A stretch of DNA of 64,000 nt from an uncultured Methylococcales bacterium (GTDB lineage: Bacteria > Pseudomonadota > Gammaproteobacteria > Methylococcales > Methylomonadaceae). The notes beneath the pieces are model-generated. The model was not told where the DNA came from. It saw only the letters and a list, made by a program, of their open reading frames with translations, and ran no database searches. The DNA is taken from the NCBI GenBank assembly GCA_913019935.1, contig CAJVZC010000005.1, positions 1 through 64,000 on the forward strand. The letters are read 5' to 3'. The position numbers and the translations under genes are program-made. Position 1 is the stretch's first letter, and the number at the start of each line of letters is the position of its first letter. Shown here in pieces: positions 1-64,000 of this stretch.

Positions 1-411
1 TCACCGGAGCGCCATGGTGCGATGACCGGTGTGATGAAATCTCAGATTGATTGGGTGCCGTTGGCGATTGGGGCTGTCAGACCCACTCAGGGTAAAACAT
101 TAGCGGTTATGCAGGTGTGTGGCGGGTCGCAATCATTTAATGCAGTGAATCAAATGCGTGTTTTGGGGCGTTGGATGCGCATGGTAACTATTCCTAATCA
201 GTCTTCAGTGCCTAAGGCCTGGCTGGAGTTTGATGATGATAATCGAATGAAACCTTCAGCGTTATACGACCGTGTGGTTGATGTTATGGAGGAGTTGGTT
301 AAATTCACCTTGCTCTTGCGTGATAAGCAAGATTATTTTCTGGATCGGTACTCGGAACGTAAAGAGTCTGCTGAAGAATTGCTAAAACGAGTGGGTCAGC
401 GGAGTAGTTAA
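1..411 (+). CDS. arsH: Organoarsenical oxidase ArsH, 3' part (5' end outside window)
   Basis: The frame is open from the first base, so the ATG at 22 is internal and only the last ~136 residues are present. They match the C-terminal half of ArsH, an NADPH-dependent FMN reductase of the flavodoxin fold that oxidises trivalent methylated arsenicals: [15 protein letters not shown], then [24 protein letters not shown], the LGRWMRM segment, [10 protein letters not shown] and a terminal RYSERKE. The N-terminal FMN-phosphate loop lies outside the window. No arsR, arsB or arsC is visible on this side, so whether it belongs to an ars operon cannot be told. It faces the next gene with a 26-base gap and I see no obvious terminator there. 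Family identification is firm from the motifs; the role in resistance is inferred from the family. Confidence 0.9.
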
Positions 412-437
412 GGTAGAGTTGTTTAGTGTAAGGATTA

Positions 438-1265
438 TTAAACATCGTATTGAAAGAAAAGCTGCCCTGGCGCTTGATTGCTGGCAGGCTCATAATAGAG
501 TGTTGACAGTTTCAAATTTAATGGCGGACTAAGGGCTTTTCCTGACAGTAGAGTATGGAAGTCGTTGCCGCCTAGTAGTTGCTCTGACTGCGTATGGTAG
601 AGACGAGACAGTTGCCGGTCTTCTAGCATGGTGTGAAGGATCATAGGGCCTGCAATTAAGTAGATGCTTTTAAATCCCCGCTGGCCGAGTTGTTGGGTTA
701 AGGGTTTTCCTTGAACCAGTTTATTGGCACCGGCTATTAAGACCTGAAAGCCTTTTTTCTGCCACGCGTTGATGCGTTCAGGCGGTGCGTTTTTTCCGGT
801 TGCAATAAAAACAGATTCTTTTCGTGATTCAAGTTCTTTAGGAATGGGGAAGTCAAGGCTGGCGCTTACAATAACCAGAGCCGGTTGCGTTGAGAGGTTG
901 TTCTGTTGGCGCCAAGAGACTAAATCAGTGTGTTCACTGTGGGCATTGAGGCTGAGGATATTACCCAGACGTTTTTCCGATAAGGCACGCATGTATCCGC
1001 CATGGGTAATTAAACAATCAGCCTGAGCATGAAGTTCCAAAAATAATCTGAAATCGCTGGGCGTGGTGAGTGTCTTAGGGGTTACTGATTGTCCGCTGAG
1101 AGGATTGGTTAGTGCAATCCGTCCGTCAAGGCTGGAAAGAAAATTGGCATAAACAAAGGGTTTTCCAGACTGGCCCAGTCGATGTATTTTTTGTTGTAGG
1201 TAGAGACCTTGCAAAGGAACTTCTTGGTGCGGGTGGGGATAAAGTTGTAACAAGGGGTTAGTCAT
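438..1265 (-). CDS. RibD_C-domain (dihydrofolate reductase-like) pyrimidine reductase family protein
   Basis: 275 residues forming a single RibD C-terminal-type reductase domain without the N-terminal deaminase half of bifunctional RibD. The start of the fold is seen in PFVYANFLSSLDGRIA (about residues 36-51), followed by the substrate/NADPH region (ADCLITHGGYMRAL, ~82-95) and the late GFKSIYLIAGPMIL segment. In full RibD this domain reduces the ribosyl-aminopyrimidine in riboflavin synthesis with NADPH. Stand-alone members are common and their substrate is often unknown, so a riboflavin role is inference. The gene is monocistronic, convergent with arsH and divergent from the membrane-protein gene at 1509. 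A flavin link with the FMN enzyme ArsH next door is possible but unsupported. Confidence 0.75.
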   Translation of the reverse strand: MTNPLLQLYPHPHQEVPLQGLYLQQKIHRLGQSGKPFVYANFLSSLDGRIALTNPLSGQSVTPKTLTTPSDFRLFLELHAQADCLITHGGYMRALSEKRLGNILSLNAHSEHTDLVSWRQQNNLSTQPALVIVSASLDFPIPKELESRKESVFIATGKNAPPERINAWQKKGFQVLIAGANKLVQGKPLTQQLGQRGFKSIYLIAGPMILHTMLEDRQLSRLYHTQSEQLLGGNDFHTLLSGKALSPPLNLKLSTLYYEPASNQAPGQLFFQYDV

Positions 1266-1399
1266 GAGTGGCGGGTAGAGTGGTTTTAATAAGAGGCTGG
1301 ATTTTCAGGTGTACTGGAGAAGGTGATGCCGTAAAGGCTTAAAATAAAATGGTGTATGGGTGTAAATGTGTTGTTTTGTGATCTCTAAAAGGCATGTTG

Positions 1400-1430
1400 T
1401 TGATTCCAATTTATTTTTTTAGGGTATAAT
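1400..1430 (+). promoter_or_regulatory. Candidate sigma-70 promoter of the membrane-protein gene at 1509
   Basis: A perfect -10 hexamer TATAAT lies at 1425-1430. The best -35 match is TTGATT at 1400-1405, giving a long 19-base spacer. The predicted transcript would start near 1437, about 70 bases before the start codon. The rest of the 1266-1508 gap shows nothing else I can name. Confidence 0.5.
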
Positions 1431-1508
1431 GACGGGTTTTATTGCTTTATTGTGTCGTTTAGGCTCATGGGCATTGTTAAGAATAGCATCTTAGAAGAGG
1501 TATGAGAA

Positions 1509-2300
1509 ATGTGTTGGAGTGGTGAAGCATCAGCAGTCTTAGCGACAGTCGGTCTCGGGACAGCCGTATATGTTGCTAGAAAAGGCGAATCGAAAGAATT
1601 ATATATTCCATTAGTTTATTTTGCATTAATGGAATTGTTGCAAGCGTTTACGTATGTGTATATTGATTTATGTGGGAATCTCAATAATCAGATATTAACG
1701 CTGTTTGGCTACGTTCATATAGCCTTTCAGCCGTTCTTCGTTAATATGATTGCAATGTACTTTATTCCTAAAGAAGTTAAAGAGAAAATTTTCGTTTACG
1801 TTTATGCGGTTTGTGCCGTTACGGCATTGATGATGGTCGTTAAGATGTATCCGTTTGCAAATACCGGTACTTGTGATTACGGATTGGAAGTTTTCTGTGG
1901 TCCGGAGCTTTGTTCCGTATCAGGCGATTGGCATATTGCATGGATGATGCCTTTGAATGATATTTGGTCAGATCCTATGGCTTATGGAATCGCTAATACG
2001 CGTGGTTTACATGGGGTCGGCTATATTCTCGGTGGTTTCTTGCTACCCTTTTTATATGGTTCTTGGCGTTTTGTAACGTTTCATCTGTTTGCAGGGCCTA
2101 TCATCTCGTTGGCAACAACATCTGATCCTAATGAGTATGCGGCAGTTTGGTGTTTATTCTCGATAGCGTTATGTGTATCGGTTATTAAAACACCTATCAG
2201 AGCACAGCTTCATGTTAGTCGATGGCCTTTTTATAAGCAGTTGATGGCATCAAAAAAAGATGATGACGACTCTTTAACACCGAGTCGCGAGACAACGTAA
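1509..2300 (+). CDS. Orphan polytopic membrane protein, DUF5765-like (MCWS start)
   Basis: 263 residues, function unknown. It begins MCWSGEASA, an N-terminus I associate with the DUF5765 family. The hydrophobic profile suggests about six to seven membrane segments (around residues 5-22, 31-50, 60-85, 92-112, 168-190, 195-215 and 218-232). A loop at about 118-140 holds three cysteines (TCDYGLEVFCGPELC), and with Cys2 these could bind a metal or form disulfides. A conserved-looking NTRGLHGVGYILGG precedes the later membrane segments, and the C-terminus is a polar tail rich in Lys/Asp. The gene stands alone between its own promoter and a strong terminator, so it is a single-gene transcription unit. 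Base composition is like its neighbours and gives no sign of recent transfer. Membrane topology is seen; any function would be a guess. Confidence 0.7.
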   Translation: MCWSGEASAVLATVGLGTAVYVARKGESKELYIPLVYFALMELLQAFTYVYIDLCGNLNNQILTLFGYVHIAFQPFFVNMIAMYFIPKEVKEKIFVYVYAVCAVTALMMVVKMYPFANTGTCDYGLEVFCGPELCSVSGDWHIAWMMPLNDIWSDPMAYGIANTRGLHGVGYILGGFLLPFLYGSWRFVTFHLFAGPIISLATTSDPNEYAAVWCLFSIALCVSVIKTPIRAQLHVSRWPFYKQLMASKKDDDDSLTPSRETT

Positions 2301-2330
2301 TGTTTTAAACAAAGCATTAGGTGGTTTAGA

Positions 2331-2367
2331 AACGGATTAGGCTGAGTCAGCTAATCCGTTTTTTTTT
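2331..2367 (+). terminator. Rho-independent terminator
   Basis: A perfect 10-base-pair stem (2331-2340 AACGGATTAG with 2351-2360 CTAATCCGTT) with a 10-base loop runs directly into a T tract. It ends the single-gene unit of the membrane protein and also lies just past the yggS stop on the other strand. Confidence 0.9.
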
Positions 2368-2377
2368 GTTCTGAATA

Positions 2378-3055
2378 TTAGTTACGCTGACCGAATAATG
2401 CTGTGCCGACACGGACTATGGTGGCACCTTCGTGGACGGCTGCTGTCATGTCACCACTCATACCAAAGGAAAAGTGATTTAAGTCAGGTTCTTTTAATTG
2501 TTGGATAGCCCGATAAATGTCGCGATAAGGCCGACATTGAGCATCATAGTCGGCTTGTTTTTCAGGAATAGCCATGACCCCTCTAAGTGAAAGATTTTTA
2601 AGTACTCTAATTTCACTGATTAAGGTAGGGAGTTGATCAAGACTAACGCCTGATTTACTGGGTTCGCCACTGATGTTGATTTGTAAAAATATGTTGAGTG
2701 GCGAGAGGTGTGGCGCGCGTTGTTCATTTAAACGTTTGGCTATTTTTAAGCGATCAACGCTGTGTACCCAGGAAAAATTATTAGCGATGGCGCGCGTTTT
2801 ATTGGATTGAATAGGACCAATGAAATGCCAAGTGATAGCAAAATGGGCCAGTTGGTCCTGTTTAGCAAGCGCTTCTTGTAAATAACTTTCTCCAAAATGA
2901 CGAAGTCCGGCCTGATAAGCTAAGCTAAGATCACGGCTTGGCTTCGTTTTACTGACAGCCAGTAATTGTATGGCTTGTTCTGGATTAGGGCTGCCTAGGT
3001 TTGCTGTTGCAATGGTTTGTTGTATGTGGCTAATCCGATCACTATAAGGGTTCAT
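2378..3055 (-). CDS. yggS: YggS family pyridoxal 5'-phosphate homeostasis protein
   Basis: 225 residues, the usual length for this cytosolic PLP-binding protein (PLPBP). The PLP lysine is Lys36 in LLAVSKTKP. HFGESYLQEA, WHFIGPIQSNKT and the phosphate-binding end FSFGMSGDMTAAVHEGATIVRVGTALFG (split here by eye) complete the single TIM-barrel-like domain of the alanine racemase N-terminal type. The family carries no catalytic activity and buffers PLP and amino/keto acid balance. It is divergent from pilT, the common neighbour in gammaproteobacteria, but proC and yggT, which often follow it, are instead at 14791-16193. The start has no clear Shine-Dalgarno sequence. Confidence 0.93.
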   Translation of the reverse strand: MNPYSDRISHIQQTIATANLGSPNPEQAIQLLAVSKTKPSRDLSLAYQAGLRHFGESYLQEALAKQDQLAHFAITWHFIGPIQSNKTRAIANNFSWVHSVDRLKIAKRLNEQRAPHLSPLNIFLQINISGEPSKSGVSLDQLPTLISEIRVLKNLSLRGVMAIPEKQADYDAQCRPYRDIYRAIQQLKEPDLNHFSFGMSGDMTAAVHEGATIVRVGTALFGQRN

Positions 3056-3162
3056 AAAAGCAATAATAATAAAGAGGTCCTCTATTAAACAATAGTTCTG
3101 TTAAAAAAAGAATCGTCAACTAGATTTGATAGGTGTATTTCTTTTAAAGGTTGTTGGGTTTT

Positions 3163-4200
3163 ATGGAACTTTCTGAATTGTTAACTTTCTCTGTGCAACA
3201 AAAAGCGTCTGATTTACATCTTTCTTCGGGTCTACCGCCGATGATTAGAGTGGATGGTGACATACGTCAAATAGACTTACCGACTCTGGATCACAAAGAG
3301 GTTCATGGGTTAATTTATGACATTATGACCGACCGACAGCGTCGGGATTTTGAACAATTCATGGAAACAGATTTTTCCTTTGAACTTCACGGTATTGCAC
3401 GATTTAGAGTCAATGCCTTTAATCAGAATCGTGGTGCAGCAGCGGTATTTAGAACGATTCCTTCCGAGGTATTGAGTTTGGAAACCTTGAAGGCACCCCC
3501 AATTTTTGAAGAACTAACCAAAAAAACACGCGGCCTAGTGTTGGTAACAGGTCCTACAGGATCTGGAAAGTCAACAACATTGGCGGCTATGGTGAATCAT
3601 ATTAATGTCAATGCTTATACGCATATCTTATCCATTGAAGATCCGATTGAATTTGTTCATGTGTGCCAGAAATCCTTGATTAATCAGCGTGAAGTTCATC
3701 GTAATACCTTGGGTTTCCAAGAAGCTTTAAGATCCGCCTTGCGTGAAGATCCAGATGTAATTCTGGTCGGTGAGTTAAGAGATTTAGAGACGATTCGGCT
3801 GGCAATGACGGCAGCAGAAACAGGCCACCTAGTATTTGCAACTTTACATACTACATCGGCTGCTAAAACCATTGACCGGATCATTGATGTATTTCCTGCT
3901 GCTGAAAAAGACATGGTCAGGGCGATGTTGTCTGAATCTCTTCAAGCAGTGATCTCGCAGACCTTGTTAAAGAAGATTGGTGGGGGGCGTATTGCCGCAC
4001 ATGAAGTCATGATAGGTACAGCAGCGATTAGAAATTTGATTAGAGAGGGCAAAGTGGCGCAAATGTATTCAGCCATTCAAACCGGTAAAAAAGAGGGGAT
4101 GTGGACCTTAGATCAAAATTTAAAAGAGTTAGTCGCAGCGGGAAAAGTAACTACACAGCTTGCATTAGCAAAAGCTGTGAATAAAAAATTATTTGGGTAG
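3163..4200 (+). CDS. pilT: Type IV pilus retraction ATPase PilT
   Basis: 345 residues from the ATG at 3163, matching the family length; the frame also has TTG codons at 3151 and 3154, but the MELSELLTFSVQQKASDLHLS start fits the family. It is a hexameric AAA-like ATPase at the inner face of the pilus machine that depolymerises pilin for twitching. Visible motifs: Walker A GPTGSGKS (about 130-137), Asp box, Walker B DVILVGELRD, His box LVFATLHTTSA and the AIRNLIREGKVAQM region (AIRNLI motif) required for retraction. pilU follows 8 bases later, so the two are one operon. Divergent from yggS. Confidence 0.96.
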   Translation: MELSELLTFSVQQKASDLHLSSGLPPMIRVDGDIRQIDLPTLDHKEVHGLIYDIMTDRQRRDFEQFMETDFSFELHGIARFRVNAFNQNRGAAAVFRTIPSEVLSLETLKAPPIFEELTKKTRGLVLVTGPTGSGKSTTLAAMVNHINVNAYTHILSIEDPIEFVHVCQKSLINQREVHRNTLGFQEALRSALREDPDVILVGELRDLETIRLAMTAAETGHLVFATLHTTSAAKTIDRIIDVFPAAEKDMVRAMLSESLQAVISQTLLKKIGGGRIAAHEVMIGTAAIRNLIREGKVAQMYSAIQTGKKEGMWTLDQNLKELVAAGKVTTQLALAKAVNKKLFG

Positions 4201-4208
4201 GAGACGTT

Positions 4209-5363
4209 ATGAGCCAAGATTTTAAGCATCTTCTCGAAATTATGGTGCAAAAAAAAGCTTCTGATTTTTTTATTACGGCAGGGCGCCCACCCGCTATAAA
4301 AGTAGAAAATGAATTAGTTGATTTATCTGAGCATGATTTTCAGCCTGAAATGACTATGGCTTGGGTGGAAAGTTTGATGGATGATAATCAACGTCTTGAT
4401 TTTGAGCGCACAGGAGAATGTAATTTTGCATTCTCAGTGGCTGGGTTGGCGCGTTTTAGGGTTAGTGCTTTTATGCAACAAGGTCAGGCAGGAATGGTTA
4501 TTAGGCGGATTGAGTCGAAAATTCCTGATTTATCTGATTTAAATTTACCCACTTATTTGCCTCAGTTAATTATGGAAAATAGAGGGTTGATTTTGGTGGT
4601 GGGTGGGACAGGGTCGGGTAAGTCGACCACTTTGGCTGCAATGATTAAATACCGTAATCAGAATGTAAGTGGCCATATTATTACTATTGAAGATCCGATT
4701 GAGTTTGTACATAGTCATCAGAAAAGTATTATTACACAGCGTGAAGTGGGTATTGATACCCAATCTTTTGAGGTGGCGTTAAAAAACACCTTACGGCAGG
4801 CGCCGGACGTTATTTTAATCGGTGAAATAAGAACGCGCGAAACTATGCAGCATGCTTTAGCTTTTGCTGAGACCGGACATTTATGTTTAGCGACGTTACA
4901 TGCTAATAATGCCAACCAAGCTTTGGACCGGATATTAGGTTTTTTCCCAGAAGAATTACATGGGCAGGTTTTAAAAGAGTTGTCGTTAAATCTAAAAGGG
5001 GTTGTTGCTCAGCAATTAGTAAAACGGAATAACGGAAAAGGCGTGTGTCCCGCCGTTGAAGTATTGCTGAATACACCACTTATGAGTGATCTGATTGCTA
5101 AGGGTTCGATCGATGAAATTAAGGAATTAATTAAACGTTCGCAAGAACAGGGAATGCAGACGTTTGATCAGGCATTGTTTGAATTATATGAAGCCAATAA
5201 AATCAGCTATGAAAGTGCCTTGGCTTTAGCAGATTCGAGTAATGAAGTGCGATTAATGATCAAGTTAGGCTTAGGCGGTAAAACAAAATCGTCAACAGAT
5301 GCGGTAAAAATGATGAAGTTAACCGAATCAAGTGATGAGTTTGGAAGTATAAAAAGGGAGTAG
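4209..5363 (+). CDS. pilU: PilT-dependent twitching motility ATPase PilU
   Basis: 384 residues, a second retraction ATPase similar to PilT throughout but with a longer C-terminus, as usual for PilU. It carries Walker A GGTGSGKST (about residue 132), DVILIGEIRTRETM (Walker B), and HLCLATLHANNA (His box). The AIRNLI motif of PilT is replaced by LMSDLIAKGSIDEI. PilU acts with PilT in retraction against load. A good GGAG precedes the ATG at 4209. The gene converges on fdhC with only 9 bases between the stop codons and no recognisable hairpin terminator. Confidence 0.94.
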   Translation: MSQDFKHLLEIMVQKKASDFFITAGRPPAIKVENELVDLSEHDFQPEMTMAWVESLMDDNQRLDFERTGECNFAFSVAGLARFRVSAFMQQGQAGMVIRRIESKIPDLSDLNLPTYLPQLIMENRGLILVVGGTGSGKSTTLAAMIKYRNQNVSGHIITIEDPIEFVHSHQKSIITQREVGIDTQSFEVALKNTLRQAPDVILIGEIRTRETMQHALAFAETGHLCLATLHANNANQALDRILGFFPEELHGQVLKELSLNLKGVVAQQLVKRNNGKGVCPAVEVLLNTPLMSDLIAKGSIDEIKELIKRSQEQGMQTFDQALFELYEANKISYESALALADSSNEVRLMIKLGLGGKTKSSTDAVKMMKLTESSDEFGSIKRE

Positions 5364-5372
5364 CTGTTTTAG

Positions 5373-6311
5373 TTAGTCAGGATCTTTTTCTTTTATTTTG
5401 TCATACCAAAGATCGTGATGTTGCTTGGCCCATGTTGAGTCAACATAACCGTTTTTCATGCCTTCAAAGGCACCTTCAGTGCCTAGAGTGCCAATATAGA
5501 TGTGACCGATAGCACCGATGATTAACAGGCAGGCGGAAAGCGTGTGTAGCAGATGACAAACCTGCATAATAAAACGGTCTTGACCAAAGTTAGCGAAGTC
5601 TAAAATAAGTCCGGTACAACTTACGATAATACCGGCTATAGCTAAAAGCCAAAACCAGCTTTTTTCGCCGGCATTCATGCGTTCCGCCGAAGGGTGGTGG
5701 GTGCCAATGAGACCGCCAAATGCCTTGAACCAGGCGACATCAATACGGTTGGGAATGTTGTCCTTTACCCACATGAAAAACATAAAAAGTAATCCAACGA
5801 GAAAGAAGGGTCCTGAAAGGTTATGCGTGAGTTTTGCGTAGGTTGCAAGGGTTGAAAAAAGGTCATGACCGATAACTGGAATTAAAAGGCTGCGGCCATA
5901 CAGTAAGGTTAGTCCGGTTAGGGTTAATAAGATAAAAATAAGAGCGGTGTACCAATGTATAACACGTTCGAAGGTTGACCAGCGTAAAAGCATTTTACCG
6001 GATCGTGATTTGGCGAGTTTAATCGGGCCCCTAAAGAGATAGAATAGGGTGAAAAACAGTAACGTCATGGAGACAAAAATACCAAGATAGCGGGCGATAA
6101 CGCTGTTGCGAAGTTGACGCCAATTTTGACCGGATCCTTGAATCAGAACATTTGTTTCTTGACCTTTAACAGCGCTATAACCTGCGGTGCCTTCGCGAAT
6201 TTGGCGCCAAGAATCGGCGTCGGAAACTTCAGCGCTATTAGCCGTTGATAGGGTAATAGCCAGAAGGAGCATTAAGAGAAATAGCACTAGTGATTTAAGT
6301 GATTTAGCCAT
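5373..6311 (-). CDS. fdhC: Formate dehydrogenase cytochrome b subunit (gamma)
   Basis: 312 residues. Inner-membrane di-haem cytochrome b556-type subunit that takes electrons from the iron-sulfur subunit and reduces quinone. A cleavable signal peptide (about residues 1-27, ending NSAEV) is followed by a periplasmic stretch and a membrane segment at ~72-90. The FdnI/FdoI-type four-helix domain follows, with candidate haem ligands in WSTFERVIHWYTALIF, LTHNLSGPFF and CHLLHTLSACLLIIGAIGHIYIGT. The motif GTEGAFEGMKNGYVDSTWAKQHHD near the C-terminus is typical of the FDH gamma family. Last gene of the formate dehydrogenase operon, 9 bases after the small lipoprotein gene. Confidence 0.92.
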   Translation of the reverse strand: MAKSLKSLVLFLLMLLLAITLSTANSAEVSDADSWRQIREGTAGYSAVKGQETNVLIQGSGQNWRQLRNSVIARYLGIFVSMTLLFFTLFYLFRGPIKLAKSRSGKMLLRWSTFERVIHWYTALIFILLTLTGLTLLYGRSLLIPVIGHDLFSTLATYAKLTHNLSGPFFLVGLLFMFFMWVKDNIPNRIDVAWFKAFGGLIGTHHPSAERMNAGEKSWFWLLAIAGIIVSCTGLILDFANFGQDRFIMQVCHLLHTLSACLLIIGAIGHIYIGTLGTEGAFEGMKNGYVDSTWAKQHHDLWYDKIKEKDPD

Positions 6312-6320
6312 TAGTCTTGT

Positions 6321-6509
6321 TTAGCGGTCTGTTTGGGTTTGTTTGAAACGATGATCTAAGGTGTTTTCTCTTGCACTATGGCGGTCCTTTTTGCCTTTGT
6401 ATAAATGCGCCTCATGGTAGGTGATGGGGCTTTGCTCTGAGCAACCTATAAGTCCGAGTAAGGTGATTAAGCCGATTGGCCATACTAGGGCGCGTAGGGT
6501 CTTAGTCAT
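6321..6509 (-). CDS. Small lipoprotein of the formate dehydrogenase operon
   Basis: 62 residues when started at the ATG at 6509, which overlaps the fdhB stop by 8 bases. The frame runs upstream to 6632, but that part only shadows fdhB. The N-terminus MTKTLRALVWPIGLITLLG ends in a lipobox LIGC (Cys24), so it should be exported, lipidated and leave a mature chain of about 39 residues. That chain is highly polar, with basic patches (YKGKKDRHSARENTLDHRF). I do not recognise a family. Its position between the iron-sulfur and cytochrome b genes and the overlap with fdhB suggest it is made with the enzyme and may help assemble or anchor it in the periplasm. This is inference from position only. Confidence 0.7.
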   Translation of the reverse strand: MTKTLRALVWPIGLITLLGLIGCSEQSPITYHEAHLYKGKKDRHSARENTLDHRFKQTQTDR

Positions 6510-7119
6510 TTTTATACGCTGTATTCCAGCCCCAAGCATCATCGGCAGTATTGTCGGTATCTGTTTGTTCGGTATTAAATTGGCGACGGACGATACGTTC
6601 GCGGAATAAGTCGGCCACAATATTGCCATCACCGGCTAATAACGCCTTGGTTGAGCACATTTCAGCACACAGAGGGAGTTTACCTTCTGCAATTCGGTTG
6701 CGGCCATAGTGATCGAATTCAGCCTCGCTGTGGTCAGGTTCGGGACCGCCGGCACAAAAAGTACATTTATCCATTTTGCCGCGTGCGCCAAATTGACCGT
6801 CTTGCGGGAACTGAGGGGCACCAAACGGGCAGGCATAAAAACAATAGCCGCAGCCGATACATAAGTCTTTGTCGTGTAAGACAATACCATCCTCAGTGGT
6901 GTAAAAACAATCCACTGGACAAACAGCAGCACAGGGAGCGTCAGTACAATGCATGCAAGCAACAGAGATGCTTTTTTCTCCGGGCTGTCCATCGTCTAGT
7001 GTCACAACACGTCGGCGGTTAATGCCCCATGGGACTTCATGTTCATTTTTACAAGCAGTAACACAAGCATTGCATTCAATGCAGCGTTCATCATCACAAA
7101 GAAATTTCATTCGGGCCAT
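6502..7119 (-). CDS. fdhB: Formate dehydrogenase iron-sulfur subunit (beta)
   Basis: 205 residues, of the short FDH3 beta type. It relays electrons from the molybdopterin subunit to cytochrome b through four 4Fe-4S clusters. The cysteine groups are all visible: CIECNACVTACK (about 13-24), CMHCTDAPCAAVCPVDC (~55-71), CIGCGYCFYACPFG (~87-100), and CTFCAGG plus CAEMCSTKAL (~118-160). No signal peptide is present, so export is presumably with the Tat-targeted alpha subunit. It lacks the C-terminal membrane anchor of E. coli FdnH. A 90-base gap separates it from fdhA upstream, and the small lipoprotein gene overlaps its 3' end. Confidence 0.94.
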   Translation of the reverse strand: MARMKFLCDDERCIECNACVTACKNEHEVPWGINRRRVVTLDDGQPGEKSISVACMHCTDAPCAAVCPVDCFYTTEDGIVLHDKDLCIGCGYCFYACPFGAPQFPQDGQFGARGKMDKCTFCAGGPEPDHSEAEFDHYGRNRIAEGKLPLCAEMCSTKALLAGDGNIVADLFRERIVRRQFNTEQTDTDNTADDAWGWNTAYKND

Positions 7120-7209
7120 ATCAGATTGTCCTGTTAGGCGCTAAGGATAAGTGCTTTGGATTGGGTCTTCCAATAGTGTAGAGCCGTCTAGGCGTTAAGA
7201 AGGTTTTCA

Positions 7210-10107
7210 TCATGTTTGCGTGGCTTTTTTAATGCGACAAAGGGAGACTTTAGTTTCTTGCATGGCTGTGACTGAATCATAACCATAGGTAAAGATGGTA
7301 TTGCAGGATTCTCCTAAAATATAAGGGGCGCTACCGGAGGGATATTTTGAGTGTAAATTCTCCCCTTGGTAATGACCACCAAAATGAAAAGGCATAAAAA
7401 TTAAACCACGGGGTACCCGTTCGGTAATAAAAGCCTGAACTTTTATACGGCCGCCTTCAGGACCCTCAACCCAAATAGCTTCTTGGTGCTTAACACCTGC
7501 ATTGTTAGCGTCAGTTGGGTTGACTTCAGCAAACATCTCCTGTTGAAGTTCAGCTAACCAAGGGTTGGAGCGAGTTTCTTCGCCGCCGCCTTCGTATTCT
7601 ACGAGCCGACCACTTGTCATGGTGAGCGGGAAATCTTTGCTGAAATCAGTTTTTTGGATGGATGCATAGCGAGTGGGTAAACGATAAAATGATTTTCTAT
7701 CATCATAAGTTGGGAAGCGCTTAACCATATCACGGCGGTTGGTATAGAGAGGCTCGCGGTGAATGGGCACGGGATCTGGAAATTGCCAAACAATACAGCG
7801 GGCCTTAGCATTTCCAAAAGGGGCGCAACCATGTTTTATGGCAACCCGTTGAATGCCACCGGAAAGGTCTGTTTTCCAGTTCTTACCCTCGGCACTTTGT
7901 TTTTCTTTGTCGCTGAGGTCATGCCACCAGCCCAGTTCTTTGAGCAGCAGGTCGTTAAATTCTGGGTAGCCATTTTTGATTGCAGAGCCCTTGGAGAAGG
8001 ATTCGTTGGCCAGTAAGCTTACCCCGTCACGTTCGATGCCAAATCGGGCTCGGAAGGTTAGGCCCCCTTCAGCGACCGATTTGCTAGTGTCGTATAAGAG
8101 CGGTGTGCCGGGGTGTTTCATATCGGCAGTTCCCCAACAGGGCCAAGGTAATCCGAAATATTCGTTGTCGCAGTCGCCGCCTTGGGCCAGTAGTGAAGTT
8201 GTGTTGAAGGTGTGCCAGTTTTTTTGGTGTAATTTTAATCGTTCAGGGGTTTGTCCGGTATAACCAATAGTCCACATACCTTTATTGAATTCCCGGGTAA
8301 CATCTTCTATGAGAGGCTGATTATCGGTCACGCTAATGTGTTTAAACATGTGCTCCGAAAAATTAAATTTCTTGGCAAATCGATACAATATTTCATGATC
8401 AGGTTTTGACTCAAACAGCGGGTCAATGACTTGGTCACGCCATTGAATAGAACGATTGGATGAGGTGACAGAGCCATAGGTTTCAAATTGCGTGCAGGCG
8501 GGAAGTAGATAGGTGTTTTCTGTGCGGTTATGAAGAACAGATGCAACGGTAGGGTAGGGGTCGACAACGACCAATAAGTCCAGCTTCTCCATAGCCTCTT
8601 TCATTTCCGGGTTACGGGTTTGGCTGTTGGGTGCATGGCCCCAAAAAACCATCGCACGGATATTGTCATTTTGAGCAATTAAATCTTTTTCTTCGAGAAC
8701 GCCATCAATCCAGCGGGAGACAGGGATGCCGCTGGTATTCATCGTGCGCTTTTGAAGGCCTGTTCCATCGTCATAAAGGTTGTTATCAAAGCGGTTTGCT
8801 AGCCAATCGTAATCAATATCCCAGACTTTAGCCCAGTGTTGCCACGCGCCTTCGCTGAGGCCGTAATAGCCAGGAAGTGTGTGGCAGTTAGGGCCAAGGT
8901 CGGTAGCACCTTGGACATTATCATGGCCACGAAATATATTAGTACCACCCCCGGCAACGCCCATGTTGCCTAAGGCTAGTTGGAAAATACAGTAGGCGCG
9001 GGTATTGTTATTGCCGTTGGTGTGTTGTGTACCGCCCATGCACCAGATAAAGGTTCCCGGTTTATTGTGTGCCATGGTTTTTGCAGCGAGATAAAGCTCT
9101 TCTTCACTGGCGCCGGTAACTTCTTCGGTTTGTTTGGGATTCCATTGAGCGACTTCTTGTCGAATTTCATCCATTCCATATACGCGCTGTTCAATGAACG
9201 ACTTATCTTCCCATTGGTTTTCAAAAACATGCCAAAGAAGACCCCAAATCAGTGGGACATCGGTACCCGGGCGTAATTTAATATGTTGGTTGGCATGTGC
9301 TGCTGTGCGAGTAAATCGAGGATCAATGACAATAATGGGAGCGCCGCGCTCTTTAGCTCGAAAAATATGTTGCATGGAGATGGGGTGTGCTTCGGCCGGA
9401 TTCCCTCCAATAATTAAAATGGATTTTGCATTATGAATGTCATTAAATGAATTTGTCATTGCACCATAACCCCAGGTGTTAGCAACGCCGGCAACGGTCG
9501 TTGAGTGACAAATTCGAGCTTGATGGTCAATGTTGTTGGAGCCCCAAAAGGCCGCAAATTTTCTGAAAAGGTAGGCTTGTTCGTTGTTGTGTTTAGACGA
9601 ACCTAGCCAGTAGGTAGAGTCGGGGCCTGATTGTTCTCGAATGGATAGAATTTGGTCGCCAATTTCTTCGATAGCCGTTTCCCATGAAACTTTGCGCCAT
9701 TCGCCACCGACCATTTTCATCGGGTATTTGAGCCGTCGGTCACCGTGACCATGTTCTCTGACAGAGGCGCCTTTAGCGCAGTGTGCGCCTAAATTAAACG
9801 GGTGGTCGAAGGCCGGTTCCTGGCCGACCCAAATACCATTTTGTACTTCTGCAATAACACCGCAACCGACTGAGCAATGGGTACAGACACTACGTATCTT
9901 TTTCAGGGTGTTTTCTTTTGCGGCGACAACTTTTGTTTCAGCGTTAGCTTCTTGCATCAGTGTTAGCGGAAAGGCGCTACTAATAGCCGCGCCTCCAACA
10001 GCTAGACCAGAGCGCTGTATGAACGTACGCCGGTTAAGCAGGGGACTTTCAGTGGATGATGGCGAGGGTGTCGATGATTTTTTAGCGTCGCGTTTTATTA
10101 GTTTCAT
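7210..10107 (-). CDS. fdhA: Formate dehydrogenase catalytic subunit (alpha), Cys type
   Basis: 965 residues. Molybdopterin (bis-MGD) enzyme that oxidises formate to CO2, here in the periplasm. The N-terminus has a Tat signal with NRRTFIQRSG at about 25-34. A 4Fe-4S site follows at Cys75, Cys78, Cys82 and Cys110 (CTHCSVGC and AHCAKG). The catalytic residue is Cys200 in RICHSTTV, followed by His201, where the selenoprotein homologues have selenocysteine; there is no in-frame TGA. Further landmarks are the GGNPAEAHP loop, the CMGGTQHTNGNNN motif and the C-terminal dinucleotide-binding domain (LTMTSGRLVEYEGGGEETRSNPWLAEL, shown only in part by family resemblance). Length is typical. It is preceded 33 bases upstream by the small Tat protein gene and followed by fdhB. 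Confidence 0.95.
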   Translation of the reverse strand: MKLIKRDAKKSSTPSPSSTESPLLNRRTFIQRSGLAVGGAAISSAFPLTLMQEANAETKVVAAKENTLKKIRSVCTHCSVGCGVIAEVQNGIWVGQEPAFDHPFNLGAHCAKGASVREHGHGDRRLKYPMKMVGGEWRKVSWETAIEEIGDQILSIREQSGPDSTYWLGSSKHNNEQAYLFRKFAAFWGSNNIDHQARICHSTTVAGVANTWGYGAMTNSFNDIHNAKSILIIGGNPAEAHPISMQHIFRAKERGAPIIVIDPRFTRTAAHANQHIKLRPGTDVPLIWGLLWHVFENQWEDKSFIEQRVYGMDEIRQEVAQWNPKQTEEVTGASEEELYLAAKTMAHNKPGTFIWCMGGTQHTNGNNNTRAYCIFQLALGNMGVAGGGTNIFRGHDNVQGATDLGPNCHTLPGYYGLSEGAWQHWAKVWDIDYDWLANRFDNNLYDDGTGLQKRTMNTSGIPVSRWIDGVLEEKDLIAQNDNIRAMVFWGHAPNSQTRNPEMKEAMEKLDLLVVVDPYPTVASVLHNRTENTYLLPACTQFETYGSVTSSNRSIQWRDQVIDPLFESKPDHEILYRFAKKFNFSEHMFKHISVTDNQPLIEDVTREFNKGMWTIGYTGQTPERLKLHQKNWHTFNTTSLLAQGGDCDNEYFGLPWPCWGTADMKHPGTPLLYDTSKSVAEGGLTFRARFGIERDGVSLLANESFSKGSAIKNGYPEFNDLLLKELGWWHDLSDKEKQSAEGKNWKTDLSGGIQRVAIKHGCAPFGNAKARCIVWQFPDPVPIHREPLYTNRRDMVKRFPTYDDRKSFYRLPTRYASIQKTDFSKDFPLTMTSGRLVEYEGGGEETRSNPWLAELQQEMFAEVNPTDANNAGVKHQEAIWVEGPEGGRIKVQAFITERVPRGLIFMPFHFGGHYQGENLHSKYPSGSAPYILGESCNTIFTYGYDSVTAMQETKVSLCRIKKATQT

Positions 10108-10140
10108 AACACCATCAATAATAAATTAAAAAATAAAGTA

Positions 10141-10347
10141 TTAGAAGCGCGCCTTTTGATAGTAGGTTTTGATGTGTTCCGTTTCATGATAGCCCTGGTG
10201 TGGGGAAGGGCTGTCAGGCTCTTTTTTGGCGACGGTTTTTTTTTGGGCAAAGACCTGATTAGGGAGCAATGGTATTAAGCCTGCACTGATGCTGATGAGT
10301 GTGTTTTTGAGGAAATGTCTTCTCGACGGGCGGGTGTGAGTAGTCAT
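10141..10347 (-). CDS. Small Tat-signal protein of the formate dehydrogenase locus (TIGR02811-like)
   Basis: 68 residues with a twin-arginine signal (SRRHFLKNTL at about 8-17, hydrophobic run, likely cleavage after QVFAQ at ~35) and a mature part of only about 33 residues. The C-terminal GYHETEHIKTYYQKARF resembles the conserved end of the family described as formate dehydrogenase region TAT target, which occurs just upstream of this type of fdhA. No cofactor-binding residues (no cysteine) are seen. Function unknown; a role as an exported assembly factor or small subunit is inferred from strict linkage. It lies 30 bases after djlA and 33 before fdhA. Confidence 0.85.
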   Translation of the reverse strand: MTTHTRPSRRHFLKNTLISISAGLIPLLPNQVFAQKKTVAKKEPDSPSPHQGYHETEHIKTYYQKARF

Positions 10348-10377
10348 GAGGTTGGTGTGAGTTGTTTTATAAAGGGA

Positions 10378-11184
10378 TTATTTTTTCCGGTATTCGCGGA
10401 TAAGATCGTATGCTTTGGCTATTTTTTGCGTTTTCTTTTTGGCGATAGTCATCATTTCTTCAGGGAGGCCTTTAGCAACGAGTTTATCGGGGTGATTTTG
10501 GCTCATTAACCGGCGATAGGCTTTTTTGATTTCGATATCGCTCGCGTTTTCGCTAACCCCAAGAACAGAGTAAGCATCTGCAAGGTTGTCACCAGAGTGT
10601 CCAGAATGTGGTTGTCCTTGTTGATGAAAGCGTTGTTGCGCCTGAGCTTGCATTTTAATCTGTTGAAATTCGAGTCGGGAAATCTTCAGAATCTGACAGA
10701 TTTTTAATAAAACATTTTCTTCTTCGGGGGCAAGTGTGCCATCGGCAAAGGCGGCTTGAACCTGAATATCGAGAAACATTCGGATCAGGTTGTTACGCCG
10801 TGAACATTCTTTACGGAATTGGGTTAGCGCGTCGGTAAGAGGAAAATCAGAGGCTTTGCCTTGGTCAAAAAGTTTTATCGCGGCTTCTCGGAGTTCACCT
10901 GAAAGCATCATTTCATCCATGACGCGTCGAGCCAATTTTATTTCAGAAGGTGAAACGGTGCCATCAGCTTTGGCAATGTGACCCATGACAGAGAAAGTTG
11001 CCGTGAAAAAGGCCATCTGAACGCGGTGTTGGTCGCCAGGGTTAAAGCCTTGGTTAACACCGCCTTCTAGGCCGCCCATGCCCATATCTAATTGATGCCC
11101 TAAAGAGGCGCCTAGAATAGCACCGAGAGGGCCACCCATCATAAAACCAAAGGTACCGCCTAAAAATTTCCCTAACCAGCTCAT
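10378..11184 (-). CDS. djlA: Co-chaperone DjlA (membrane-anchored J-domain protein)
   Basis: 268 residues. The N-terminus is a single glycine-rich membrane segment (WLGKFLGGTFGFMMGGPLGA), then a TerB-like tellurite-resistance domain (about 55-180, with AHIAKADGTVSPSEI and ADGTLAPEEENVLL) and a C-terminal J domain (DAYSVLGVSENASDIEIKKA, then the DnaK-contacting HPD in SQNHPDK). It stimulates DnaK at the inner membrane. It lies upstream of the formate dehydrogenase genes on the same strand with a 30-base gap lacking a terminator, so co-transcription is possible. Divergent from purC. Confidence 0.95.
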   Translation of the reverse strand: MSWLGKFLGGTFGFMMGGPLGAILGASLGHQLDMGMGGLEGGVNQGFNPGDQHRVQMAFFTATFSVMGHIAKADGTVSPSEIKLARRVMDEMMLSGELREAAIKLFDQGKASDFPLTDALTQFRKECSRRNNLIRMFLDIQVQAAFADGTLAPEEENVLLKICQILKISRLEFQQIKMQAQAQQRFHQQGQPHSGHSGDNLADAYSVLGVSENASDIEIKKAYRRLMSQNHPDKLVAKGLPEEMMTIAKKKTQKIAKAYDLIREYRKK

Positions 11185-11202
11185 TGTTTAATCTATTTTA
11201 AT

Positions 11203-11233
11203 TTGTAAAATGTTAAACTTACACCTTTATAAC
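11203..11233 (+). promoter_or_regulatory. Candidate purC promoter
   Basis: TTGTAA at 11203-11208 and TATAAC at 11228-11233 with a 19-base spacer. The -10 element lies inside the spacing of a 9-base inverted repeat described separately. Prediction from hexamers only. Confidence 0.35.
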
Positions 11234-11251
11234 CTTTTAATAAAGTTTAAC
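11212..11251. repeat. Perfect 9-bp inverted repeat around the purC -10 region
   Basis: GTTAAACTT at 11212-11220 and AAGTTTAAC at 11243-11251, separated by 22 bases that contain the candidate -10 hexamer. It does not resemble the E. coli PurR box. It could be an operator or chance in AT-rich DNA. Confidence 0.4.
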
Positions 11252-11261
11252 AGCGATATTT

Positions 11262-12161
11262 ATGCCATCACCTGAAGCATTATTTGAATCTTCTATAACC
11301 AGTTTAACGTTACGTGCACGCGGTAAGGTGCGTGATATTTATGATATTGACGAGCAACATATGTTGATCGTTACGACGGATCGAATCTCTGCATTTGATG
11401 TGGTGTTGCCGGGTCCTATTCCGGGTAAAGGGCGAGTACTGACAGAGGTTTCTAATTTTTGGTTTGATAAAACGCAATCAATGGTACCTAATCATTTGGT
11501 TGATATACCCTTATCCGATGTGCTTCCAGACCCTCGTGAACGTGAAGAGGTTGAAGGTAGAGCTATTGTGGTAAAAAAATTAAAACCATTACCTGTTGAG
11601 GCCATCGTTAGAGGGTATTTAATTGGTTCGGGGTGGAAGGATTATCAACAAACAGGCGCTGTTTGTGGCATAACCTTGCCGACTGGATTACAACAAGGAC
11701 AGCGATTACCGAAGCCGATTTATACACCATCAACGAAAGCCGTTATAGGTGATCATGATGAAAATATTTCTTTTTCTGAAACCATCGGTCTTTTGGGTGA
11801 GTCGTTAGCGCAGCAAGTGAAAGAAGTGAGTTTATTGCTTTATCAAGAGGCGGCTGATTTTGCACTAAAACGCGGTATTATAATTGCTGATACCAAGTTT
11901 GAATTTGGCTTGGATGAGGCACAAATACTTTTTCTGATTGATGAAGCATTGACGCCAGATTCATCGCGATTTTGGCCTGCTGACCAGTATCGAGTGGGTA
12001 TTAGTCCGCCAAGCTTTGATAAACAATATATTCGTGATTACTTAGAAACACTTGATTGGGACAAAACGGCTCCTGGGCCTGCATTGCCTGATGATATTGC
12101 GCTGAAAAGTAGTGAAAAATATCGGGAAGCAAAATTTATATTAACCGGTTTAGCCGACTAA
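11262..12161 (+). CDS. purC: Phosphoribosylaminoimidazole-succinocarboxamide synthase PurC
   Basis: 299 residues, of the longer (~300) yeast-like class of SAICAR synthase rather than the ~237-residue E. coli type. It joins aspartate to CAIR with ATP in purine synthesis. Typical segments: RGKVRDIYD near the N-terminus, [66 protein letters not shown] and [14 protein letters not shown]. The ATG at 11262 has no evident Shine-Dalgarno sequence. The next gene, coaBC, starts 62 bases downstream. Confidence 0.95.
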
Positions 12162-12223
12162 TAACGATTATTCTAAGTGAGCTATGATTGTTTTGATCCA
12201 AAGAGATATGACAGGAGCCGGGC

Positions 12224-13414
12224 ATTACTAAGCGAATTTTATTAGGGATTTGTGGGGGTATAGCCGCTTACAAATCGGCTGAATTAGTCCGGTTGTTTCG
12301 TAAGCAGGGTGTTGATGTCAGGGTGATAATGACGGACTCAGCCATGGAGTTTGTTACGCCGTTAACATTTCAGGCGCTATCAGGGCATTCGGTTCATTCG
12401 AAATTATTAGATAGTGATGAAGAGAATGCCATGGGCCATATTAATTTAGCCCGATGGGCCGATGAAATTATTATTGCACCTGCTTCAGCGAATAGTATTG
12501 CTAAATTTGCACATGGTGTTGCCGATGATTTATTAAGCACCGTGGTCTTAGCAACACAAGGTAAGGTCACGTTAGCACCCAGTATGAATCAAGCGATGTG
12601 GCTTAATGGGGCTGTTCAAGAAAATATTGCGACATTGCGTGCACGGGGTATGGTTATTTTGAATCCTGAACACGGTAGTCAGGCTTGTGGAGAAACGGGT
12701 CCAGGTCGAATGGTTGAGCCAGAACATATTTGCCAAGAAATACTGCAGACTGCGGCTGGGCCGCTAAGTGGCGTTTCTGTGCTCATTAGCGCAGGACCGA
12801 CGCGAGAGCCTATTGATCCAGTTCGGTATATCACGAACCGAAGTTCTGGCAAAATGGGCTATGCGTTAGCAGAGATGGCTAAAAGTGCTGGAGCTGATGT
12901 GACTTTAGTCAGTGGCCCGGTGGCTTTAGCTCCACCGACCGGTGTTAAATTACTTGCGGTGGAAACAGCCGAGCAAATGTATGAACAAGTAGTGGACTGT
13001 TCAGCTAACGCTAATATTTTTATTGGATCAGCAGCGGTTGCAGATTACAGCCCTGTCGCTGAAGAAAACAAGATAAAAACAGCCGGTGCGAATAAAACGT
13101 TACTTTTACTAAAAACACGCGATATATTAGCCTCAGTGGCCGAGTCGAATGAGGCTTTGTTTACGGTTGGTTTTGCCGCTGAAACAGAACACCTTGAGGC
13201 GTATGCCAAAGATAAATTAGCGCGCAAGAAAGTTGATATGGTTGCTGCCAATTGGGTTGGCCGTGCAGACGGTGGCTTTGATAAAGAAAATAATGCGGTA
13301 ACGGTCTATTGGCGCGGTGGACAACAAGATTTTCCGATGACAGCTAAGCGGGATTTAGCACAACAACTTATCAAATTAATAGCGCAACAGTATTATGAAA
13401 AAAATAAAATTTAA
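12224..13414 (+). CDS. coaBC: Bifunctional CoaBC (phosphopantothenoylcysteine decarboxylase / phosphopantothenate-cysteine ligase)
   Basis: 396 residues when started at ATT 12224. The domain needs the N-terminal [20 protein letters not shown] stretch (FMN-binding CoaC start), which is encoded upstream of the first conventional start, TTG 12293. In this frame the only open bases before it run back to TGA 12209, with no ATG, GTG or TTG between. ATT 12224 has a GGAG six bases upstream (12214-12217), so it is the most likely initiator. Downstream lie the CoaC motifs ([21 protein letters not shown]) and the CoaB half with [28 protein letters not shown] and GFAAETE. The enzyme makes 4'-phosphopantetheine for coenzyme A. 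dut overlaps its last 20 bases. Confidence 0.93.
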
Positions 13415-13850
13415 AATTCTCGATAACCGTTTGGGCACGGAAATACCGCTACCTGAATATGCAACCGATGGTTCTGCAGGTATAGATCTGAAAGCTTGTC
13501 TTGATGCTACAGTTGTTTTAAATCCTGGGGAGACCCTGTTGATCCCGACAGGGCTTGCTATTCATATTGATGATCCTAGTTTGGCTGCAGTGTTATTGCC
13601 GCGATCAGGATTAGGGCATAAGCACGGTATTGTATTGGGAAATTTGGTTGGTTTGATTGATTCTGATTATCAAGGACAAGTCTTTGTGTCTTGTTGGAAT
13701 CGAGGCGATAAAGCATTTTCTATTGAAGTAGGTGAGCGGATTGCACAAATGATTTTTGTACCCGTTGTTCAAGCTGAGTTGGTTCAAGTTGACGATTTTG
13801 ATTTAAGTGAACGTGCTGACGGTGGCTTCGGTCATACCGGTCGGCAATAG
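13395..13850 (+). CDS. dut: Deoxyuridine triphosphate nucleotidohydrolase (dUTPase)
   Basis: 151 residues, standard for trimeric dUTPase, which hydrolyses dUTP to dUMP. All five motifs are visible: [41 protein letters not shown] and the C-terminal [12 protein letters not shown]. The coaBC-dut pairing with an overlap (20 bases) is common in gammaproteobacteria and implies coupled translation. Confidence 0.97.
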
Positions 13851-13874
13851 TAAATATATTTTAAATTTAAGTAA

Positions 13875-14762
<888 letters not shown>

Positions 14763-14790
14763 AATGCCTTCTTAAACGTTACGCTATAAT

Positions 14791-15366
14791 TTACCCCAGT
14801 AAGGTAATCATTTGTTCTATTGGCGGTAAAATCAGCATCTTTGCTAATTGTAGGGCGATAATGGCAATTAAGGGCGACAAGTCAATGCCCGATATCACTG
14901 GAACTAGTCCGCGGCAAATTTTGAGCAAAGGCTCGGTTAGGCTCTGTAGCAGTGTTGCTGCAGGATTGCTGTAGCCGTGTGAAAACCAACTGAGTATAGC
15001 GCGGGCAAAGATTGCAAAGAGATAGATGTTTAAGAGGGTGGATATGAGCTGTGATACCGTTAATAAAAATAATGCAGTGATGGATAGAGAAACGCCTTTG
15101 AGCATAAGAATCGTGTAAGTAGACGATATTTGGATAATTAATGCCAAGAGAATGCATGACGTATCAGCCCTGCCGATTGAAGGGATGACTCTTCGTAGGT
15201 GCTTGAGTGGTGGATGGGTGATTTTAACCAATAACTGGATATACGGGTTATAGAAGTCAGCATTAACCCACTGTAATAAAAATCGTAAAAGGATCGCGAG
15301 GACATACAAAGAAATAAATGTATCGATAAGGAAAATAATGGGGTCAGTCATGTAAGTAGAGTCCAT
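14791..15366 (-). CDS. yggT: YggT family integral membrane protein
   Basis: 191 residues with two tandem YGGT repeats, each with two membrane segments (about residues 7-30 and 62-85, then 95-120 and 155-180). Each repeat has the hydrophobic-YNPYIQLL- or YSNPAATLL-type segment followed by a TEPLL / THPPL proline motif. Related proteins are implicated in osmotic tolerance and membrane organisation; the exact function is unclear. Its ATG overlaps the proC stop by one base (TAATG), so the two are coupled, as commonly seen. Confidence 0.9.
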   Translation of the reverse strand: MDSTYMTDPIIFLIDTFISLYVLAILLRFLLQWVNADFYNPYIQLLVKITHPPLKHLRRVIPSIGRADTSCILLALIIQISSTYTILMLKGVSLSITALFLLTVSQLISTLLNIYLFAIFARAILSWFSHGYSNPAATLLQSLTEPLLKICRGLVPVISGIDLSPLIAIIALQLAKMLILPPIEQMITLLG

Positions 15367-16193
15367 TAGTTTTCTCCTAGTTCAGTGGACATTTCTATGG
15401 ATCGGTCAAAAGCAGCATGTACGGCCTGATTTACCAATGTTTCAAGGCCGCCATTTTGAAAAGTGCTGATGGCCTGTTGTGTGGTGCCCCCCGGGGAGGT
15501 AACCTTTTTACGGAGTGATTCGGGGGATTCACCTGATTCTAGGGCGATTTTAGCTGCTCCTAGAGCAGTTTGTTGGATTAACAGACGTGCGGTTTGTTCA
15601 GGTAGGCCGAGTTCAAGCGCTGATTTTTCCATGGCTTCCATGAGTAGAAAGAAATAGGCGGGACCACTGCCTGAAATGGCAGTTACCGTATCCATGAGGC
15701 GTTCTTCATCAACCCAAAGCGCTATCCCTACAGCGCGTAAAATATTTTCAGTTAAGTCACGTTGTTGAGGGCTGACATTATTGTTAGCGTGTAAGGCCGT
15801 AGCGCCAGTCTGAACTAAAGCAGGTGTGTTAGGCATACAGCGCACAATAGCTTGTTGTTTTCCTAACCAATGACTGAGGCTGGATTGATTAATCCCCGCG
15901 GCAATAGAAATGAATAAAGGGTTTTTGGGGCCGAGAGCAGTGAGAATATTGCCACAGACACTTTTCATTATTTGTGGCTTAACGGCTAAAACAATAATAT
16001 CTGAGTGTTGCACCAAGCCTTCTAGGGTTGGATGTGTATTAATAGTAAATGTGGCGTGGAGTGATTGTAATTGTGTGTCGTCAATATCATAAACATGGAT
16101 ATGGTTACACGGGTGTTTGCTGGCAATGAGTCCACTAATGAGACTGGTTGCCATATTTCCACCGCCAATAAAGCCGATTGCTTGTGTTTGCAT
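15366..16193 (-). CDS. proC: Pyrroline-5-carboxylate reductase ProC
   Basis: 275 residues. Last step of proline synthesis, NAD(P)H-dependent. It has the N-terminal Rossmann motif GFIGGGNMATSLI (about 7-19), VLAVKPQIM, RCMPNTPALV, the hinge AISGSGPAYFFLLMEAM and the signature KVTSPGGTTQQAI near the C-terminus. Upstream partner of yggT. yggS, often in the same operon, is elsewhere in the window. Divergent from the radical SAM gene at 16348. Confidence 0.96.
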   Translation of the reverse strand: MQTQAIGFIGGGNMATSLISGLIASKHPCNHIHVYDIDDTQLQSLHATFTINTHPTLEGLVQHSDIIVLAVKPQIMKSVCGNILTALGPKNPLFISIAAGINQSSLSHWLGKQQAIVRCMPNTPALVQTGATALHANNNVSPQQRDLTENILRAVGIALWVDEERLMDTVTAISGSGPAYFFLLMEAMEKSALELGLPEQTARLLIQQTALGAAKIALESGESPESLRKKVTSPGGTTQQAISTFQNGGLETLVNQAVHAAFDRSIEMSTELGEN

Positions 16194-16230
16194 AGGGTGC
16201 CGCTGAATTAATAAAAAGATAGCGTTTATT

Positions 16231-16255
16231 TTACCCTATCTTTTCGATGGGGTAA
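16231..16255. repeat. 10-bp hairpin between proC and the radical SAM gene
   Basis: TTACCCTATC (16231-16240) can pair with GATGGGGTAA (16246-16255), with one T-G wobble and a five-base loop. No T tract follows on either strand, so it is not a normal terminator. It sits in the divergent promoter region and could be an operator or leader structure. Confidence 0.4.
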
Positions 16256-16347
16256 TGAGGTATAAAAAATTTTTAAGGTTTAGCATCGGTTGATTGTATG
16301 TAGAAGCTATTTTCTATTTAATAGAGGATCGTTAATAATCAAAAATT

Positions 16348-17340
16348 ATGATTGAAACAATATATATAGAAGAGGCTGTCAGAGAACATCCTCGAGTACA
16401 GGATATTCTGAGTCGTTTTCCAAAGGCTAGGGTTGTTAATTGTGGGCGTTATGGAGAGGTGTTTAATCCTAAAGCACAGAATTTTCGTTTGCAAAAGGTT
16501 AAGCCAGCATTGATTTTGGCAGAAAAATATAAAAATTTTGTTTTGGAAGCGCCGTCTGGCTATGGCATTGGTGCACAGAGAAATTATTATTTTTCACATA
16601 TGCTGAATTGTTTATATGACTGTCGGTATTGTTTCTTACAGGGTATGTTTCAGTCCGCTAACTATATTTTGTTTGTTAATTTTGAAGATTTTCAAGCAGA
16701 AATAAAGCAGTGTAGTCAGGCGTATCCGGAGCAACCGGTTCATTTTTTTTCAGGGTATGACTGTGATAGTTTAGCTATGGAACCGGTTACGGGGTTTGCG
16801 GATGAATTTTTACCTTTTTTTGATACGATACCTAATGCTTGGGTAGAGTTACGAACCAAAAGTACTCAGGTTAGGCGACTACTGAGTCAATCCCCCATTG
16901 AGCGTTGTGTGGTCGCGTTTAGTTTTACCCCGAAAGAAGTTGCTGAATTACTTGAAGCAAAAACACCGTCGGTAGAGCGGCGTATTGATGCTATGTGTAA
17001 GTTACAAGCTAGCGGCTGGTTGATAGGTTTGCGCTTTGATCCGATTATTTACCATGTTGATTATCAACAGCAGTATCAAAAATTGTTTGAACAAATATTT
17101 AAACGGATTGATGTCGCGCAATTGCATTCAGTCAGTATGGGTGCGTTTCGATTGCCGGATAACTTTTTTAAAAAGATTCAGCGTTTATACCCAGAAGAAA
17201 AATTGTTTGCAGGCCCCTTCGAAAGTCAGCGTAAAATGGTTTCCTACCAAGTAGATATCGAGCAAGAAATGATGGCATTTTGTAGTGAGTTATTAGCGCG
17301 TTATGTATCGCAAGATAAGTTCTTCCCATGTCTGATTTAA
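16348..17340 (+). CDS. Spore photoproduct lyase (SPL) family radical SAM protein
   Basis: 330 residues. The radical SAM cluster motif is CX3CX2C at Cys88, Cys92 and Cys95 in LNCLYDCRYCFLQG, the spacing used by spore photoproduct lyase. A family-typical QRNYYFSHMLNC precedes it. FSGYDCDSLAMEP, AWVELRTKST, GLRFDPIIYHVDY and the terminal KFFPC (Cys328) also fit this family. In endospore formers SPL repairs a thymine dimer; this organism is a gammaproteobacterium without spores, so the substrate is unknown and could be nucleic acid damage or something else. First gene of a tight run: the SDR gene overlaps its 3' end by 13 bases. Confidence 0.85.
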   Translation: MIETIYIEEAVREHPRVQDILSRFPKARVVNCGRYGEVFNPKAQNFRLQKVKPALILAEKYKNFVLEAPSGYGIGAQRNYYFSHMLNCLYDCRYCFLQGMFQSANYILFVNFEDFQAEIKQCSQAYPEQPVHFFSGYDCDSLAMEPVTGFADEFLPFFDTIPNAWVELRTKSTQVRRLLSQSPIERCVVAFSFTPKEVAELLEAKTPSVERRIDAMCKLQASGWLIGLRFDPIIYHVDYQQQYQKLFEQIFKRIDVAQLHSVSMGAFRLPDNFFKKIQRLYPEEKLFAGPFESQRKMVSYQVDIEQEMMAFCSELLARYVSQDKFFPCLI

Positions 17341-18038
17341 TGCGGACAGTTTTAGTCACCGGCGCCAGTTCTGGAATCGGTCGTGCAGTGGCAAAAGAAT
17401 TGTTACGGCAAGGTTATTTTGTTTTTGGAACGTCGAGAGATTGCAATCAATTTGAGACGAGCCATAGTCATTTTTCACCGGTTGAAATGGATTTTTCAAA
17501 GCTATCACTTTTAGCCGAACAAGTTAAGCAATTGCAAACCAAGCAGCCAAGTATTTCTGTTATTGTTTTTTGTGCAGGTTATGGGCGCTTTGGCGCGCTT
17601 GAGCAATTTTCCTATCAACAAATCAATTCATTAATGACAGTTAATTTTACTGCCCAAGCCGTATTGGCACGTGCTTTTGTTCCGAGTTTTAAAAAGAAAG
17701 GGCGGGCTGATTTAATTTTTATGGGTTCTGAAAGTGCCTTGCAAGGACGGCGTCAGGGTGCGGTGTATTGTGCCAGTAAGTTTGCGGTCCGTGGGTTTTC
17801 TCAGGCGTTGAGAGAGGAGTGCGCTAAGAGCCAGGTTAAGGTGACATTGATCAATCCAGGGATGGTGAAGTCTGAGTTTTTTGATCAATTGGATTTTGAG
17901 CCCGGTGATGATGACAATAATTATATTTTGCCAGAAGATTTGGCGGCAGCGGTCAGCTACATTTTAATGACGCGACCAGGCATATTGGTAGATGAGTTAG
18001 TGATAAACCCAGTCAATAAGATGATTAAATTTAAGTGA
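17328..18038 (+). CDS. Short-chain dehydrogenase/reductase family protein
   Basis: 236 residues, classical SDR. The cofactor motif TGASSGIG is at about residues 11-18, the structural region CAGYGRFG is at ~84-91, and the catalytic YCASK (YxxxK) is at ~148 with an upstream Ser in MGSESALQG. The substrate is not predictable. ATG 17328 lies inside the radical SAM gene; the in-frame ATG at 17340 forms a TAATG overlap with that gene's stop and is an equally good start (232 residues). Coupling with the radical SAM gene is clear either way. The MBL-like gene follows after 6 bases. Confidence 0.85.
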   Translation: MSDLMRTVLVTGASSGIGRAVAKELLRQGYFVFGTSRDCNQFETSHSHFSPVEMDFSKLSLLAEQVKQLQTKQPSISVIVFCAGYGRFGALEQFSYQQINSLMTVNFTAQAVLARAFVPSFKKKGRADLIFMGSESALQGRRQGAVYCASKFAVRGFSQALREECAKSQVKVTLINPGMVKSEFFDQLDFEPGDDDNNYILPEDLAAAVSYILMTRPGILVDELVINPVNKMIKFK

Positions 18039-18044
18039 GTAATT

Positions 18045-18644
18045 ATGAAAAAATTACATAATGAATCGTTGTACTGTTGGTCAGTTTTTGATGAGCAGCG
18101 TAATTTAGATTTTCACAGCTTTTTATGGCTTCGTGAAGAAGGTAATGTAGTGATTGATCCGCTACCACTGTCAGTTCATGACCAGGAACATTTAGATGCT
18201 TTGGGGGGTGTGAGTATCGTGGTGGTTACGAATAGTGATCATTGCCGTGATGCTGAAAATATTGCACAACGCTATCATGCTCAACTTTGTGGTCCATTAG
18301 CAGAACAAGAAACATTTCCGATAAATTGTGATCGTTGGCTTACAGATAATGACGTGGTGGTACCTGAATTGAGTGTTTTCGCGCTTGAGGGGTCTAAAAC
18401 ACCCGGTGAACTAGCGTTATTGTTGGCGGAAAAAACATTGATCACCGGTGATTTGATTCGTTGTCATCAGGCGGGCCGCCTTTGCTTGTTGCCAGTGGCT
18501 AAATTAGCCGATAAACATAAGGCGCAAGATTCGGTAAGGCGATTAATGGATCGCTGTAATGTGGAGGTTATTTTAACCGGTGACGGATGGCCTATTTTTC
18601 AATTGGGTTCGGAAGCATTACGACATTTGGTTGCTTCGTTTTAA
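18045..18644 (+). CDS. Degenerate metallo-beta-lactamase-fold protein
   Basis: 199 residues. The layout resembles the metallo-hydrolase fold: an early FLWLREEGNVVIDPLP strand pair, then IVVVTNSDHCRDAENIAQRY where the metal motif HxHxDH should be (here TNSDH, so only the last Asp-His remains), a later LLAEKTLITGDLIRCH and the final EVILTGDGWPIF. Loss of the first two histidines suggests altered metal binding or a non-hydrolytic role. Family assignment is moderate and the substrate unknown. It is the third gene of the radical SAM/SDR set; dsbB follows after 41 bases with its own good ribosome site. Confidence 0.6.
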   Translation: MKKLHNESLYCWSVFDEQRNLDFHSFLWLREEGNVVIDPLPLSVHDQEHLDALGGVSIVVVTNSDHCRDAENIAQRYHAQLCGPLAEQETFPINCDRWLTDNDVVVPELSVFALEGSKTPGELALLLAEKTLITGDLIRCHQAGRLCLLPVAKLADKHKAQDSVRRLMDRCNVEVILTGDGWPIFQLGSEALRHLVASF

Positions 18645-18685
18645 GTGATGAGGGGTAATCAAACAGTCTTAAAAAAGGGAATGGC

Positions 18686-19183
18686 ATGACGGGAGTCCGA
18701 GTTATATTTTTATTAGGGTTTATGGGGTGCTTTGCCCTATTGCTGGTAGCAGCTTATTTTCAGTTTATAGAAGAACTTGAGCCCTGTCCTTTATGTATTT
18801 CTCAGCGAATTATTATTTTAGCGATAGGGGTTATTTTTTTGGTGGCGGCAGTTCATAATCCTAGGCAATTAGGGCGGAGAATTTATTCTGGAGTTATTGT
18901 CGGTGTTGCACTGATTGGGGCGAGTGTTTCAGCACGGCATGTGTGGTTGCAGAATTTACCCGCTGATGAAGTGCCTGAGTGTAGCCCCGGGTTAGCCTAT
19001 GTTTTTGAAAATTTTCCATTAGCAGAAACATTAAAGTTGATGTTGAGTGGAACCGGAGAGTGTGCCGATATTGCATGGGTCTTTTTAGGACTTACTATTC
19101 CAGGCTGGACTTTTGTTGCATTTTTGGTGTTGGGTTTAGTGGGGCTTTTTACGTTGTTAACAAGAAGTGGAGGTGAGTTGTGA
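18686..19183 (+). CDS. dsbB: Disulfide bond formation protein DsbB
   Basis: 165 residues with four membrane segments. It reoxidises periplasmic DsbA and passes electrons to quinone. The first redox pair Cys34-Cys37 is in PCPLCISQR and the second pair is Cys99 (PECSPG) and Cys126 (GECADIAW), as in E. coli. The ATG at 18686 is preceded by AAGGGA. The next gene starts at GTG 19180, overlapping the stop by 4 bases. I see no dsbA in the window. Confidence 0.95.
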   Translation: MTGVRVIFLLGFMGCFALLLVAAYFQFIEELEPCPLCISQRIIILAIGVIFLVAAVHNPRQLGRRIYSGVIVGVALIGASVSARHVWLQNLPADEVPECSPGLAYVFENFPLAETLKLMLSGTGECADIAWVFLGLTIPGWTFVAFLVLGLVGLFTLLTRSGGEL

Positions 19184-19989
19184 GGCAAGTTAACTACGCT
19201 TTTATTTTAGGACTGTTTTTGAGTTTCTTTTTAGTGATGCCGGTAGCTCATGGGGTTACGTTGACAGAGGTGATTGCAGGTGATCATCGTCAGGAGAAAA
19301 ATAAATCACGAGATCAGTACCGTCATCCGTTACAAACATTAACCTTTTTTGATGTTAGGAAAAACATGACGGTGGTCGAGATTTGGCCCGGTTCCGGATG
19401 GTATAGTGAAATTTTGGCGCCTTTTCTTAAAGATCAGGGAACCTTATATTTGGCCCATTTTTCACCGGATTCAAAAGTGCCGTATTTTAAAAAAAGTGTA
19501 GCCACATTTAAAACGAAAATAGCTGCTGATCCATGGCTCTATGGTGCTTCACAAGTGACTGTTCTTGAGCCGCCAGAAGTCTTACAGATTGCACCTACAG
19601 GTACAGTTGATCGTGTGTTAACTTTTAGGAATATTCATAACTGGATGAAGTCAGGGCATCTAGCTACGGTGTTAGCTGCAATTTTTGAGGTGTTAAAACC
19701 GGGAGGTATCTTAGGTGTTGTTGAACATCGTCAGACTGCAGGGCAAGCATTAGACCTACAGGCTAAAACGGGTTATGTCTCAGAGCGTTATCTAAGAATG
19801 ACCGCTGAAGCGGCAGGGTTCAAGTTTCTGAACAGTTCAACGATCAATGCTAACCTTAAAGATAGCCATGATCACCCTGCAGGCGTTTGGACTTTGCCGC
19901 CACGGTTAAAGTTGCAAGAAAGAGATCAGGAAAAATATTTGTCAATCGGTGAAAGTGATCGAATGACGATTTCTTTCATAAAACCCTGA
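19180..19989 (+). CDS. Exported class I SAM-dependent methyltransferase-like protein (COG4798 type)
   Basis: 269 residues with a signal peptide (MRQVNYAFILGLFLSFFLVM, likely cleavage after AHG at ~25). The rest is a class I methyltransferase fold: MTVVEIWPGSGWYSEILAPFL (SAM site, with WPGSGW in place of the usual DxGxGxG), TVDRVLTFRNIHNWM, VLKPGGILGVVEHR and a C-terminal KDSHDHPAGVWTLPP. Such exported homologues are widespread, but SAM is not known to be available in the periplasm, so catalysis is uncertain. GTG 19180 has an excellent GGAGGTGA upstream and overlaps the dsbB stop (GTGA), implying coupling. Confidence 0.82.
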   Translation: MRQVNYAFILGLFLSFFLVMPVAHGVTLTEVIAGDHRQEKNKSRDQYRHPLQTLTFFDVRKNMTVVEIWPGSGWYSEILAPFLKDQGTLYLAHFSPDSKVPYFKKSVATFKTKIAADPWLYGASQVTVLEPPEVLQIAPTGTVDRVLTFRNIHNWMKSGHLATVLAAIFEVLKPGGILGVVEHRQTAGQALDLQAKTGYVSERYLRMTAEAAGFKFLNSSTINANLKDSHDHPAGVWTLPPRLKLQERDQEKYLSIGESDRMTISFIKP

Positions 19990-20572
19990 CGCGTTGGTGT
20001 AGAGGGCTTTCTTGGGGGAAGTGTGAGCGAAGGAATTGCATTTGGTCGGCTAAGATATTGCGTCCTTGTAAAAATATATATTCGGCATAAGTGGGCGTAA
20101 ATGGAATGGCGAGTAATTCTAAGCCTGATTTTTCTAGACTGTGATCAGCTTTAGCATTATTGCAACGTTTACAAGCGGTGACTACATTGTTCCAGTGGTC
20201 TTTGCCGTTTAGACATAATGGGGTGATATGGTCTCTTGATAATTCACTTCGAGGATGGCGAATACCGCAATATAAACAGATGTGGTTGTCGCGCTTAAAT
20301 AACGTGGCATTATTAAGTGTGGGAATAAACTTTTTTGAATGGTTTTTACTCTTGTGGTGTAGGCTCTGTGTTGCCAGGATAGAATTAATCTGAATGCTGC
20401 TTTGGAGGCCGGTTTGGCTGTTTATTCCTCCATGTATAGTGTAAAGCGGAGAGCCTAAGGTATAGACCACGTGATTTAAGGTATACAGTTTTGCAGCAGT
20501 TTCAATGCCAATCCATTCCAGTGGTAGGCCTGCAATATCAGTGCGTAGAACTTGTTGTCGAAATAAGGACAT
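19976..20572 (-). CDS. HNH endonuclease family protein
   Basis: 198 residues from ATG 20572 (MSLFRQQVLRTDIAGLPLEWI). The frame extends to a TTG at 20623, but the family begins near 20572 and GGTGG lies just upstream of it. A C-terminal HNH nuclease domain has zinc cysteines in HICLYCG and ACKRCNN around the core SRDHITPLCLNGKDHWNNVV. The tail PFTPTYAEYIFLQGRNIL is shared by a widely conserved chromosomal bacterial group whose role is not established. The N-terminal half (LYTLNHVVYTLGSPLYTIHGG) is also part of that family. Its 3' end overlaps the exported methyltransferase gene by 14 bases tail to tail; it is divergent from priA. Confidence 0.85.
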   Translation of the reverse strand: MSLFRQQVLRTDIAGLPLEWIGIETAAKLYTLNHVVYTLGSPLYTIHGGINSQTGLQSSIQINSILATQSLHHKSKNHSKKFIPTLNNATLFKRDNHICLYCGIRHPRSELSRDHITPLCLNGKDHWNNVVTACKRCNNAKADHSLEKSGLELLAIPFTPTYAEYIFLQGRNILADQMQFLRSHFPQESPLHQRVRVL

Positions 20573-20659
20573 ATCTACCACCGGAAGAATAGCAATCAGA
20601 GTTATTATTTTTTTGTGTAACAAAACAGTTCAGCATATTTATTTTTTTAAATAAATTAC

Positions 20660-22891
20660 ATGATTAAGTCAAGTAAAAATAGCAGTAATATTCTTCGGGT
20701 TGCCGTTATGGTGCCGTTATATCGACTTTTTGATTATAAAGTGGCGGAAGGTTGTGATCGTGATTCGTTAAGACCGGGAGTTAGGCTGCGTGTTCCTTTT
20801 GGTGGCGGGAGTCAGGTGGGTGTGTTGCTGGAAGTTTGTTCGGAAAGCGAATGGGCATTAGAAAAGTTAAAAGTGGTCGAGGAGGTTCTTGATACAGAGC
20901 CGGTATTATCAGTCGATGATTTAGACGTTCTAGGGTGGGTGAGTCGTTATTATCATTATCCGATAGGAGAGGTTGTGAGTTATGCCTTGCCGGTACTGCT
21001 GCGGCAAGGTAAGCAAGTACGGTTTAAGAAAGACCTGTTGTATCGGCTGACTAAATTAGGGGAGGCTGTTTCGAGTTCGGTCTTGGCGAAATCGCCTCGC
21101 CAAAAAGCATTGTTTAATCTGATAAAGCAAGAAGAGGGGCTGATTACCGAGGCAGCACTGCGGTCATGGCACAAGGGGGGTAAGAAGTTTATAGCGGAGT
21201 TAATGGTTAAAGGATACGTGGAATTGTATGACTTACCGGTAACCTTGCCTAAGCCATCAGCGGCCGGTTTCAATGAGGCTCAAGTGCCTTTAACGGTTGA
21301 GCAACGGCAGGCGGTGGATCGTGTTAACGACAGTCTTAATGCGTATAAGGCCTTTTTGTTGGAGGGTATCACCGGTAGTGGTAAAACAGAAGTTTATATG
21401 CGTGTGATTGATTCTGTTATCAGTCAGGGTCGACAGGTGCTGGTGTTATTGCCCGAGATTAGTTTAACACCGCAAATTGAGAATCGTTTCCGGCAACGAT
21501 TTGGCATCCGTATTGCGGTTTCACATTCAAGTTTAACAGATACTCAGCGCTGTCAGTCGTGGCTTAGTGTGCAGCAAGGTCATGCGAGTGTTTTGTTGGG
21601 TACTCGTTCGGCATTATTTCATTCAATGCCGCGATTAGGTTTAATTATTGTTGATGAGGAGCATGATAGTTCTTTTAAGCAACAAGAGCGGTTACGGTTT
21701 TCTGCTCGGGATATGGCCTTATTAAAAGCAAAGAAAGGTAATGTCCCGATCATTCTCGGTTCAGCAACACCGTCTTTGGAGAGTTTAAGTAATGTGGAGA
21801 ATGGCCGATTTCAAAAGCTTAGCTTAACCCAGCGTATTGGAACTGCTGTCTTACCAAAAGTAAAATTACTGGATATTCGTAACCAGCGGTTAGACGATGG
21901 GTTATCTGGGCAGTTAATGGATGCAATAAGAAAAACAGTTGCGCGGGATGAGCAAGTCATTTTGTTTTTAAACCGGCGCGGATTTTCACCTGCTTTAATG
22001 TGTCATGCTTGTGGCTGGATTGCTCGGTGCAAGCATTGTGATGTCAATTTGGTCGTGCATGAGAAGGCGGGGTTATTACGTTGTCATCATTGTGATTATC
22101 AGCACAGAAAAATTAAACAGTGCGGGCGCTGTGGGTGTGTTGAGTTAGTATCGTTGGGGGTTGGGACAGAGCGTGTGGAGAGATTGCTGGTTGCCGTATT
22201 TGGCCGCGATCAGGTTATTCGTATCGATAGGGACAGTATTCGCCATCGAGGTGATTTGGATTTAGCATTGCAGGCCATTCATTCTGGTAAAGCAAAGGTC
22301 ATTTTGGGAACGCAAATGCTCTCAAAAGGTCATCATTTTGAGAATGTGACCTTGGTCGGTATTATTGATATTGATAGTGGTCTGTTTAGTGTTGATTATC
22401 ATGCGCCCGAAAAGTTGGCGCAATTAATCGTTCAGGTTTCAGGTCGAGCAGGGCGATCTCATAAAAAGGGTTTGGTGCTCTTGCAAACCCGGCAACCGGA
22501 GCATTTATTGTTAAGAACGCTAATTGAAAAAGGTTTTACGGCATTTGCTGCGGCAAGTTTATTGGAAAGGAAAGTTGCGGGATTACCGCCTTTTAGTTTT
22601 CAGGCCTTGTTTCGAGTGAATGCAACTTCGGAATCGTTGGCCGTAGCCTTTTTGCAGCAAGTACAGTCTTTTCTGACACCTCATGTGGAGAGCGGAGTGC
22701 AGATTTTAGGACCAGTTCCTGCCCCTATTGTTAGACGTGCACAGCGGTTTCATTATCAATTATTGATACAGGCGGAGCAGAGAAAACAATTGCATAAGTT
22801 GTTGGACCTTTTAGTGAAGGACGTGGGGTTAATCAAAATAGCTCGAAAAGTCCGGTGGTCTATTGATGTCGATCCCGTGGACTTGTACTAA
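20660..22891 (+). CDS. priA: Primosomal protein N' (replication restart helicase PriA)
   Basis: 743 residues, usual length. A 3'-5' helicase that reloads the replisome at stalled forks. It has the N-terminal DNA-binding domain (RVAVMVPLYRLFDYKV), Walker A GITGSGKTEVYM (about 235-246), Walker B IVDEEHD, GSATPSLES, and the zinc module CHACGWIARCKHCDVNLV with further pairs CHHC and CGRCGC. The later QVSGRAGRSHKKG is motif VI. No strong Shine-Dalgarno is seen before ATG 20660. An internal ATG 16 codons later is less likely. Confidence 0.96.
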   Translation: MIKSSKNSSNILRVAVMVPLYRLFDYKVAEGCDRDSLRPGVRLRVPFGGGSQVGVLLEVCSESEWALEKLKVVEEVLDTEPVLSVDDLDVLGWVSRYYHYPIGEVVSYALPVLLRQGKQVRFKKDLLYRLTKLGEAVSSSVLAKSPRQKALFNLIKQEEGLITEAALRSWHKGGKKFIAELMVKGYVELYDLPVTLPKPSAAGFNEAQVPLTVEQRQAVDRVNDSLNAYKAFLLEGITGSGKTEVYMRVIDSVISQGRQVLVLLPEISLTPQIENRFRQRFGIRIAVSHSSLTDTQRCQSWLSVQQGHASVLLGTRSALFHSMPRLGLIIVDEEHDSSFKQQERLRFSARDMALLKAKKGNVPIILGSATPSLESLSNVENGRFQKLSLTQRIGTAVLPKVKLLDIRNQRLDDGLSGQLMDAIRKTVARDEQVILFLNRRGFSPALMCHACGWIARCKHCDVNLVVHEKAGLLRCHHCDYQHRKIKQCGRCGCVELVSLGVGTERVERLLVAVFGRDQVIRIDRDSIRHRGDLDLALQAIHSGKAKVILGTQMLSKGHHFENVTLVGIIDIDSGLFSVDYHAPEKLAQLIVQVSGRAGRSHKKGLVLLQTRQPEHLLLRTLIEKGFTAFAAASLLERKVAGLPPFSFQALFRVNATSESLAVAFLQQVQSFLTPHVESGVQILGPVPAPIVRRAQRFHYQLLIQAEQRKQLHKLLDLLVKDVGLIKIARKVRWSIDVDPVDLY

Positions 22892-22934
22892 GAGGTTAGG
22901 TTTGTTTTAAACTATTTGCAATGGATAGCGGTCT

Positions 22935-22968
22935 GTTGCTAGATAATCCCAGATAGTTGTTAGATAAT
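22935..22968 (+). repeat. 13-bp near-perfect direct repeat upstream of argS
   Basis: GTTGCTAGATAAT at 22935-22947 and GTTGTTAGATAAT at 22956-22968, differing at one base and spaced 21 bases (two helical turns). Each copy contains a GATAAT that could serve as a -10 element. Could be duplicated promoter elements or a protein-binding site. Confidence 0.5.
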
Positions 22969-23005
22969 AACGCATTATTTTTTTGAACTGATAGAAGTCG
23001 TTTAT

Positions 23006-24766
23006 ATGAAACAAAAGGTGGTGGCCTTGTTACAAAAGGCCGTAGAAGTGTTAATTGAGCAATCGGTTCTACAGTCAGAGTGGATTCCAGATATTAGTGT
23101 TGAACGAACGCGTGATGCTCAGCACGGTGATTTTGCAAGTAATTTGGCGATGATGTTGGCAAAGTCTGCCAAGAGATCGCCAAGACAATTAGCGGAAGTC
23201 ATTATTGCTGCCTTACCGGAAGATGCTAGCGTAGAAAAGGTAGAGATCGCCGGCCCAGGGTTTATTAACTTTTTTGTTAATCCCAATGCCCAGCACGCGA
23301 TAATTGCGGATGTTTTGCGGTTAGGGGCATCTTTTGGAAAAAGTAATAGTGGAGCGGGTCAGAAAATACAGGTTGAGTTTGTTTCTGCGAATCCAACAGG
23401 TCCCTTGCATGTAGGGCATGGCCGTGGCGCTGTCTATGGTTCGGTTATCAGTGAGTTATTGCGAGCGGTAGGCTATGACGTCGCTAATGAATATTATGTG
23501 AATGATGCGGGTCGTCAAATGGATATTTTGGCAACCAGTGTTTGGTTGCGTTATTTAGAGTGTTGTGGGCAAACCTTTCAGTTCCCGAGCAACGGTTATA
23601 AGGGCGCTTATGTCAAGGATATTGCGCGTCAGATTTTTGATCGGATCAATCAGAATTTTTGTTTTGAAGCGACTGAAGTTTTTGACGGCATCCCAGTTGA
23701 TGAGCCTCAAGGGGGCGATAAAGAGCAGCATATTGATGGTCTCATTAGTAAGGCGCAGGCGTTATTAGGACGCGAGCGTTATGCGCAAATATTTCAAGAA
23801 GGATTAACGGCTATTTTGGCTGATATTAGAGCAGATTTGTCTGCTTTTGGTGTTGATTATCAGCACTGGTTTTTTGAAAGTTTATTAGTTGAAGATGGCT
23901 CCATTGAGGAGGCATTAGGGCGTTTAGATAAAGCCGGGCACCTTTATAAAAAAGAGGGGGCCACGTGGTTTGCCTCTAGCGCATTGGGGGATGAAAAGGA
24001 TCGCGTTGTGGTTAGAGATAACGGCCAAACAACCTATTTTGCATCGGATATCGCTTACCATATGAATAAATTGGATCGTGGTTTTGAGCGTATTATTAAT
24101 GTTTGGGGGGCCGACCATCATGGTTATATCCCAAGGGTTAGGGCGGCAATGACAGCTTTAGGCGCTGATGCAGATAAATTAGACGTTTTATTGGTACAGT
24201 TTGCTGTTTTATACCGTGGTGATGAAAAAGTACAGATGTCAACGCGATCAGGTGACTTTGTTACGTTGCATCATTTATGTGATGAAGTGGGTCTTGATGC
24301 AGCACGTTTTTTCTATGTGATGCGAAAGTCAGATCAACATATGGATTTTGATTTGAAGTTGGCGACAAGCAAGACGAATGACAATCCTGTTTTTTATGTG
24401 CAGTATGCTTATGCTCGGATTTGTAGTGTTTTACGGCAACGAGAAGAAAAGGGCTTATCAAGAAATAGCCAGCAGGGATTAGACAACAGTGCGTTGTTGT
24501 CAACGGATCATGAGGTTTCTTTGATTGGGTTATTGGCACAATACCCCGAGGTGGTTGAACGCTCGGCCTTGAAATATGAGCCGCATCATTTGGTACATTT
24601 TTTAAGGGATTTAGCTAATTATTTTCATACTTATTACAATGCTGAGCAGTTTTTAGTTGATGATGCCAAATTGCGTGATGCGCGTATGAATCTTATAGAG
24701 GCAGTTCAACAGTGTCTTACGAATGGCTTGGCTTTATTGGGTGTTAGTAGTCCAGAGATAATGTGA
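23006..24766 (+). CDS. argS: Arginyl-tRNA synthetase ArgS
   Basis: 586 residues. Class I synthetase charging tRNA-Arg. The ArgS N-terminal domain ([18 protein letters not shown]) is followed by [19 protein letters not shown], containing HVGH (HIGH motif, about 133). [13 protein letters not shown] stands where KMSKS is in other synthetases, as usual for ArgS, and the DALR anticodon-binding domain forms the C-terminus ([15 protein letters not shown] onwards). The argS-SPOR protein order is conserved in gammaproteobacteria. Confidence 0.96.
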
Positions 24767-25365
24767 TGGTGAAAGATTTTAAAAATAGAGTGCGCCCTAC
24801 GCGCAAAAAATACAATAAAAGGCTTTCTGTTGGCAGGGTTTTTTTGGTTGTCTTGTTATTGTTAGGGTTTGGTTATTTTTTAAATAGTCTACGTCAATCC
24901 AGTGAAAGCGTTTCTGGGCAGTTGAGTTCCGCAACGCCTAAGCAGGCGCAGCAGGAGATTGTGGTGTCCGCAGCGAGGCAAAGCAAGCCGATGAAGGCGG
25001 GTACACCGCTCAAGAAAAAACAAGTGCAGGCACCGCGCTATGATTTTTTTACCCTGCTTCCTGAAAAAGAAGTGGTTATTCCTGATTACGAGATAAAAAC
25101 ACGAAATCGTGAGGAAAAAGCAGGTAAGAGCAGGGCTGTTCGTTACATGATGCAGGCAGGTTCATTTAGAAATAATAAAGATGCAGACCGGCTTAAAGCA
25201 AAGTTGGCACTCATAGGTATTGAGTCAAAAATAGAATTAGCGCGGATCGGTGACGTCAATTGGTACCGAGTAAAACTGGGGCCATTTTTAAATATGTCTG
25301 CGACAGAAGTTGTTCGTCAGCGATTACGGAAAAATTTTATTGATGTCGTGGTAACGGAGAAGTAA
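24766..25365 (+). CDS. SPOR-domain protein, FtsN-like
   Basis: 199 residues from ATG 24766, which overlaps the argS stop by one base (TGATG); GTG 24763 and GTG 24769 are alternatives. A basic cytoplasmic tail (KNRVRPTRKKYNKR) is followed by one membrane segment (about 25-41), a low-complexity linker, and a C-terminal SPOR domain from ~125 (RYMMQAGSFRNNKDADRLKA to VVRQRLRKNFIDVVV) that binds denuded septal glycan. The architecture and position after argS fit an FtsN homologue, although it is shorter than E. coli FtsN (319 residues). Not named because SPOR proteins are easily confused. Confidence 0.85.
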   Translation: MVKDFKNRVRPTRKKYNKRLSVGRVFLVVLLLLGFGYFLNSLRQSSESVSGQLSSATPKQAQQEIVVSAARQSKPMKAGTPLKKKQVQAPRYDFFTLLPEKEVVIPDYEIKTRNREEKAGKSRAVRYMMQAGSFRNNKDADRLKAKLALIGIESKIELARIGDVNWYRVKLGPFLNMSATEVVRQRLRKNFIDVVVTEK

Positions 25366-25433
25366 TCTTCTGCAAGCGACTAGTGGATGAAATGAGGTCG
25401 GTGTAGCGTCGAGTGACTGAATTTGAGAGCGGG

Positions 25434-26450
25434 TTAATAATTTCGTTGTACTGAAAAAACAGCCAATTCTGTCATGGCCTGTTTATAAGGAGAGTCCGGT
25501 ATTAAATCTAGGGCGTTAATGGCCTTTTGTGCTTCTTCGTCAGCACGTTTTTCTGTGTAAGTAATTGCCCCGGTTGCTTTAACGATTTTGTAAACGTCGT
25601 TGAATGCGTTGCGGTCACCTTCTTTAATGGCATTGATGATGATTTGAGAGTCGTGTTCATTAGCGTGCTCAATAGCATGGATGAGCGGGAGTGTGGGTTT
25701 GCCTTCGGCAAGGTCATCGCCTAGGTTTTTACCGAGATCTTCAGCGTTCGCTTTATAGTCTAAGGCGTCATCAATGAGTTGGAAAGCATTGCCTAGGTGC
25801 ATACCGTAAGCAGCCATTTGGGATTCAGTTTCGTCAGGTGCATTTACCAGTACCGCGCTTAGGCGTGTAGCAGCACTAAAAAGGATCGCTGTTTTTCTAG
25901 AGATAACTTCCAGATAGCTAGCTTCTGTGGTGGTCGGGTTGTTGCAGTTAAGGAGTTGCAATACTTCCCCTTCTGCGATTGCGGTTGTTGTTTTAGAAAG
26001 GATTTCCATGACCCGCATCTTGTCAGCCCTAACCATCATCTCAAAGGCTTTGGAATAAAGGAAGTCGCCGACGAGAACGCTGGCAGCATTACCCCACACG
26101 GCATTAGCAGAGCCTTTACCGCGTCTTAAATCAGATTCATCGACGACATCATCGTGTAATAAGGTGGCGGTATGAATAAATTCAATAACGGCAGCCAGTG
26201 TTAAGTGTTGCTGGCCATCATAATTCAGTGCTTTGGCCGCAAGAAGCAATAGCATAGGGCGTAATCTTTTACCCCCACTGCCGACAATATAGTGGCCGAT
26301 CTGATTAATCAGAACAACATCGGAGTTGAGTTCATTTAAAATCAGTTGGTCTGTTGCTTGACTGTCATCAAGGGTGAGCATTTTGATGGTGTCAAAATCA
26401 ATAGTCTGATTCATGTCAAATGGTTTTTGTTCTTGGCTTTGTGCGGGCAT
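25434..26450 (-). CDS. ispB: Octaprenyl/polyprenyl diphosphate synthase IspB
   Basis: 338 residues. Trans-prenyltransferase that builds the side chain of ubiquinone or menaquinone. First aspartate-rich motif LLHDDVVDESDLRRG (about 94-108), GGKRLRPMLLLLAAKAL before it, and the second motif FQLIDDALDY with GKNLGDDLAEGKPTLPLI. ATG 26450 and the in-frame ATG 26414 (MNQTIDF) are both possible starts; neither has a clear ribosome site. Divergent from rplU, the conserved arrangement in gammaproteobacteria. Confidence 0.94.
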   Translation of the reverse strand: MPAQSQEQKPFDMNQTIDFDTIKMLTLDDSQATDQLILNELNSDVVLINQIGHYIVGSGGKRLRPMLLLLAAKALNYDGQQHLTLAAVIEFIHTATLLHDDVVDESDLRRGKGSANAVWGNAASVLVGDFLYSKAFEMMVRADKMRVMEILSKTTTAIAEGEVLQLLNCNNPTTTEASYLEVISRKTAILFSAATRLSAVLVNAPDETESQMAAYGMHLGNAFQLIDDALDYKANAEDLGKNLGDDLAEGKPTLPLIHAIEHANEHDSQIIINAIKEGDRNAFNDVYKIVKATGAITYTEKRADEEAQKAINALDLIPDSPYKQAMTELAVFSVQRNY

Positions 26451-26559
26451 GATGCTTTTTTCTGATAAAATATACCGTGTATTTTACATAAAAGTTGTGT
26501 TCAACGTTGGTATTTCTGTTTCTCTAAGGGTCCCTAATATAGGAATAATGAATTTTGGG

Positions 26560-26588
26560 TTGACGATATTGCTTTTTATGATTAAAAT
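26560..26588 (+). promoter_or_regulatory. rplU-rpmA promoter
   Basis: TTGACG at 26560-26565 and TAAAAT at 26583-26588 with an ideal 17-base spacer. Transcription would start near 26595, about 37 bases before the rplU start. Confidence 0.7.
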
Positions 26589-26631
26589 TGCCGATTAATT
26601 TCAATAACCATGTTACGTGGAGATTAACCAG

Positions 26632-26943
26632 ATGTATGCGGTAATTCAAACAGGCGGTAAACAATATCGCGTTGAAGAAGGGTCAGTCCTTAAAATAGAG
26701 AAGCTGGATGTAGATTCAGGTGAAAATGTAGAGTTCGATAAGGTGTTGTTGGTACAGTCGGATGATGCGATTAAGGTTGGTCAGCCTTTTGTTGACGGCG
26801 GTAAGGTAACTGGAAAGGTTACTTCGCAAGGGCGGCATAAGAAAATTAAGATCATTAAATTCAAAAGACGTAAGCACCAGATGAAGCAAATGGGGCATCG
26901 TCAATATTACACGGAAGTCCAAATTACTGGAATTTCTGCATAA
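26632..26943 (+). CDS. rplU: 50S ribosomal protein L21
   Basis: 103 residues from ATG 26632, exactly the E. coli length; GGAG at 26619-26622 supports it over the GTG at 26617. Begins [17 protein letters not shown] and ends with the [21 protein letters not shown] and [10 protein letters not shown] region of L21. Binds 23S rRNA. Operon rplU-rpmA. Confidence 0.98.
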
Positions 26944-26967
26944 TTAATACTTAGGTGGGGTTGGAAA

Positions 26968-27225
26968 ATGGCTCATAAAAAGGCAGGCGGTAGTACTCGG
27001 AACGGTCGCGATTCGGAATCGAAGCGATTAGGCGTTAAACGTTACGGTGGAGAAGCAGTTGCTGCAGGTAATATTCTTGTTCGTCAGCGCGGTACGCGGT
27101 TTCATCCCGGGGTGAACGTAGGTTGCGGGAAGGATCATACGCTTTTTGCAAAAGCAGAAGGACGTGTTGTTTTTGAGGTTAAAGGACCTAAAAAACGCAG
27201 TTATGTGAGCGTTGTAGCCGCATAA
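26968..27225 (+). CDS. rpmA: 50S ribosomal protein L27
   Basis: 85 residues, full length. [20 protein letters not shown] is the flexible N-terminus reaching the peptidyl-transferase centre; [19 protein letters not shown] follows. It begins directly with MAHKK, without a cleaved extension of the Firmicutes type. A strong terminator follows. Confidence 0.98.
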
Positions 27226-27272
27226 GTTAAGCGCAGATAAGCGGTGACGCTTTAAGTGCTAGATAGTTTATT

Positions 27273-27307
27273 AAAGCCTCACCTTTTTAGGTGGGGCTTT
27301 TTTGTTT
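27273..27307 (+). terminator. Rho-independent terminator after rpmA
   Basis: An 11-base stem (27273-27283 AAAGCCTCACC with 27290-27300 GGTGGGGCTTT, one T-G wobble) with a 6-base loop is followed by a T-rich run. It separates the ribosomal protein operon from obgE, though some read-through is likely since obgE has no strong promoter that I can see. Confidence 0.88.
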
Positions 27308-27369
27308 GTAGTGGTAGCTGGTGTGATTTTTTGAAGGCTCTGTTTTGATAGGGGAGCTATTCTTTATAG

Positions 27370-29527
<2,158 letters not shown>

Positions 29528-29536
29528 GGTGGATCG

Positions 29537-29573
29537 ACAAGGGTAAGCTTTACGCTTTACCCTTGTGTAACCT
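29537..29573 (+). terminator. Terminator between proB and rpsT
   Basis: A perfect 10-base stem (29537-29546 ACAAGGGTAA, 29557-29566 TTACCCTTGT) with a 10-base loop, followed shortly by CCTTTTTATT on the plus strand. It lies between convergent genes and the hairpin could work for both, but the T tract favours the proB side. Confidence 0.75.
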
Positions 29574-29575
29574 TT

Positions 29576-29848
29576 TTATTTAGCGGTCGCTAACGCGCGG
29601 ACTTTAGCGTTTAGTCTGCTTTTTCCGCGAGCGGCTTTATTTTTATGAATTAAGCCTTTGCTTACTGCTGAATCAATAACAGAAGCAGTTTTTTGGTAAG
29701 CTTGCTTTGATCCTTCAAGATCGTTATTGCTAATCGCTGCGATAACAGTCTTGATATAAGTTCTTAAGTTGCTGCGTTGAGACGCATTGAGTGCGCGGTG
29801 CTTCTCTGCTTGACGCGCTCTTTTCTTAGCTTGTGGTGAGTTAGCCAT
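29576..29848 (-). CDS. rpsT: 30S ribosomal protein S20
   Basis: 90 residues, near the usual 87. Begins MANSPQAKKRARQAEKHR and ends with the KGLIHKNKAARGKSRLNAKV region. Binds 16S rRNA and stabilises 30S assembly. Transcribed alone from the strong promoter just upstream; divergent from murJ, the usual arrangement. Confidence 0.97.
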   Translation of the reverse strand: MANSPQAKKRARQAEKHRALNASQRSNLRTYIKTVIAAISNNDLEGSKQAYQKTASVIDSAVSKGLIHKNKAARGKSRLNAKVRALATAK

Positions 29849-29884
29849 GATTTTTTATATTTAAGTAGTTTCAATCAATCGGGT

Positions 29885-29913
29885 ATTATCTTAATTAATG
29901 CTATTATTGTCAA
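29885..29913 (-). promoter_or_regulatory. rpsT promoter
   Basis: On the minus strand, a perfect -35 TTGACA (29913-29908) and a -10 GATAAT (29890-29885) with a 17-base spacer. Transcription would start near 29878, some 30 bases before the rpsT ATG. Confidence 0.8.
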
Positions 29914-29949
29914 ACTTTGATTCAATCATTTTTATATCTATAGTCTATT

Positions 29950-31488
29950 TTGAGTAAACAATTATTAAAATCGACGGCAATTGTGAGTTTTATGACCATG
30001 TTGTCGCGCATTATGGGATTTATTCGGGATATGTTGCTCGCGCGTCTGTTTGGTGCTGATGCCGCCACGGATGTATTTTTTATCGCCTTTAAAATACCTA
30101 ATTTCTTAAGGCGCCTCTTTGCTGAAGGTGCATTCTCTCAGGCCTTTGTTCCTGTGTTAGCGGAGTACAAAGAGCAACACGGTAAAGAGGCGTTAAAACA
30201 GTTTGTGGATCGAGCGGGAGGGTCTTTAGCCTTAGTTTTGATTGCGCTAACTATTGTGGGAGTTATTGCGGCTCCAGTTATAATTATGGTGTTTGCACCG
30301 GGTTTTTTATGGGAACAAAGTGGTCAATATGACTTGGCTGTAGCATTATTGCGGTTGACTTTTCCTTACCTATTTTTTATTTCCTCGGTCGCGTTTGCGG
30401 GCGGTATTTTAAATACGTTTGGTAAATTTGTGGTGCCGGCTTTCACGCCAGTCTTTTTAAATTTGTGTCTAATTGGGGCGGCTATTTGGTTGGCTCCGCT
30501 CATGAATGAGCCGGTTATGGCATTGGCTTGGGGGGTTTTTGCGGCCGGTATTGTGCAATTATTATTTCAATTTCCTGCATTGATGCGTTTAGGCTTGTTG
30601 CCGCGTTTACGATTTGGATTTAAGGATTCTGGCGTCAAAAAGATTATGTCTTTAATGGTGCCGGCATTGTTTGGGGCTTCAGTCACGCAAATTAATTTAT
30701 TGTTAGATACGGTAATAGCCTCTTTTTTGGCTACCGGAAGTATTTCTTGGCTTTATTATTCGGATCGACTTGTTGAGTTTCCATTGGGTGTTTTTGGGGT
30801 GGCGCTAGCAACGGTTATTTTGCCTAGACTGTCTAAAAATTATGCGACGGGAGATGATCAATCATTTTCTAGTGCATTGGATTGGGGGTTGCGTTGGGTT
30901 GTGATTATCGGCGTTCCTGCTTCAATTGGCTTGGGGCTTTTGGCTGAGCCTATGTTGTCGACCTTATTCCAATATGAAAATTTCACTCATCATGATGTCG
31001 TTATGGCAGGAAGAAGTTTGATTGCCTATGCCTTAGGATTATTGGGTTTCGTCTTGATTAAAGTTCTGGTACCGGGGTTTACGTCGAGGCAAGATATGAA
31101 GACGCCAGTTAAGTTTGGTGTTTATGCTATGGGTTTTAATATGGTACTTAATATTTGTTTAGTTTTTCCATTGGCGCATGCAGGGTTGGCATTGGCGACA
31201 TCAATTAGTGCTTTTTTGAATGCCGGGTTATTACTGGGAGCCTTGTTGAAGCAAAAGATTTTTATCCCTAAGAAAGGCTGGGGCATATTTATGGTTAGAG
31301 TTTTCATTGCTAATGTGGCGATGGGTGGGGTGTTATATTATTTTGTGTACGGTGCAAATTGGTCTGAATGGCAGATGGATCAGCGTATTTTTGAGTTGAT
31401 ACGATGGATAGCAGTTGGTTTTTCGGTTTATTTCGGTGCGTTATTGGTTTTTGGGTTGCGACTTAGGCATTTAAAGGGGGCTGCTTGA
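29950..31488 (+). CDS. murJ: Lipid II flippase MurJ
   Basis: 512 residues, about fourteen membrane segments of the MVF/MOP superfamily. It flips lipid II across the inner membrane. TTG 29950 is the start: the sequence then begins MSKQLLKSTAIVSFMTMLSR like the family. The MLARLFGADAATDVFFIAFKIPNFLRRLFAEGAFSQAFVPV region holds the arginines of the central cavity. No clear Shine-Dalgarno is present. ribF follows 67 bases after, as in other gammaproteobacteria (murJ or rpsT near ribF-ileS-lspA). Confidence 0.95.
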   Translation: MSKQLLKSTAIVSFMTMLSRIMGFIRDMLLARLFGADAATDVFFIAFKIPNFLRRLFAEGAFSQAFVPVLAEYKEQHGKEALKQFVDRAGGSLALVLIALTIVGVIAAPVIIMVFAPGFLWEQSGQYDLAVALLRLTFPYLFFISSVAFAGGILNTFGKFVVPAFTPVFLNLCLIGAAIWLAPLMNEPVMALAWGVFAAGIVQLLFQFPALMRLGLLPRLRFGFKDSGVKKIMSLMVPALFGASVTQINLLLDTVIASFLATGSISWLYYSDRLVEFPLGVFGVALATVILPRLSKNYATGDDQSFSSALDWGLRWVVIIGVPASIGLGLLAEPMLSTLFQYENFTHHDVVMAGRSLIAYALGLLGFVLIKVLVPGFTSRQDMKTPVKFGVYAMGFNMVLNICLVFPLAHAGLALATSISAFLNAGLLLGALLKQKIFIPKKGWGIFMVRVFIANVAMGGVLYYFVYGANWSEWQMDQRIFELIRWIAVGFSVYFGALLVFGLRLRHLKGAA

Positions 31489-31555
31489 GGGGAGTAGGCT
31501 ATGAGGGATTATTAAAAAATGCTAATATTCAGGGTTGTAAAAAAAGAAATAATTT

Positions 31556-32482
31556 ATGCGATTAATTCGGGGGTTAAGTCACGCCAAGAAATTTCCTAAA
31601 GGCTGCGTGTTGACGATTGGGAATTTTGATGGCGTGCATCTAGGTCATCAGGCTGTTATTAGTGGGTTAGCGCAAGAGGGTAAAAGGCTCGGGTTGCCGG
31701 TTGTTATTATGTTGTTTGAGCCTCAGCCACTTGAGTATTTTCAAGGTGAAAATGGCCCTGCACGGATAACGCGATTACGAGAGAAGGTGCTGCAGTTGAA
31801 GCAGTTGCCTGTTGATGAAGTTTACGTGCTTCGTTTTAGTCGTGTTTTAGCAGACTGGGAACCAGAATATTTTATTCAAGAAGTATTATGTAATAGCTTG
31901 AATGTTAAATATTTAGTGGTTGGCGACGATTTTCATTTTGGTAAAGCAAGGCGAGGGACGTTCTCATTATTGCAGTCGTGGGGGCATAAAATGGGTTTCG
32001 ATGTGAGCGATACCCAGCCTTATTTATTGCAGGGTAAACGGGTCAGTAGCACGTTAATACGTGATGCTTTAGCAAAAGGAGATCTTGACAGCGCCGCATT
32101 GTTTTTAGGGCGTTCTTTTTCTGTTTGTGGTCGAGTTGTGCATGGCGACAAGCGAGGACGTACCTTAGGTTTTCCGACAGCTAATGTTGAAATGTTTAGA
32201 AAAACCTCGCCGGTTGTCGGTGTTTTTGCGATCACCTTGACAGGGCTCGGTGGGCAAGTAATTCGTGGTGTTGCAAATGTCGGTAATCGGCCCACGGTAA
32301 AAGGTATAGGTCTTTTGTTGGAGGTTCATTTGTTTGATTTCAATGAGGATATATACGGACGTTATGTAGAAGTGCATTTTAAGAAGAAAATTAGAGATGA
32401 AAAACATTTTCAATCTCTTGAAGAACTTAAGCTTCAAATTAGAGAAGATATAACAGTTGCAAAAAGTAGCTTAGATTATTAA
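31556..32482 (+). CDS. ribF: Bifunctional riboflavin kinase / FAD synthetase
   Basis: 308 residues. The N-terminal half is a nucleotidyltransferase (FAD synthetase): [16 protein letters not shown] at about 22-37, [14 protein letters not shown] and the [13 protein letters not shown] motif. The C-terminal half is riboflavin kinase: [31 protein letters not shown] and [14 protein letters not shown]. It makes FMN and FAD. Start of the conserved ribF-ileS-lspA run; ileS follows after 13 bases. Confidence 0.96.
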
Positions 32483-32495
32483 AAGTGATGGGACC

Positions 32496-35318
32496 ATGGA
32501 ATATAAAAAGACACTGAATTTACCTAAAACAGCTTTCCCCATGAAAGCGAATTTGGCGCAAAGAGAGCCGGAGCGTTTAAACCACTGGCAAAAGTCATCT
32601 TTATACCAAGCGATCAGAGAGGTCTATGATGGACGAGAGAAGTTCATTTTGCATGATGGGCCTCCGTATGCAAATGGAGCTATTCATATAGGTCATGCGG
32701 TTAATAAGGTACTCAAGGATATGATTGTTAAATCAAAAACACTTAGTGGCTTTGATGCGCATTATATTCCGGGTTGGGACTGTCATGGCTTGCCCATTGA
32801 ATTAATGGTCGAAAAAAAATCGGGCAAAGCGGGCGATAAGGTTAGTGCTACGAAATTTCGTGAATTATGTCGTGATTATGCTAGCAAGCAAGTTGCGCTA
32901 CAGCGTGATGAGTTTATTCGGTTAGGCGTTTTTGGGGAGTGGGAGACACCCTATTTAACGATGGATTATAACGTTGAAGCGAATATTGTTCGAGCGTTAG
33001 GTAAAATTGCCAGCCGCGGTCATTTGCATCAAGGTGCAAAGCCTGTGCATTGGTGTACTGATTGTGGGTCTGCTTTAGCGGAGGCGGAAGTAGAGTATGA
33101 AGATAAGAAGTCGCCGGCCATTGATGTCAAATTCCAGGTGTCGGATGAGCAGGAATTTTGGGATCGCTGTGAGGTTTCTGGCGGGCAAGGACAGGGCCCT
33201 ATTTCATTTGTAATTTGGACCACAACCCCGTGGACATTGCCTGCGAATCAGGGGGTTGCACTTCATCCTGAATTAGAATACGTTATCGTTCAGTGTGTGA
33301 TCGAGGGGCGTTCGGAGCGTTTAGTTTTAGCACAAGCCTTACTGAGTGATGTTGTTGCAAGGTATGGCATTGAGGAGCATGAGGTTTTAACCCGTTGTGA
33401 AGGGCGTGTTTTTGAGACCTTACGGGTGCAGCATCCTTTTTATGATCGACAGGTGCCGATTGTTTTAGGGGATCATGTTACTACAGAAGCAGGAACGGGT
33501 GCTGTGCATACGGCTCCAGGTCATGGTCAAGATGATTATCTAGTCGGGCTCAAATATGATTTACCGATAGATAACCCGGTGGCAGATAATGGTGTTTTTT
33601 TACCGGGAACAGAGTTTTTTGCCGGCGAGCATGTTTTTAAAGCAAACAGTCATGTCCTAGCGGTGTTGAAAGAGCATGGAAAACTCGTTCATGAAACTAT
33701 TTTGGAGCATAGTTATCCGCATTGTTGGCGTCATAAAACGCCGATAATTTTTAGGGCGACACCGCAATGGTTTATTGCTATGGATCAGGCTAAGCTGCGA
33801 GAGATGGCGTTGACGGCTATTGATAATGTTCAATGGATTCCAGAATGGGGTAAGGTCAGAATTCAAGGCATGGTTGATGGTCGTCCTGATTGGTGTATTT
33901 CAAGGCAACGTAACTGGGGCGTGCCGGTTGCTTTATTTGTACATAAGGTTACGCGTGAATTGCACCCTGAAACAGAGGCCTTGATTGAACTGGTTGCAAA
34001 ACGTATTGAAGAAAAAGGAATTGAAGCATGGTTTAGTTTAGATCCGAAAGAGATTCTAGGGTCTGATGCGGAGCATTACGAGAAAATGTCTGATACGTTG
34101 GACGTGTGGTTTGATTCCGGTGTGACGCATGCGAGTGTTCTTCAAGAGCGAGAGAATTTACACTTTCCGGCCGACTTATATCTAGAAGGTTCTGATCAGC
34201 ACCGGGGTTGGTTCCAGTCGTCTTTATTGACGGCTGTTGCGATAAATGGTGAGGCACCTTATAAGGCTGTGTTAACGCATGGTTTTGTTGTGGATGCTGA
34301 TGGCCGAAAAATGTCTAAATCAAAAGGCAATGTTGTTGCGCCGCAAACTATTATGAAAACTTTAGGTGCGGATGTTTTGCGGTTATGGGTTGCTGCGACC
34401 GATTATCGAGGTGAGATGTCAGTTTCTGATGAGATTCTAAAGCGTACTTCAGATGTGTACCGTAGATTACGTAATACGGCGCGTTTTTTATTATCTAATT
34501 TAGATGGTTTTGACCCCGCCTCTGACTGTGTTCCACCCGGAGAGTTATTGTACTTAGATAAATGGGTTGTTGATCGTAGCTATGAATTACAACAGGAAGT
34601 CATAGCCGCTTATGATGATTATGAGTTTTTACAGGTTTATCAGAAAGTACATCATTTTTGTGCAATTGAGCTAGGTGGTTTTTATCTGGATATTATTAAG
34701 GATAGGCAATATACCGCGAAAGAGGATAGTTTAGCGCGTCGTTCTGGGCAGACTGCAATGTATCATGTTGTCGAAGCGTTAACGCGATGGTTGGCACCAA
34801 TCACTTGTTATACCGCTGATGAGATTTGGTCATATTTACCTGGCGAACGATCTGAAAGTGTTTTTCTAGCGACTTGGTATGACGGTTTATTTCAATTAAC
34901 TGAGGGTGACTTGTTGAGTCGTGATGATTGGACACAAATTATTGCTATTCGTGAGGTTGTGAGTAAAGAGCTTGAGGCTTTAAGGCAGTCAGGTGCTATC
35001 GGGGCTTCTTTGAATGCAGAGGTTGAGTTGTTTTGTTCAACTGAGATAGAAATGTTATTAAAACGATTGGGTTCTGAGTTGCGTTTTGTTTTTATCACTT
35101 CAGCGGCAAAGGTCAGCCATATAACCGAATGTACAGACGATGTGATTGAGACAGAGTTATCAGGAGTGAAATTAAAGTTAGCGGTTTCTTCGCATGAAAA
35201 ATGTGTTCGTTGTTGGCATCATTCAGAAGATATCGGTCAAGATGATACCCACCCTGAATTATGTGGTCGTTGTGTTGAAAATATTTGTGCTGACGGTGAA
35301 ACGCGCGTGTTTGTCTAA
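32496..35318 (+). CDS. ileS: Isoleucyl-tRNA synthetase IleS
   Basis: 940 residues, the typical bacterial length. Class I synthetase. HIGH motif in [18 protein letters not shown] (about 57-74), editing (CP1) domain with [24 protein letters not shown] motif in [16 protein letters not shown] (~602), and a C-terminal zinc ribbon [10 protein letters not shown] and [14 protein letters not shown] precedes ATG 32496. lspA begins 7 bases after its stop. Confidence 0.97.
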
Positions 35319-35325
35319 AGTGGGT

Positions 35326-35799
35326 ATGTCAATGACTCGTTGGTTATGGGTGTCTGTGTTTACCGTGGTGTTTGATCAGGCAAGTAAATTTGCCGTTTTG
35401 ACGATGATGGAGCTTTATCAGACTATAGCGGTTATGCCGTTTGTCAATTTCACGTATGTGCATAATACCGGTGCAGCCTTTAGTTTCCTTAGCCAGGCGG
35501 GAGGTTGGCAACGGTGGTTTTTTGCATTTTTTGCCGTTGTCATTAGTCTGGTTTTGTTGGTTTGGCTGATTCGACTTAAGCCGCACGAGCGACTGTTGGC
35601 GATTGCTTTGTCTTTGGTGTTAGGTGGTGCGATAGGCAATTTGATTGACCGTGTTGCATTGGGGTATGTGATTGATTTTATCGATGTGTATTACCAGTCA
35701 TGGCATTGGCCAGTTTTTAATATTGCCGACTGCGCGATTACAATAGGGGTGGCTTTATTGGTGTTAGATTCTTTATTGTCGAAAGAGGTTGAGGGGTAA
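35326..35799 (+). CDS. lspA: Lipoprotein signal peptidase LspA
   Basis: 157 residues from ATG 35326; the frame is open back into ileS, but that portion is a shadow of ileS. An aspartyl protease in the inner membrane that cleaves prolipoprotein signal peptides. Four membrane segments; catalytic aspartates are in GYVIDFIDVY and VFNIADCAITIG. NTGAAFSFL and GGAIGNLIDRV are family signatures. An in-frame ATG at 35332 is an alternative start. Confidence 0.95.
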   Translation: MSMTRWLWVSVFTVVFDQASKFAVLTMMELYQTIAVMPFVNFTYVHNTGAAFSFLSQAGGWQRWFFAFFAVVISLVLLVWLIRLKPHERLLAIALSLVLGGAIGNLIDRVALGYVIDFIDVYYQSWHWPVFNIADCAITIGVALLVLDSLLSKEVEG

Positions 35800-35812
35800 C
35801 TTCTTTAGTGAG

Positions 35813-36361
35813 CTAAGGGGCTTTAAGTAAATGGTTTATTTTCTCCCAATTAAAGTAATGACCGGGGTCGCTTTTTCTGTCGGGTGCAATCGTGCTGTGT
35901 CCCGTTATTTGTTTAGTAGTTAGCTGGGGATAATGAGCGATTAACAGTTTTATGACCTGTGCCAGTTTCAGATATTGAGCGTCTTGGTAAGGAGAGTCGT
36001 CGGTACCTTCCAGTTCAATCCCGATTGAAAAATCATTGCATTGACTTCGTCCTTGATAGCATGATTTTCCAGCATGCCAGGCGCGCATATTAAACGGGAC
36101 ATATTGTGTGATAGCTCCATTTCTTCGGATAAAAAGGTGTGCAGAAACTTGCATTTTTGCAATGTTCTGGAACGATGGGTCGGCTTGGATAGGAAGTTTG
36201 TTGCTGAAGAAAAGGTCAACATTGTCATTGTGGTATTGTCCGCTAGGTAGGCTGATGCAATGGATAACAATGAGTGATATATCCGCTTCATCGGGTCGTT
36301 TATCGTGGTTAGGAGAAAGGCGGTGTGTGGCCTGATTTAACCAATGTTGGGTTATTTGCAT
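35813..36361 (-). CDS. ampD: 1,6-anhydro-N-acetylmuramyl-L-alanine amidase AmpD
   Basis: 182 residues from ATG 36361, close to the E. coli 183; a longer frame to 36427 is unsupported. Cytosolic zinc amidase for cell-wall recycling, and thereby a regulator of ampC-type beta-lactamase induction in some species. Zinc and catalytic residues appear in LIVIHCISLPSGQY, FNMRAWHAGKSCYQGR and TGHSTIAPDRKSDPGHYFNW. Divergent from nadC, as often found in gammaproteobacteria. Confidence 0.95.
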   Translation of the reverse strand: MQITQHWLNQATHRLSPNHDKRPDEADISLIVIHCISLPSGQYHNDNVDLFFSNKLPIQADPSFQNIAKMQVSAHLFIRRNGAITQYVPFNMRAWHAGKSCYQGRSQCNDFSIGIELEGTDDSPYQDAQYLKLAQVIKLLIAHYPQLTTKQITGHSTIAPDRKSDPGHYFNWEKINHLLKAP

Positions 36362-36479
36362 GATTTTTTCGTTAAAGTAATGAACAACCAGTACTGTATT
36401 AGATAGAAAGTTACAGTATCCTGTCAAGGTGATCTGGTTAACGTTTTAGGGCTATTAGATTAATGAGGGTGTATCGGTA

Positions 36480-37307
36480 ATGATGAGCATTGAAGAGCAA
36501 GTTAAAGTGTTTTTGGATGAGGATATTGGCTCTGGAGATGTTACTGCGCTTATTATTCCGGAAGAGTCTCAGGCGGTAGCAACGATTATAACTCGGCAAG
36601 GAATGGTGCTATGTGGTCAGGCATGGGTTAGTGCGGTATTTAAATCTTTAGATGAGACGGTTGCAATTGAATGGTTGGTTAAGGAAGGGGAGTGGGTTGA
36701 TGCAGGCAGTCAATTATGTATTCTTTCGGGTAATACGCGGGGGTTGCTGACCGGTGAGCGTACGGCTCTTAATTTATTGCAGACTTTATCTGCTGTGGCT
36801 ACGGAGTCTAGGCAATATGCCCGTGCTGTTGCGGGAACCACTTGTCAGATTCTAGACACTCGTAAGACCTTGCCAGGTCTTCGGCTGGCACAAAAATATG
36901 CGGTGAAGTGTGGCGGCTGTTTGAACCATCGAGTGGGTTTGTATGATGGTATCTTAATCAAAGAAAATCATATTGTTGCGGCAGGCTCGATTACTGCCGC
37001 TGTATCCCGAGCGCGGTTAATTAGTTCGGTACTTGTTGAAGTTGAAGTTGAGAATCAGCACGAACTCAGAGAGGCCGTTGATGCGCGTCCAGATCGAATT
37101 ATGCTGGATAATTTTTCTCTTGAGGACATGCGTGGGGCTGTGGAATGGGTTGCGGGGCGAGTTCCTTTGGAAGCGTCGGGGGATGTTACCTTGGAGGGTA
37201 TTACTACAATAGCGCGAACGGGTGTTGATTTTATTTCAGTCGGCGCGTTAACTAAAAATGTTTCGGCGGTTGACCTTTCAATGCGCGTCTCGGTTCAAAA
37301 GGGATAA
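36480..37307 (+). CDS. nadC: Nicotinate-nucleotide pyrophosphorylase (carboxylating) NadC
   Basis: 275 residues. Converts quinolinate and PRPP to nicotinate mononucleotide in NAD synthesis. Visible: DEDIGSGDVTALIIP near the N-terminus, GERTALNLLQTLSAVAT, DTRKTLPGLRLAQKYAVKCGG, HRVGLYDGILIKENHI, VEVEVENQHEL and the glycine-rich VDFISVGALTKNV end. Two adjacent ATGs (36480, 36483) could start it. Convergent with dolP. Confidence 0.96.
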   Translation: MMSIEEQVKVFLDEDIGSGDVTALIIPEESQAVATIITRQGMVLCGQAWVSAVFKSLDETVAIEWLVKEGEWVDAGSQLCILSGNTRGLLTGERTALNLLQTLSAVATESRQYARAVAGTTCQILDTRKTLPGLRLAQKYAVKCGGCLNHRVGLYDGILIKENHIVAAGSITAAVSRARLISSVLVEVEVENQHELREAVDARPDRIMLDNFSLEDMRGAVEWVAGRVPLEASGDVTLEGITTIARTGVDFISVGALTKNVSAVDLSMRVSVQKG

Positions 37308-37333
37308 AACATCACCATTTAAACGCTTAGGGT

Positions 37334-38511
<1,178 letters not shown>

Positions 38512-38892
38512 TTATAAACAGTCTTGAAAAGCATTTTTTATCCAATGGCATGTGGTGTTTTTTGATTTGTCGGGTACTACAGCGACAACATCAAATCTAA
38601 TGGCGTTGTTAACCTGATGTGCCATTATAAAATGTTGTGCCGTTTTAATGATACGGTTTTGTTTGCTTTTGGTGATACTTTCAGTTGCTGAGCCGAAGTA
38701 ATCATAAGAACGATAGCGGACCTCAATAAAAACGAATGTATTTTGGTCATTCATGATGAGATCAATTTCGCCAAAGGATGTGCGGTAGTTTCGATCAATG
38801 GGGATAAGTCCTTTTTTGATTAGAAAGTTATGAGCAATTTCTTCAGCGATAGCACCTTTTGTGGTGTTCTTTAGGGGTGGTTTAGGTGTCAT
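38512..38892 (-). CDS. yraN: YraN family (UPF0102) nuclease-like protein
   Basis: 126 residues. Restriction-endonuclease-like fold of the UPF0102 family: GAIAEEIAHNFLIKKGL, NYRTSFGEIDLIMND with the acidic motif GEIDLI, and FVFIEVRYRS (EVR at the ExK position), then a basic TKSKQNRIIKTAQHFI. Predicted to act on Holliday-junction-like or other DNA; function not established. Middle of the conserved lpoA-yraN-diaA-dolP block with short spacings. Confidence 0.92.
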   Translation of the reverse strand: MTPKPPLKNTTKGAIAEEIAHNFLIKKGLIPIDRNYRTSFGEIDLIMNDQNTFVFIEVRYRSYDYFGSATESITKSKQNRIIKTAQHFIMAHQVNNAIRFDVVAVVPDKSKNTTCHWIKNAFQDCL

Positions 38893-38907
38893 TGTGGGTT
38901 AAAAGTA

Positions 38908-40758
38908 CTAGTTCGATGGGAGTAGTGCTTGGTGCGGGGTGAAACCTAAGAGCTTAGGTTTTCCTTTATGAAATTTTGCACAGACGAGTTGGCGGCTGAT
39001 ATGGTTGTTTTTGGTCAGTTGTAGGTGGCCGGTAGCGCCTTTGAATAGCGTTTTTTGTAGATCTTTTAGGTGTGGGATGAGTTGGTAGGCGTCAATCCCA
39101 AGGGCAATCAGTCTCAAGTAGGGCTGGGGAAATTGTTGCCAGTAGGGTTTTAAATTATTCAGGCTTAAAGGACCAGAATAGCTTTTCTTGAAAAGCCAAG
39201 GGATGTCACAGAAAGTGATTTCATCTAGGTCGTTATCTTGTCGCGGGTTAGGGAGACCGGAATAGATTTGTGATGTTGCATAAACAGGTAGTTTTTCAGC
39301 CCGGTAAAATTGTAGCTGGGGTTTTAGTAATCGTGCTGAGCGTGGTTGACCGATAAGGAAAATAGCATCAATATCCTGACGTCTTCTGGCAATAGTTTTT
39401 AAATCAGGGATAAAGCCTTGTAGTTCTTTGATTCGTGAATTGCTTTCGTTAAGGTTGAGCAGTTGCTGGATGGGGGTAGAGAAATCATTTTTTTGAGGGG
39501 AGTAAGTTTGCTTGTCAACAATGTGCTGGCCTTGTTTGGACCAGAAGTAGTCTAAATAGTGTTCCAACCTACTTCCTGTGGTGTTGTCTGGTTTCAATAA
39601 TAAGGTTCGATTGTGGCCTTGTTGTGTCGCTTTCATCGTTAATTGAAAAATATCATCTATCGGGGAAAGGCTTAATTGGTAGAGATTCTTTTTGGCTAGA
39701 TTATCAATTTGATTCAGTGCTAAGACGGGAGTTGCTAGCGTTTTTATTTGGGTGAGGGCTACTATGTTTTGTTTTTCTAGCGGGCCGATAATTAGGTCTG
39801 CGCCCTCTTTAACAGCCCGACGGTAAAGCTGTTTAGGGTCATCTTTTGAGCTGTCATAAAGGTGTATGCTCGGCTTGTTGGTAGCCTTACTGTTATAGTA
39901 GGCTGCGAGAAACCCTGTTTTGATGACCTTGGCTTGTTGGTGATGTGGCCCGCTATTGGGAAGGATTAGTGCGATAGTGTGAGTGGCTGATCTAGCGTTT
40001 TTGTTAGCGTTTAAATGGGTGTTTAGTAGTTCGGTGGTGATTAGTGTTTCTGGGTGTTGTTTTAGCCAGTGAGTTATTTTTGCTTCTGAGTCAGGTGTTT
40101 GGCGAATGGTCTGACGTAATAGCTGAGCGAGTGTGGCCCAGTCACTAAGGTCGCTTGATTCAAGGGTGCTTAGTTCTTCTATAGGGAGTTGATGCAGTGT
40201 TTCTAAAATCGTGGAAAGGGTTTGTTGTTGGCTGGGTGGTGAAAGGAGTGGCGCGAGTGTTACTTGAGCGCGAATGCTTTTAATGGCCTGGCCAGTGAGT
40301 GAATAACCCAGTGATAGGCACTTTTGGTAAGTTATTTGGTCTTCAGGGTTAAGTTGTTGGGGTGATAGCCGTGCGAGTTGCTTAAGAGCTTTTTTTGCTG
40401 CATGGTAGTGTAAGTTTATTTGTGCGAAAAGCAGGTTAAGATATAAACGTTGATGTTGATTAAGATGGCTGGGGTTAATGTTTTTAGCGTAAATCAGGGT
40501 GGCTGGTATGTCATTTGACTTTATTAAGGCGTGAATGGTCTTGAAGCGAAAAAGGTCTTGTTGCGGGCCTTTTTGATCCGCTAACTTTTGGTAGATTTCT
40601 GCCGCGCCTTGGAACTGTCCTTGGTTAAATAAGTGATCTGCAGTTTCAGTTTTTTGTAGGGTTAGGTTGTTCTGTTGTAAGTTTTTACTACAACCTGTTG
40701 TCAGGCTAATCAGTAGTGTAATCAGTAAGTAGAGACAGGGGTATTTCATTGCAAGCAT
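38908..40758 (-). CDS. lpoA: Penicillin-binding protein activator LpoA
   Basis: 616 residues. Lipoprotein signal with lipobox LTTGC (about residue 23), an N-terminal TPR-like helical domain (~30-235) and a C-terminal periplasmic-binding-protein-like domain (HTIALILPNSGPHHQQAKVI onward). Outer-membrane lipoprotein that activates PBP1a. ATG 40758 or ATG 40749 could be the start. Only 18 bases separate it from the divergent rsmI start, so the promoters of the two genes must overlap coding sequence. Confidence 0.93.
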   Translation of the reverse strand: MLAMKYPCLYLLITLLISLTTGCSKNLQQNNLTLQKTETADHLFNQGQFQGAAEIYQKLADQKGPQQDLFRFKTIHALIKSNDIPATLIYAKNINPSHLNQHQRLYLNLLFAQINLHYHAAKKALKQLARLSPQQLNPEDQITYQKCLSLGYSLTGQAIKSIRAQVTLAPLLSPPSQQQTLSTILETLHQLPIEELSTLESSDLSDWATLAQLLRQTIRQTPDSEAKITHWLKQHPETLITTELLNTHLNANKNARSATHTIALILPNSGPHHQQAKVIKTGFLAAYYNSKATNKPSIHLYDSSKDDPKQLYRRAVKEGADLIIGPLEKQNIVALTQIKTLATPVLALNQIDNLAKKNLYQLSLSPIDDIFQLTMKATQQGHNRTLLLKPDNTTGSRLEHYLDYFWSKQGQHIVDKQTYSPQKNDFSTPIQQLLNLNESNSRIKELQGFIPDLKTIARRRQDIDAIFLIGQPRSARLLKPQLQFYRAEKLPVYATSQIYSGLPNPRQDNDLDEITFCDIPWLFKKSYSGPLSLNNLKPYWQQFPQPYLRLIALGIDAYQLIPHLKDLQKTLFKGATGHLQLTKNNHISRQLVCAKFHKGKPKLLGFTPHQALLPSN

Positions 40759-40776
40759 GGATTAAAAGAGGGTTAA

Positions 40777-41634
40777 GTGACTAACTTGGATAATAGACTA
40801 TATATTGTCGCGACACCAATAGGTAATTTACAAGATTTTAGTTATCGAGCCGTTGAGGTTTTGCGTTCAGTTGATTGGATTGCTGCAGAAGATACGCGGC
40901 GAGCGCGCTTATTGTTACAGCATTATGGCATACAGAATAAACTGGTTTCAGTGCATGATCATAATGAAGCATTTAAGGCGCCTGAATTGATTAAGAAGTT
41001 AGTCTCTGGTATGAGTGGCGCGCTTATTTCAGATGCGGGGACACCGTTAATTAGTGATCCTGGTTTACCGTTGGTGCGATTGGCAAAAGAGGCGGGCGTT
41101 AAGGTCTCGCCTATTCCTGGGGCTTGTGCTTTAGTCGCTGCATTATCGGTTTCCGGTGTGGCTGTAAGTGGTTTTAGTTTTGAAGGTTTTTTAGGGCGTA
41201 CTTCGGCATCAAGAAGAGCCTTTTTTACTGAGAAGTTAGCGGACACTCGGACATGGGTTTTTTATGAATCCAGCCACCGTATTTTAGCGTGTTTAAAAGA
41301 TTTAGCGGCGACTCTTCCTGATAACAGAAAGATAGCGGTAGCGCGAGAGATGACCAAAATTTATGAAACGGTCCTTTATGCCCCGGTTTCTGAAGTGTTA
41401 CGTGAGGTTGAAGATAATGAAAATATGCGTAAAGGTGAGTTTGTCGTTATTGTTGAAGGCTGCGCTTTAAAGAAAGTGAGTGAGGTATCGGCCGAACAAT
41501 TACGGGTTCTGACTATTTTGTTGAAAACGCAAACAGTCAAAGGCGCTGTCGCATTAGCAGTAGAGATAACAGAAGGCAGTAAGAAATTATTGTACCGTGA
41601 GGCTTTGCGGATTGTGAAAGAACAGCGTGAGTGA
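40777..41634 (+). CDS. rsmI: 16S rRNA (cytidine-1402 2'-O)-methyltransferase RsmI
   Basis: 285 residues from GTG 40777. SAM-dependent TP-methylase fold: LYIVATPIGNLQDFSYRAVE at the start, AAEDTRRARLLLQHYGI, ISDAGTPLISDPGLPLV (glycine-rich loop), VSGFSFEGFLGR and ARE MTKIYET-like region late. Modifies C1402 with RsmH, encoded at 42898. Divergent from lpoA, as in E. coli. rnpB follows 66 bases after its stop. Confidence 0.95.
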   Translation: MTNLDNRLYIVATPIGNLQDFSYRAVEVLRSVDWIAAEDTRRARLLLQHYGIQNKLVSVHDHNEAFKAPELIKKLVSGMSGALISDAGTPLISDPGLPLVRLAKEAGVKVSPIPGACALVAALSVSGVAVSGFSFEGFLGRTSASRRAFFTEKLADTRTWVFYESSHRILACLKDLAATLPDNRKIAVAREMTKIYETVLYAPVSEVLREVEDNENMRKGEFVVIVEGCALKKVSEVSAEQLRVLTILLKTQTVKGAVALAVEITEGSKKLLYREALRIVKEQRE

Positions 41635-41686
41635 GTATTTTCTTTTAGGTTGGTCTTGTGAAGATAAAAATAACTACTGAATATGC

Positions 41687-41692
41687 TATAGT
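41687..41692 (+). promoter_or_regulatory. rnpB extended -10 element
   Basis: TATAGT at 41687-41692 preceded by TGC (extended -10), which fits a transcription start near 41700 at the first base of the RNA. No good -35 at the normal distance; TTGTGA at 41656 is too far. Confidence 0.55.
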
Positions 41693-41700
41693 TCTCCAGT

Positions 41701-42066
41701 GAGCCGGCTGAGCAGTCGCTATATCTTTAAATTTAAGGTGTAGAGGAAAGTCCGGGCTCCATAGGGCAGGGTGCCAGGTAACGCCTGGGGGACGTAAGTC
41801 CACGGAAAGTGCCACAGAAAATATACCGCCTCTTGTTTACAGGGGGTAAGGGTGAAATGGTGCGGTAAGAGCGCACCGCGTTGCTGGTAACAGCAATGGC
41901 AGGGTAAACCCCATCCCGGAGCAAGATCAAATAGAAGAATATTGACTGATGTCAGACATGCGGCCCGCATGATTCTTGGGTAGATTGCTTGAGCAACGAG
42001 GCGACTTGTTGCCTAGATGAATGACTGTTCTCGACAGAACCCGGCTTATAGGCCGGCTCGCTTTTT
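41701..42066 (+). ncRNA. rnpB: RNase P RNA, bacterial class A
   Basis: About 365 nucleotides. The 5' GAGCCGGC can pair with 3' GCCGGCTC as helix P1. Conserved blocks are all present: GAGGAAAGTCCGGGCTCC at 41743-41760, GGGCAGGGTGCCAGGTAACG, AAGGGTGAAATGGTGCGGTAA, CGCACCGC, CCGGAGCAAGATCAAATAG, CTAGATGAATGACTG and ACAGAACCCGGCTTATAGG. It is the catalytic RNA that matures tRNA 5' ends. Its place between rsmI and mraZ is common in gammaproteobacteria. The 3' end is estimated within a few bases. Confidence 0.96.
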
Positions 42067-42067
42067 T
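42041..42067 (+). terminator. rnpB terminator
   Basis: CCGGC/GCCGG short hairpin (42041-42045 with 42052-42056) followed within five bases by a run of seven T (42062-42068). The hairpin competes with the P1 helix of the mature RNA. Confidence 0.6.
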
Positions 42068-42320
42068 TAGCGCCTATTTCCCGATGGGCGTATCTTGTAT
42101 TTTCCAAGAAGTCTGGTTAAAAAGGTAATGCTTTAGGGCGCGAGTGAATTATCCCATACGCCTAAACGGCCATATAGACCATCTAATTAACATTAATATA
42201 TACCTATAATTACATGAAAAATATGTATTTTTAGATTTTTTATGGGCTGTATTTTAAAATAATTACGGTGATAACGCATCTAAGTCATTGTCACGAAAGG
42301 AAAAAAACCACTTAACACGC
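42067..42320. other. Non-coding stretch between rnpB and the mra promoter
   Basis: About 250 AT-rich bases without a supported gene. It holds a weak 7-base inverted repeat (42087-42093 and 42156-42162) and an AACCACTTAA at 42306-42315 that mirrors the GTGG repeats downstream of the mra promoter. I see nothing else to name. Confidence 0.6.
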
Positions 42321-42349
42321 TTGACTATCTCAAAAGAGAACCATATAGT
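42321..42349 (+). promoter_or_regulatory. Pmra promoter of the dcw cluster
   Basis: TTGACT at 42321-42326 and TATAGT at 42344-42349 with an exact 17-base spacer. Transcription should start near 42356, immediately before the GTGG repeats and about 53 bases before mraZ. Confidence 0.8.
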
Positions 42350-42358
42350 CCCTATAAA

Positions 42359-42384
42359 GTGGGTAAAAGTGGTTAATAGTGGTT
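42359..42384 (+). promoter_or_regulatory. Probable MraZ operator: three 10-bp-spaced GTGG boxes
   Basis: GTGGGT at 42359-42364, GTGGTT at 42369-42374 and GTGGTT at 42379-42384, exactly 10 bases apart. MraZ of E. coli and mycoplasmas binds tandem TGGG/GTGG-like repeats with this one-turn spacing upstream of its own gene. Here the boxes sit just downstream of the predicted start site, suited to repression by roadblock or occlusion. Confidence 0.75.
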
Positions 42385-42408
42385 TTTTTTGGATATTAGA
42401 GGTGGGTT

Positions 42409-42876
42409 TTGTTTCGAGGGGTCAGTTCGGTGAGTCTGGATGCAAAGGGACGGTTAGCGATCCCAACGCGTTATCGGGCGGAACTTTTTGACTGTTGTTC
42501 AGGACAATTAGTCGTCACTGTTGCTGTCGATGAGACAGGATCAGGTGAATCCGGGTGCTTATGGCTATATCCGCTTTCTGAATGGGAATCTTTGGAAGAA
42601 AAAATCAGCAAATTACCAACATTAAATAAAATGGCTGGAAGGTTGAGGCGTTTTGTTATTGGTTATGCGACTGAGTGTGAAATGGATGCTCAGGGACGGC
42701 TTTTGTTATCCGAAAATTTAAGAAGCTTTGCCAAATTAGAGAAGCAAGTTGTTCTGTTAGGGCAATTGAATAAATTTGAAATTTGGAATGAGTCTATTTG
42801 GACAACTAAGGAAAGTGATTGGTTATCAAGTGATGAGGGTAATGCCACAGAAGAATTGGCATCAATTTCTTTTTAA
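42409..42876 (+). CDS. mraZ: Transcriptional regulator MraZ
   Basis: 155 residues from TTG 42409, which has AGAGGTG at a suitable distance and yields the family start MFRGVSSVSLDAKGR. Two SpoVT/AbrB-like domains, each with a DAKGRLAIP or DAQGRLLLS motif (about residues 11 and 88). It forms a ring and represses the dcw promoter through repeats like those just upstream. First gene of the dcw cluster; the rsmH start is 22 bases downstream. Confidence 0.95.
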   Translation: MFRGVSSVSLDAKGRLAIPTRYRAELFDCCSGQLVVTVAVDETGSGESGCLWLYPLSEWESLEEKISKLPTLNKMAGRLRRFVIGYATECEMDAQGRLLLSENLRSFAKLEKQVVLLGQLNKFEIWNESIWTTKESDWLSSDEGNATEELASISF

Positions 42877-42897
42877 TTTTTGAGGACGGGTATTGGC

Positions 42898-43830
42898 ATG
42901 GATGGACATTTACCGGTAATGCTTAAGGAGTGTATTCAAGGCCTTAACATTAAGAAGGATGGTAAATATTTAGATTGTACTTTTGGTCGCGGTGGGCACA
43001 GTAAACACATACTCGCTGAGTTAGGTGAGCAGGGGAGTTTGCTGGCATTAGATAGAGACCCGATGGCAATTACTTCGGATAACGCTCAGCAGTTACTATT
43101 AGATCGTCGTTTTCGGTTACAGCATCAAAGTTTTTCATTGTTAGGCGAGTCCGTTTCAGATCGAGGTTGGGACGGCCAGGTTGATGGGATTTTGTTAGAT
43201 CTCGGCGTGTCATCTCCGCAATTGGATGACTCTTCTCGTGGGTTTAGCTTTATGAGAGATGGTCCGTTAGATATGCGTATGGATACGAGTGCGGGAGTCA
43301 GTGCTGCACAGTGGCTGGCGAGCGTAGACGAACATACATTGATTTCTGTGCTCAGACATTATGGCGAAGAACGGTTCGCTCGAAGAATAGCGGTAGCCGT
43401 TATTAAAGAAAGGGATATTGAGCCATTACAAACAACGCGGCAATTGGCGCGTCTAATTGAGACAGCTATTCCGGTGAAGGAGAAGCATAAACATCCTGCG
43501 ACACGTAGTTTTCAAGCGATAAGAATTGAAATAAATCAGGAGTTGGAGCAGTTAAAACAAGCGCTTCAGCAATCAATTAATGCATTGAGTCCGGGTGGTG
43601 TTTTAGTGGTTATGTCTTTTCATTCGTTGGAAGACCGGATTGTTAAGCGCTTTATTCGTGATCAGTCTCGTGGCAAATATACCCCTTTCTCGCGAAGACT
43701 TTTAGAGAACGAGGGTAGTCAAATAACCTTTAAGAAGGTGGGTAAAGCAATTAAGGCGAGTGAGGATGAAGTCAAGCACAACCCTCGGTCAAGAAGTGCG
43801 GTGTTACGTCTGGCTGAGCGATTGGGCTAG
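42898..43830 (+). CDS. rsmH: 16S rRNA (cytosine-1402 N4)-methyltransferase RsmH (MraW)
   Basis: 310 residues from ATG 42898 (MDGHLPVMLKECIQGL); the frame is open to TTG 42880, but the family starts at HLPVML. SAM site DCTFGRGGHSKHIL (about 27-40), ALDRDPMAI, DGILLDLGVSSPQLD, RGFSFMRDGPLDMRMD and SFHSLEDRIVKRFI. Works on C1402 with RsmI. Second dcw gene. Confidence 0.96.
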   Translation: MDGHLPVMLKECIQGLNIKKDGKYLDCTFGRGGHSKHILAELGEQGSLLALDRDPMAITSDNAQQLLLDRRFRLQHQSFSLLGESVSDRGWDGQVDGILLDLGVSSPQLDDSSRGFSFMRDGPLDMRMDTSAGVSAAQWLASVDEHTLISVLRHYGEERFARRIAVAVIKERDIEPLQTTRQLARLIETAIPVKEKHKHPATRSFQAIRIEINQELEQLKQALQQSINALSPGGVLVVMSFHSLEDRIVKRFIRDQSRGKYTPFSRRLLENEGSQITFKKVGKAIKASEDEVKHNPRSRSAVLRLAERLG

Positions 43831-43836
43831 GTCGTG

Positions 43837-44094
43837 ATGATTAAAAGAACCTTGTTAGTCGTTGTTTTTTTAGGCACAGCCGTTGCTGTCGTATACAGCC
43901 AATATCAGGCGCGAACATTATTTATTGAAATACAGCAACTTAAAGTCAGTTTAGACCGCTATGAAACCGAGTGGGGGCAATTGCAATTAGAATTGATGAC
44001 CTTATCAGAGCACAGTCGTATTGAGGACGCAGCGTATTCAAAGCTGCATTTTATTACGCCAAAATATAATGACATTATTTACATTAAACAGTGA
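43837..44094 (+). CDS. ftsL: Cell division protein FtsL
   Basis: 85 residues from ATG 43837 (GTG 43834 also in frame). Short cytoplasmic tail (MIKR), one membrane segment (about 5-22), then a periplasmic coiled-coil (IQQLKVSLDRYETEWGQLQLEL). FtsL sequence is poorly conserved, but size, topology and place between rsmH and ftsI identify it. It bridges FtsQ/FtsB to FtsW/FtsI. ftsB is not part of this cluster. Its stop overlaps the ftsI start (TGATG). Confidence 0.92.
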   Translation: MIKRTLLVVVFLGTAVAVVYSQYQARTLFIEIQQLKVSLDRYETEWGQLQLELMTLSEHSRIEDAAYSKLHFITPKYNDIIYIKQ

Positions 44095-45827
44095 TGATTT
44101 CACGATACCAAAAAATAGAGCGTAAAACAGGATCTAAATTGAGACGACGGTTTCTGGGCGGGCTGATGTTTTCTGGTATGTTAATGTTGCTCGGAAAGGC
44201 CATTTCTCTACAAGTTTTAGAAAAAGAATTTTTACAGCAACAAGGTGATATGAGGCATATTGTTGCTACCGATGTATCGGCTTACAGAGGGAAGATTTTT
44301 GACAGGAATGGTGAGCCGTTGGCGATAAGTACGCCCGTAAAATCGGTATGGTTAAACCCGAAAGAAGTCAGCGATGTAGATTCGCAGCAGATTGTTAAGC
44401 TTGAAAGTACGCTTAAGATCCCTCGTGGAAAATTCACCAAAGTTGTTAAAAAAAACACAGGCAAACACTTTGCTTATCTTAAGCGACAAGTCAGCCCGTC
44501 GGTAGCTGAACGGGTTAAAGCATTAGATATCACCGGTGTACATTTAAGCCGAGAATTTAAACGATTTTATCCGTCAGGTGAAATAACAGGGCATTTATTA
44601 GGGTTTACGAATATTGATGATGTCGGTCAAGAAGGGCTTGAATTAGCTTTTGAAAACCTATTGAAAGGTGTGCCGGGTAAGAAGCGAGTTATGCGTGATG
44701 GAAAAAAGCATATTATTGCGGATATTGAAGAAATACGAAGCCCAGTACCTGGAAAAGATTTACAAATAAGTATCGATAGTCGTCTTCAATATTTAGCGTA
44801 CCGAGAACTTAAAGCGGCCGTTAAGTCACACCAGGCCAGTTCAGGATCGTTGGTGATGTTAGATGCTAAAACAGGAGAAGTTTTGGCCGTTGTTAACCAG
44901 CCGGGTTTCAATCCTAATGATAGAGCAAATCTACAAGGTTATCGTTATCGCAATCGTGCAATGACAGATGTTTTTGAGCCGGGGTCAACGGTTAAGCCAT
45001 TTTTGATCGCAAGTGCTCTGGATGCGGGATATGTGAAAGATGGTGAAGTCGTGGATACGTCACCGGGGTATTATCGTATTGGCAGAAATGTGGTGCGTGA
45101 TTTTCGTAACTATGGTGCTCTTGGGCTGTCCGATATTTTAAAAAAATCCAGTAATGTCGCTGTTAGTAAAATTGCTAATAAAATGCCAGCAGAAGAAATG
45201 TGGGGTTTTTATAACCGGTTAGGCATGGGTCAATCAGCCGGAGTTGGGTTTCCAGGCGAGGCGAGCGGAACCTTGATTGATTATCAAAGTATGGATTCTT
45301 TTGAGCAAGCGACATTGTCTTTTGGGTATGGCGTTAATATGTCGGTCATGCAATTAGCAAGGGCCTACACGGCACTAGCAGATGATGGTGTGTTGCATTC
45401 AGTAACGCTTTTTAAAAGGGATATTGATCAGGATTCACGGCGTGTGTTCACACCCAAAACAGCAAGTAATATTCGGGCCATGCTTGAACATGTTGTGGAA
45501 AAGGATGGGACCGCTTATAAGGCACGAGTGGGGGGCTATTCTGTAGCCGGTAAGACAGGAACAGTTAAGAAGATCATTAATGGTCGTTACTCTAAAGACC
45601 AGTATTTATCTTTGTTTGTTGGCATTATTCCGGCTGAGAACCCGCGATTAGTTATGGCGGTCTTGATCGATGATCCGAAGGCGGGTGAATACTATGGCGG
45701 GGCTGTTGCAGGTCCTGTTTTTTCAAAGGTTATGGGTCGGAGTATGCGTATATTAGGTATTGACCCCTCTTTTCAGCGGGATCCTAAAAGGCCGCTCGTA
45801 TTGGCCGCTCAAGAGCATAAGTTATGA
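44094..45827 (+). CDS. ftsI: Peptidoglycan transpeptidase FtsI (PBP3)
   Basis: 577 residues from ATG 44094. Septal transpeptidase with one N-terminal membrane segment (about 21-42), the pedestal region (YRGKIFDRNGEPLA) and a class B penicillin-binding domain. Active-site motifs: SxxK at Ser298 (EPGSTVKPF), SxN at 352-354 (KKSSNVA) and KTG at 487-489 (AGKTGT). Acts with FtsW. murE overlaps the stop by 4 bases. Confidence 0.96.
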   Translation: MISRYQKIERKTGSKLRRRFLGGLMFSGMLMLLGKAISLQVLEKEFLQQQGDMRHIVATDVSAYRGKIFDRNGEPLAISTPVKSVWLNPKEVSDVDSQQIVKLESTLKIPRGKFTKVVKKNTGKHFAYLKRQVSPSVAERVKALDITGVHLSREFKRFYPSGEITGHLLGFTNIDDVGQEGLELAFENLLKGVPGKKRVMRDGKKHIIADIEEIRSPVPGKDLQISIDSRLQYLAYRELKAAVKSHQASSGSLVMLDAKTGEVLAVVNQPGFNPNDRANLQGYRYRNRAMTDVFEPGSTVKPFLIASALDAGYVKDGEVVDTSPGYYRIGRNVVRDFRNYGALGLSDILKKSSNVAVSKIANKMPAEEMWGFYNRLGMGQSAGVGFPGEASGTLIDYQSMDSFEQATLSFGYGVNMSVMQLARAYTALADDGVLHSVTLFKRDIDQDSRRVFTPKTASNIRAMLEHVVEKDGTAYKARVGGYSVAGKTGTVKKIINGRYSKDQYLSLFVGIIPAENPRLVMAVLIDDPKAGEYYGGAVAGPVFSKVMGRSMRILGIDPSFQRDPKRPLVLAAQEHKL

Positions 45828-47329
45828 TGGCGGAGCGAAAAGAAGAGAGTGGTTTTTGGTTGTCAGAATTGCTAAAGGGTTTGGTAACAATAACGCATGA
45901 CCAACAGATTACCGGTTTGTCGTTAGATAGTCGCAAAGTCATGACGGGTGATTTATTTTTTGCTGTTTCAGGGTCTGATGATCACGGTTTAAATTTTGCT
46001 GTTGAGGCCTTAAATAAAGGCGCTGTTGCGATTGTTTATGATTCTTCAGATAAGGTAATTATTTGTGATAAGGCGGTATCTGCAAAAGTACTTATCGAGA
46101 TATCAGGATTAAGCGATAAAATCGGCATTATTGCATCGCGTTTTTATGGTGAGCCATCACACCATTGCCGTGTAATTGGTGTGACAGGTACCAATGGAAA
46201 AACATCATGTGTACAGTTTTTGCAGCAATGTCTGCCGCATAGTGGGTCCATAGGGACTCTGGGTTGGGGAGAAGGTAAAGGTTACTCGGAGACGCGAAAT
46301 ACGACGCCCGATGCCGTGGAGTTACAAAGCATTCTAGCTCAATTTCAGGCTAACGGTATAGCTCATGTAGCCATGGAGGTTTCGTCACATGGTTTGCATC
46401 AAAAAAGGGTTTCTGGTGTGAATTTTGATGGGGTTATGGTTACGAATATTACGCGTGATCATTTAGATTACCATGGAAGTATGGATAATTATGTGGCGGC
46501 AAAGTTAACCTTGTTAGCGTCACCAGGCATTCGCTTTGCCGTGGTGAATTTAAGCGGGGATTATCTAGAACAAACTTTAGCGGCTATTCCTGAAAATGTG
46601 ATGATCTGGGGAGTGAATTTAGGCGGAGAACAGCGTAAGGGAATTCATGTATTAAACATTAGTGCTATGAGGTTTCAAGAGGATGGTTTGTACTTTGATG
46701 TACAGTACCAAGACCAGTCTCAAGCCGTTTCACTTCCGCTTTATGGTGCTGTTAATGTGGAAAATGCAGCGATGGTTATGGCCGCATTATTAGCGCTTGA
46801 TTATTCACTCGATGAGGTTTGTGCAAGAATTGGTAAGGTAAAGTCGGTTCCTGGGCGTATGGAAATATTTAAAAGTAAAGGTGACTTGCCAACGGTTGTT
46901 GTTGATTATGCGCATACGCCGGATGCATTAAAAAAACTCTTGTTAATGGTCAGAAGGCATTGTGAAGGTGCTGTTTGGTTAGTGTTTGGTTGTGGCGGTA
47001 ATAGAGATGTAGGTAAGCGAAGTGAGATGGGGATGATTGCAGAGCAGTTTTCAGACCGTGTCATTATCACGAATGATAATCCGCGTTCAGAGTCTGAGCA
47101 ACAAATAGTTAGCGATATAATTTCGCAGTGCCAGGGTTCTAAAATAGAAATTGTTTATGACCGTAGCACGGCAATAAAGAAGACAGTTAAACAAGCGAAC
47201 ACAGACGATTGTGTTGTTATTGCAGGGAAAGGGCACGAGGAATATCAAGAATTAAACGATAAAATAATAGCACTAAGCGACCGAAAAATAGTGGCTACAT
47301 TATTAACTGGTGGGGTGGGTATATGTTGA
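45824..47329 (+). CDS. murE: UDP-MurNAc-tripeptide synthetase MurE (meso-DAP type)
   Basis: 501 residues. Adds meso-diaminopimelate to UDP-MurNAc-L-Ala-D-Glu. ATP loop VIGVTGTNGKTSCVQFLQQC (about 115-134, exact span approximate), EVSSHGLHQKRVSGV, TNITRDHLDYHG and the DNPR motif in IITNDNPRSESEQQI that selects meso-DAP over lysine. ATG 45824 or 45827 starts it, overlapping ftsI. Confidence 0.96.
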   Translation: MMAERKEESGFWLSELLKGLVTITHDQQITGLSLDSRKVMTGDLFFAVSGSDDHGLNFAVEALNKGAVAIVYDSSDKVIICDKAVSAKVLIEISGLSDKIGIIASRFYGEPSHHCRVIGVTGTNGKTSCVQFLQQCLPHSGSIGTLGWGEGKGYSETRNTTPDAVELQSILAQFQANGIAHVAMEVSSHGLHQKRVSGVNFDGVMVTNITRDHLDYHGSMDNYVAAKLTLLASPGIRFAVVNLSGDYLEQTLAAIPENVMIWGVNLGGEQRKGIHVLNISAMRFQEDGLYFDVQYQDQSQAVSLPLYGAVNVENAAMVMAALLALDYSLDEVCARIGKVKSVPGRMEIFKSKGDLPTVVVDYAHTPDALKKLLLMVRRHCEGAVWLVFGCGGNRDVGKRSEMGMIAEQFSDRVIITNDNPRSESEQQIVSDIISQCQGSKIEIVYDRSTAIKKTVKQANTDDCVVIAGKGHEEYQELNDKIIALSDRKIVATLLTGGVGIC

Positions 47330-48687
47330 ATATGTCACTCCAAGAGATGAGTCATATTGTCGGTGTGGAGGGCGCCGAGAATGATATTAGAATTGATTCA
47401 ATAAGCATTGATACCCGAACACTTAATCCGGGTGACTGTTATTTGGCATTAAAAGGTGCTCAGTTTGATGGTCATGATTTTGTCGTGCAAGCAGAAGAAT
47501 TGCAGGCGGCTGCAATTATTTGTGAATCGGCCCAAGAAATTAATATTCCTCAAGTGGTTGTAAGCAACACACGTGATGCATTAGCCAAATTAGGGCGTGC
47601 CCATAGGCATAAAAATGCAGCAAAGATTGTGGGTGTTACCGGCAGTAATGGTAAGACAACGGTCAAAGAAATGATTGCCAGTATATTGGCTGAAGTTGGA
47701 CAGACATTAGCAACCAGAGGCAATCTAAACAATGATATTGGCGTGCCGCTAACGCTATTGCGATTGAGTGATGAGGATGATTTTGGCGTGATTGAAATGG
47801 GTGCCAATCAGCCCGGCGATATTGCCTATCTGAGTCGCTGTGTGGAACCTAATGTTGGTGTGATTACAAATATTTCAGCAGCGCATTTAGAAGGTTTTGA
47901 GACCTTAGAGGGTGTTGCGGAAACCAAGTGCGAATTACTTAAATCACTGGGTGAGTTAGGAATTGCGGTCTTAAATAAAGATGATGACTTTTTTGATTTT
48001 TGTGTGCAGTGCGCAGGGTCATCAAAGGTTATTTCATTTGGATTAACCTCATCGGCGGATGTCAGTTCGAGTGCTATTAGAGCAGAGTTAAATGCTGGAA
48101 AAATAGTGACACAATTCACAGTTAAACATAAACAAGTAGTGTTTGATGTGACGTTAGGTCTGGTTGGGGAGCATAACATTAAGAACGCTTTAGCGGCCAG
48201 TGCGGTCGCCATAGCACTCGGGGTGGATTGTCAGTCTATACAAAAGGGTTTGGAAAAAGTAGGCCCGGTTCCTGGGCGAATGGAGCCTTTGGTGATGGCC
48301 AATGGAACAGTGATAATTAATGATACTTATAATGCAAATCCTGCATCGTTAGGGGCGGCACTCGCCGTGCTTAAGGATAGTGGCAGTGAGTTCTGGGTTG
48401 TACTAGGTGCGATGGGTGAATTAGGTGAAAATAGTCGCTTATTGCATGATGAAATTGGTCAACAAATTAGGTTAATGGGAGCAATGCGCTTATTGGCGAT
48501 TGGCCCCGATGCTAAGAGCACGGTTGATGCTTTTGGCATCGGGGCTGTTTTTTTTGAAACCCAAGAAGCGATGATCGCAATGTTAAAAAAAGAATTGACG
48601 GGTGTTGAAACAGTTTTAGTAAAAGGATCAAGGAAGCAAAAAATGGAGAATGTAGTGAGTGCTTTGATGCAAGGTTGCGGGCACTGA
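47323..48687 (+). CDS. murF: UDP-MurNAc-tripeptide-D-alanyl-D-alanine ligase MurF
   Basis: 454 residues. Adds D-Ala-D-Ala to give UDP-MurNAc-pentapeptide. [18 protein letters not shown] near the N-terminus, ATP loop [51 protein letters not shown] and [25 protein letters not shown] serves as ribosome site; the start overlaps murE by 7 bases. Confidence 0.97.
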
Positions 48688-48688
48688 T

Positions 48689-49771
48689 ATGTTGTTATAT
48701 TTAACGGAATATTTAATGACTTTGGATGGGTCGTTTAGAGTATTTCAATATTTGACGCTCAGGGCTATTTTAGGTGCATTAACCGCATTAGCAATTTCCT
48801 TTGCTGTCGGTCCTGTCATGATTCGGAAGTTGACGCAAAATAAGATTGGTCAGAATATTCGCGATTGTGGTCCTGAAGGGCATTTAATAAAGGCAGGAAC
48901 GCCGACTATGGGCGGTGCTTTAATATTGGTGGCAATTTCCTTTAGTACCTTGATGTGGGCCGATTTAGAGAATCGTTATATTTGGTGTTTATTGTTTGTC
49001 ACATTAAGTTTTGGTGTGATTGGTTTTGTTGATGATTTTAAGAAACTTAAGCTGAGTAACAGTAAAGGTTTATCGGCGGCAATGAAGTATTTTTGGCAAT
49101 CGCTAGTGGGTCTTGTTGCGGCTGTTTTCTTGTTTTATACCGCTCAGGTTCCTGCTGAAACAGAGTTGATCGTGCCGTTTTTTAAGACCGTCATTATCCC
49201 TTTAGGCGGGTTCTATATTTTATTAGCCTATTTCGTTATTGTTGGAACCAGCAATGCAGTGAATTTAACCGATGGGTTGGATGGATTAGCTATTCTCCCG
49301 GCAGTAATGGTAGCAGGTGGGTTGGCGATATTTGCTTATTTATCAGGGCATGCCAATTTTGCCAGTTATTTATCTATTCCATATTTACCGGAGGCCGGTG
49401 AGACTGTTATTTTCGCAACAGCATTAATGGGCGCTGGGTTGGGTTTTTTGTGGTTTAACACGTATCCAGCTATGGTGTTTATGGGTGATGTAGGGGCGTT
49501 GGCTTTAGGTGGGGCTTTAGGGTTGCTAGCGGTTATTGTTCGCCAAGAAATTGTATTGGTGATTATGGGCGGTGTTTTTGTAGTTGAAACACTATCGGTC
49601 ATTATACAAGTCGCTTCTTTTAAATTGACCGGTAAACGAGTGTTTCGTATGGCGCCTATTCATCATCACTTTGAACTTAAAGGGTGGCCCGAGCCAAGAG
49701 TCATTGTACGGTTTTGGATTATTACCGTTATTTTAGTTTTAATTGGCTTAGCGACGCTGAAACTAAGATGA
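48689..49771 (+). CDS. mraY: Phospho-MurNAc-pentapeptide translocase MraY
   Basis: 360 residues, ten membrane segments. Makes lipid I from UDP-MurNAc-pentapeptide and undecaprenyl phosphate. Signature regions: [52 protein letters not shown] and [14 protein letters not shown] (the HHH loop). 2 bases after murF; murD overlaps its stop by 4 bases. Confidence 0.97.
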
Positions 49772-51141
49772 TGAATCTAGAAACGGTAAAAAAAAATGTG
49801 GCAAAGAAAATAGATTTTACTACAGCGCCAATCCATATTTTGATTGTGGGTCTGGGTGTGACAGGTCTTTCTATTGCTCGTTTTTTTAAAAAGATAGAGG
49901 TTAACTTTTCGCTCATTGATAGCCGTAAAAATTTGGGCAATTTAACGCAAATAAAGGCAATGTTTGCAGATTCTGAAGTGTTCACGGGTGGGTTCCCGGA
50001 AACTAAGTTTAGAGGGGTAACCCACTTATTTGTCAGTCCAGGTGTGTCGTTGGATGAGCCTGCAATTGCTAAGTGTTTGAATGAAGGCGCTGTTTTATTA
50101 AGTGATATTGATTTATTTGCTTTTTGTATTGATGCGCCGGTGATTGCAATCACGGGGTCAAATGGGAAAAGTACTGTTACGACCATGGTTGAGGGTATGG
50201 CTCGCAGTGCGGGTATTGAGGTTCGAGCGGGTGGCAATTTGGGCGTTCCCGCATTGGATTTAATGGCCGATGATATAGCCTTGTATGTTTTAGAATTATC
50301 CAGTTTTCAACTGGAAAGAATGACAGCATTGAGACCACAAGCAGCCGTAGTATTGAATGTCAGCAGTGATCATATGGATCGGTATTCTACTATTGAGGTT
50401 TATGCAAAAGTAAAAAGTAAAATTTATGATCATGCGGCGACATGTGTGATTAATGTGGATGATCCAAGAGTCTCAGCGATGGTGACTTTAAAGCCAACAA
50501 CGATAACGTACAGCGTGACTAAGAAGGCAGGCTTGAGTGTAAGGAATGAAAGCGGTTCGCTATGGTTGGTTAATGGGGATAAGGCGGTTATAGCCCGAAG
50601 TAATATTTTAGTCGTCGGTAAACACAACACCAGTAATGCTCTTGCTGCAATGGCTTTGGCTACAGCGGTAGGTATACCAATGGACTCAATAGTTGACGCG
50701 TTAATGGATTACCAGGGGTTGCCCCATCGGTTGCAAATTGTATCTGTTGATCATGAATTGATTTGGGTTAATGACTCAAAGGCAACCAATCCCTCTTCAT
50801 GTATAGCGGCATTAAAAGCCTTTGATGAAAAGGTGGTTTTAATTGCTGGTGGAGATTGTAAAGGAGCCGATTTAACAGAATTAGCAACCATAATTCAGCA
50901 ACAAGCTCGACTAGTTATTTTATTCGGCCGCGATGCGCAACGTATTGAAGATGCGTTAGAAAATAGTGTGCTTGTTTATAATTCTGAAACCTTAGAAGAG
51001 GCTGTTTTAATTGCAAAAGAGTTGGCTGTTGCGGGTGAAACAGTATTGTTATCGCCTGCGTGTGCAAGTCTGGATCAATTTAAAGATTATCAAGAACGCG
51101 GCGAAATATTTGCGCAAACAGTAAGAAGGATAGCGGCATGA
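49768..51141 (+). CDS. murD: UDP-MurNAc-L-alanine:D-glutamate ligase MurD
   Basis: 457 residues from ATG 49768 (ATGA overlap with mraY; ATG 49771 adjacent). The longer open frame to 49684 is inside mraY. N-terminal Rossmann part [20 protein letters not shown] loop [39 protein letters not shown] and the C-terminal [19 protein letters not shown]. Its N-terminus is about 20 residues longer than E. coli MurD, a basic extension ([17 protein letters not shown]). Confidence 0.95.
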
Positions 51142-52322
51142 AATTAATTCAAGCGTGTCTGCAGACGATGACTGATTTGCGAAATCATTATGATGGGGTG
51201 TTAGCTATTTCAGCAATCAGTATTTTGATTATTGGTTTTGTTATGGTGACATCGGCTTCATTACACTTAGGCGGTAAAATAGCAGGTAATCCGTTTTATT
51301 ACCCTGTGCGACAGTTCATTCATATTTGTTTAGGCATTGGTTTTGGGGCTGTTATCTTAACCATTAATATGAGGTTCTGGGAAAAATCAGGTCAATGGCT
51401 ATTTTTATTCGGCGTGTTTTTACTGGTTATGGTTCTGATTCCTGGCGTGGGTGTAAAAGTTAATGGCAGTATGCGTTGGATTCAATTGATTGGTTTTAGA
51501 GTTCAGGTATCAGAAATCATGAAATTGTTTTCTGTGATTTATATGGCGGGTTATGTTGCGCGTCATCAAGAGGTTGTTAAAGTTTCTGCTTATGGAATTG
51601 TAAAGCCTTTAATGCTGTTTGCATTTGCGTGTGTGTTCTTATTGTTGGAGCCAGATTTTGGGTCAGCTGTTGTGATCTTAACCATAGCCATGGGCGTAAT
51701 GTTTTTAGGGGGCGCTAGATTGTGGCAATTTTTAGCTTTGGGGGTATTTTTAGTTTCAATGGCTGTCATGCTTTGTTATTTTTCTGAATATCGGTGGGCG
51801 CGAATTACCAGTTTTCTTGATCCGTGGGCAGACCCATTAGATAAAGGCTTTCAATTGGTTCAGGCGCTGATAGCCTTTGGCCAAGGGGAATGGGTGGGCG
51901 TGGGATTGGGAAGTAGTATTCAAAAGTTATTTTATTTGCCCGAGGCTCATACGGATTTTTTGTTTTCGGTAATTGCTGAAGAATTAGGTTTGTTGGGTGT
52001 GATAACAGTGATCGCATTATTTACGGTATTTATTTGGCGCGCCTTCGTAATTGGTGAGAAAGCGGAGAAAGCGGGGTATCTGTTTTCCGCCTTTATTGCT
52101 TATGGATTGGCGATATGGTTTGGATTTCAGGCTTTCGTAAATATCGGAGTCAATATGGGTATGTTACCCACAAAAGGACTGACGTTGCCGTTGATGAGTT
52201 ATGGCGGTGGAAGCATGATTGTCATGTGTGCAGGAGTTGCATTGCTTTTTAGAATTAACATGGAAACAGAAAAAATAACGTCATCAGTACCTAAAGGAAA
52301 AAGGGAATGGATAGGCGCATAG
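51138..52322 (+). CDS. ftsW: Septal peptidoglycan polymerase FtsW (SEDS)
   Basis: 394 residues, about ten membrane segments. SEDS glycosyltransferase that polymerises lipid II with FtsI at the septum. NGSMRWIQLIGFRVQVSEIMKL, LLEPDFGSAVVI with the conserved Asp after the essential segment, HTDFLFSVIAEELGLLG and LPLMSYGGGSMIV are family signatures. ATGA overlap with murD; murG overlaps its end by 16 bases. Confidence 0.96.
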   Translation: MKLIQACLQTMTDLRNHYDGVLAISAISILIIGFVMVTSASLHLGGKIAGNPFYYPVRQFIHICLGIGFGAVILTINMRFWEKSGQWLFLFGVFLLVMVLIPGVGVKVNGSMRWIQLIGFRVQVSEIMKLFSVIYMAGYVARHQEVVKVSAYGIVKPLMLFAFACVFLLLEPDFGSAVVILTIAMGVMFLGGARLWQFLALGVFLVSMAVMLCYFSEYRWARITSFLDPWADPLDKGFQLVQALIAFGQGEWVGVGLGSSIQKLFYLPEAHTDFLFSVIAEELGLLGVITVIALFTVFIWRAFVIGEKAEKAGYLFSAFIAYGLAIWFGFQAFVNIGVNMGMLPTKGLTLPLMSYGGGSMIVMCAGVALLFRINMETEKITSSVPKGKREWIGA

Positions 52323-53368
52323 TTATCATGGCAGGTGGAACAGGTGGGCATGTCTATCCTGCCTTGGCAGTTGCTTTGCAGCTGCAGAAGGAAAATTGGC
52401 AAGTGACATGGATGGGAACGAAAACGGGGATAGAATCAAGAGTCGTTCCTGAAAATAATTTAGTGATAGATTATGTGTCGGTTTCGGGTATTAGAGGAAA
52501 AGGATTGTGGCGTCGATTCGCTGTACCGTTTATGTTGCTGAAATCACTTTTTCAGGTTTTTGGTATCCTCAATCGGCGTAAGCCTGCAGTGATATTAGGT
52601 TTAGGGGGGTTTGTGGCAGGACCCGGAGGAGTGATTGCTAAGATGTTGGGTATACCGCTGGTTATTCATGAGCAAAATAGAGTTCCCGGTACCACCAATC
52701 GTATTCTTGCAAAATGGGCTGACCGAGTTTTAGAAGGGTTTCCAAATAGTTTTCCTGAAACTAGTGGTGCTGAGTATGTGGGCAACCCGTTACGACCTGC
52801 GATTGAAATGTTGAAGTCGAAAAAATCCGCTGTGCAGAAGCCTTTAAATATATTGGTTCTAGGCGGCAGTTTGGGGGCCCGTAAGTTAAATGAAATAGTA
52901 CCGGATGCCTTTGCCATGATTCACTCGGTCAATGTGGTACACCAAACCGGTTTGGCAATGCATGAGCAGGTTAAGACATGTTATTTAAATCACAAAAGAT
53001 CTGTTGAGGTCGTGGCTTTTATTGAAGATATGGCTGCACGATATAGTTGGGCAGATTTAATAATTTGTCGTTCAGGGGCCATGACAGTCAGCGAAGTTGC
53101 CGCTGCAGGTTTGCCCAGTATTATGATTCCTTTCCCTTTTGCGATAGATGATCATCAAACAGCAAACGCACAATATCTAGTCGATGTTAAGGCCAGTATT
53201 TTGATCGCTCAATCAAACTTAGATGCAAAGCAATTAGCTCAGCAAATAGAGCATTTAATTGATCACCCATCACAATTAGACCAAATGGGCAAAGCCGCAA
53301 GACAATGTGCACAATGGGATGCAACAAAAGTTGTCGCTAATATCTGTATTGATGAGGGGTCAATATGA
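52307..53368 (+). CDS. murG: Lipid II synthase MurG
   Basis: 353 residues. Adds GlcNAc to lipid I at the inner face of the membrane. G loop 1 MAGGTGGHVYPALAVALQL (about 7-25), GGFVAGPGGVIAKMLGIPLVIHEQN, the second glycine loop VLGGSLGARKLNE and RSGAMTVSEVAAAGLPSIMIPF with DDHQTANA. Overlaps ftsW and, by 4 bases, murC. Confidence 0.97.
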   Translation: MDRRIVIMAGGTGGHVYPALAVALQLQKENWQVTWMGTKTGIESRVVPENNLVIDYVSVSGIRGKGLWRRFAVPFMLLKSLFQVFGILNRRKPAVILGLGGFVAGPGGVIAKMLGIPLVIHEQNRVPGTTNRILAKWADRVLEGFPNSFPETSGAEYVGNPLRPAIEMLKSKKSAVQKPLNILVLGGSLGARKLNEIVPDAFAMIHSVNVVHQTGLAMHEQVKTCYLNHKRSVEVVAFIEDMAARYSWADLIICRSGAMTVSEVAAAGLPSIMIPFPFAIDDHQTANAQYLVDVKASILIAQSNLDAKQLAQQIEHLIDHPSQLDQMGKAARQCAQWDATKVVANICIDEGSI

Positions 53369-54828
53369 ACCGGCCTGAGAGTGTAATCACATTACAAGAT
53401 ATGGGCCATATTGAGAAAATACATTTTGTGGGTATTGGAGGAACAGGGATGAGCGGTATTGCCGAAGTATTGCTTAATCTAGGGTTTACTGTTTCAGGAT
53501 CAGATCAATCCAGTAGCGTCATTACCGAGCATTTAATTGACTTAGGTGTGGACATTAGTGCTGAACATAACGCCGTGAATGTAGAGTATGCAGATGTGGT
53601 GGTGGTTTCATCAGCAATTGAATCAAATAACATAGAAATAAGAACCGCAAAACAGAAACGTATTCCGGTCATTCCACGGGCTGAAATGTTAGCGGAATTA
53701 ATGCGCTTTAGGTACGGTATTGCCATAGCAGGCACTCATGGAAAAACCACCACCACTAGTTTGATTGCCAATATGATGGCTGAAGGTGATTTAGATCCGA
53801 CCTTTGTAATTGGCGGACGGTTAAATAGTTCAGGGGCTAATGCAAAATTAGGATTAGGTCATTATTTAGTGGCTGAAGCCGATGAAAGTGATGCTTCATT
53901 TTTACATTTGCAGCCCATGATAGCGATAGTGACAAATATTGATCGTGATCACATGGAAACCTATGAAGGGGATTATCAGCGTTTACAAGACGCCTTTGTT
54001 GAGTTTTTATCACATTTGCCTTTTTATGGTCTGGCTGTTGTTTGTGTGGATGATCCGGGTGTTAAATTGCTTTTACCTAAAATATCGAAGCCTTGTAAGA
54101 CCTATGGCTTCGCCGGTGATGCGGATGTATATGCTACAGAAATAAAACAAAATGGCTTGCAAACAACCTGTCAGGTTCAGCGATGGGGCGACCATGGTGT
54201 TTTGAAGGTTACTTTAAATATGCCGGGGTTACATAATTTACTGAATGCGCTTGCAGCCATTACAGTGGCGACTCATTTGAATGTTTCAGATCAAGCGATT
54301 ATAGAAAGTTTAAAAACATTTAGTGGGGTTGCTCGAAGGTTTCAAATTAACCAAGAGTTTGACTATCAGAATGAGAAGGTAACGTTGGTGGATGATTATG
54401 GTCATCACCCCCGTGAAATAGAAGCTACTTTGGGGTCATTAAAACAAGCGTGGCCAGAACGGCGATCAATCGTAATTTTTCAACCCCATCGATATACGAG
54501 GACACGCGATTTATTTGAAGATTTTGTCAAGGTGCTTTCATCCGTTGATATTCTTATTTTGCTGGAAGTGTATTCTGCAGGTGAATCAATCATAGCCGGT
54601 GCGGACGGGCGTGCTCTGGCGCAGGCTATTAGAGCTAGAGGGCAGGTTAATCCAATTTTTGTAGAGCATAGAACTGATTTGTTGGAAATTTTAGAAGCAT
54701 TAATTCAACCTAAAGATGTGGTGTTAACTTTGGGTGCGGGCAGTGTGAGTAAAATAGCCAGTGAGTTGTCAGAGGGATTGCCTGAAAGAATGAGAGCTAA
54801 AAATCCTACGGGGGAAGGGCGGTTATGA
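53365..54828 (+). CDS. murC: UDP-MurNAc:L-alanine ligase MurC
   Basis: 487 residues. Adds the first amino acid of the stem peptide. IHFVGIGGTGMSGIAEVLL near the N-terminus, ATP loop AIAGTHGKTTTTSLIANM, VAEADESDASFLHL, TNIDRDHMETY, VDDYGHHPREIEATL and FQPHRYTRTRDLF. ATGA overlaps at both ends couple it to murG and murB. Confidence 0.97.
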   Translation: MNRPESVITLQDMGHIEKIHFVGIGGTGMSGIAEVLLNLGFTVSGSDQSSSVITEHLIDLGVDISAEHNAVNVEYADVVVVSSAIESNNIEIRTAKQKRIPVIPRAEMLAELMRFRYGIAIAGTHGKTTTTSLIANMMAEGDLDPTFVIGGRLNSSGANAKLGLGHYLVAEADESDASFLHLQPMIAIVTNIDRDHMETYEGDYQRLQDAFVEFLSHLPFYGLAVVCVDDPGVKLLLPKISKPCKTYGFAGDADVYATEIKQNGLQTTCQVQRWGDHGVLKVTLNMPGLHNLLNALAAITVATHLNVSDQAIIESLKTFSGVARRFQINQEFDYQNEKVTLVDDYGHHPREIEATLGSLKQAWPERRSIVIFQPHRYTRTRDLFEDFVKVLSSVDILILLEVYSAGESIIAGADGRALAQAIRARGQVNPIFVEHRTDLLEILEALIQPKDVVLTLGAGSVSKIASELSEGLPERMRAKNPTGEGRL

Positions 54829-55763
54829 TGAGCGACTCTCTACCGCCAGAAAGTGCTTTATTAAAGGGGCGTTTGTTACGAGATGAAAAGTTAGCTAAAT
54901 ATACTAGCTGGCATGTTGGTGGGCCTGCTGATCAGTTGTATTTTCCTTTTGATCGCGGAGATTTGGTTAAGTTTCTCTCGGTGCTTCCCCTTGAAGAACC
55001 GGTATTTTTTATGGGTATGGGCAGTAACCTATTGATCCGTGACGGTGGGATCAGGGGCACTGTAGTGAATATGCGTGGCCGGTTAAAAGAGATGTTAATT
55101 TGTGATGACCAAACATTGTATGTTGAGGCCGGCGTTCATTGTTCAAAAGCCGCAAGATTTTGCCGTAGTCATGGTTTTGTCGGCGCTGAATTTCTGTCAG
55201 GTATTCCGGGTACGATGGGCGGTGCTCTGAAAATGAATGCCGGTGCGTTTGGTTGTGAAACCTGGGATATTGTTGAGGGGTTAGAAAGTATTAACGCGCA
55301 AGGGGATGTTTTTACGCGTAGGGTTGAGGATTATGCTATTGGGTATCGCTCAGTTACTGGCCCCGTGGGTGAGTGGTTTCTAGCGGTACGGTTACGGTTA
55401 GCAAAAGGTTCTACCCAGGCAAGTGCAGAAAAAACCAAAGCATTATTAAGTCACCGTTCAGCTACGCAGCCACTGACTCAGCCATCTTGTGGTTCCGTTT
55501 TTAAAAATCCTGATAATGATTATGCCGCTAGGTTAATAGAGGCTTGTGGTTTGAAAGGTTATACCGTGGGCGGTGCTAATGTTTCTGAGCAACACGCAAA
55601 CTTTATTCTTAATCAAAATAACGCCACGGCAAAAGATATTGAGTCATTGATTGAAATCATACAGACACAAGTACAACAAAGAATGGGCGTGGCATTAGCG
55701 TGTGAAGTTGAAATTGTCGGTGAACCCGCTAGGGAATCTGCACAGGGAGGTATCAGTGAATAG
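54825..55763 (+). CDS. murB: UDP-N-acetylenolpyruvoylglucosamine reductase MurB (type I-like or short type)
   Basis: 312 residues. FAD-dependent reduction to UDP-MurNAc. LAKYTSWHVGGPADQLYF at the start, MGMGSNLLIRDGGI, FLSGIPGTMGGALKMNAGAFG (FAD-binding) and SCGSVFKNP with the proton-donor Ser; HANFILNQNNATAKDI at the end. The GSVFKNP form and length near 310 fit the type II group better than the longer E. coli enzyme. Clustered with murC and ddl. Confidence 0.95.
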   Translation: MMSDSLPPESALLKGRLLRDEKLAKYTSWHVGGPADQLYFPFDRGDLVKFLSVLPLEEPVFFMGMGSNLLIRDGGIRGTVVNMRGRLKEMLICDDQTLYVEAGVHCSKAARFCRSHGFVGAEFLSGIPGTMGGALKMNAGAFGCETWDIVEGLESINAQGDVFTRRVEDYAIGYRSVTGPVGEWFLAVRLRLAKGSTQASAEKTKALLSHRSATQPLTQPSCGSVFKNPDNDYAARLIEACGLKGYTVGGANVSEQHANFILNQNNATAKDIESLIEIIQTQVQQRMGVALACEVEIVGEPARESAQGGISE

Positions 55764-56691
55764 TCAGGTTGATACGGAAAAATGGGGGCATGTTGCAGTG
55801 GTTATGGGTGGGCCTTCAGCAGAACGAGATGTTTCATTAAAAAGTGGTCGCGCCGTGTTAACAGCGTTGTTAGCCCGAGGTGTTAATGCAACGGCTGTTG
55901 AAGTTAAAAGTGATTTAGTGAGTCCTTTTTTAGCCGGTTCTTTTGATCGTGTGGTTAATGTTATTCATGGTCGAGGTGGGGAAGATGGTGTTATTCAAGG
56001 GGTATTAGAGAGCCTGAATATTCCTTACAGTGGCAGTGGAGTTCTGGCATCCGCTATTTGTATGGACAAATTGAGAACAAAATGGTGTCTCAAAGGTGCA
56101 GGGTTAACAACGCCTCAATGGTATACGTTGACCCGAGAGCAGGATTTTGATGCCTGTATTGAGCAACTGGGTTTCCCCATGATTATAAAACCGGTAAGAG
56201 AAGGGTCTAGTATAGGAATGAGCCGTGTAAATAATCTAGTGGAATTAGGTGCGGGCTATAGGTTAGCGAGCGAATTTGATTCTTCTGTTTATGCAGAGGC
56301 ATGGGTAGATGGCGAAGAATATACCGTTGGATTAATAGCGGGTCAAGTATTGCCAGTTATCCGTGTAAAAACACCGAACAGTTTTTATGATTATGAGGCC
56401 AAATATCTGTCAAATTCGACTGAATACTTTTGTCCGAGTGGGCTGACAAAAGATAAGGAAGAAAGGATTATGAGACTCGCTGAAAAGGCCTTTGAAGTCG
56501 TGGGGGTGACCGGGTGGGGACGTGTCGATTTGTTTATTGATCATGATGATCAAGACCAGTTAATTGAGATTAATACCGTGCCAGGAATGACGGATCATAG
56601 TCTATTGCCCATGGCTGCAAAAGCAGCAGGGATTGATTTTGATGAATTGGTTATGCGTATTTTGGAAAGTAGCATCGACGTGGACAGTTAA
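55756..56691 (+). CDS. ddl: D-alanine-D-alanine ligase
   Basis: 311 residues from GTG 55756, which has GGGAGG five bases upstream (55745-55750); the frame open to 55702 is within murB. ATP-grasp enzyme making D-Ala-D-Ala. HVAVVMGGPSAERDVSLKSG at the start, VNVIHGRGGEDGVIQG, PMIIKPVREGSSIGMSRV, and the end LIEINTVPGMTDHSLLPMAAKA. Being in dcw it corresponds to DdlB of E. coli. Overlaps murB by 8 bases. Confidence 0.96.
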   Translation: MNSQVDTEKWGHVAVVMGGPSAERDVSLKSGRAVLTALLARGVNATAVEVKSDLVSPFLAGSFDRVVNVIHGRGGEDGVIQGVLESLNIPYSGSGVLASAICMDKLRTKWCLKGAGLTTPQWYTLTREQDFDACIEQLGFPMIIKPVREGSSIGMSRVNNLVELGAGYRLASEFDSSVYAEAWVDGEEYTVGLIAGQVLPVIRVKTPNSFYDYEAKYLSNSTEYFCPSGLTKDKEERIMRLAEKAFEVVGVTGWGRVDLFIDHDDQDQLIEINTVPGMTDHSLLPMAAKAAGIDFDELVMRILESSIDVDS

Positions 56692-56693
56692 GT

Positions 56694-57383
56694 ATGAATA
56701 TGATGCCTAAAATAATAATCTTCATGATGCTTCTTCTAGGTGTTGTAGGCACGCATTATGAAGAAATTAAGACAGGCATAGTGGATTCCTTCCCTATTCG
56801 GTATGTCAGGGTTACAGGAACTTTTCAATATTTACTCAAGAGTGATGTTAAAAAAGTGACTGGGGTAGCGGTACAAGAAAGTTTTTTGACAGTGGATATA
56901 GTTGCAATTCGTAAAACAGTAGAAGGCCTTCCTTGGGTCGATAGCGCTACAGTGTCAAGAGTGTGGCCTGATACTGTTGATATTCATGTTGTTGAGCAGT
57001 CAGCGGTCGCCTATTGGGGGCATGATGAATTACTCAATGATCGCGGTGAATTATTTAAGCCGGCGACTCTGGCAGGTATGAATGAGTTGCCCATTTTAAT
57101 CGGTCCCATAGAGGCACACCACAGAGTATTTGATTTGTTAGGTCAAGTGCAAATAAATGTTGAGGATACCGATTTAGCGTTAACTAATTTAGTCGTTTCA
57201 CCACAATATGCGGTTAGTGCAGTCTTTGAAAATGGATTGAAGGTTCAGTTGGGAAGTGAGAATCCTATCGAGCGCTTAAATCGTTTTATAGGGGTCTATG
57301 ATCGCATGAAAAGTAATGCAAACGGTTTGATGCAGCGGGTAGATATGAGATACCACAACGGTTTTTCAGTAGCATGGAAGTAG
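56694..57383 (+). CDS. ftsQ: Cell division protein FtsQ
   Basis: 229 residues. One N-terminal membrane segment (about 5-20), a POTRA domain (YVRVTGTFQYLLKSDVKKVT, then DIVAIRKTVEGLPWVDSATV and VSRVWPDTVDIHVVEQSAVA) and a C-terminal beta domain (LNDRGELFKPA and RYHNGFSVAW). Shorter than E. coli FtsQ (276) mainly at the N-terminus. Bridges early and late division proteins. 2 bases after ddl. Confidence 0.94.
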   Translation: MNMMPKIIIFMMLLLGVVGTHYEEIKTGIVDSFPIRYVRVTGTFQYLLKSDVKKVTGVAVQESFLTVDIVAIRKTVEGLPWVDSATVSRVWPDTVDIHVVEQSAVAYWGHDELLNDRGELFKPATLAGMNELPILIGPIEAHHRVFDLLGQVQINVEDTDLALTNLVVSPQYAVSAVFENGLKVQLGSENPIERLNRFIGVYDRMKSNANGLMQRVDMRYHNGFSVAWK

Positions 57384-57411
57384 ACGGTTTTAAAAGAAGT
57401 CTAGGGGTTTT

Positions 57412-57428
57412 AGGCCGAATGGCCTTTT
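57412..57428 (+). other. Small hairpin with T run in the ftsQ-ftsA gap
   Basis: AGGCC/GGCCT stem (57412-57416, 57421-57425) with GAAT loop and TTTT immediately after. Weak (five pairs), but it could attenuate read-through into ftsA. The 74-base gap is the longest between murB and ftsZ. Confidence 0.35.
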
Positions 57429-57457
57429 ACAATTGAAGATAATTTGAGAGAAAACAG

Positions 57458-58690
57458 ATGGCAAAAAAAACAGATCGTAATCTAATAGTCGGTTTGGATA
57501 TCGGAACATCGAAAGTGGCTGCAATAGTAAGTGAATTAAAGCCAGACGGTGAGGTAGAAATTATCGGCATAGGGTCAAGTCCATCGCGAGGATTAAAGAA
57601 GGGCGTGGTCGTTAATTTAGAATCTACCGTTCAGGCGATTCAGAGTGCTATAGAAGAAGCCGAATTAATGGCCGGGTGTGAAATTAATTCAGTGTTTGCA
57701 GGTATAGCAGGGAGTCATATTAGAAGTCTGAATTCCCACGGTATTGTTGCCATAAAAGATAAAGAAGTGAGCCAGTTTGATATTAACCGAGTGATTGACT
57801 CGGCGCGTGCTGTTGCTATTCCAGCAGACCAGAAAATTTTGCATATATTGCCGCAAGAATTTGTGATTGATTTGCAGGACGGTATCAAAGAGCCTATTGG
57901 GATGTCGGGTATTCGGTTAGAAGCAAAGGTACATATGGTCACCGGCAGTGTGAGTGCTGCGCAGAATATTATTAAGTGTATTAGGCGCTGCAACCTTGAA
58001 GTGAGCGATATTGTTTTAGAGCAATTGGCATCTTGCACAGCAGTCTTAACCGAGGATGAAAAAGACTTAGGCGTTTGTTTGATTGATATTGGTGGTGGGA
58101 CAACGGATATTGCCGTATTTACCGAGGGTGCCATTAAGCATACATCGGTGATACCTATTGCGGGTGATCAGGTGACGAATGATATCGCTGTCGCATTAAG
58201 GACTCCAACGAAACATGCGGAACAAATCAAGATTCATCATGCCTGTGCACTCTCACAATTGGCTGATGAAGATGAAATGATCGCGGTTCCAAGTATTGGT
58301 GATAGGGAGCCACGAACCATCATGAAACAAAATCTAACTGAAATTATAGCGCCGCGCTATGAGGAATTATTGTTTTTGGTTCAGGCAGAGTTAAGACGTA
58401 GTGGGTATGAAGATTTAATTTCAGCAGGGGTTGTGATCACGGGGGGTAGTTCGAAAGCATTTGGTTTGGTTGAGTTAGCGGAAGAAATATTTCATATGCC
58501 CGTTCGATTAGGCAGTCCGCATGATGTGAGTGGATTAACTGACATTGTCAGTAACCCTGCTTATTCAACCGGGGTTGGCTTGATACTGTACGGAAAAGAA
58601 TATCAGCAAGGATATGATCTAGAGGTACAAAATAATACGAATGAAGGGATGTTTGAGAGAATGAAAGGTTGGTTTAGTGGCGGCTATTAA
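57458..58690 (+). CDS. ftsA: Cell division protein FtsA
   Basis: 410 residues. Actin-like protein tethering FtsZ to the membrane. Phosphate-1 NLIVGLDIGTSKVAAIVSEL at the start, phosphate-2 GVCLIDIGGGTTDIAVF, adenosine motif VVITGGSSKAFGLVELAEE, and a C-terminal amphipathic end GMFERMKGWFSGGY for membrane binding. Preceded by GAGAG. Confidence 0.97.
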   Translation: MAKKTDRNLIVGLDIGTSKVAAIVSELKPDGEVEIIGIGSSPSRGLKKGVVVNLESTVQAIQSAIEEAELMAGCEINSVFAGIAGSHIRSLNSHGIVAIKDKEVSQFDINRVIDSARAVAIPADQKILHILPQEFVIDLQDGIKEPIGMSGIRLEAKVHMVTGSVSAAQNIIKCIRRCNLEVSDIVLEQLASCTAVLTEDEKDLGVCLIDIGGGTTDIAVFTEGAIKHTSVIPIAGDQVTNDIAVALRTPTKHAEQIKIHHACALSQLADEDEMIAVPSIGDREPRTIMKQNLTEIIAPRYEELLFLVQAELRRSGYEDLISAGVVITGGSSKAFGLVELAEEIFHMPVRLGSPHDVSGLTDIVSNPAYSTGVGLILYGKEYQQGYDLEVQNNTNEGMFERMKGWFSGGY

Positions 58691-58720
58691 AAATTAAAAA
58701 TTAAAAAATTTAAAAAGGAG
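58687..58720 (+). repeat. Tandem TTAAAAA repeats leading into the ftsZ ribosome site
   Basis: Four imperfect heptamers TTAAAAA (58687-58693, 58694-58700, 58701-58707, 58710-58716) run from the ftsA stop into AAGGAG (58715-58720). A/U-rich leaders often enhance translation via ribosomal protein S1. Confidence 0.6.
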
Positions 58721-58726
58721 ATCCAG

Positions 58727-59884
58727 ATGAAATTTGAATTAGAAGATATGTTCGAAAGAGAAGCCATTATTAAAGTTATTGGTGTTGGTGGTGGCGGTGG
58801 TAACGCAGTGGATCATATGATAAATACCGGTATTAGCGGTGTTGATTTTATTGGTGCGAATACAGACGCTCAAGCACTGAGGCGATTAAGTGTGGATACC
58901 TTAATTCAATTAGGATCGGAATTAACACAAGGTCTAGGCGCAGGAACAAACCCAGATATTGGCAAGCAAGCAGCGCAAGAAGATCGTTCGCGTATTGAAG
59001 AAGAAATTGACGGTGCGGACATGGTTTTTCTAACCGCAGGAATGGGGGGTGGAACCGGTACAGGTGCAATACCCGTGATTGCAGAAGCGGCAAAAGATAA
59101 AGGCATCTTGACTGTGGCTGTAGTGACTAAGCCTTTTAAGTTTGAAGGTGCGAAAAAAATGAAAGCCGCAGAAGAGGGTATTGTGGAGTTAGAAAAGTAT
59201 GTTGACTCACTTATTATCATTCCTAATCAGAAATTATTGCCGGTATTAGGGAATAACGTTTCATTGATTGATGCTTTTAATGCAGCAAATGACGTATTAA
59301 GAGAAGCCGTTCAAGGTATTACAGAGCTTATTGTTAATCCAGGATTGATTAATGTTGATTTTGCTGATGTCAAAACCGTAATGTCTGAAATGGGTGTGGC
59401 GATTATGGGTACAGGCATTGCAAAGGGCGATAACCGAGCAAGAGAGGCTGCAGAGAAAGCAGTAGCGTGTCCTTTATTAGATGATGTGAATTTATTTGGC
59501 GCAAAAGGAATTCTGGTTAACATTACCGCAACAGCAGAATTGGGTATTGCTGAATTCAATGAGGTGGGTGAGATTGTTCATGAATTTGCTTCGGAGGATG
59601 CGGTTATTAAGATGGGTACCGCTATTGATACAGAATTAGGTGATGAAATAAAGGTGACCGTTGTTGCAACAGGTATGGGAGGAGCACCCCATCGTCAGAC
59701 GGTTTCATCTATTAGTAGTCGAGAAAGTGTTGCTAAGAAGGCTGTTGATTACGGTGTGTTTGAAAAGCCTACAGCAGTACGACAACGTGAAGGGAGTGAG
59801 GCACGTTATGGTGCACAGGCAAAGAAAGCAGAAAACATGGATTACTTGGATATCCCGGCTTTTTTAAGACGGCAGGCCGATTAA
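58727..59884 (+). CDS. ftsZ: Cell division GTPase FtsZ
   Basis: 385 residues. Tubulin-like GTPase of the Z-ring. GVGGGGGNAVDHMI (about 17-30), the signature MGGGTGTGA (around 108), NVDFADVKTVM (T7 loop region) and the conserved C-terminal peptide DYLDIPAFLRRQ that binds FtsA and ZipA. AAGGAG six bases before the ATG, preceded by A/T repeats; likely the best-translated gene of the cluster. Confidence 0.98.
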   Translation: MKFELEDMFEREAIIKVIGVGGGGGNAVDHMINTGISGVDFIGANTDAQALRRLSVDTLIQLGSELTQGLGAGTNPDIGKQAAQEDRSRIEEEIDGADMVFLTAGMGGGTGTGAIPVIAEAAKDKGILTVAVVTKPFKFEGAKKMKAAEEGIVELEKYVDSLIIIPNQKLLPVLGNNVSLIDAFNAANDVLREAVQGITELIVNPGLINVDFADVKTVMSEMGVAIMGTGIAKGDNRAREAAEKAVACPLLDDVNLFGAKGILVNITATAELGIAEFNEVGEIVHEFASEDAVIKMGTAIDTELGDEIKVTVVATGMGGAPHRQTVSSISSRESVAKKAVDYGVFEKPTAVRQREGSEARYGAQAKKAENMDYLDIPAFLRRQAD

Positions 59885-60037
59885 GGTTGTAGCGGAAAGA
59901 GGTTAAAAGCTGGCAATAAAGAGGTTTAAACAGGAGGCTTGAGTTAAGGTGCATTTTGAAAGAACGAGGGGGTGTTTCTGTTAGAAGGTTTTCTTGTGGT
60001 AGAATGAGCGCTTTTATTTAACAGTAGCTTAAAGTCT

Positions 60038-60946
60038 ATGTTGAAACAGAGGACGCTTAAAAATATTATCCGAGCGACGGGGGTGGGTTTACATACTGGA
60101 GAGAATGTATATTTAACGCTGCACCCCGCAGAGCCTGATACAGGTATTCGTTTTAGACGAAGCGATATCGGAGCGTCTGCCATTGTCGATGCGACACCTG
60201 ATAATGTGGGTGATACGACCATGTCAACGACACTGATGCAAAATGGTATACGGGTATCAACCGTGGAGCATTTGATGTCGGCATTTTCAGGGTTAGGTAT
60301 TGATAATGCTATGGTAGATGTGAGTGCTGCGGAAATACCCATAATGGATGGAAGCGCAGGTCCTTTTGTTTTTTTATTACAATCTGCAGGTATAGAAGAG
60401 CAGGACGCGTGGCGTAAATACATTAGAGTTAACAAGCCTATTAAAGTAGTTGATGGTGATAAATGGGCTTCTTTTGAGCCGTATGATGGCTTTAGGGTTG
60501 GTTTTACGATTGATTTTGAACACCCTGCTTTTAAATCGAATGTTAAAACCGCAGTCATGGAATTTTCTACCACCAGTTTTATTAAAGAAGTGAGTCGTGC
60601 ACGTACCTTTGGCTTTATGAAGGATATTGAATTACTTCAGAAGAATAATTTGGCATTAGGCGGTAGTTTGGATAATGCGATTGTTGTTGATGATCTAAAA
60701 GTTTTGAATGAAGATGGTTTGCGTTACGCAGATGAATTTGTAAAACATAAAATGTTAGACGCAATCGGTGATCTTTATTTATTAGGGCATAATCTGTTGG
60801 GTGAGTTTAACGGCTATAAATCTGGACACAGTTTAAATAACCAACTTTTGCGGGCATTGCTCAAAGACACAGATGCTTGGGAGATGGTGTCTTTTAAAGA
60901 TGCTAAGGAACTGCCAAAGGCATTCGTGCAATCGTATGTTTCTTAA
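60038..60946 (+). CDS. lpxC: UDP-3-O-acyl-N-acetylglucosamine deacetylase LpxC
   Basis: 302 residues. First committed step of lipid A synthesis; zinc enzyme. Zinc ligands are in [16 protein letters not shown] (His ~79) and [19 protein letters not shown] (His and Asp around 238-242); the catalytic His follows in YKSGHSLNN. The upstream gap 59885-60037 holds a weak TAGAAT -10 (60000-60005) but no good -35. It usually follows ftsZ. Its stop overlaps the next gene's stop region by 4 bases. Confidence 0.96.
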
Positions 60947-61401
60947 GACATTTTATTCTTAAGTGTCTTGTGTAGTTGTAATAGGGCAGTGCTGAGTTCA
61001 CTGTCGGTGGTATGGGCAATGGCATTACTGTGAATCATATTAAGTGAGGCGTCAGATAGTTTTTTTGCATATCTTTTTTCCGGTTCAGGCGTTAACGCTT
61101 CAGGAAGCACTCTAATTTTAGTTTCAGTGACATCATTTTTCCCATGGGCATGTAATGCTGCCAGTATGGGTTGGTTTAGAAAACGTAATTGGCTGGCCCA
61201 TGTGGCTGATGTCGTATAAATAATAATAGTTTTATCTTTCTTGATGCAACTGGTGATATGCGGGCTGAAGTGATCAGGCAAATATTGGCAGATCACTTCT
61301 CGCAATATTTTTTGTTGAGTAATGATTCTTGTAAAGTGACTTGTTGCCTTGCCGCCCAAGGATAAGGCCGATTTAAAATGACTCTTTCGTTTGCTGCGCA
61401 T
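60943..61401 (-). CDS. DUF721 family protein, DciA-like
   Basis: 152 residues of the DUF721 (DciA) fold: a KH-like core [20 protein letters not shown] then [24 protein letters not shown], followed by a charged C-terminal tail. DciA is the ancestral loader or regulator of the DnaB replicative helicase; enterobacteria have DnaC instead. The lpxC - DUF721 - secA order is the usual one in many gammaproteobacteria. Tail-to-tail with lpxC (4-base overlap), divergent from secA. Confidence 0.82.
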
Positions 61402-61609
61402 TTCGCCAGTTGTCTCCAGGGTGTGGTTGAACTTTTTTTGGCTATAACCCGAGGTGAGTGTGGTTTATTATAACGGTTACGTGCTTTCAATACGGGAAAA
61501 CCAATAAAATAGTTAAAATAGACCTAAAGTATTGGGTTATTAGGCTGTTTTGAGGGCTTTGCTGGGGGGTGTGGTCATGATGGGTCTGTTAACGAAGGTT
61601 GATAAGGTA

Positions 61610-61615
61610 TATAAT
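61610..61615 (+). promoter_or_regulatory. Candidate -10 element of secA
   Basis: Perfect TATAAT at 61610-61615, 44 bases before the secA ATG. The upstream region offers only a poor -35 (TGTTAA at 61587-61592, 17-base spacer). The rest of 61402-61658 shows nothing else I can name; there is no SecM-like leader frame that I recognise. Confidence 0.45.
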
Positions 61616-61658
61616 TGTTAGGTTTTATTACAAATTTAAATTCATTGGAAAGTTAGCC

Positions 61659-64000
61659 ATGTTGGTCAAGAAGTTATTTGGTAGTCGGAACGACAGACTT
61701 ATTAAGAAAAAAAATAAGTTAGTTAAAAGCATTAATTTATTAGAGGCAGAATTTGAGGCTTTGAGTGATGAGGCTTTACAAGCCAAGACGGCTGAGTTTC
61801 GAGATCGCTTAGCGTCAGGTACGGCGCTTGAAGATTTAATCCCTGAGGCTTTTGCAACGGTGCGTGAGGCTTCTGTGCGTGTGTTGGGTATGCGTCATTT
61901 TGATGAGCAGCTTATTGGCGGCATGGTCTTAAATGACGGCAAGATTTCAGAGATGAAGACCGGGGAAGGTAAAACGCTCGTGGCAACGTTGTCAGCTTAT
62001 CTTAATGCGTTGCCGGGTAAAGGTGTTCATGTTGTGACCGTGAATGATTATCTGGCTAAGCGGGATAGTGCTTGGATGGGCCAGATTTATACTTTTTTAG
62101 GTATGACAACAGGGGTTATTGTCAGCGAAATAGCCAGTGTAGAGCGGCGAGAAGCTTATGAATCCGATATTACGTATGGTACTAATAATGAGTTTGGGTT
62201 TGATTATCTAAGAGATAATATGGCGTATAACCTCGATAGCAAAGTGCAACGAGGGTTGCATTATGCGGTTATCGATGAAGTTGATTCAATTTTAATTGAT
62301 GAGGCTAGAACACCGCTAGTTATATCCGGCCCAACCGAAGAAAGTACTGAAATGTTTGTTAAGGTTAATCAGATTATTCCTGGTTTGACCAAACAAGAAA
62401 AAGAAGGCGAGGCAGGTGATTATTCTGTCGATGAAAAGATGCGAACGGTGCATTTGACCGAAGCAGGTCATGCGCGTGTTGAGCAGTTAATGGCTGAACA
62501 CGGTTATATTTCCGAAGGCGGAAGTTTGTATGATGCGGTAAATATCAGAATGATGCATTTTTTGTCGGCATCCTTGCGCGCTCATGTGCTTTATCATCGT
62601 GATGTTGATTACATCGTAAAAAGTAATGAAGTATTGATCGTAGATGAGTTTACCGGTCGTATTATGTCTGGGCGTCGTTGGGGTGATGGTTTGCACCAAG
62701 CGATGGAGGCAAAAGAACAAGTTAAAGTTCAAGAAGATAATCAAACACTGGCTTCAATAACTTTTCAGAATTACTTCCGGTTATATCATAAGTTGTCGGG
62801 CATGACCGGTACGGCTGATACTGAAGCGATTGAATTGCAAAAGATTTATGGTTTGGAAGTGGTTGTAATTCCGACCCATAGACCAATGGTTAGAGATGAT
62901 CGCGGTGATCATATTTATATGACAGTGGGTGAGAAATATCATGCAATTATTGAGGATATCAAAGGGTGTTCAAAGCGTGGGCAGCCAGTTCTTGTCGGAA
63001 CGACATCAATTGAGAATTCTGAATTAATTTCCCGTGAGCTAACAAGAAATAACATTACGCATGAAATTTTAAATGCTAAGCAGCATGAGCGTGAAGCGCA
63101 TATTATTGAACAAGCCGGTACAACGGGAGCAGTAACTATTGCGACTAATATGGCGGGTCGAGGTACTGATATCGTTTTGGGTGGTAATCTTGACGTGGCT
63201 ATAAAGTCATTGGGTGAAAATCCAAGTGAATCGGCACTAGAAAAAGTTAAAGAAAATTGGCGTTTACACCATGAAAAAGTCTTGGACAGTGGTGGTTTGC
63301 ATGTCATTGGCTCGGAACGACATGAATCAAGACGTATTGATAATCAATTGCGAGGACGTTCTGGGCGTCAGGGAGATCCGGGGTCATCGCATTTTTATTT
63401 ATCTCTTGAAGATGATTTGATGCGTATTTTTGCTTCTGAGAAAGTTGCCAGTATGATGCAGAAGTTAGGTATGGTTGAAGGTGAAGCGATTGAGCATCCT
63501 TGGGTAACGCGAGCTATTGAGAATGCTCAGAAGAAAGTTGAAGGGCGCAATTATGATATCCGGAAACAGATTCTGGATTACGATGATGTTGCCAATGACC
63601 AGCGTAAAGTTATTTATGGGCAGCGTAATGACTTAATGGAAGCTAAAGATATCAGTGATATTGTTGGCGCCTTTCGTGATGATGTTGTTAGCAGTGTGGT
63701 TACGCAGTATATTCCAGAGCAAACCATGGAAGATCAGTGGGATGTTGCCGGATTAGAGGGGCACTTACAGCAAGAGTTTGAGCTGACTATTCCGTGGCAG
63801 GAGATGCTAGAGAAAGATCATTCGTTACAGAGAGAAGATGTTATTCGGCTGACACAGGAAAAGTTGGTTGAGAATTGGGTTCAAAAAGAATCTAATATTT
63901 CTTCTGATGTGATGCGCAATTTTGAGAAGTCTGTTGTCCTACAGGTTCTTGACAGTACATGGAAAGAGCATTTGGGTGCTATGGATCATTTACGGGCGGG
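61659..64000 (+). CDS. secA: Protein translocase ATPase SecA, 5' part (3' end outside window)
   Basis: About 780 of some 900 residues; the frame is open to the window edge. Motor ATPase that pushes preproteins through SecYEG. Starts [20 protein letters not shown]; Walker [14 protein letters not shown] (about residue 102), [12 protein letters not shown], the DEAD-type [29 protein letters not shown], and motif [22 protein letters not shown]. The C-terminal zinc-binding and SecB site is beyond the end. Divergent from the DciA-like gene. Confidence 0.97.

What the first reader, a model, noticed from the sequence alone, without database searches (positions are those of the whole stretch)
12208..12240. 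coaBC appears to start at an ATT codon
Seen: the CoaC N-terminus ([17 protein letters not shown]) is encoded downstream of an in-frame TGA at 12209, and no ATG, GTG or TTG lies between that stop and TTG 12293, which would delete essential FMN-binding residues. ATT 12224 has GGAG at 12214-12217, an ideal distance. Known: AUU starts are very rare and are discriminated by IF3 (infC and pcnB in E. coli). An overlapping seven-codon frame ATG 12208 to TAA 12229 covers the start and could couple or regulate initiation. Inference: coenzyme A synthesis may be tied to initiation-factor or tRNA status.
Basis: partly seen in the sequence, partly recalled or inferred. Interest (0 to 1): 0.65.

Follow-up and report, generated by a model that had tools for sequence, protein, structure and literature searches.

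The report
Rare AUU start codon on coaBC
In this methanotroph and many of its relatives, the gene for an essential coenzyme A enzyme appears to begin at the very weak start codon AUU instead of AUG, a feature kept over long evolutionary time that probably holds the enzyme at a low level.

Summary
In the window coaBC has no ATG/GTG/TTG between the in-frame TGA 12209 and TTG 12293; ATT 12224 lies 6 nt after AGGAG. It is not a sequencing error: the three congeneric genomes in which coaBC was found have the same ATT, AGGAG and spacing. Across the family I anchored 154 of 155 fetched coaBC starts. 48 of the 154 (15 genera) lack any ATG/GTG/TTG in codon columns -30 to -7; all 48 carry ATT or ATC at the window's ATT column (45) or ATT one codon earlier (3). 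A Shine-Dalgarno-like peak sits a normal distance before that codon. Outside the family, 63 of 63 anchored starts have ATG/GTG/TTG there. Two known AUN-start genes behave likewise: pcnB (ATT, also in this genome) and infC (ATC). So AUU initiation of coaBC is well supported as an old trait of the family, a new member of a small known kind. Low expression is the likeliest role; a tie to IF3 or tRNA status is untested. The overlapping seven-codon frame is a genus feature with a varying peptide and is not needed to explain the start.

The parts
12224..13414 (+). coaBC (dfp), 396 codons read from ATT 12224 plus stop; first residue presumably fMet
   Evidence: TIGR00521 coaBC_dfp 446.1 bits over residues 3-386, profile 4-391 of 392; Pfam Flavoprotein from profile position 1 and DFP; PDB 6tgv CoaBC aligned from residue 3
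12224..12226 (+). ATT, proposed start codon
   Evidence: No ATG/GTG/TTG from TGA 12209 to TTG 12293; same codon in 4 of 4 genus members with coaBC; at the same column ATT in 101 of 154 family loci, ATC in 12, ATA in 2
12213..12217 (+). AGGAG, Shine-Dalgarno sequence, 6 nt before ATT
   Evidence: Identical in 4 of 4 genus members although the 24 nt upstream of ATG 12208 differ at 20 of 24 positions between G000 and G003; family-wide energy peak at the same distance
12209..12211 (+). in-frame TGA that bars any start further upstream
   Evidence: present in 4 of 4 genus members
12208..12231 (+). overlapping out-of-frame mini-frame ATG-TAA (seven codons); probably incidental or a genus-level feature
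   Evidence: Present in 4 of 4 genus members but codons 4-6 vary and change residues; out-of-frame ATG frames overlap the start in only 6 of 45 family loci lacking canonical starts
12293..12295 (+). TTG, first canonical start codon in frame; not a credible start
   Evidence: Removes 23 residues including GGIAAYK: Pfam Flavoprotein falls from 117.1 to 89.0 bits and begins at profile position 24; TIGR00521 446.1 to 405.5 bits, from profile position 27

Best explanation
coaBC is translated from AUU 12224, placed in the ribosomal P site by the AGGAG 6 nt upstream and read by initiator tRNA as fMet (this last step is general knowledge, recalled). The trait is old: it is shared by the window's genus and by many other genera of the family, so AUU (or AUC) at this column was probably in use in or near the family's ancestor, which had moved away from the xTG start, mostly at column -14, seen outside the family. 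Some lineages later moved to ATG or TTG close by. The likeliest role is to keep an essential enzyme at a low level, as shown for other AUN-start genes. Shown here: codon, SD, conservation, absence of alternatives. Inferred: that ribosomes start there, that output is low, and that IF3 discriminates against it. The confidence given is for AUU 12224 as the start; I put the low-output role at about 0.6.
For: Same ATT, AGGAG and spacing in 4 of 4 genus members with coaBC; the ATT and the next 21 nt show no difference in any of the six pairs, while 7-18 of the 99 nt from GGI onward differ. 48 of 154 anchored family loci, 15 genera, have no ATG/GTG/TTG in columns -30 to -7 (46 if everything back to the nearest in-frame stop is counted); all 48 have ATT/ATC at column -10 (39 and 6) or, in 3 of genus g11, ATT at -11. 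In 40 of 43 such loci the best anti-SD 7-mer ends 5-8 nt before column -10; mean -3.9 kcal/mol at 6 nt against 0.0 to -0.3 at 10-23 nt; of 45 loci, where ties were broken the other way, 44 have it at 2-7 nt. In 21 loci with xTG at -14 and none later the peak is still placed for -10, not -14; in 20 loci with TTG at -9 it is placed for -9. The genus is sister to the other 27 rows of the family part of the tree (100/96), so the shared column is old. Controls: 63 of 63 anchored starts outside the family have ATG/GTG/TTG in columns -30 to -7 (67 fetched). Positive controls: pcnB at ATT in this genome with no xTG nearby; infC at ATC in 27 of 27 anchored loci of 30 and in 4 of 4 genus members.
Against: No protein or ribosome-profiling data. 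106 of 154 family loci do have some ATG/GTG/TTG in columns -30 to -7, so AUU is not forced everywhere, and 39 of 154 do not have an AUU/AUC/AUA codon at the column. 7 of 45 forced loci lack an SD of -2 kcal/mol or better placed 4-9 nt before it. Ile at -10 also occurs in many loci with ATG at -12, so part of its conservation is amino-acid constraint. ATT:ATC:ATA at -10 in forced loci (39:6:0) resembles two ordinary Ile columns (36:2:4 and 33:6:6), so nothing shows preference for AUU over other AUN codons. In 21 of 70 loci with both an AUN at -10 and an xTG, the SD does not favour -10. Loci are phylogenetically related, so counts are not independent.
Confidence: 0.92

Rival explanations
1. Ribosomes start at ATG 12208 and reach the coaBC frame by a +1 shift near TAC TAA, or terminate at TAA 12229 and re-initiate on the overlapping AUU (coupling).
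For: The mini-frame is present in 4 of 4 genus members; a +1 shift at TAC-TAA would enter the coaBC frame at AAG CGA (read).
Against: 3 of 7 mini-frame codons vary and change the peptide; an overlapping out-of-frame ATG frame is present in only 6 of 45 family loci without canonical starts, which keep ATT/ATC and mostly the SD spacing. The AGGAG is 6 nt from ATT, a normal initiation distance.
Confidence: 0.04
2. Translation starts at TTG 12293 and the enzyme is shorter.
For: It is the first canonical start codon in frame.
Against: It removes GGIAAYK and the first strand; profile matches then begin at positions 24-27. Residues from column -10 onward are conserved in the forced family loci (columns up to +3 examined). 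G003 of the same genus has no canonical codon at that position.
Confidence: 0.01
3. ATT is a sequencing or assembly error for ATG, or the gene is decaying.
For: The window's genome is an incomplete assembly (65.55% complete).
Against: Four genomes of the genus and many genera agree; the frame is intact to the stop.
Confidence: 0.01
4. Initiation uses another near-cognate codon nearby (for example ATT 12236), or ATT is merely an internal Ile codon conserved as an amino acid.
For: Ile is also kept at this column in many loci with ATG at -12.
Against: An in-frame stop lies five codons upstream in the genus, and stops occur at columns -12 to -16 in other forced loci; residue variability is 2.75 bits at -11 against 1.46 at -9 (the zero at -10 follows from how the set was chosen); the SD peak points to -10.
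Confidence: 0.02

Closest known systems
pcnB of Escherichia coli, AUU start (Binns and Masters 2002; seen only as a reference entry in PMC13009471)
   Same: Conserved AUU start after an SD; pcnB of the window's own genome also begins at ATT with no xTG nearby.
   Different: Different gene; pcnB shows ATT/ATC starts also in order members outside the family, whereas coaBC there has ordinary starts.
infC (IF3): AUU in E. coli (recalled), AUA in Staphylococcus aureus (PMC13009471, passages read)
   Same: AUN start; here infC has ATC in 27 of 27 anchored loci and 4 of 4 genus members.
   Different: infC is autoregulated by its own product in E. coli; no such loop is known to me for coaBC.
cvfC1 (AUU) and ccpN (AUA) of Staphylococcus aureus (PMC13009471, passages read)
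   Same: Conserved AUN starts with a good SD; reporters gave about 10% of AUG, up to 30% for ccpN in rich medium.
   Different: Other genes, other phylum; shown by experiment there, by comparison only here.
sigR GTC start of Streptomyces (PMC5472188, abstract and section list seen)
   Same: Rare start codon that holds a protein low; repressed by IF3.
   Different: GTC, a sigma factor; regulation shown experimentally.
pncA/bbe22 AUU start of Borrelia burgdorferi (PMC13398362, abstract and section list seen)
   Same: A metabolic enzyme with AUU start, whose database entry was truncated at a later start and lacks residues the fold needs.
   Different: A plasmid gene of one organism; no family-wide conservation was described in the part seen.

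Membership tests
conserved AUU/AUN-start genes (the kind of infC, pcnB) | no ATG/GTG/TTG able to give the full protein | tested here: met
   Window; 48 of 154 family loci
conserved AUU/AUN-start genes (the kind of infC, pcnB) | AUN codon conserved among relatives at one alignment column | tested here: met
   4 of 4 in genus; 45 of 48 forced loci at the column, 3 one codon earlier
conserved AUU/AUN-start genes (the kind of infC, pcnB) | Shine-Dalgarno sequence at normal spacing from the AUN codon | tested here: met
   6 nt in the window; 40 of 43 forced loci at 5-8 nt; 38 of 45 by the stricter energy test
conserved AUU/AUN-start genes (the kind of infC, pcnB) | initiation at AUN shown by protein or ribosome data | not testable with these tools
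   Needs N-terminal proteomics or ribosome profiling
conserved AUU/AUN-start genes (the kind of infC, pcnB) | weak output, discrimination by IF3 | not testable with these tools
   Inferred from PMC13009471 (passages) and PMC5472188 (abstract)
bifunctional CoaBC (TIGR00521) | match over the curated cut-off across CoaC and CoaB parts | tested here: met
   446.1 bits against a cut-off of 219.7, profile 4-391 of 392
translational coupling by an overlapping short frame | short frame conserved with the start across relatives | tested here: not met
   Present in 4 of 4 genus members, but only 6 of 45 forced family loci have an overlapping out-of-frame ATG frame

The most novel reading that the evidence does not exclude
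In this methanotroph family coaBC has joined infC and pcnB in a small set of AUN-start messages that IF3 discriminates against, so that coenzyme A synthesis rises and falls with the state of the initiation machinery; the AUU start is kept for that coupling and not merely tolerated.
Probability: 0.18. Interest if true: 0.72.

Novelty: new member of a known kind. Interest (0 to 1): 0.48.

Why it matters
Few bacterial genes are known to me to keep AUU/AUN starts over long times, mostly translation, RNA or regulatory genes (recalled, apart from the five cases cited). An essential cofactor gene with a family-level AUU start, next to family members that use ATG or TTG, offers natural pairs for testing why weak starts persist. 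It also warns that gene finders restricted to ATG/GTG/TTG would truncate CoaBC in such genomes.

Tried and rejected
Mini-frame coupling or frameshift, TTG 12293, sequencing error and an upstream start were considered and rejected for the reasons given under the rivals. RNA structure around the start is unremarkable (z 0.14). No sigma-70-like promoter was found in 12100-12300 by the simple scan. Codon choice at column -10 does not separate AUU from AUC or from ordinary Ile codons. The pcnB motif demands Ile first, so its 25 of 30 (22 ATT, 3 ATC) is biased towards AUN; the infC anchor does not demand it. My first infC motif found nothing and my first pcnB motif anchored poorly; both were replaced. 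Rows dropped: L136 from the family, L186, L195, L196 and L220 from the controls, L240, L243 and L245 from infC, L041 from the tree, none of which could be anchored. Congener contig pieces L270-L277, meant for a wider census of starts, were not used. Paper searches (listings, in part capped, of an open-licence library) showed no paper on an AUU start of coaBC or dfp among the titles and abstract openings listed. The look-up of the family name found nothing. An earlier count gave 43 of 45 for the SD at 2-7 nt; the output adds up to 44 of 45, which is used here.

Full report
What is there. The window's coaBC frame is open from 12212 to 13411, with its stop at 13412-13414. TGA lies in frame at 12209 and the first ATG/GTG/TTG is TTG 12293. 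Read from ATT 12224 the protein has 396 residues, [21 protein letters not shown]..., and matches TIGR00521 from profile position 4 (446.1 bits, cut-off 219.7) and Pfam Flavoprotein from position 1. Starting at TTG 12293 loses the first 23 residues, including GGIAAYK, and the profiles then begin at positions 24-27. AGGAG (12213-12217) ends 6 nt before ATT.

Genus. The genome search places the window in genus g1. A fifth, G002, gave no coaBC match. All four coaBC loci read ATGACAGGAG, six variable bases, ATT ACT AAG CGA ATT TTA TTA GGG. Between G000 and G003, 20 of 24 bases just upstream differ, yet the ten bases ATGACAGGAG, the ATT and the next 21 bases do not differ in any of the six pairs. 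G003 has a TTG two codons before the ATT, directly abutting AGGAG, too close to be served by it.

Family. Of 237 family genomes 222 gave coaBC. The printed list of places was cut, and I obtained start regions for 155 of the 222, anchored on the GGIAAYK motif; one (L136) could not be anchored. Columns are counted in codons before that motif; the window's ATT is column -10. Of 154 loci, 48 have no ATG/GTG/TTG in columns -30 to -7 (46 of 149, two more, L280 and L281; total), from 15 genera; counting back to the nearest in-frame stop, 46 do. Their column -10 codon is ATT in 39 and ATC in 6; the other 3, genus g11, have ATT at -11. Over all 154, column -10 is ATT in 101, ATC in 12, ATG in 3 and ATA in 2; 39 have something other than ATT/ATC/ATA. 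The three with ATG at exactly this column are G225 and G228 (which also have ATG at -14) and G029. Other lineages have ATG at -12, TTG at -9 or ATG at -8.

Where ribosomes would bind. Duplex energies with the 16S 3' end were averaged by distance. In 43 forced loci the mean reaches -3.9 kcal/mol for a 7-mer ending 6 nt before column -10 and is 0.0 to -0.3 at 10-23 nt; 40 of 43 have their best window at 5-8 nt. In 21 loci with xTG at -14 and none later, the peak is again placed for -10 (about -3.4 at 3-5 nt) and not for -14 (at most -0.9); there the TTGG looks like part of the SD. In 20 loci with TTG at -9 the peak is placed for -9. In 32 loci with ATG at -12 the picture is weaker and does not point clearly to either codon. 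With a stricter test (-2 kcal/mol or better, best window 4-9 nt before -10), 38 of 45 forced loci pass and 7 do not; among 70 loci that have both ATT/ATC/ATA at -10 and some xTG, the SD for -10 beats that of any xTG in 49 and does not in 21.

Controls outside the family. In 20 anchored loci of other families of the order (23 fetched) and 43 anchored loci across the class (44 fetched, out of a listing of about a hundred), every one has ATG, GTG or TTG in columns -30 to -7, most often at -14. Forced AUN starts are thus 48 of 154 inside and 0 of 63 outside.

Positive controls. infC begins at ATC after a GGAG- or GGGG-type stretch in 27 of 27 anchored loci (30 fetched; two of them, L257 and L258, also have a TTG upstream in frame) and in 4 of 4 genus members; G000 itself gave no infC match. 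pcnB, with a known AUU start in E. coli, begins at ATT in the window's own genome (G000 contig 3, L301) with no xTG between the upstream stop and 15 codons into the gene; of 30 pcnB loci 25 showed the start motif, 22 with ATT and 3 with ATC, but that motif demanded Ile and several of these loci also have some xTG upstream. By the same comparative signs, these bacteria use AUN starts.

Age. In a 41-row CoaBC tree the four g1 rows are sister to 27 other rows (26 family loci and one Methylobacter record, L034) with support 100/96 for the 27 (midpoint root, for drawing). ATT at the same column on both sides is most simply an old trait of the family, later replaced in several lineages. This is parsimony by eye, not a fitted model; relationships inside the 27 are poorly resolved.

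The mini-frame. ATG 12208 to TAA 12229 is in all four genus members with coaBC, but codons 4-6 vary and change residues, and only 6 of 45 forced family loci have any out-of-frame ATG frame overlapping the start. It could matter in this genus; it does not explain the trait.

How it likely works. Initiator tRNA pairs poorly with AUU in the P site, so initiation is weak and sensitive to IF3 (general knowledge; PMC13009471, passages read, reports about 10% of AUG output for conserved AUN starts, more for one of them in rich medium, and cites pcnB as translationally limited). A strong SD would rescue enough initiation for a low, steady supply of CoaBC. A dedicated link between CoA and initiation-factor status would need the start to be kept because of IF3; the codon data show no preference for AUU over other AUN beyond ordinary Ile codon use, which fits either weak-start selection or tolerance.

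Known or new. Conserved rare starts are a known kind (infC, pcnB, cvfC1, ccpN; sigR with GTC; pncA of Borrelia with AUU). My searches showed no report for coaBC among the papers listed (titles and abstract openings of an open-licence library). I file it as a new member of a known kind. The GTDB family name Methylomonadaceae and the name purC for the upstream gene are recalled, not from a call.

Noticed in passing
L301 (G000 contig 3, start of pcnB on the minus strand near 38214): pcnB of the window's own genome begins at ATT after AUAGGGAAAGG with no ATG/GTG/TTG nearby, like the E. coli AUU start.
   Followed up: yes
27 anchored loci among L240-L269, and L320-L323: infC begins at ATC, not ATT, in every anchored locus of the order sample and in four genus members.
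   Followed up: partly
L021, L024, L122 (genus g6): An out-of-frame TTGAGCGAA lies just before coaBC in all three genomes, one base off the frame; no in-frame canonical start remains in columns -30 to -7.
   Followed up: no
family coaBC loci (table): Many family members outside g1 (not counted) carry TTGCCATAAT or close variants some 30-50 nt before the start, looking like an extended -10 promoter; in the window coaBC instead follows another gene by 62 nt.
   Followed up: no
window 13395-13414: The next gene (dUTPase-like by recalled motifs, ATG 13395) overlaps the end of coaBC by 20 nt, suggesting coupled translation.
   Followed up: no
window 60946-61464, minus strand: ORF with 21 codons before its first ATG; only a weak DUF721 match (E 0.00088) begins well inside, so its start is unclear.
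   Followed up: partly
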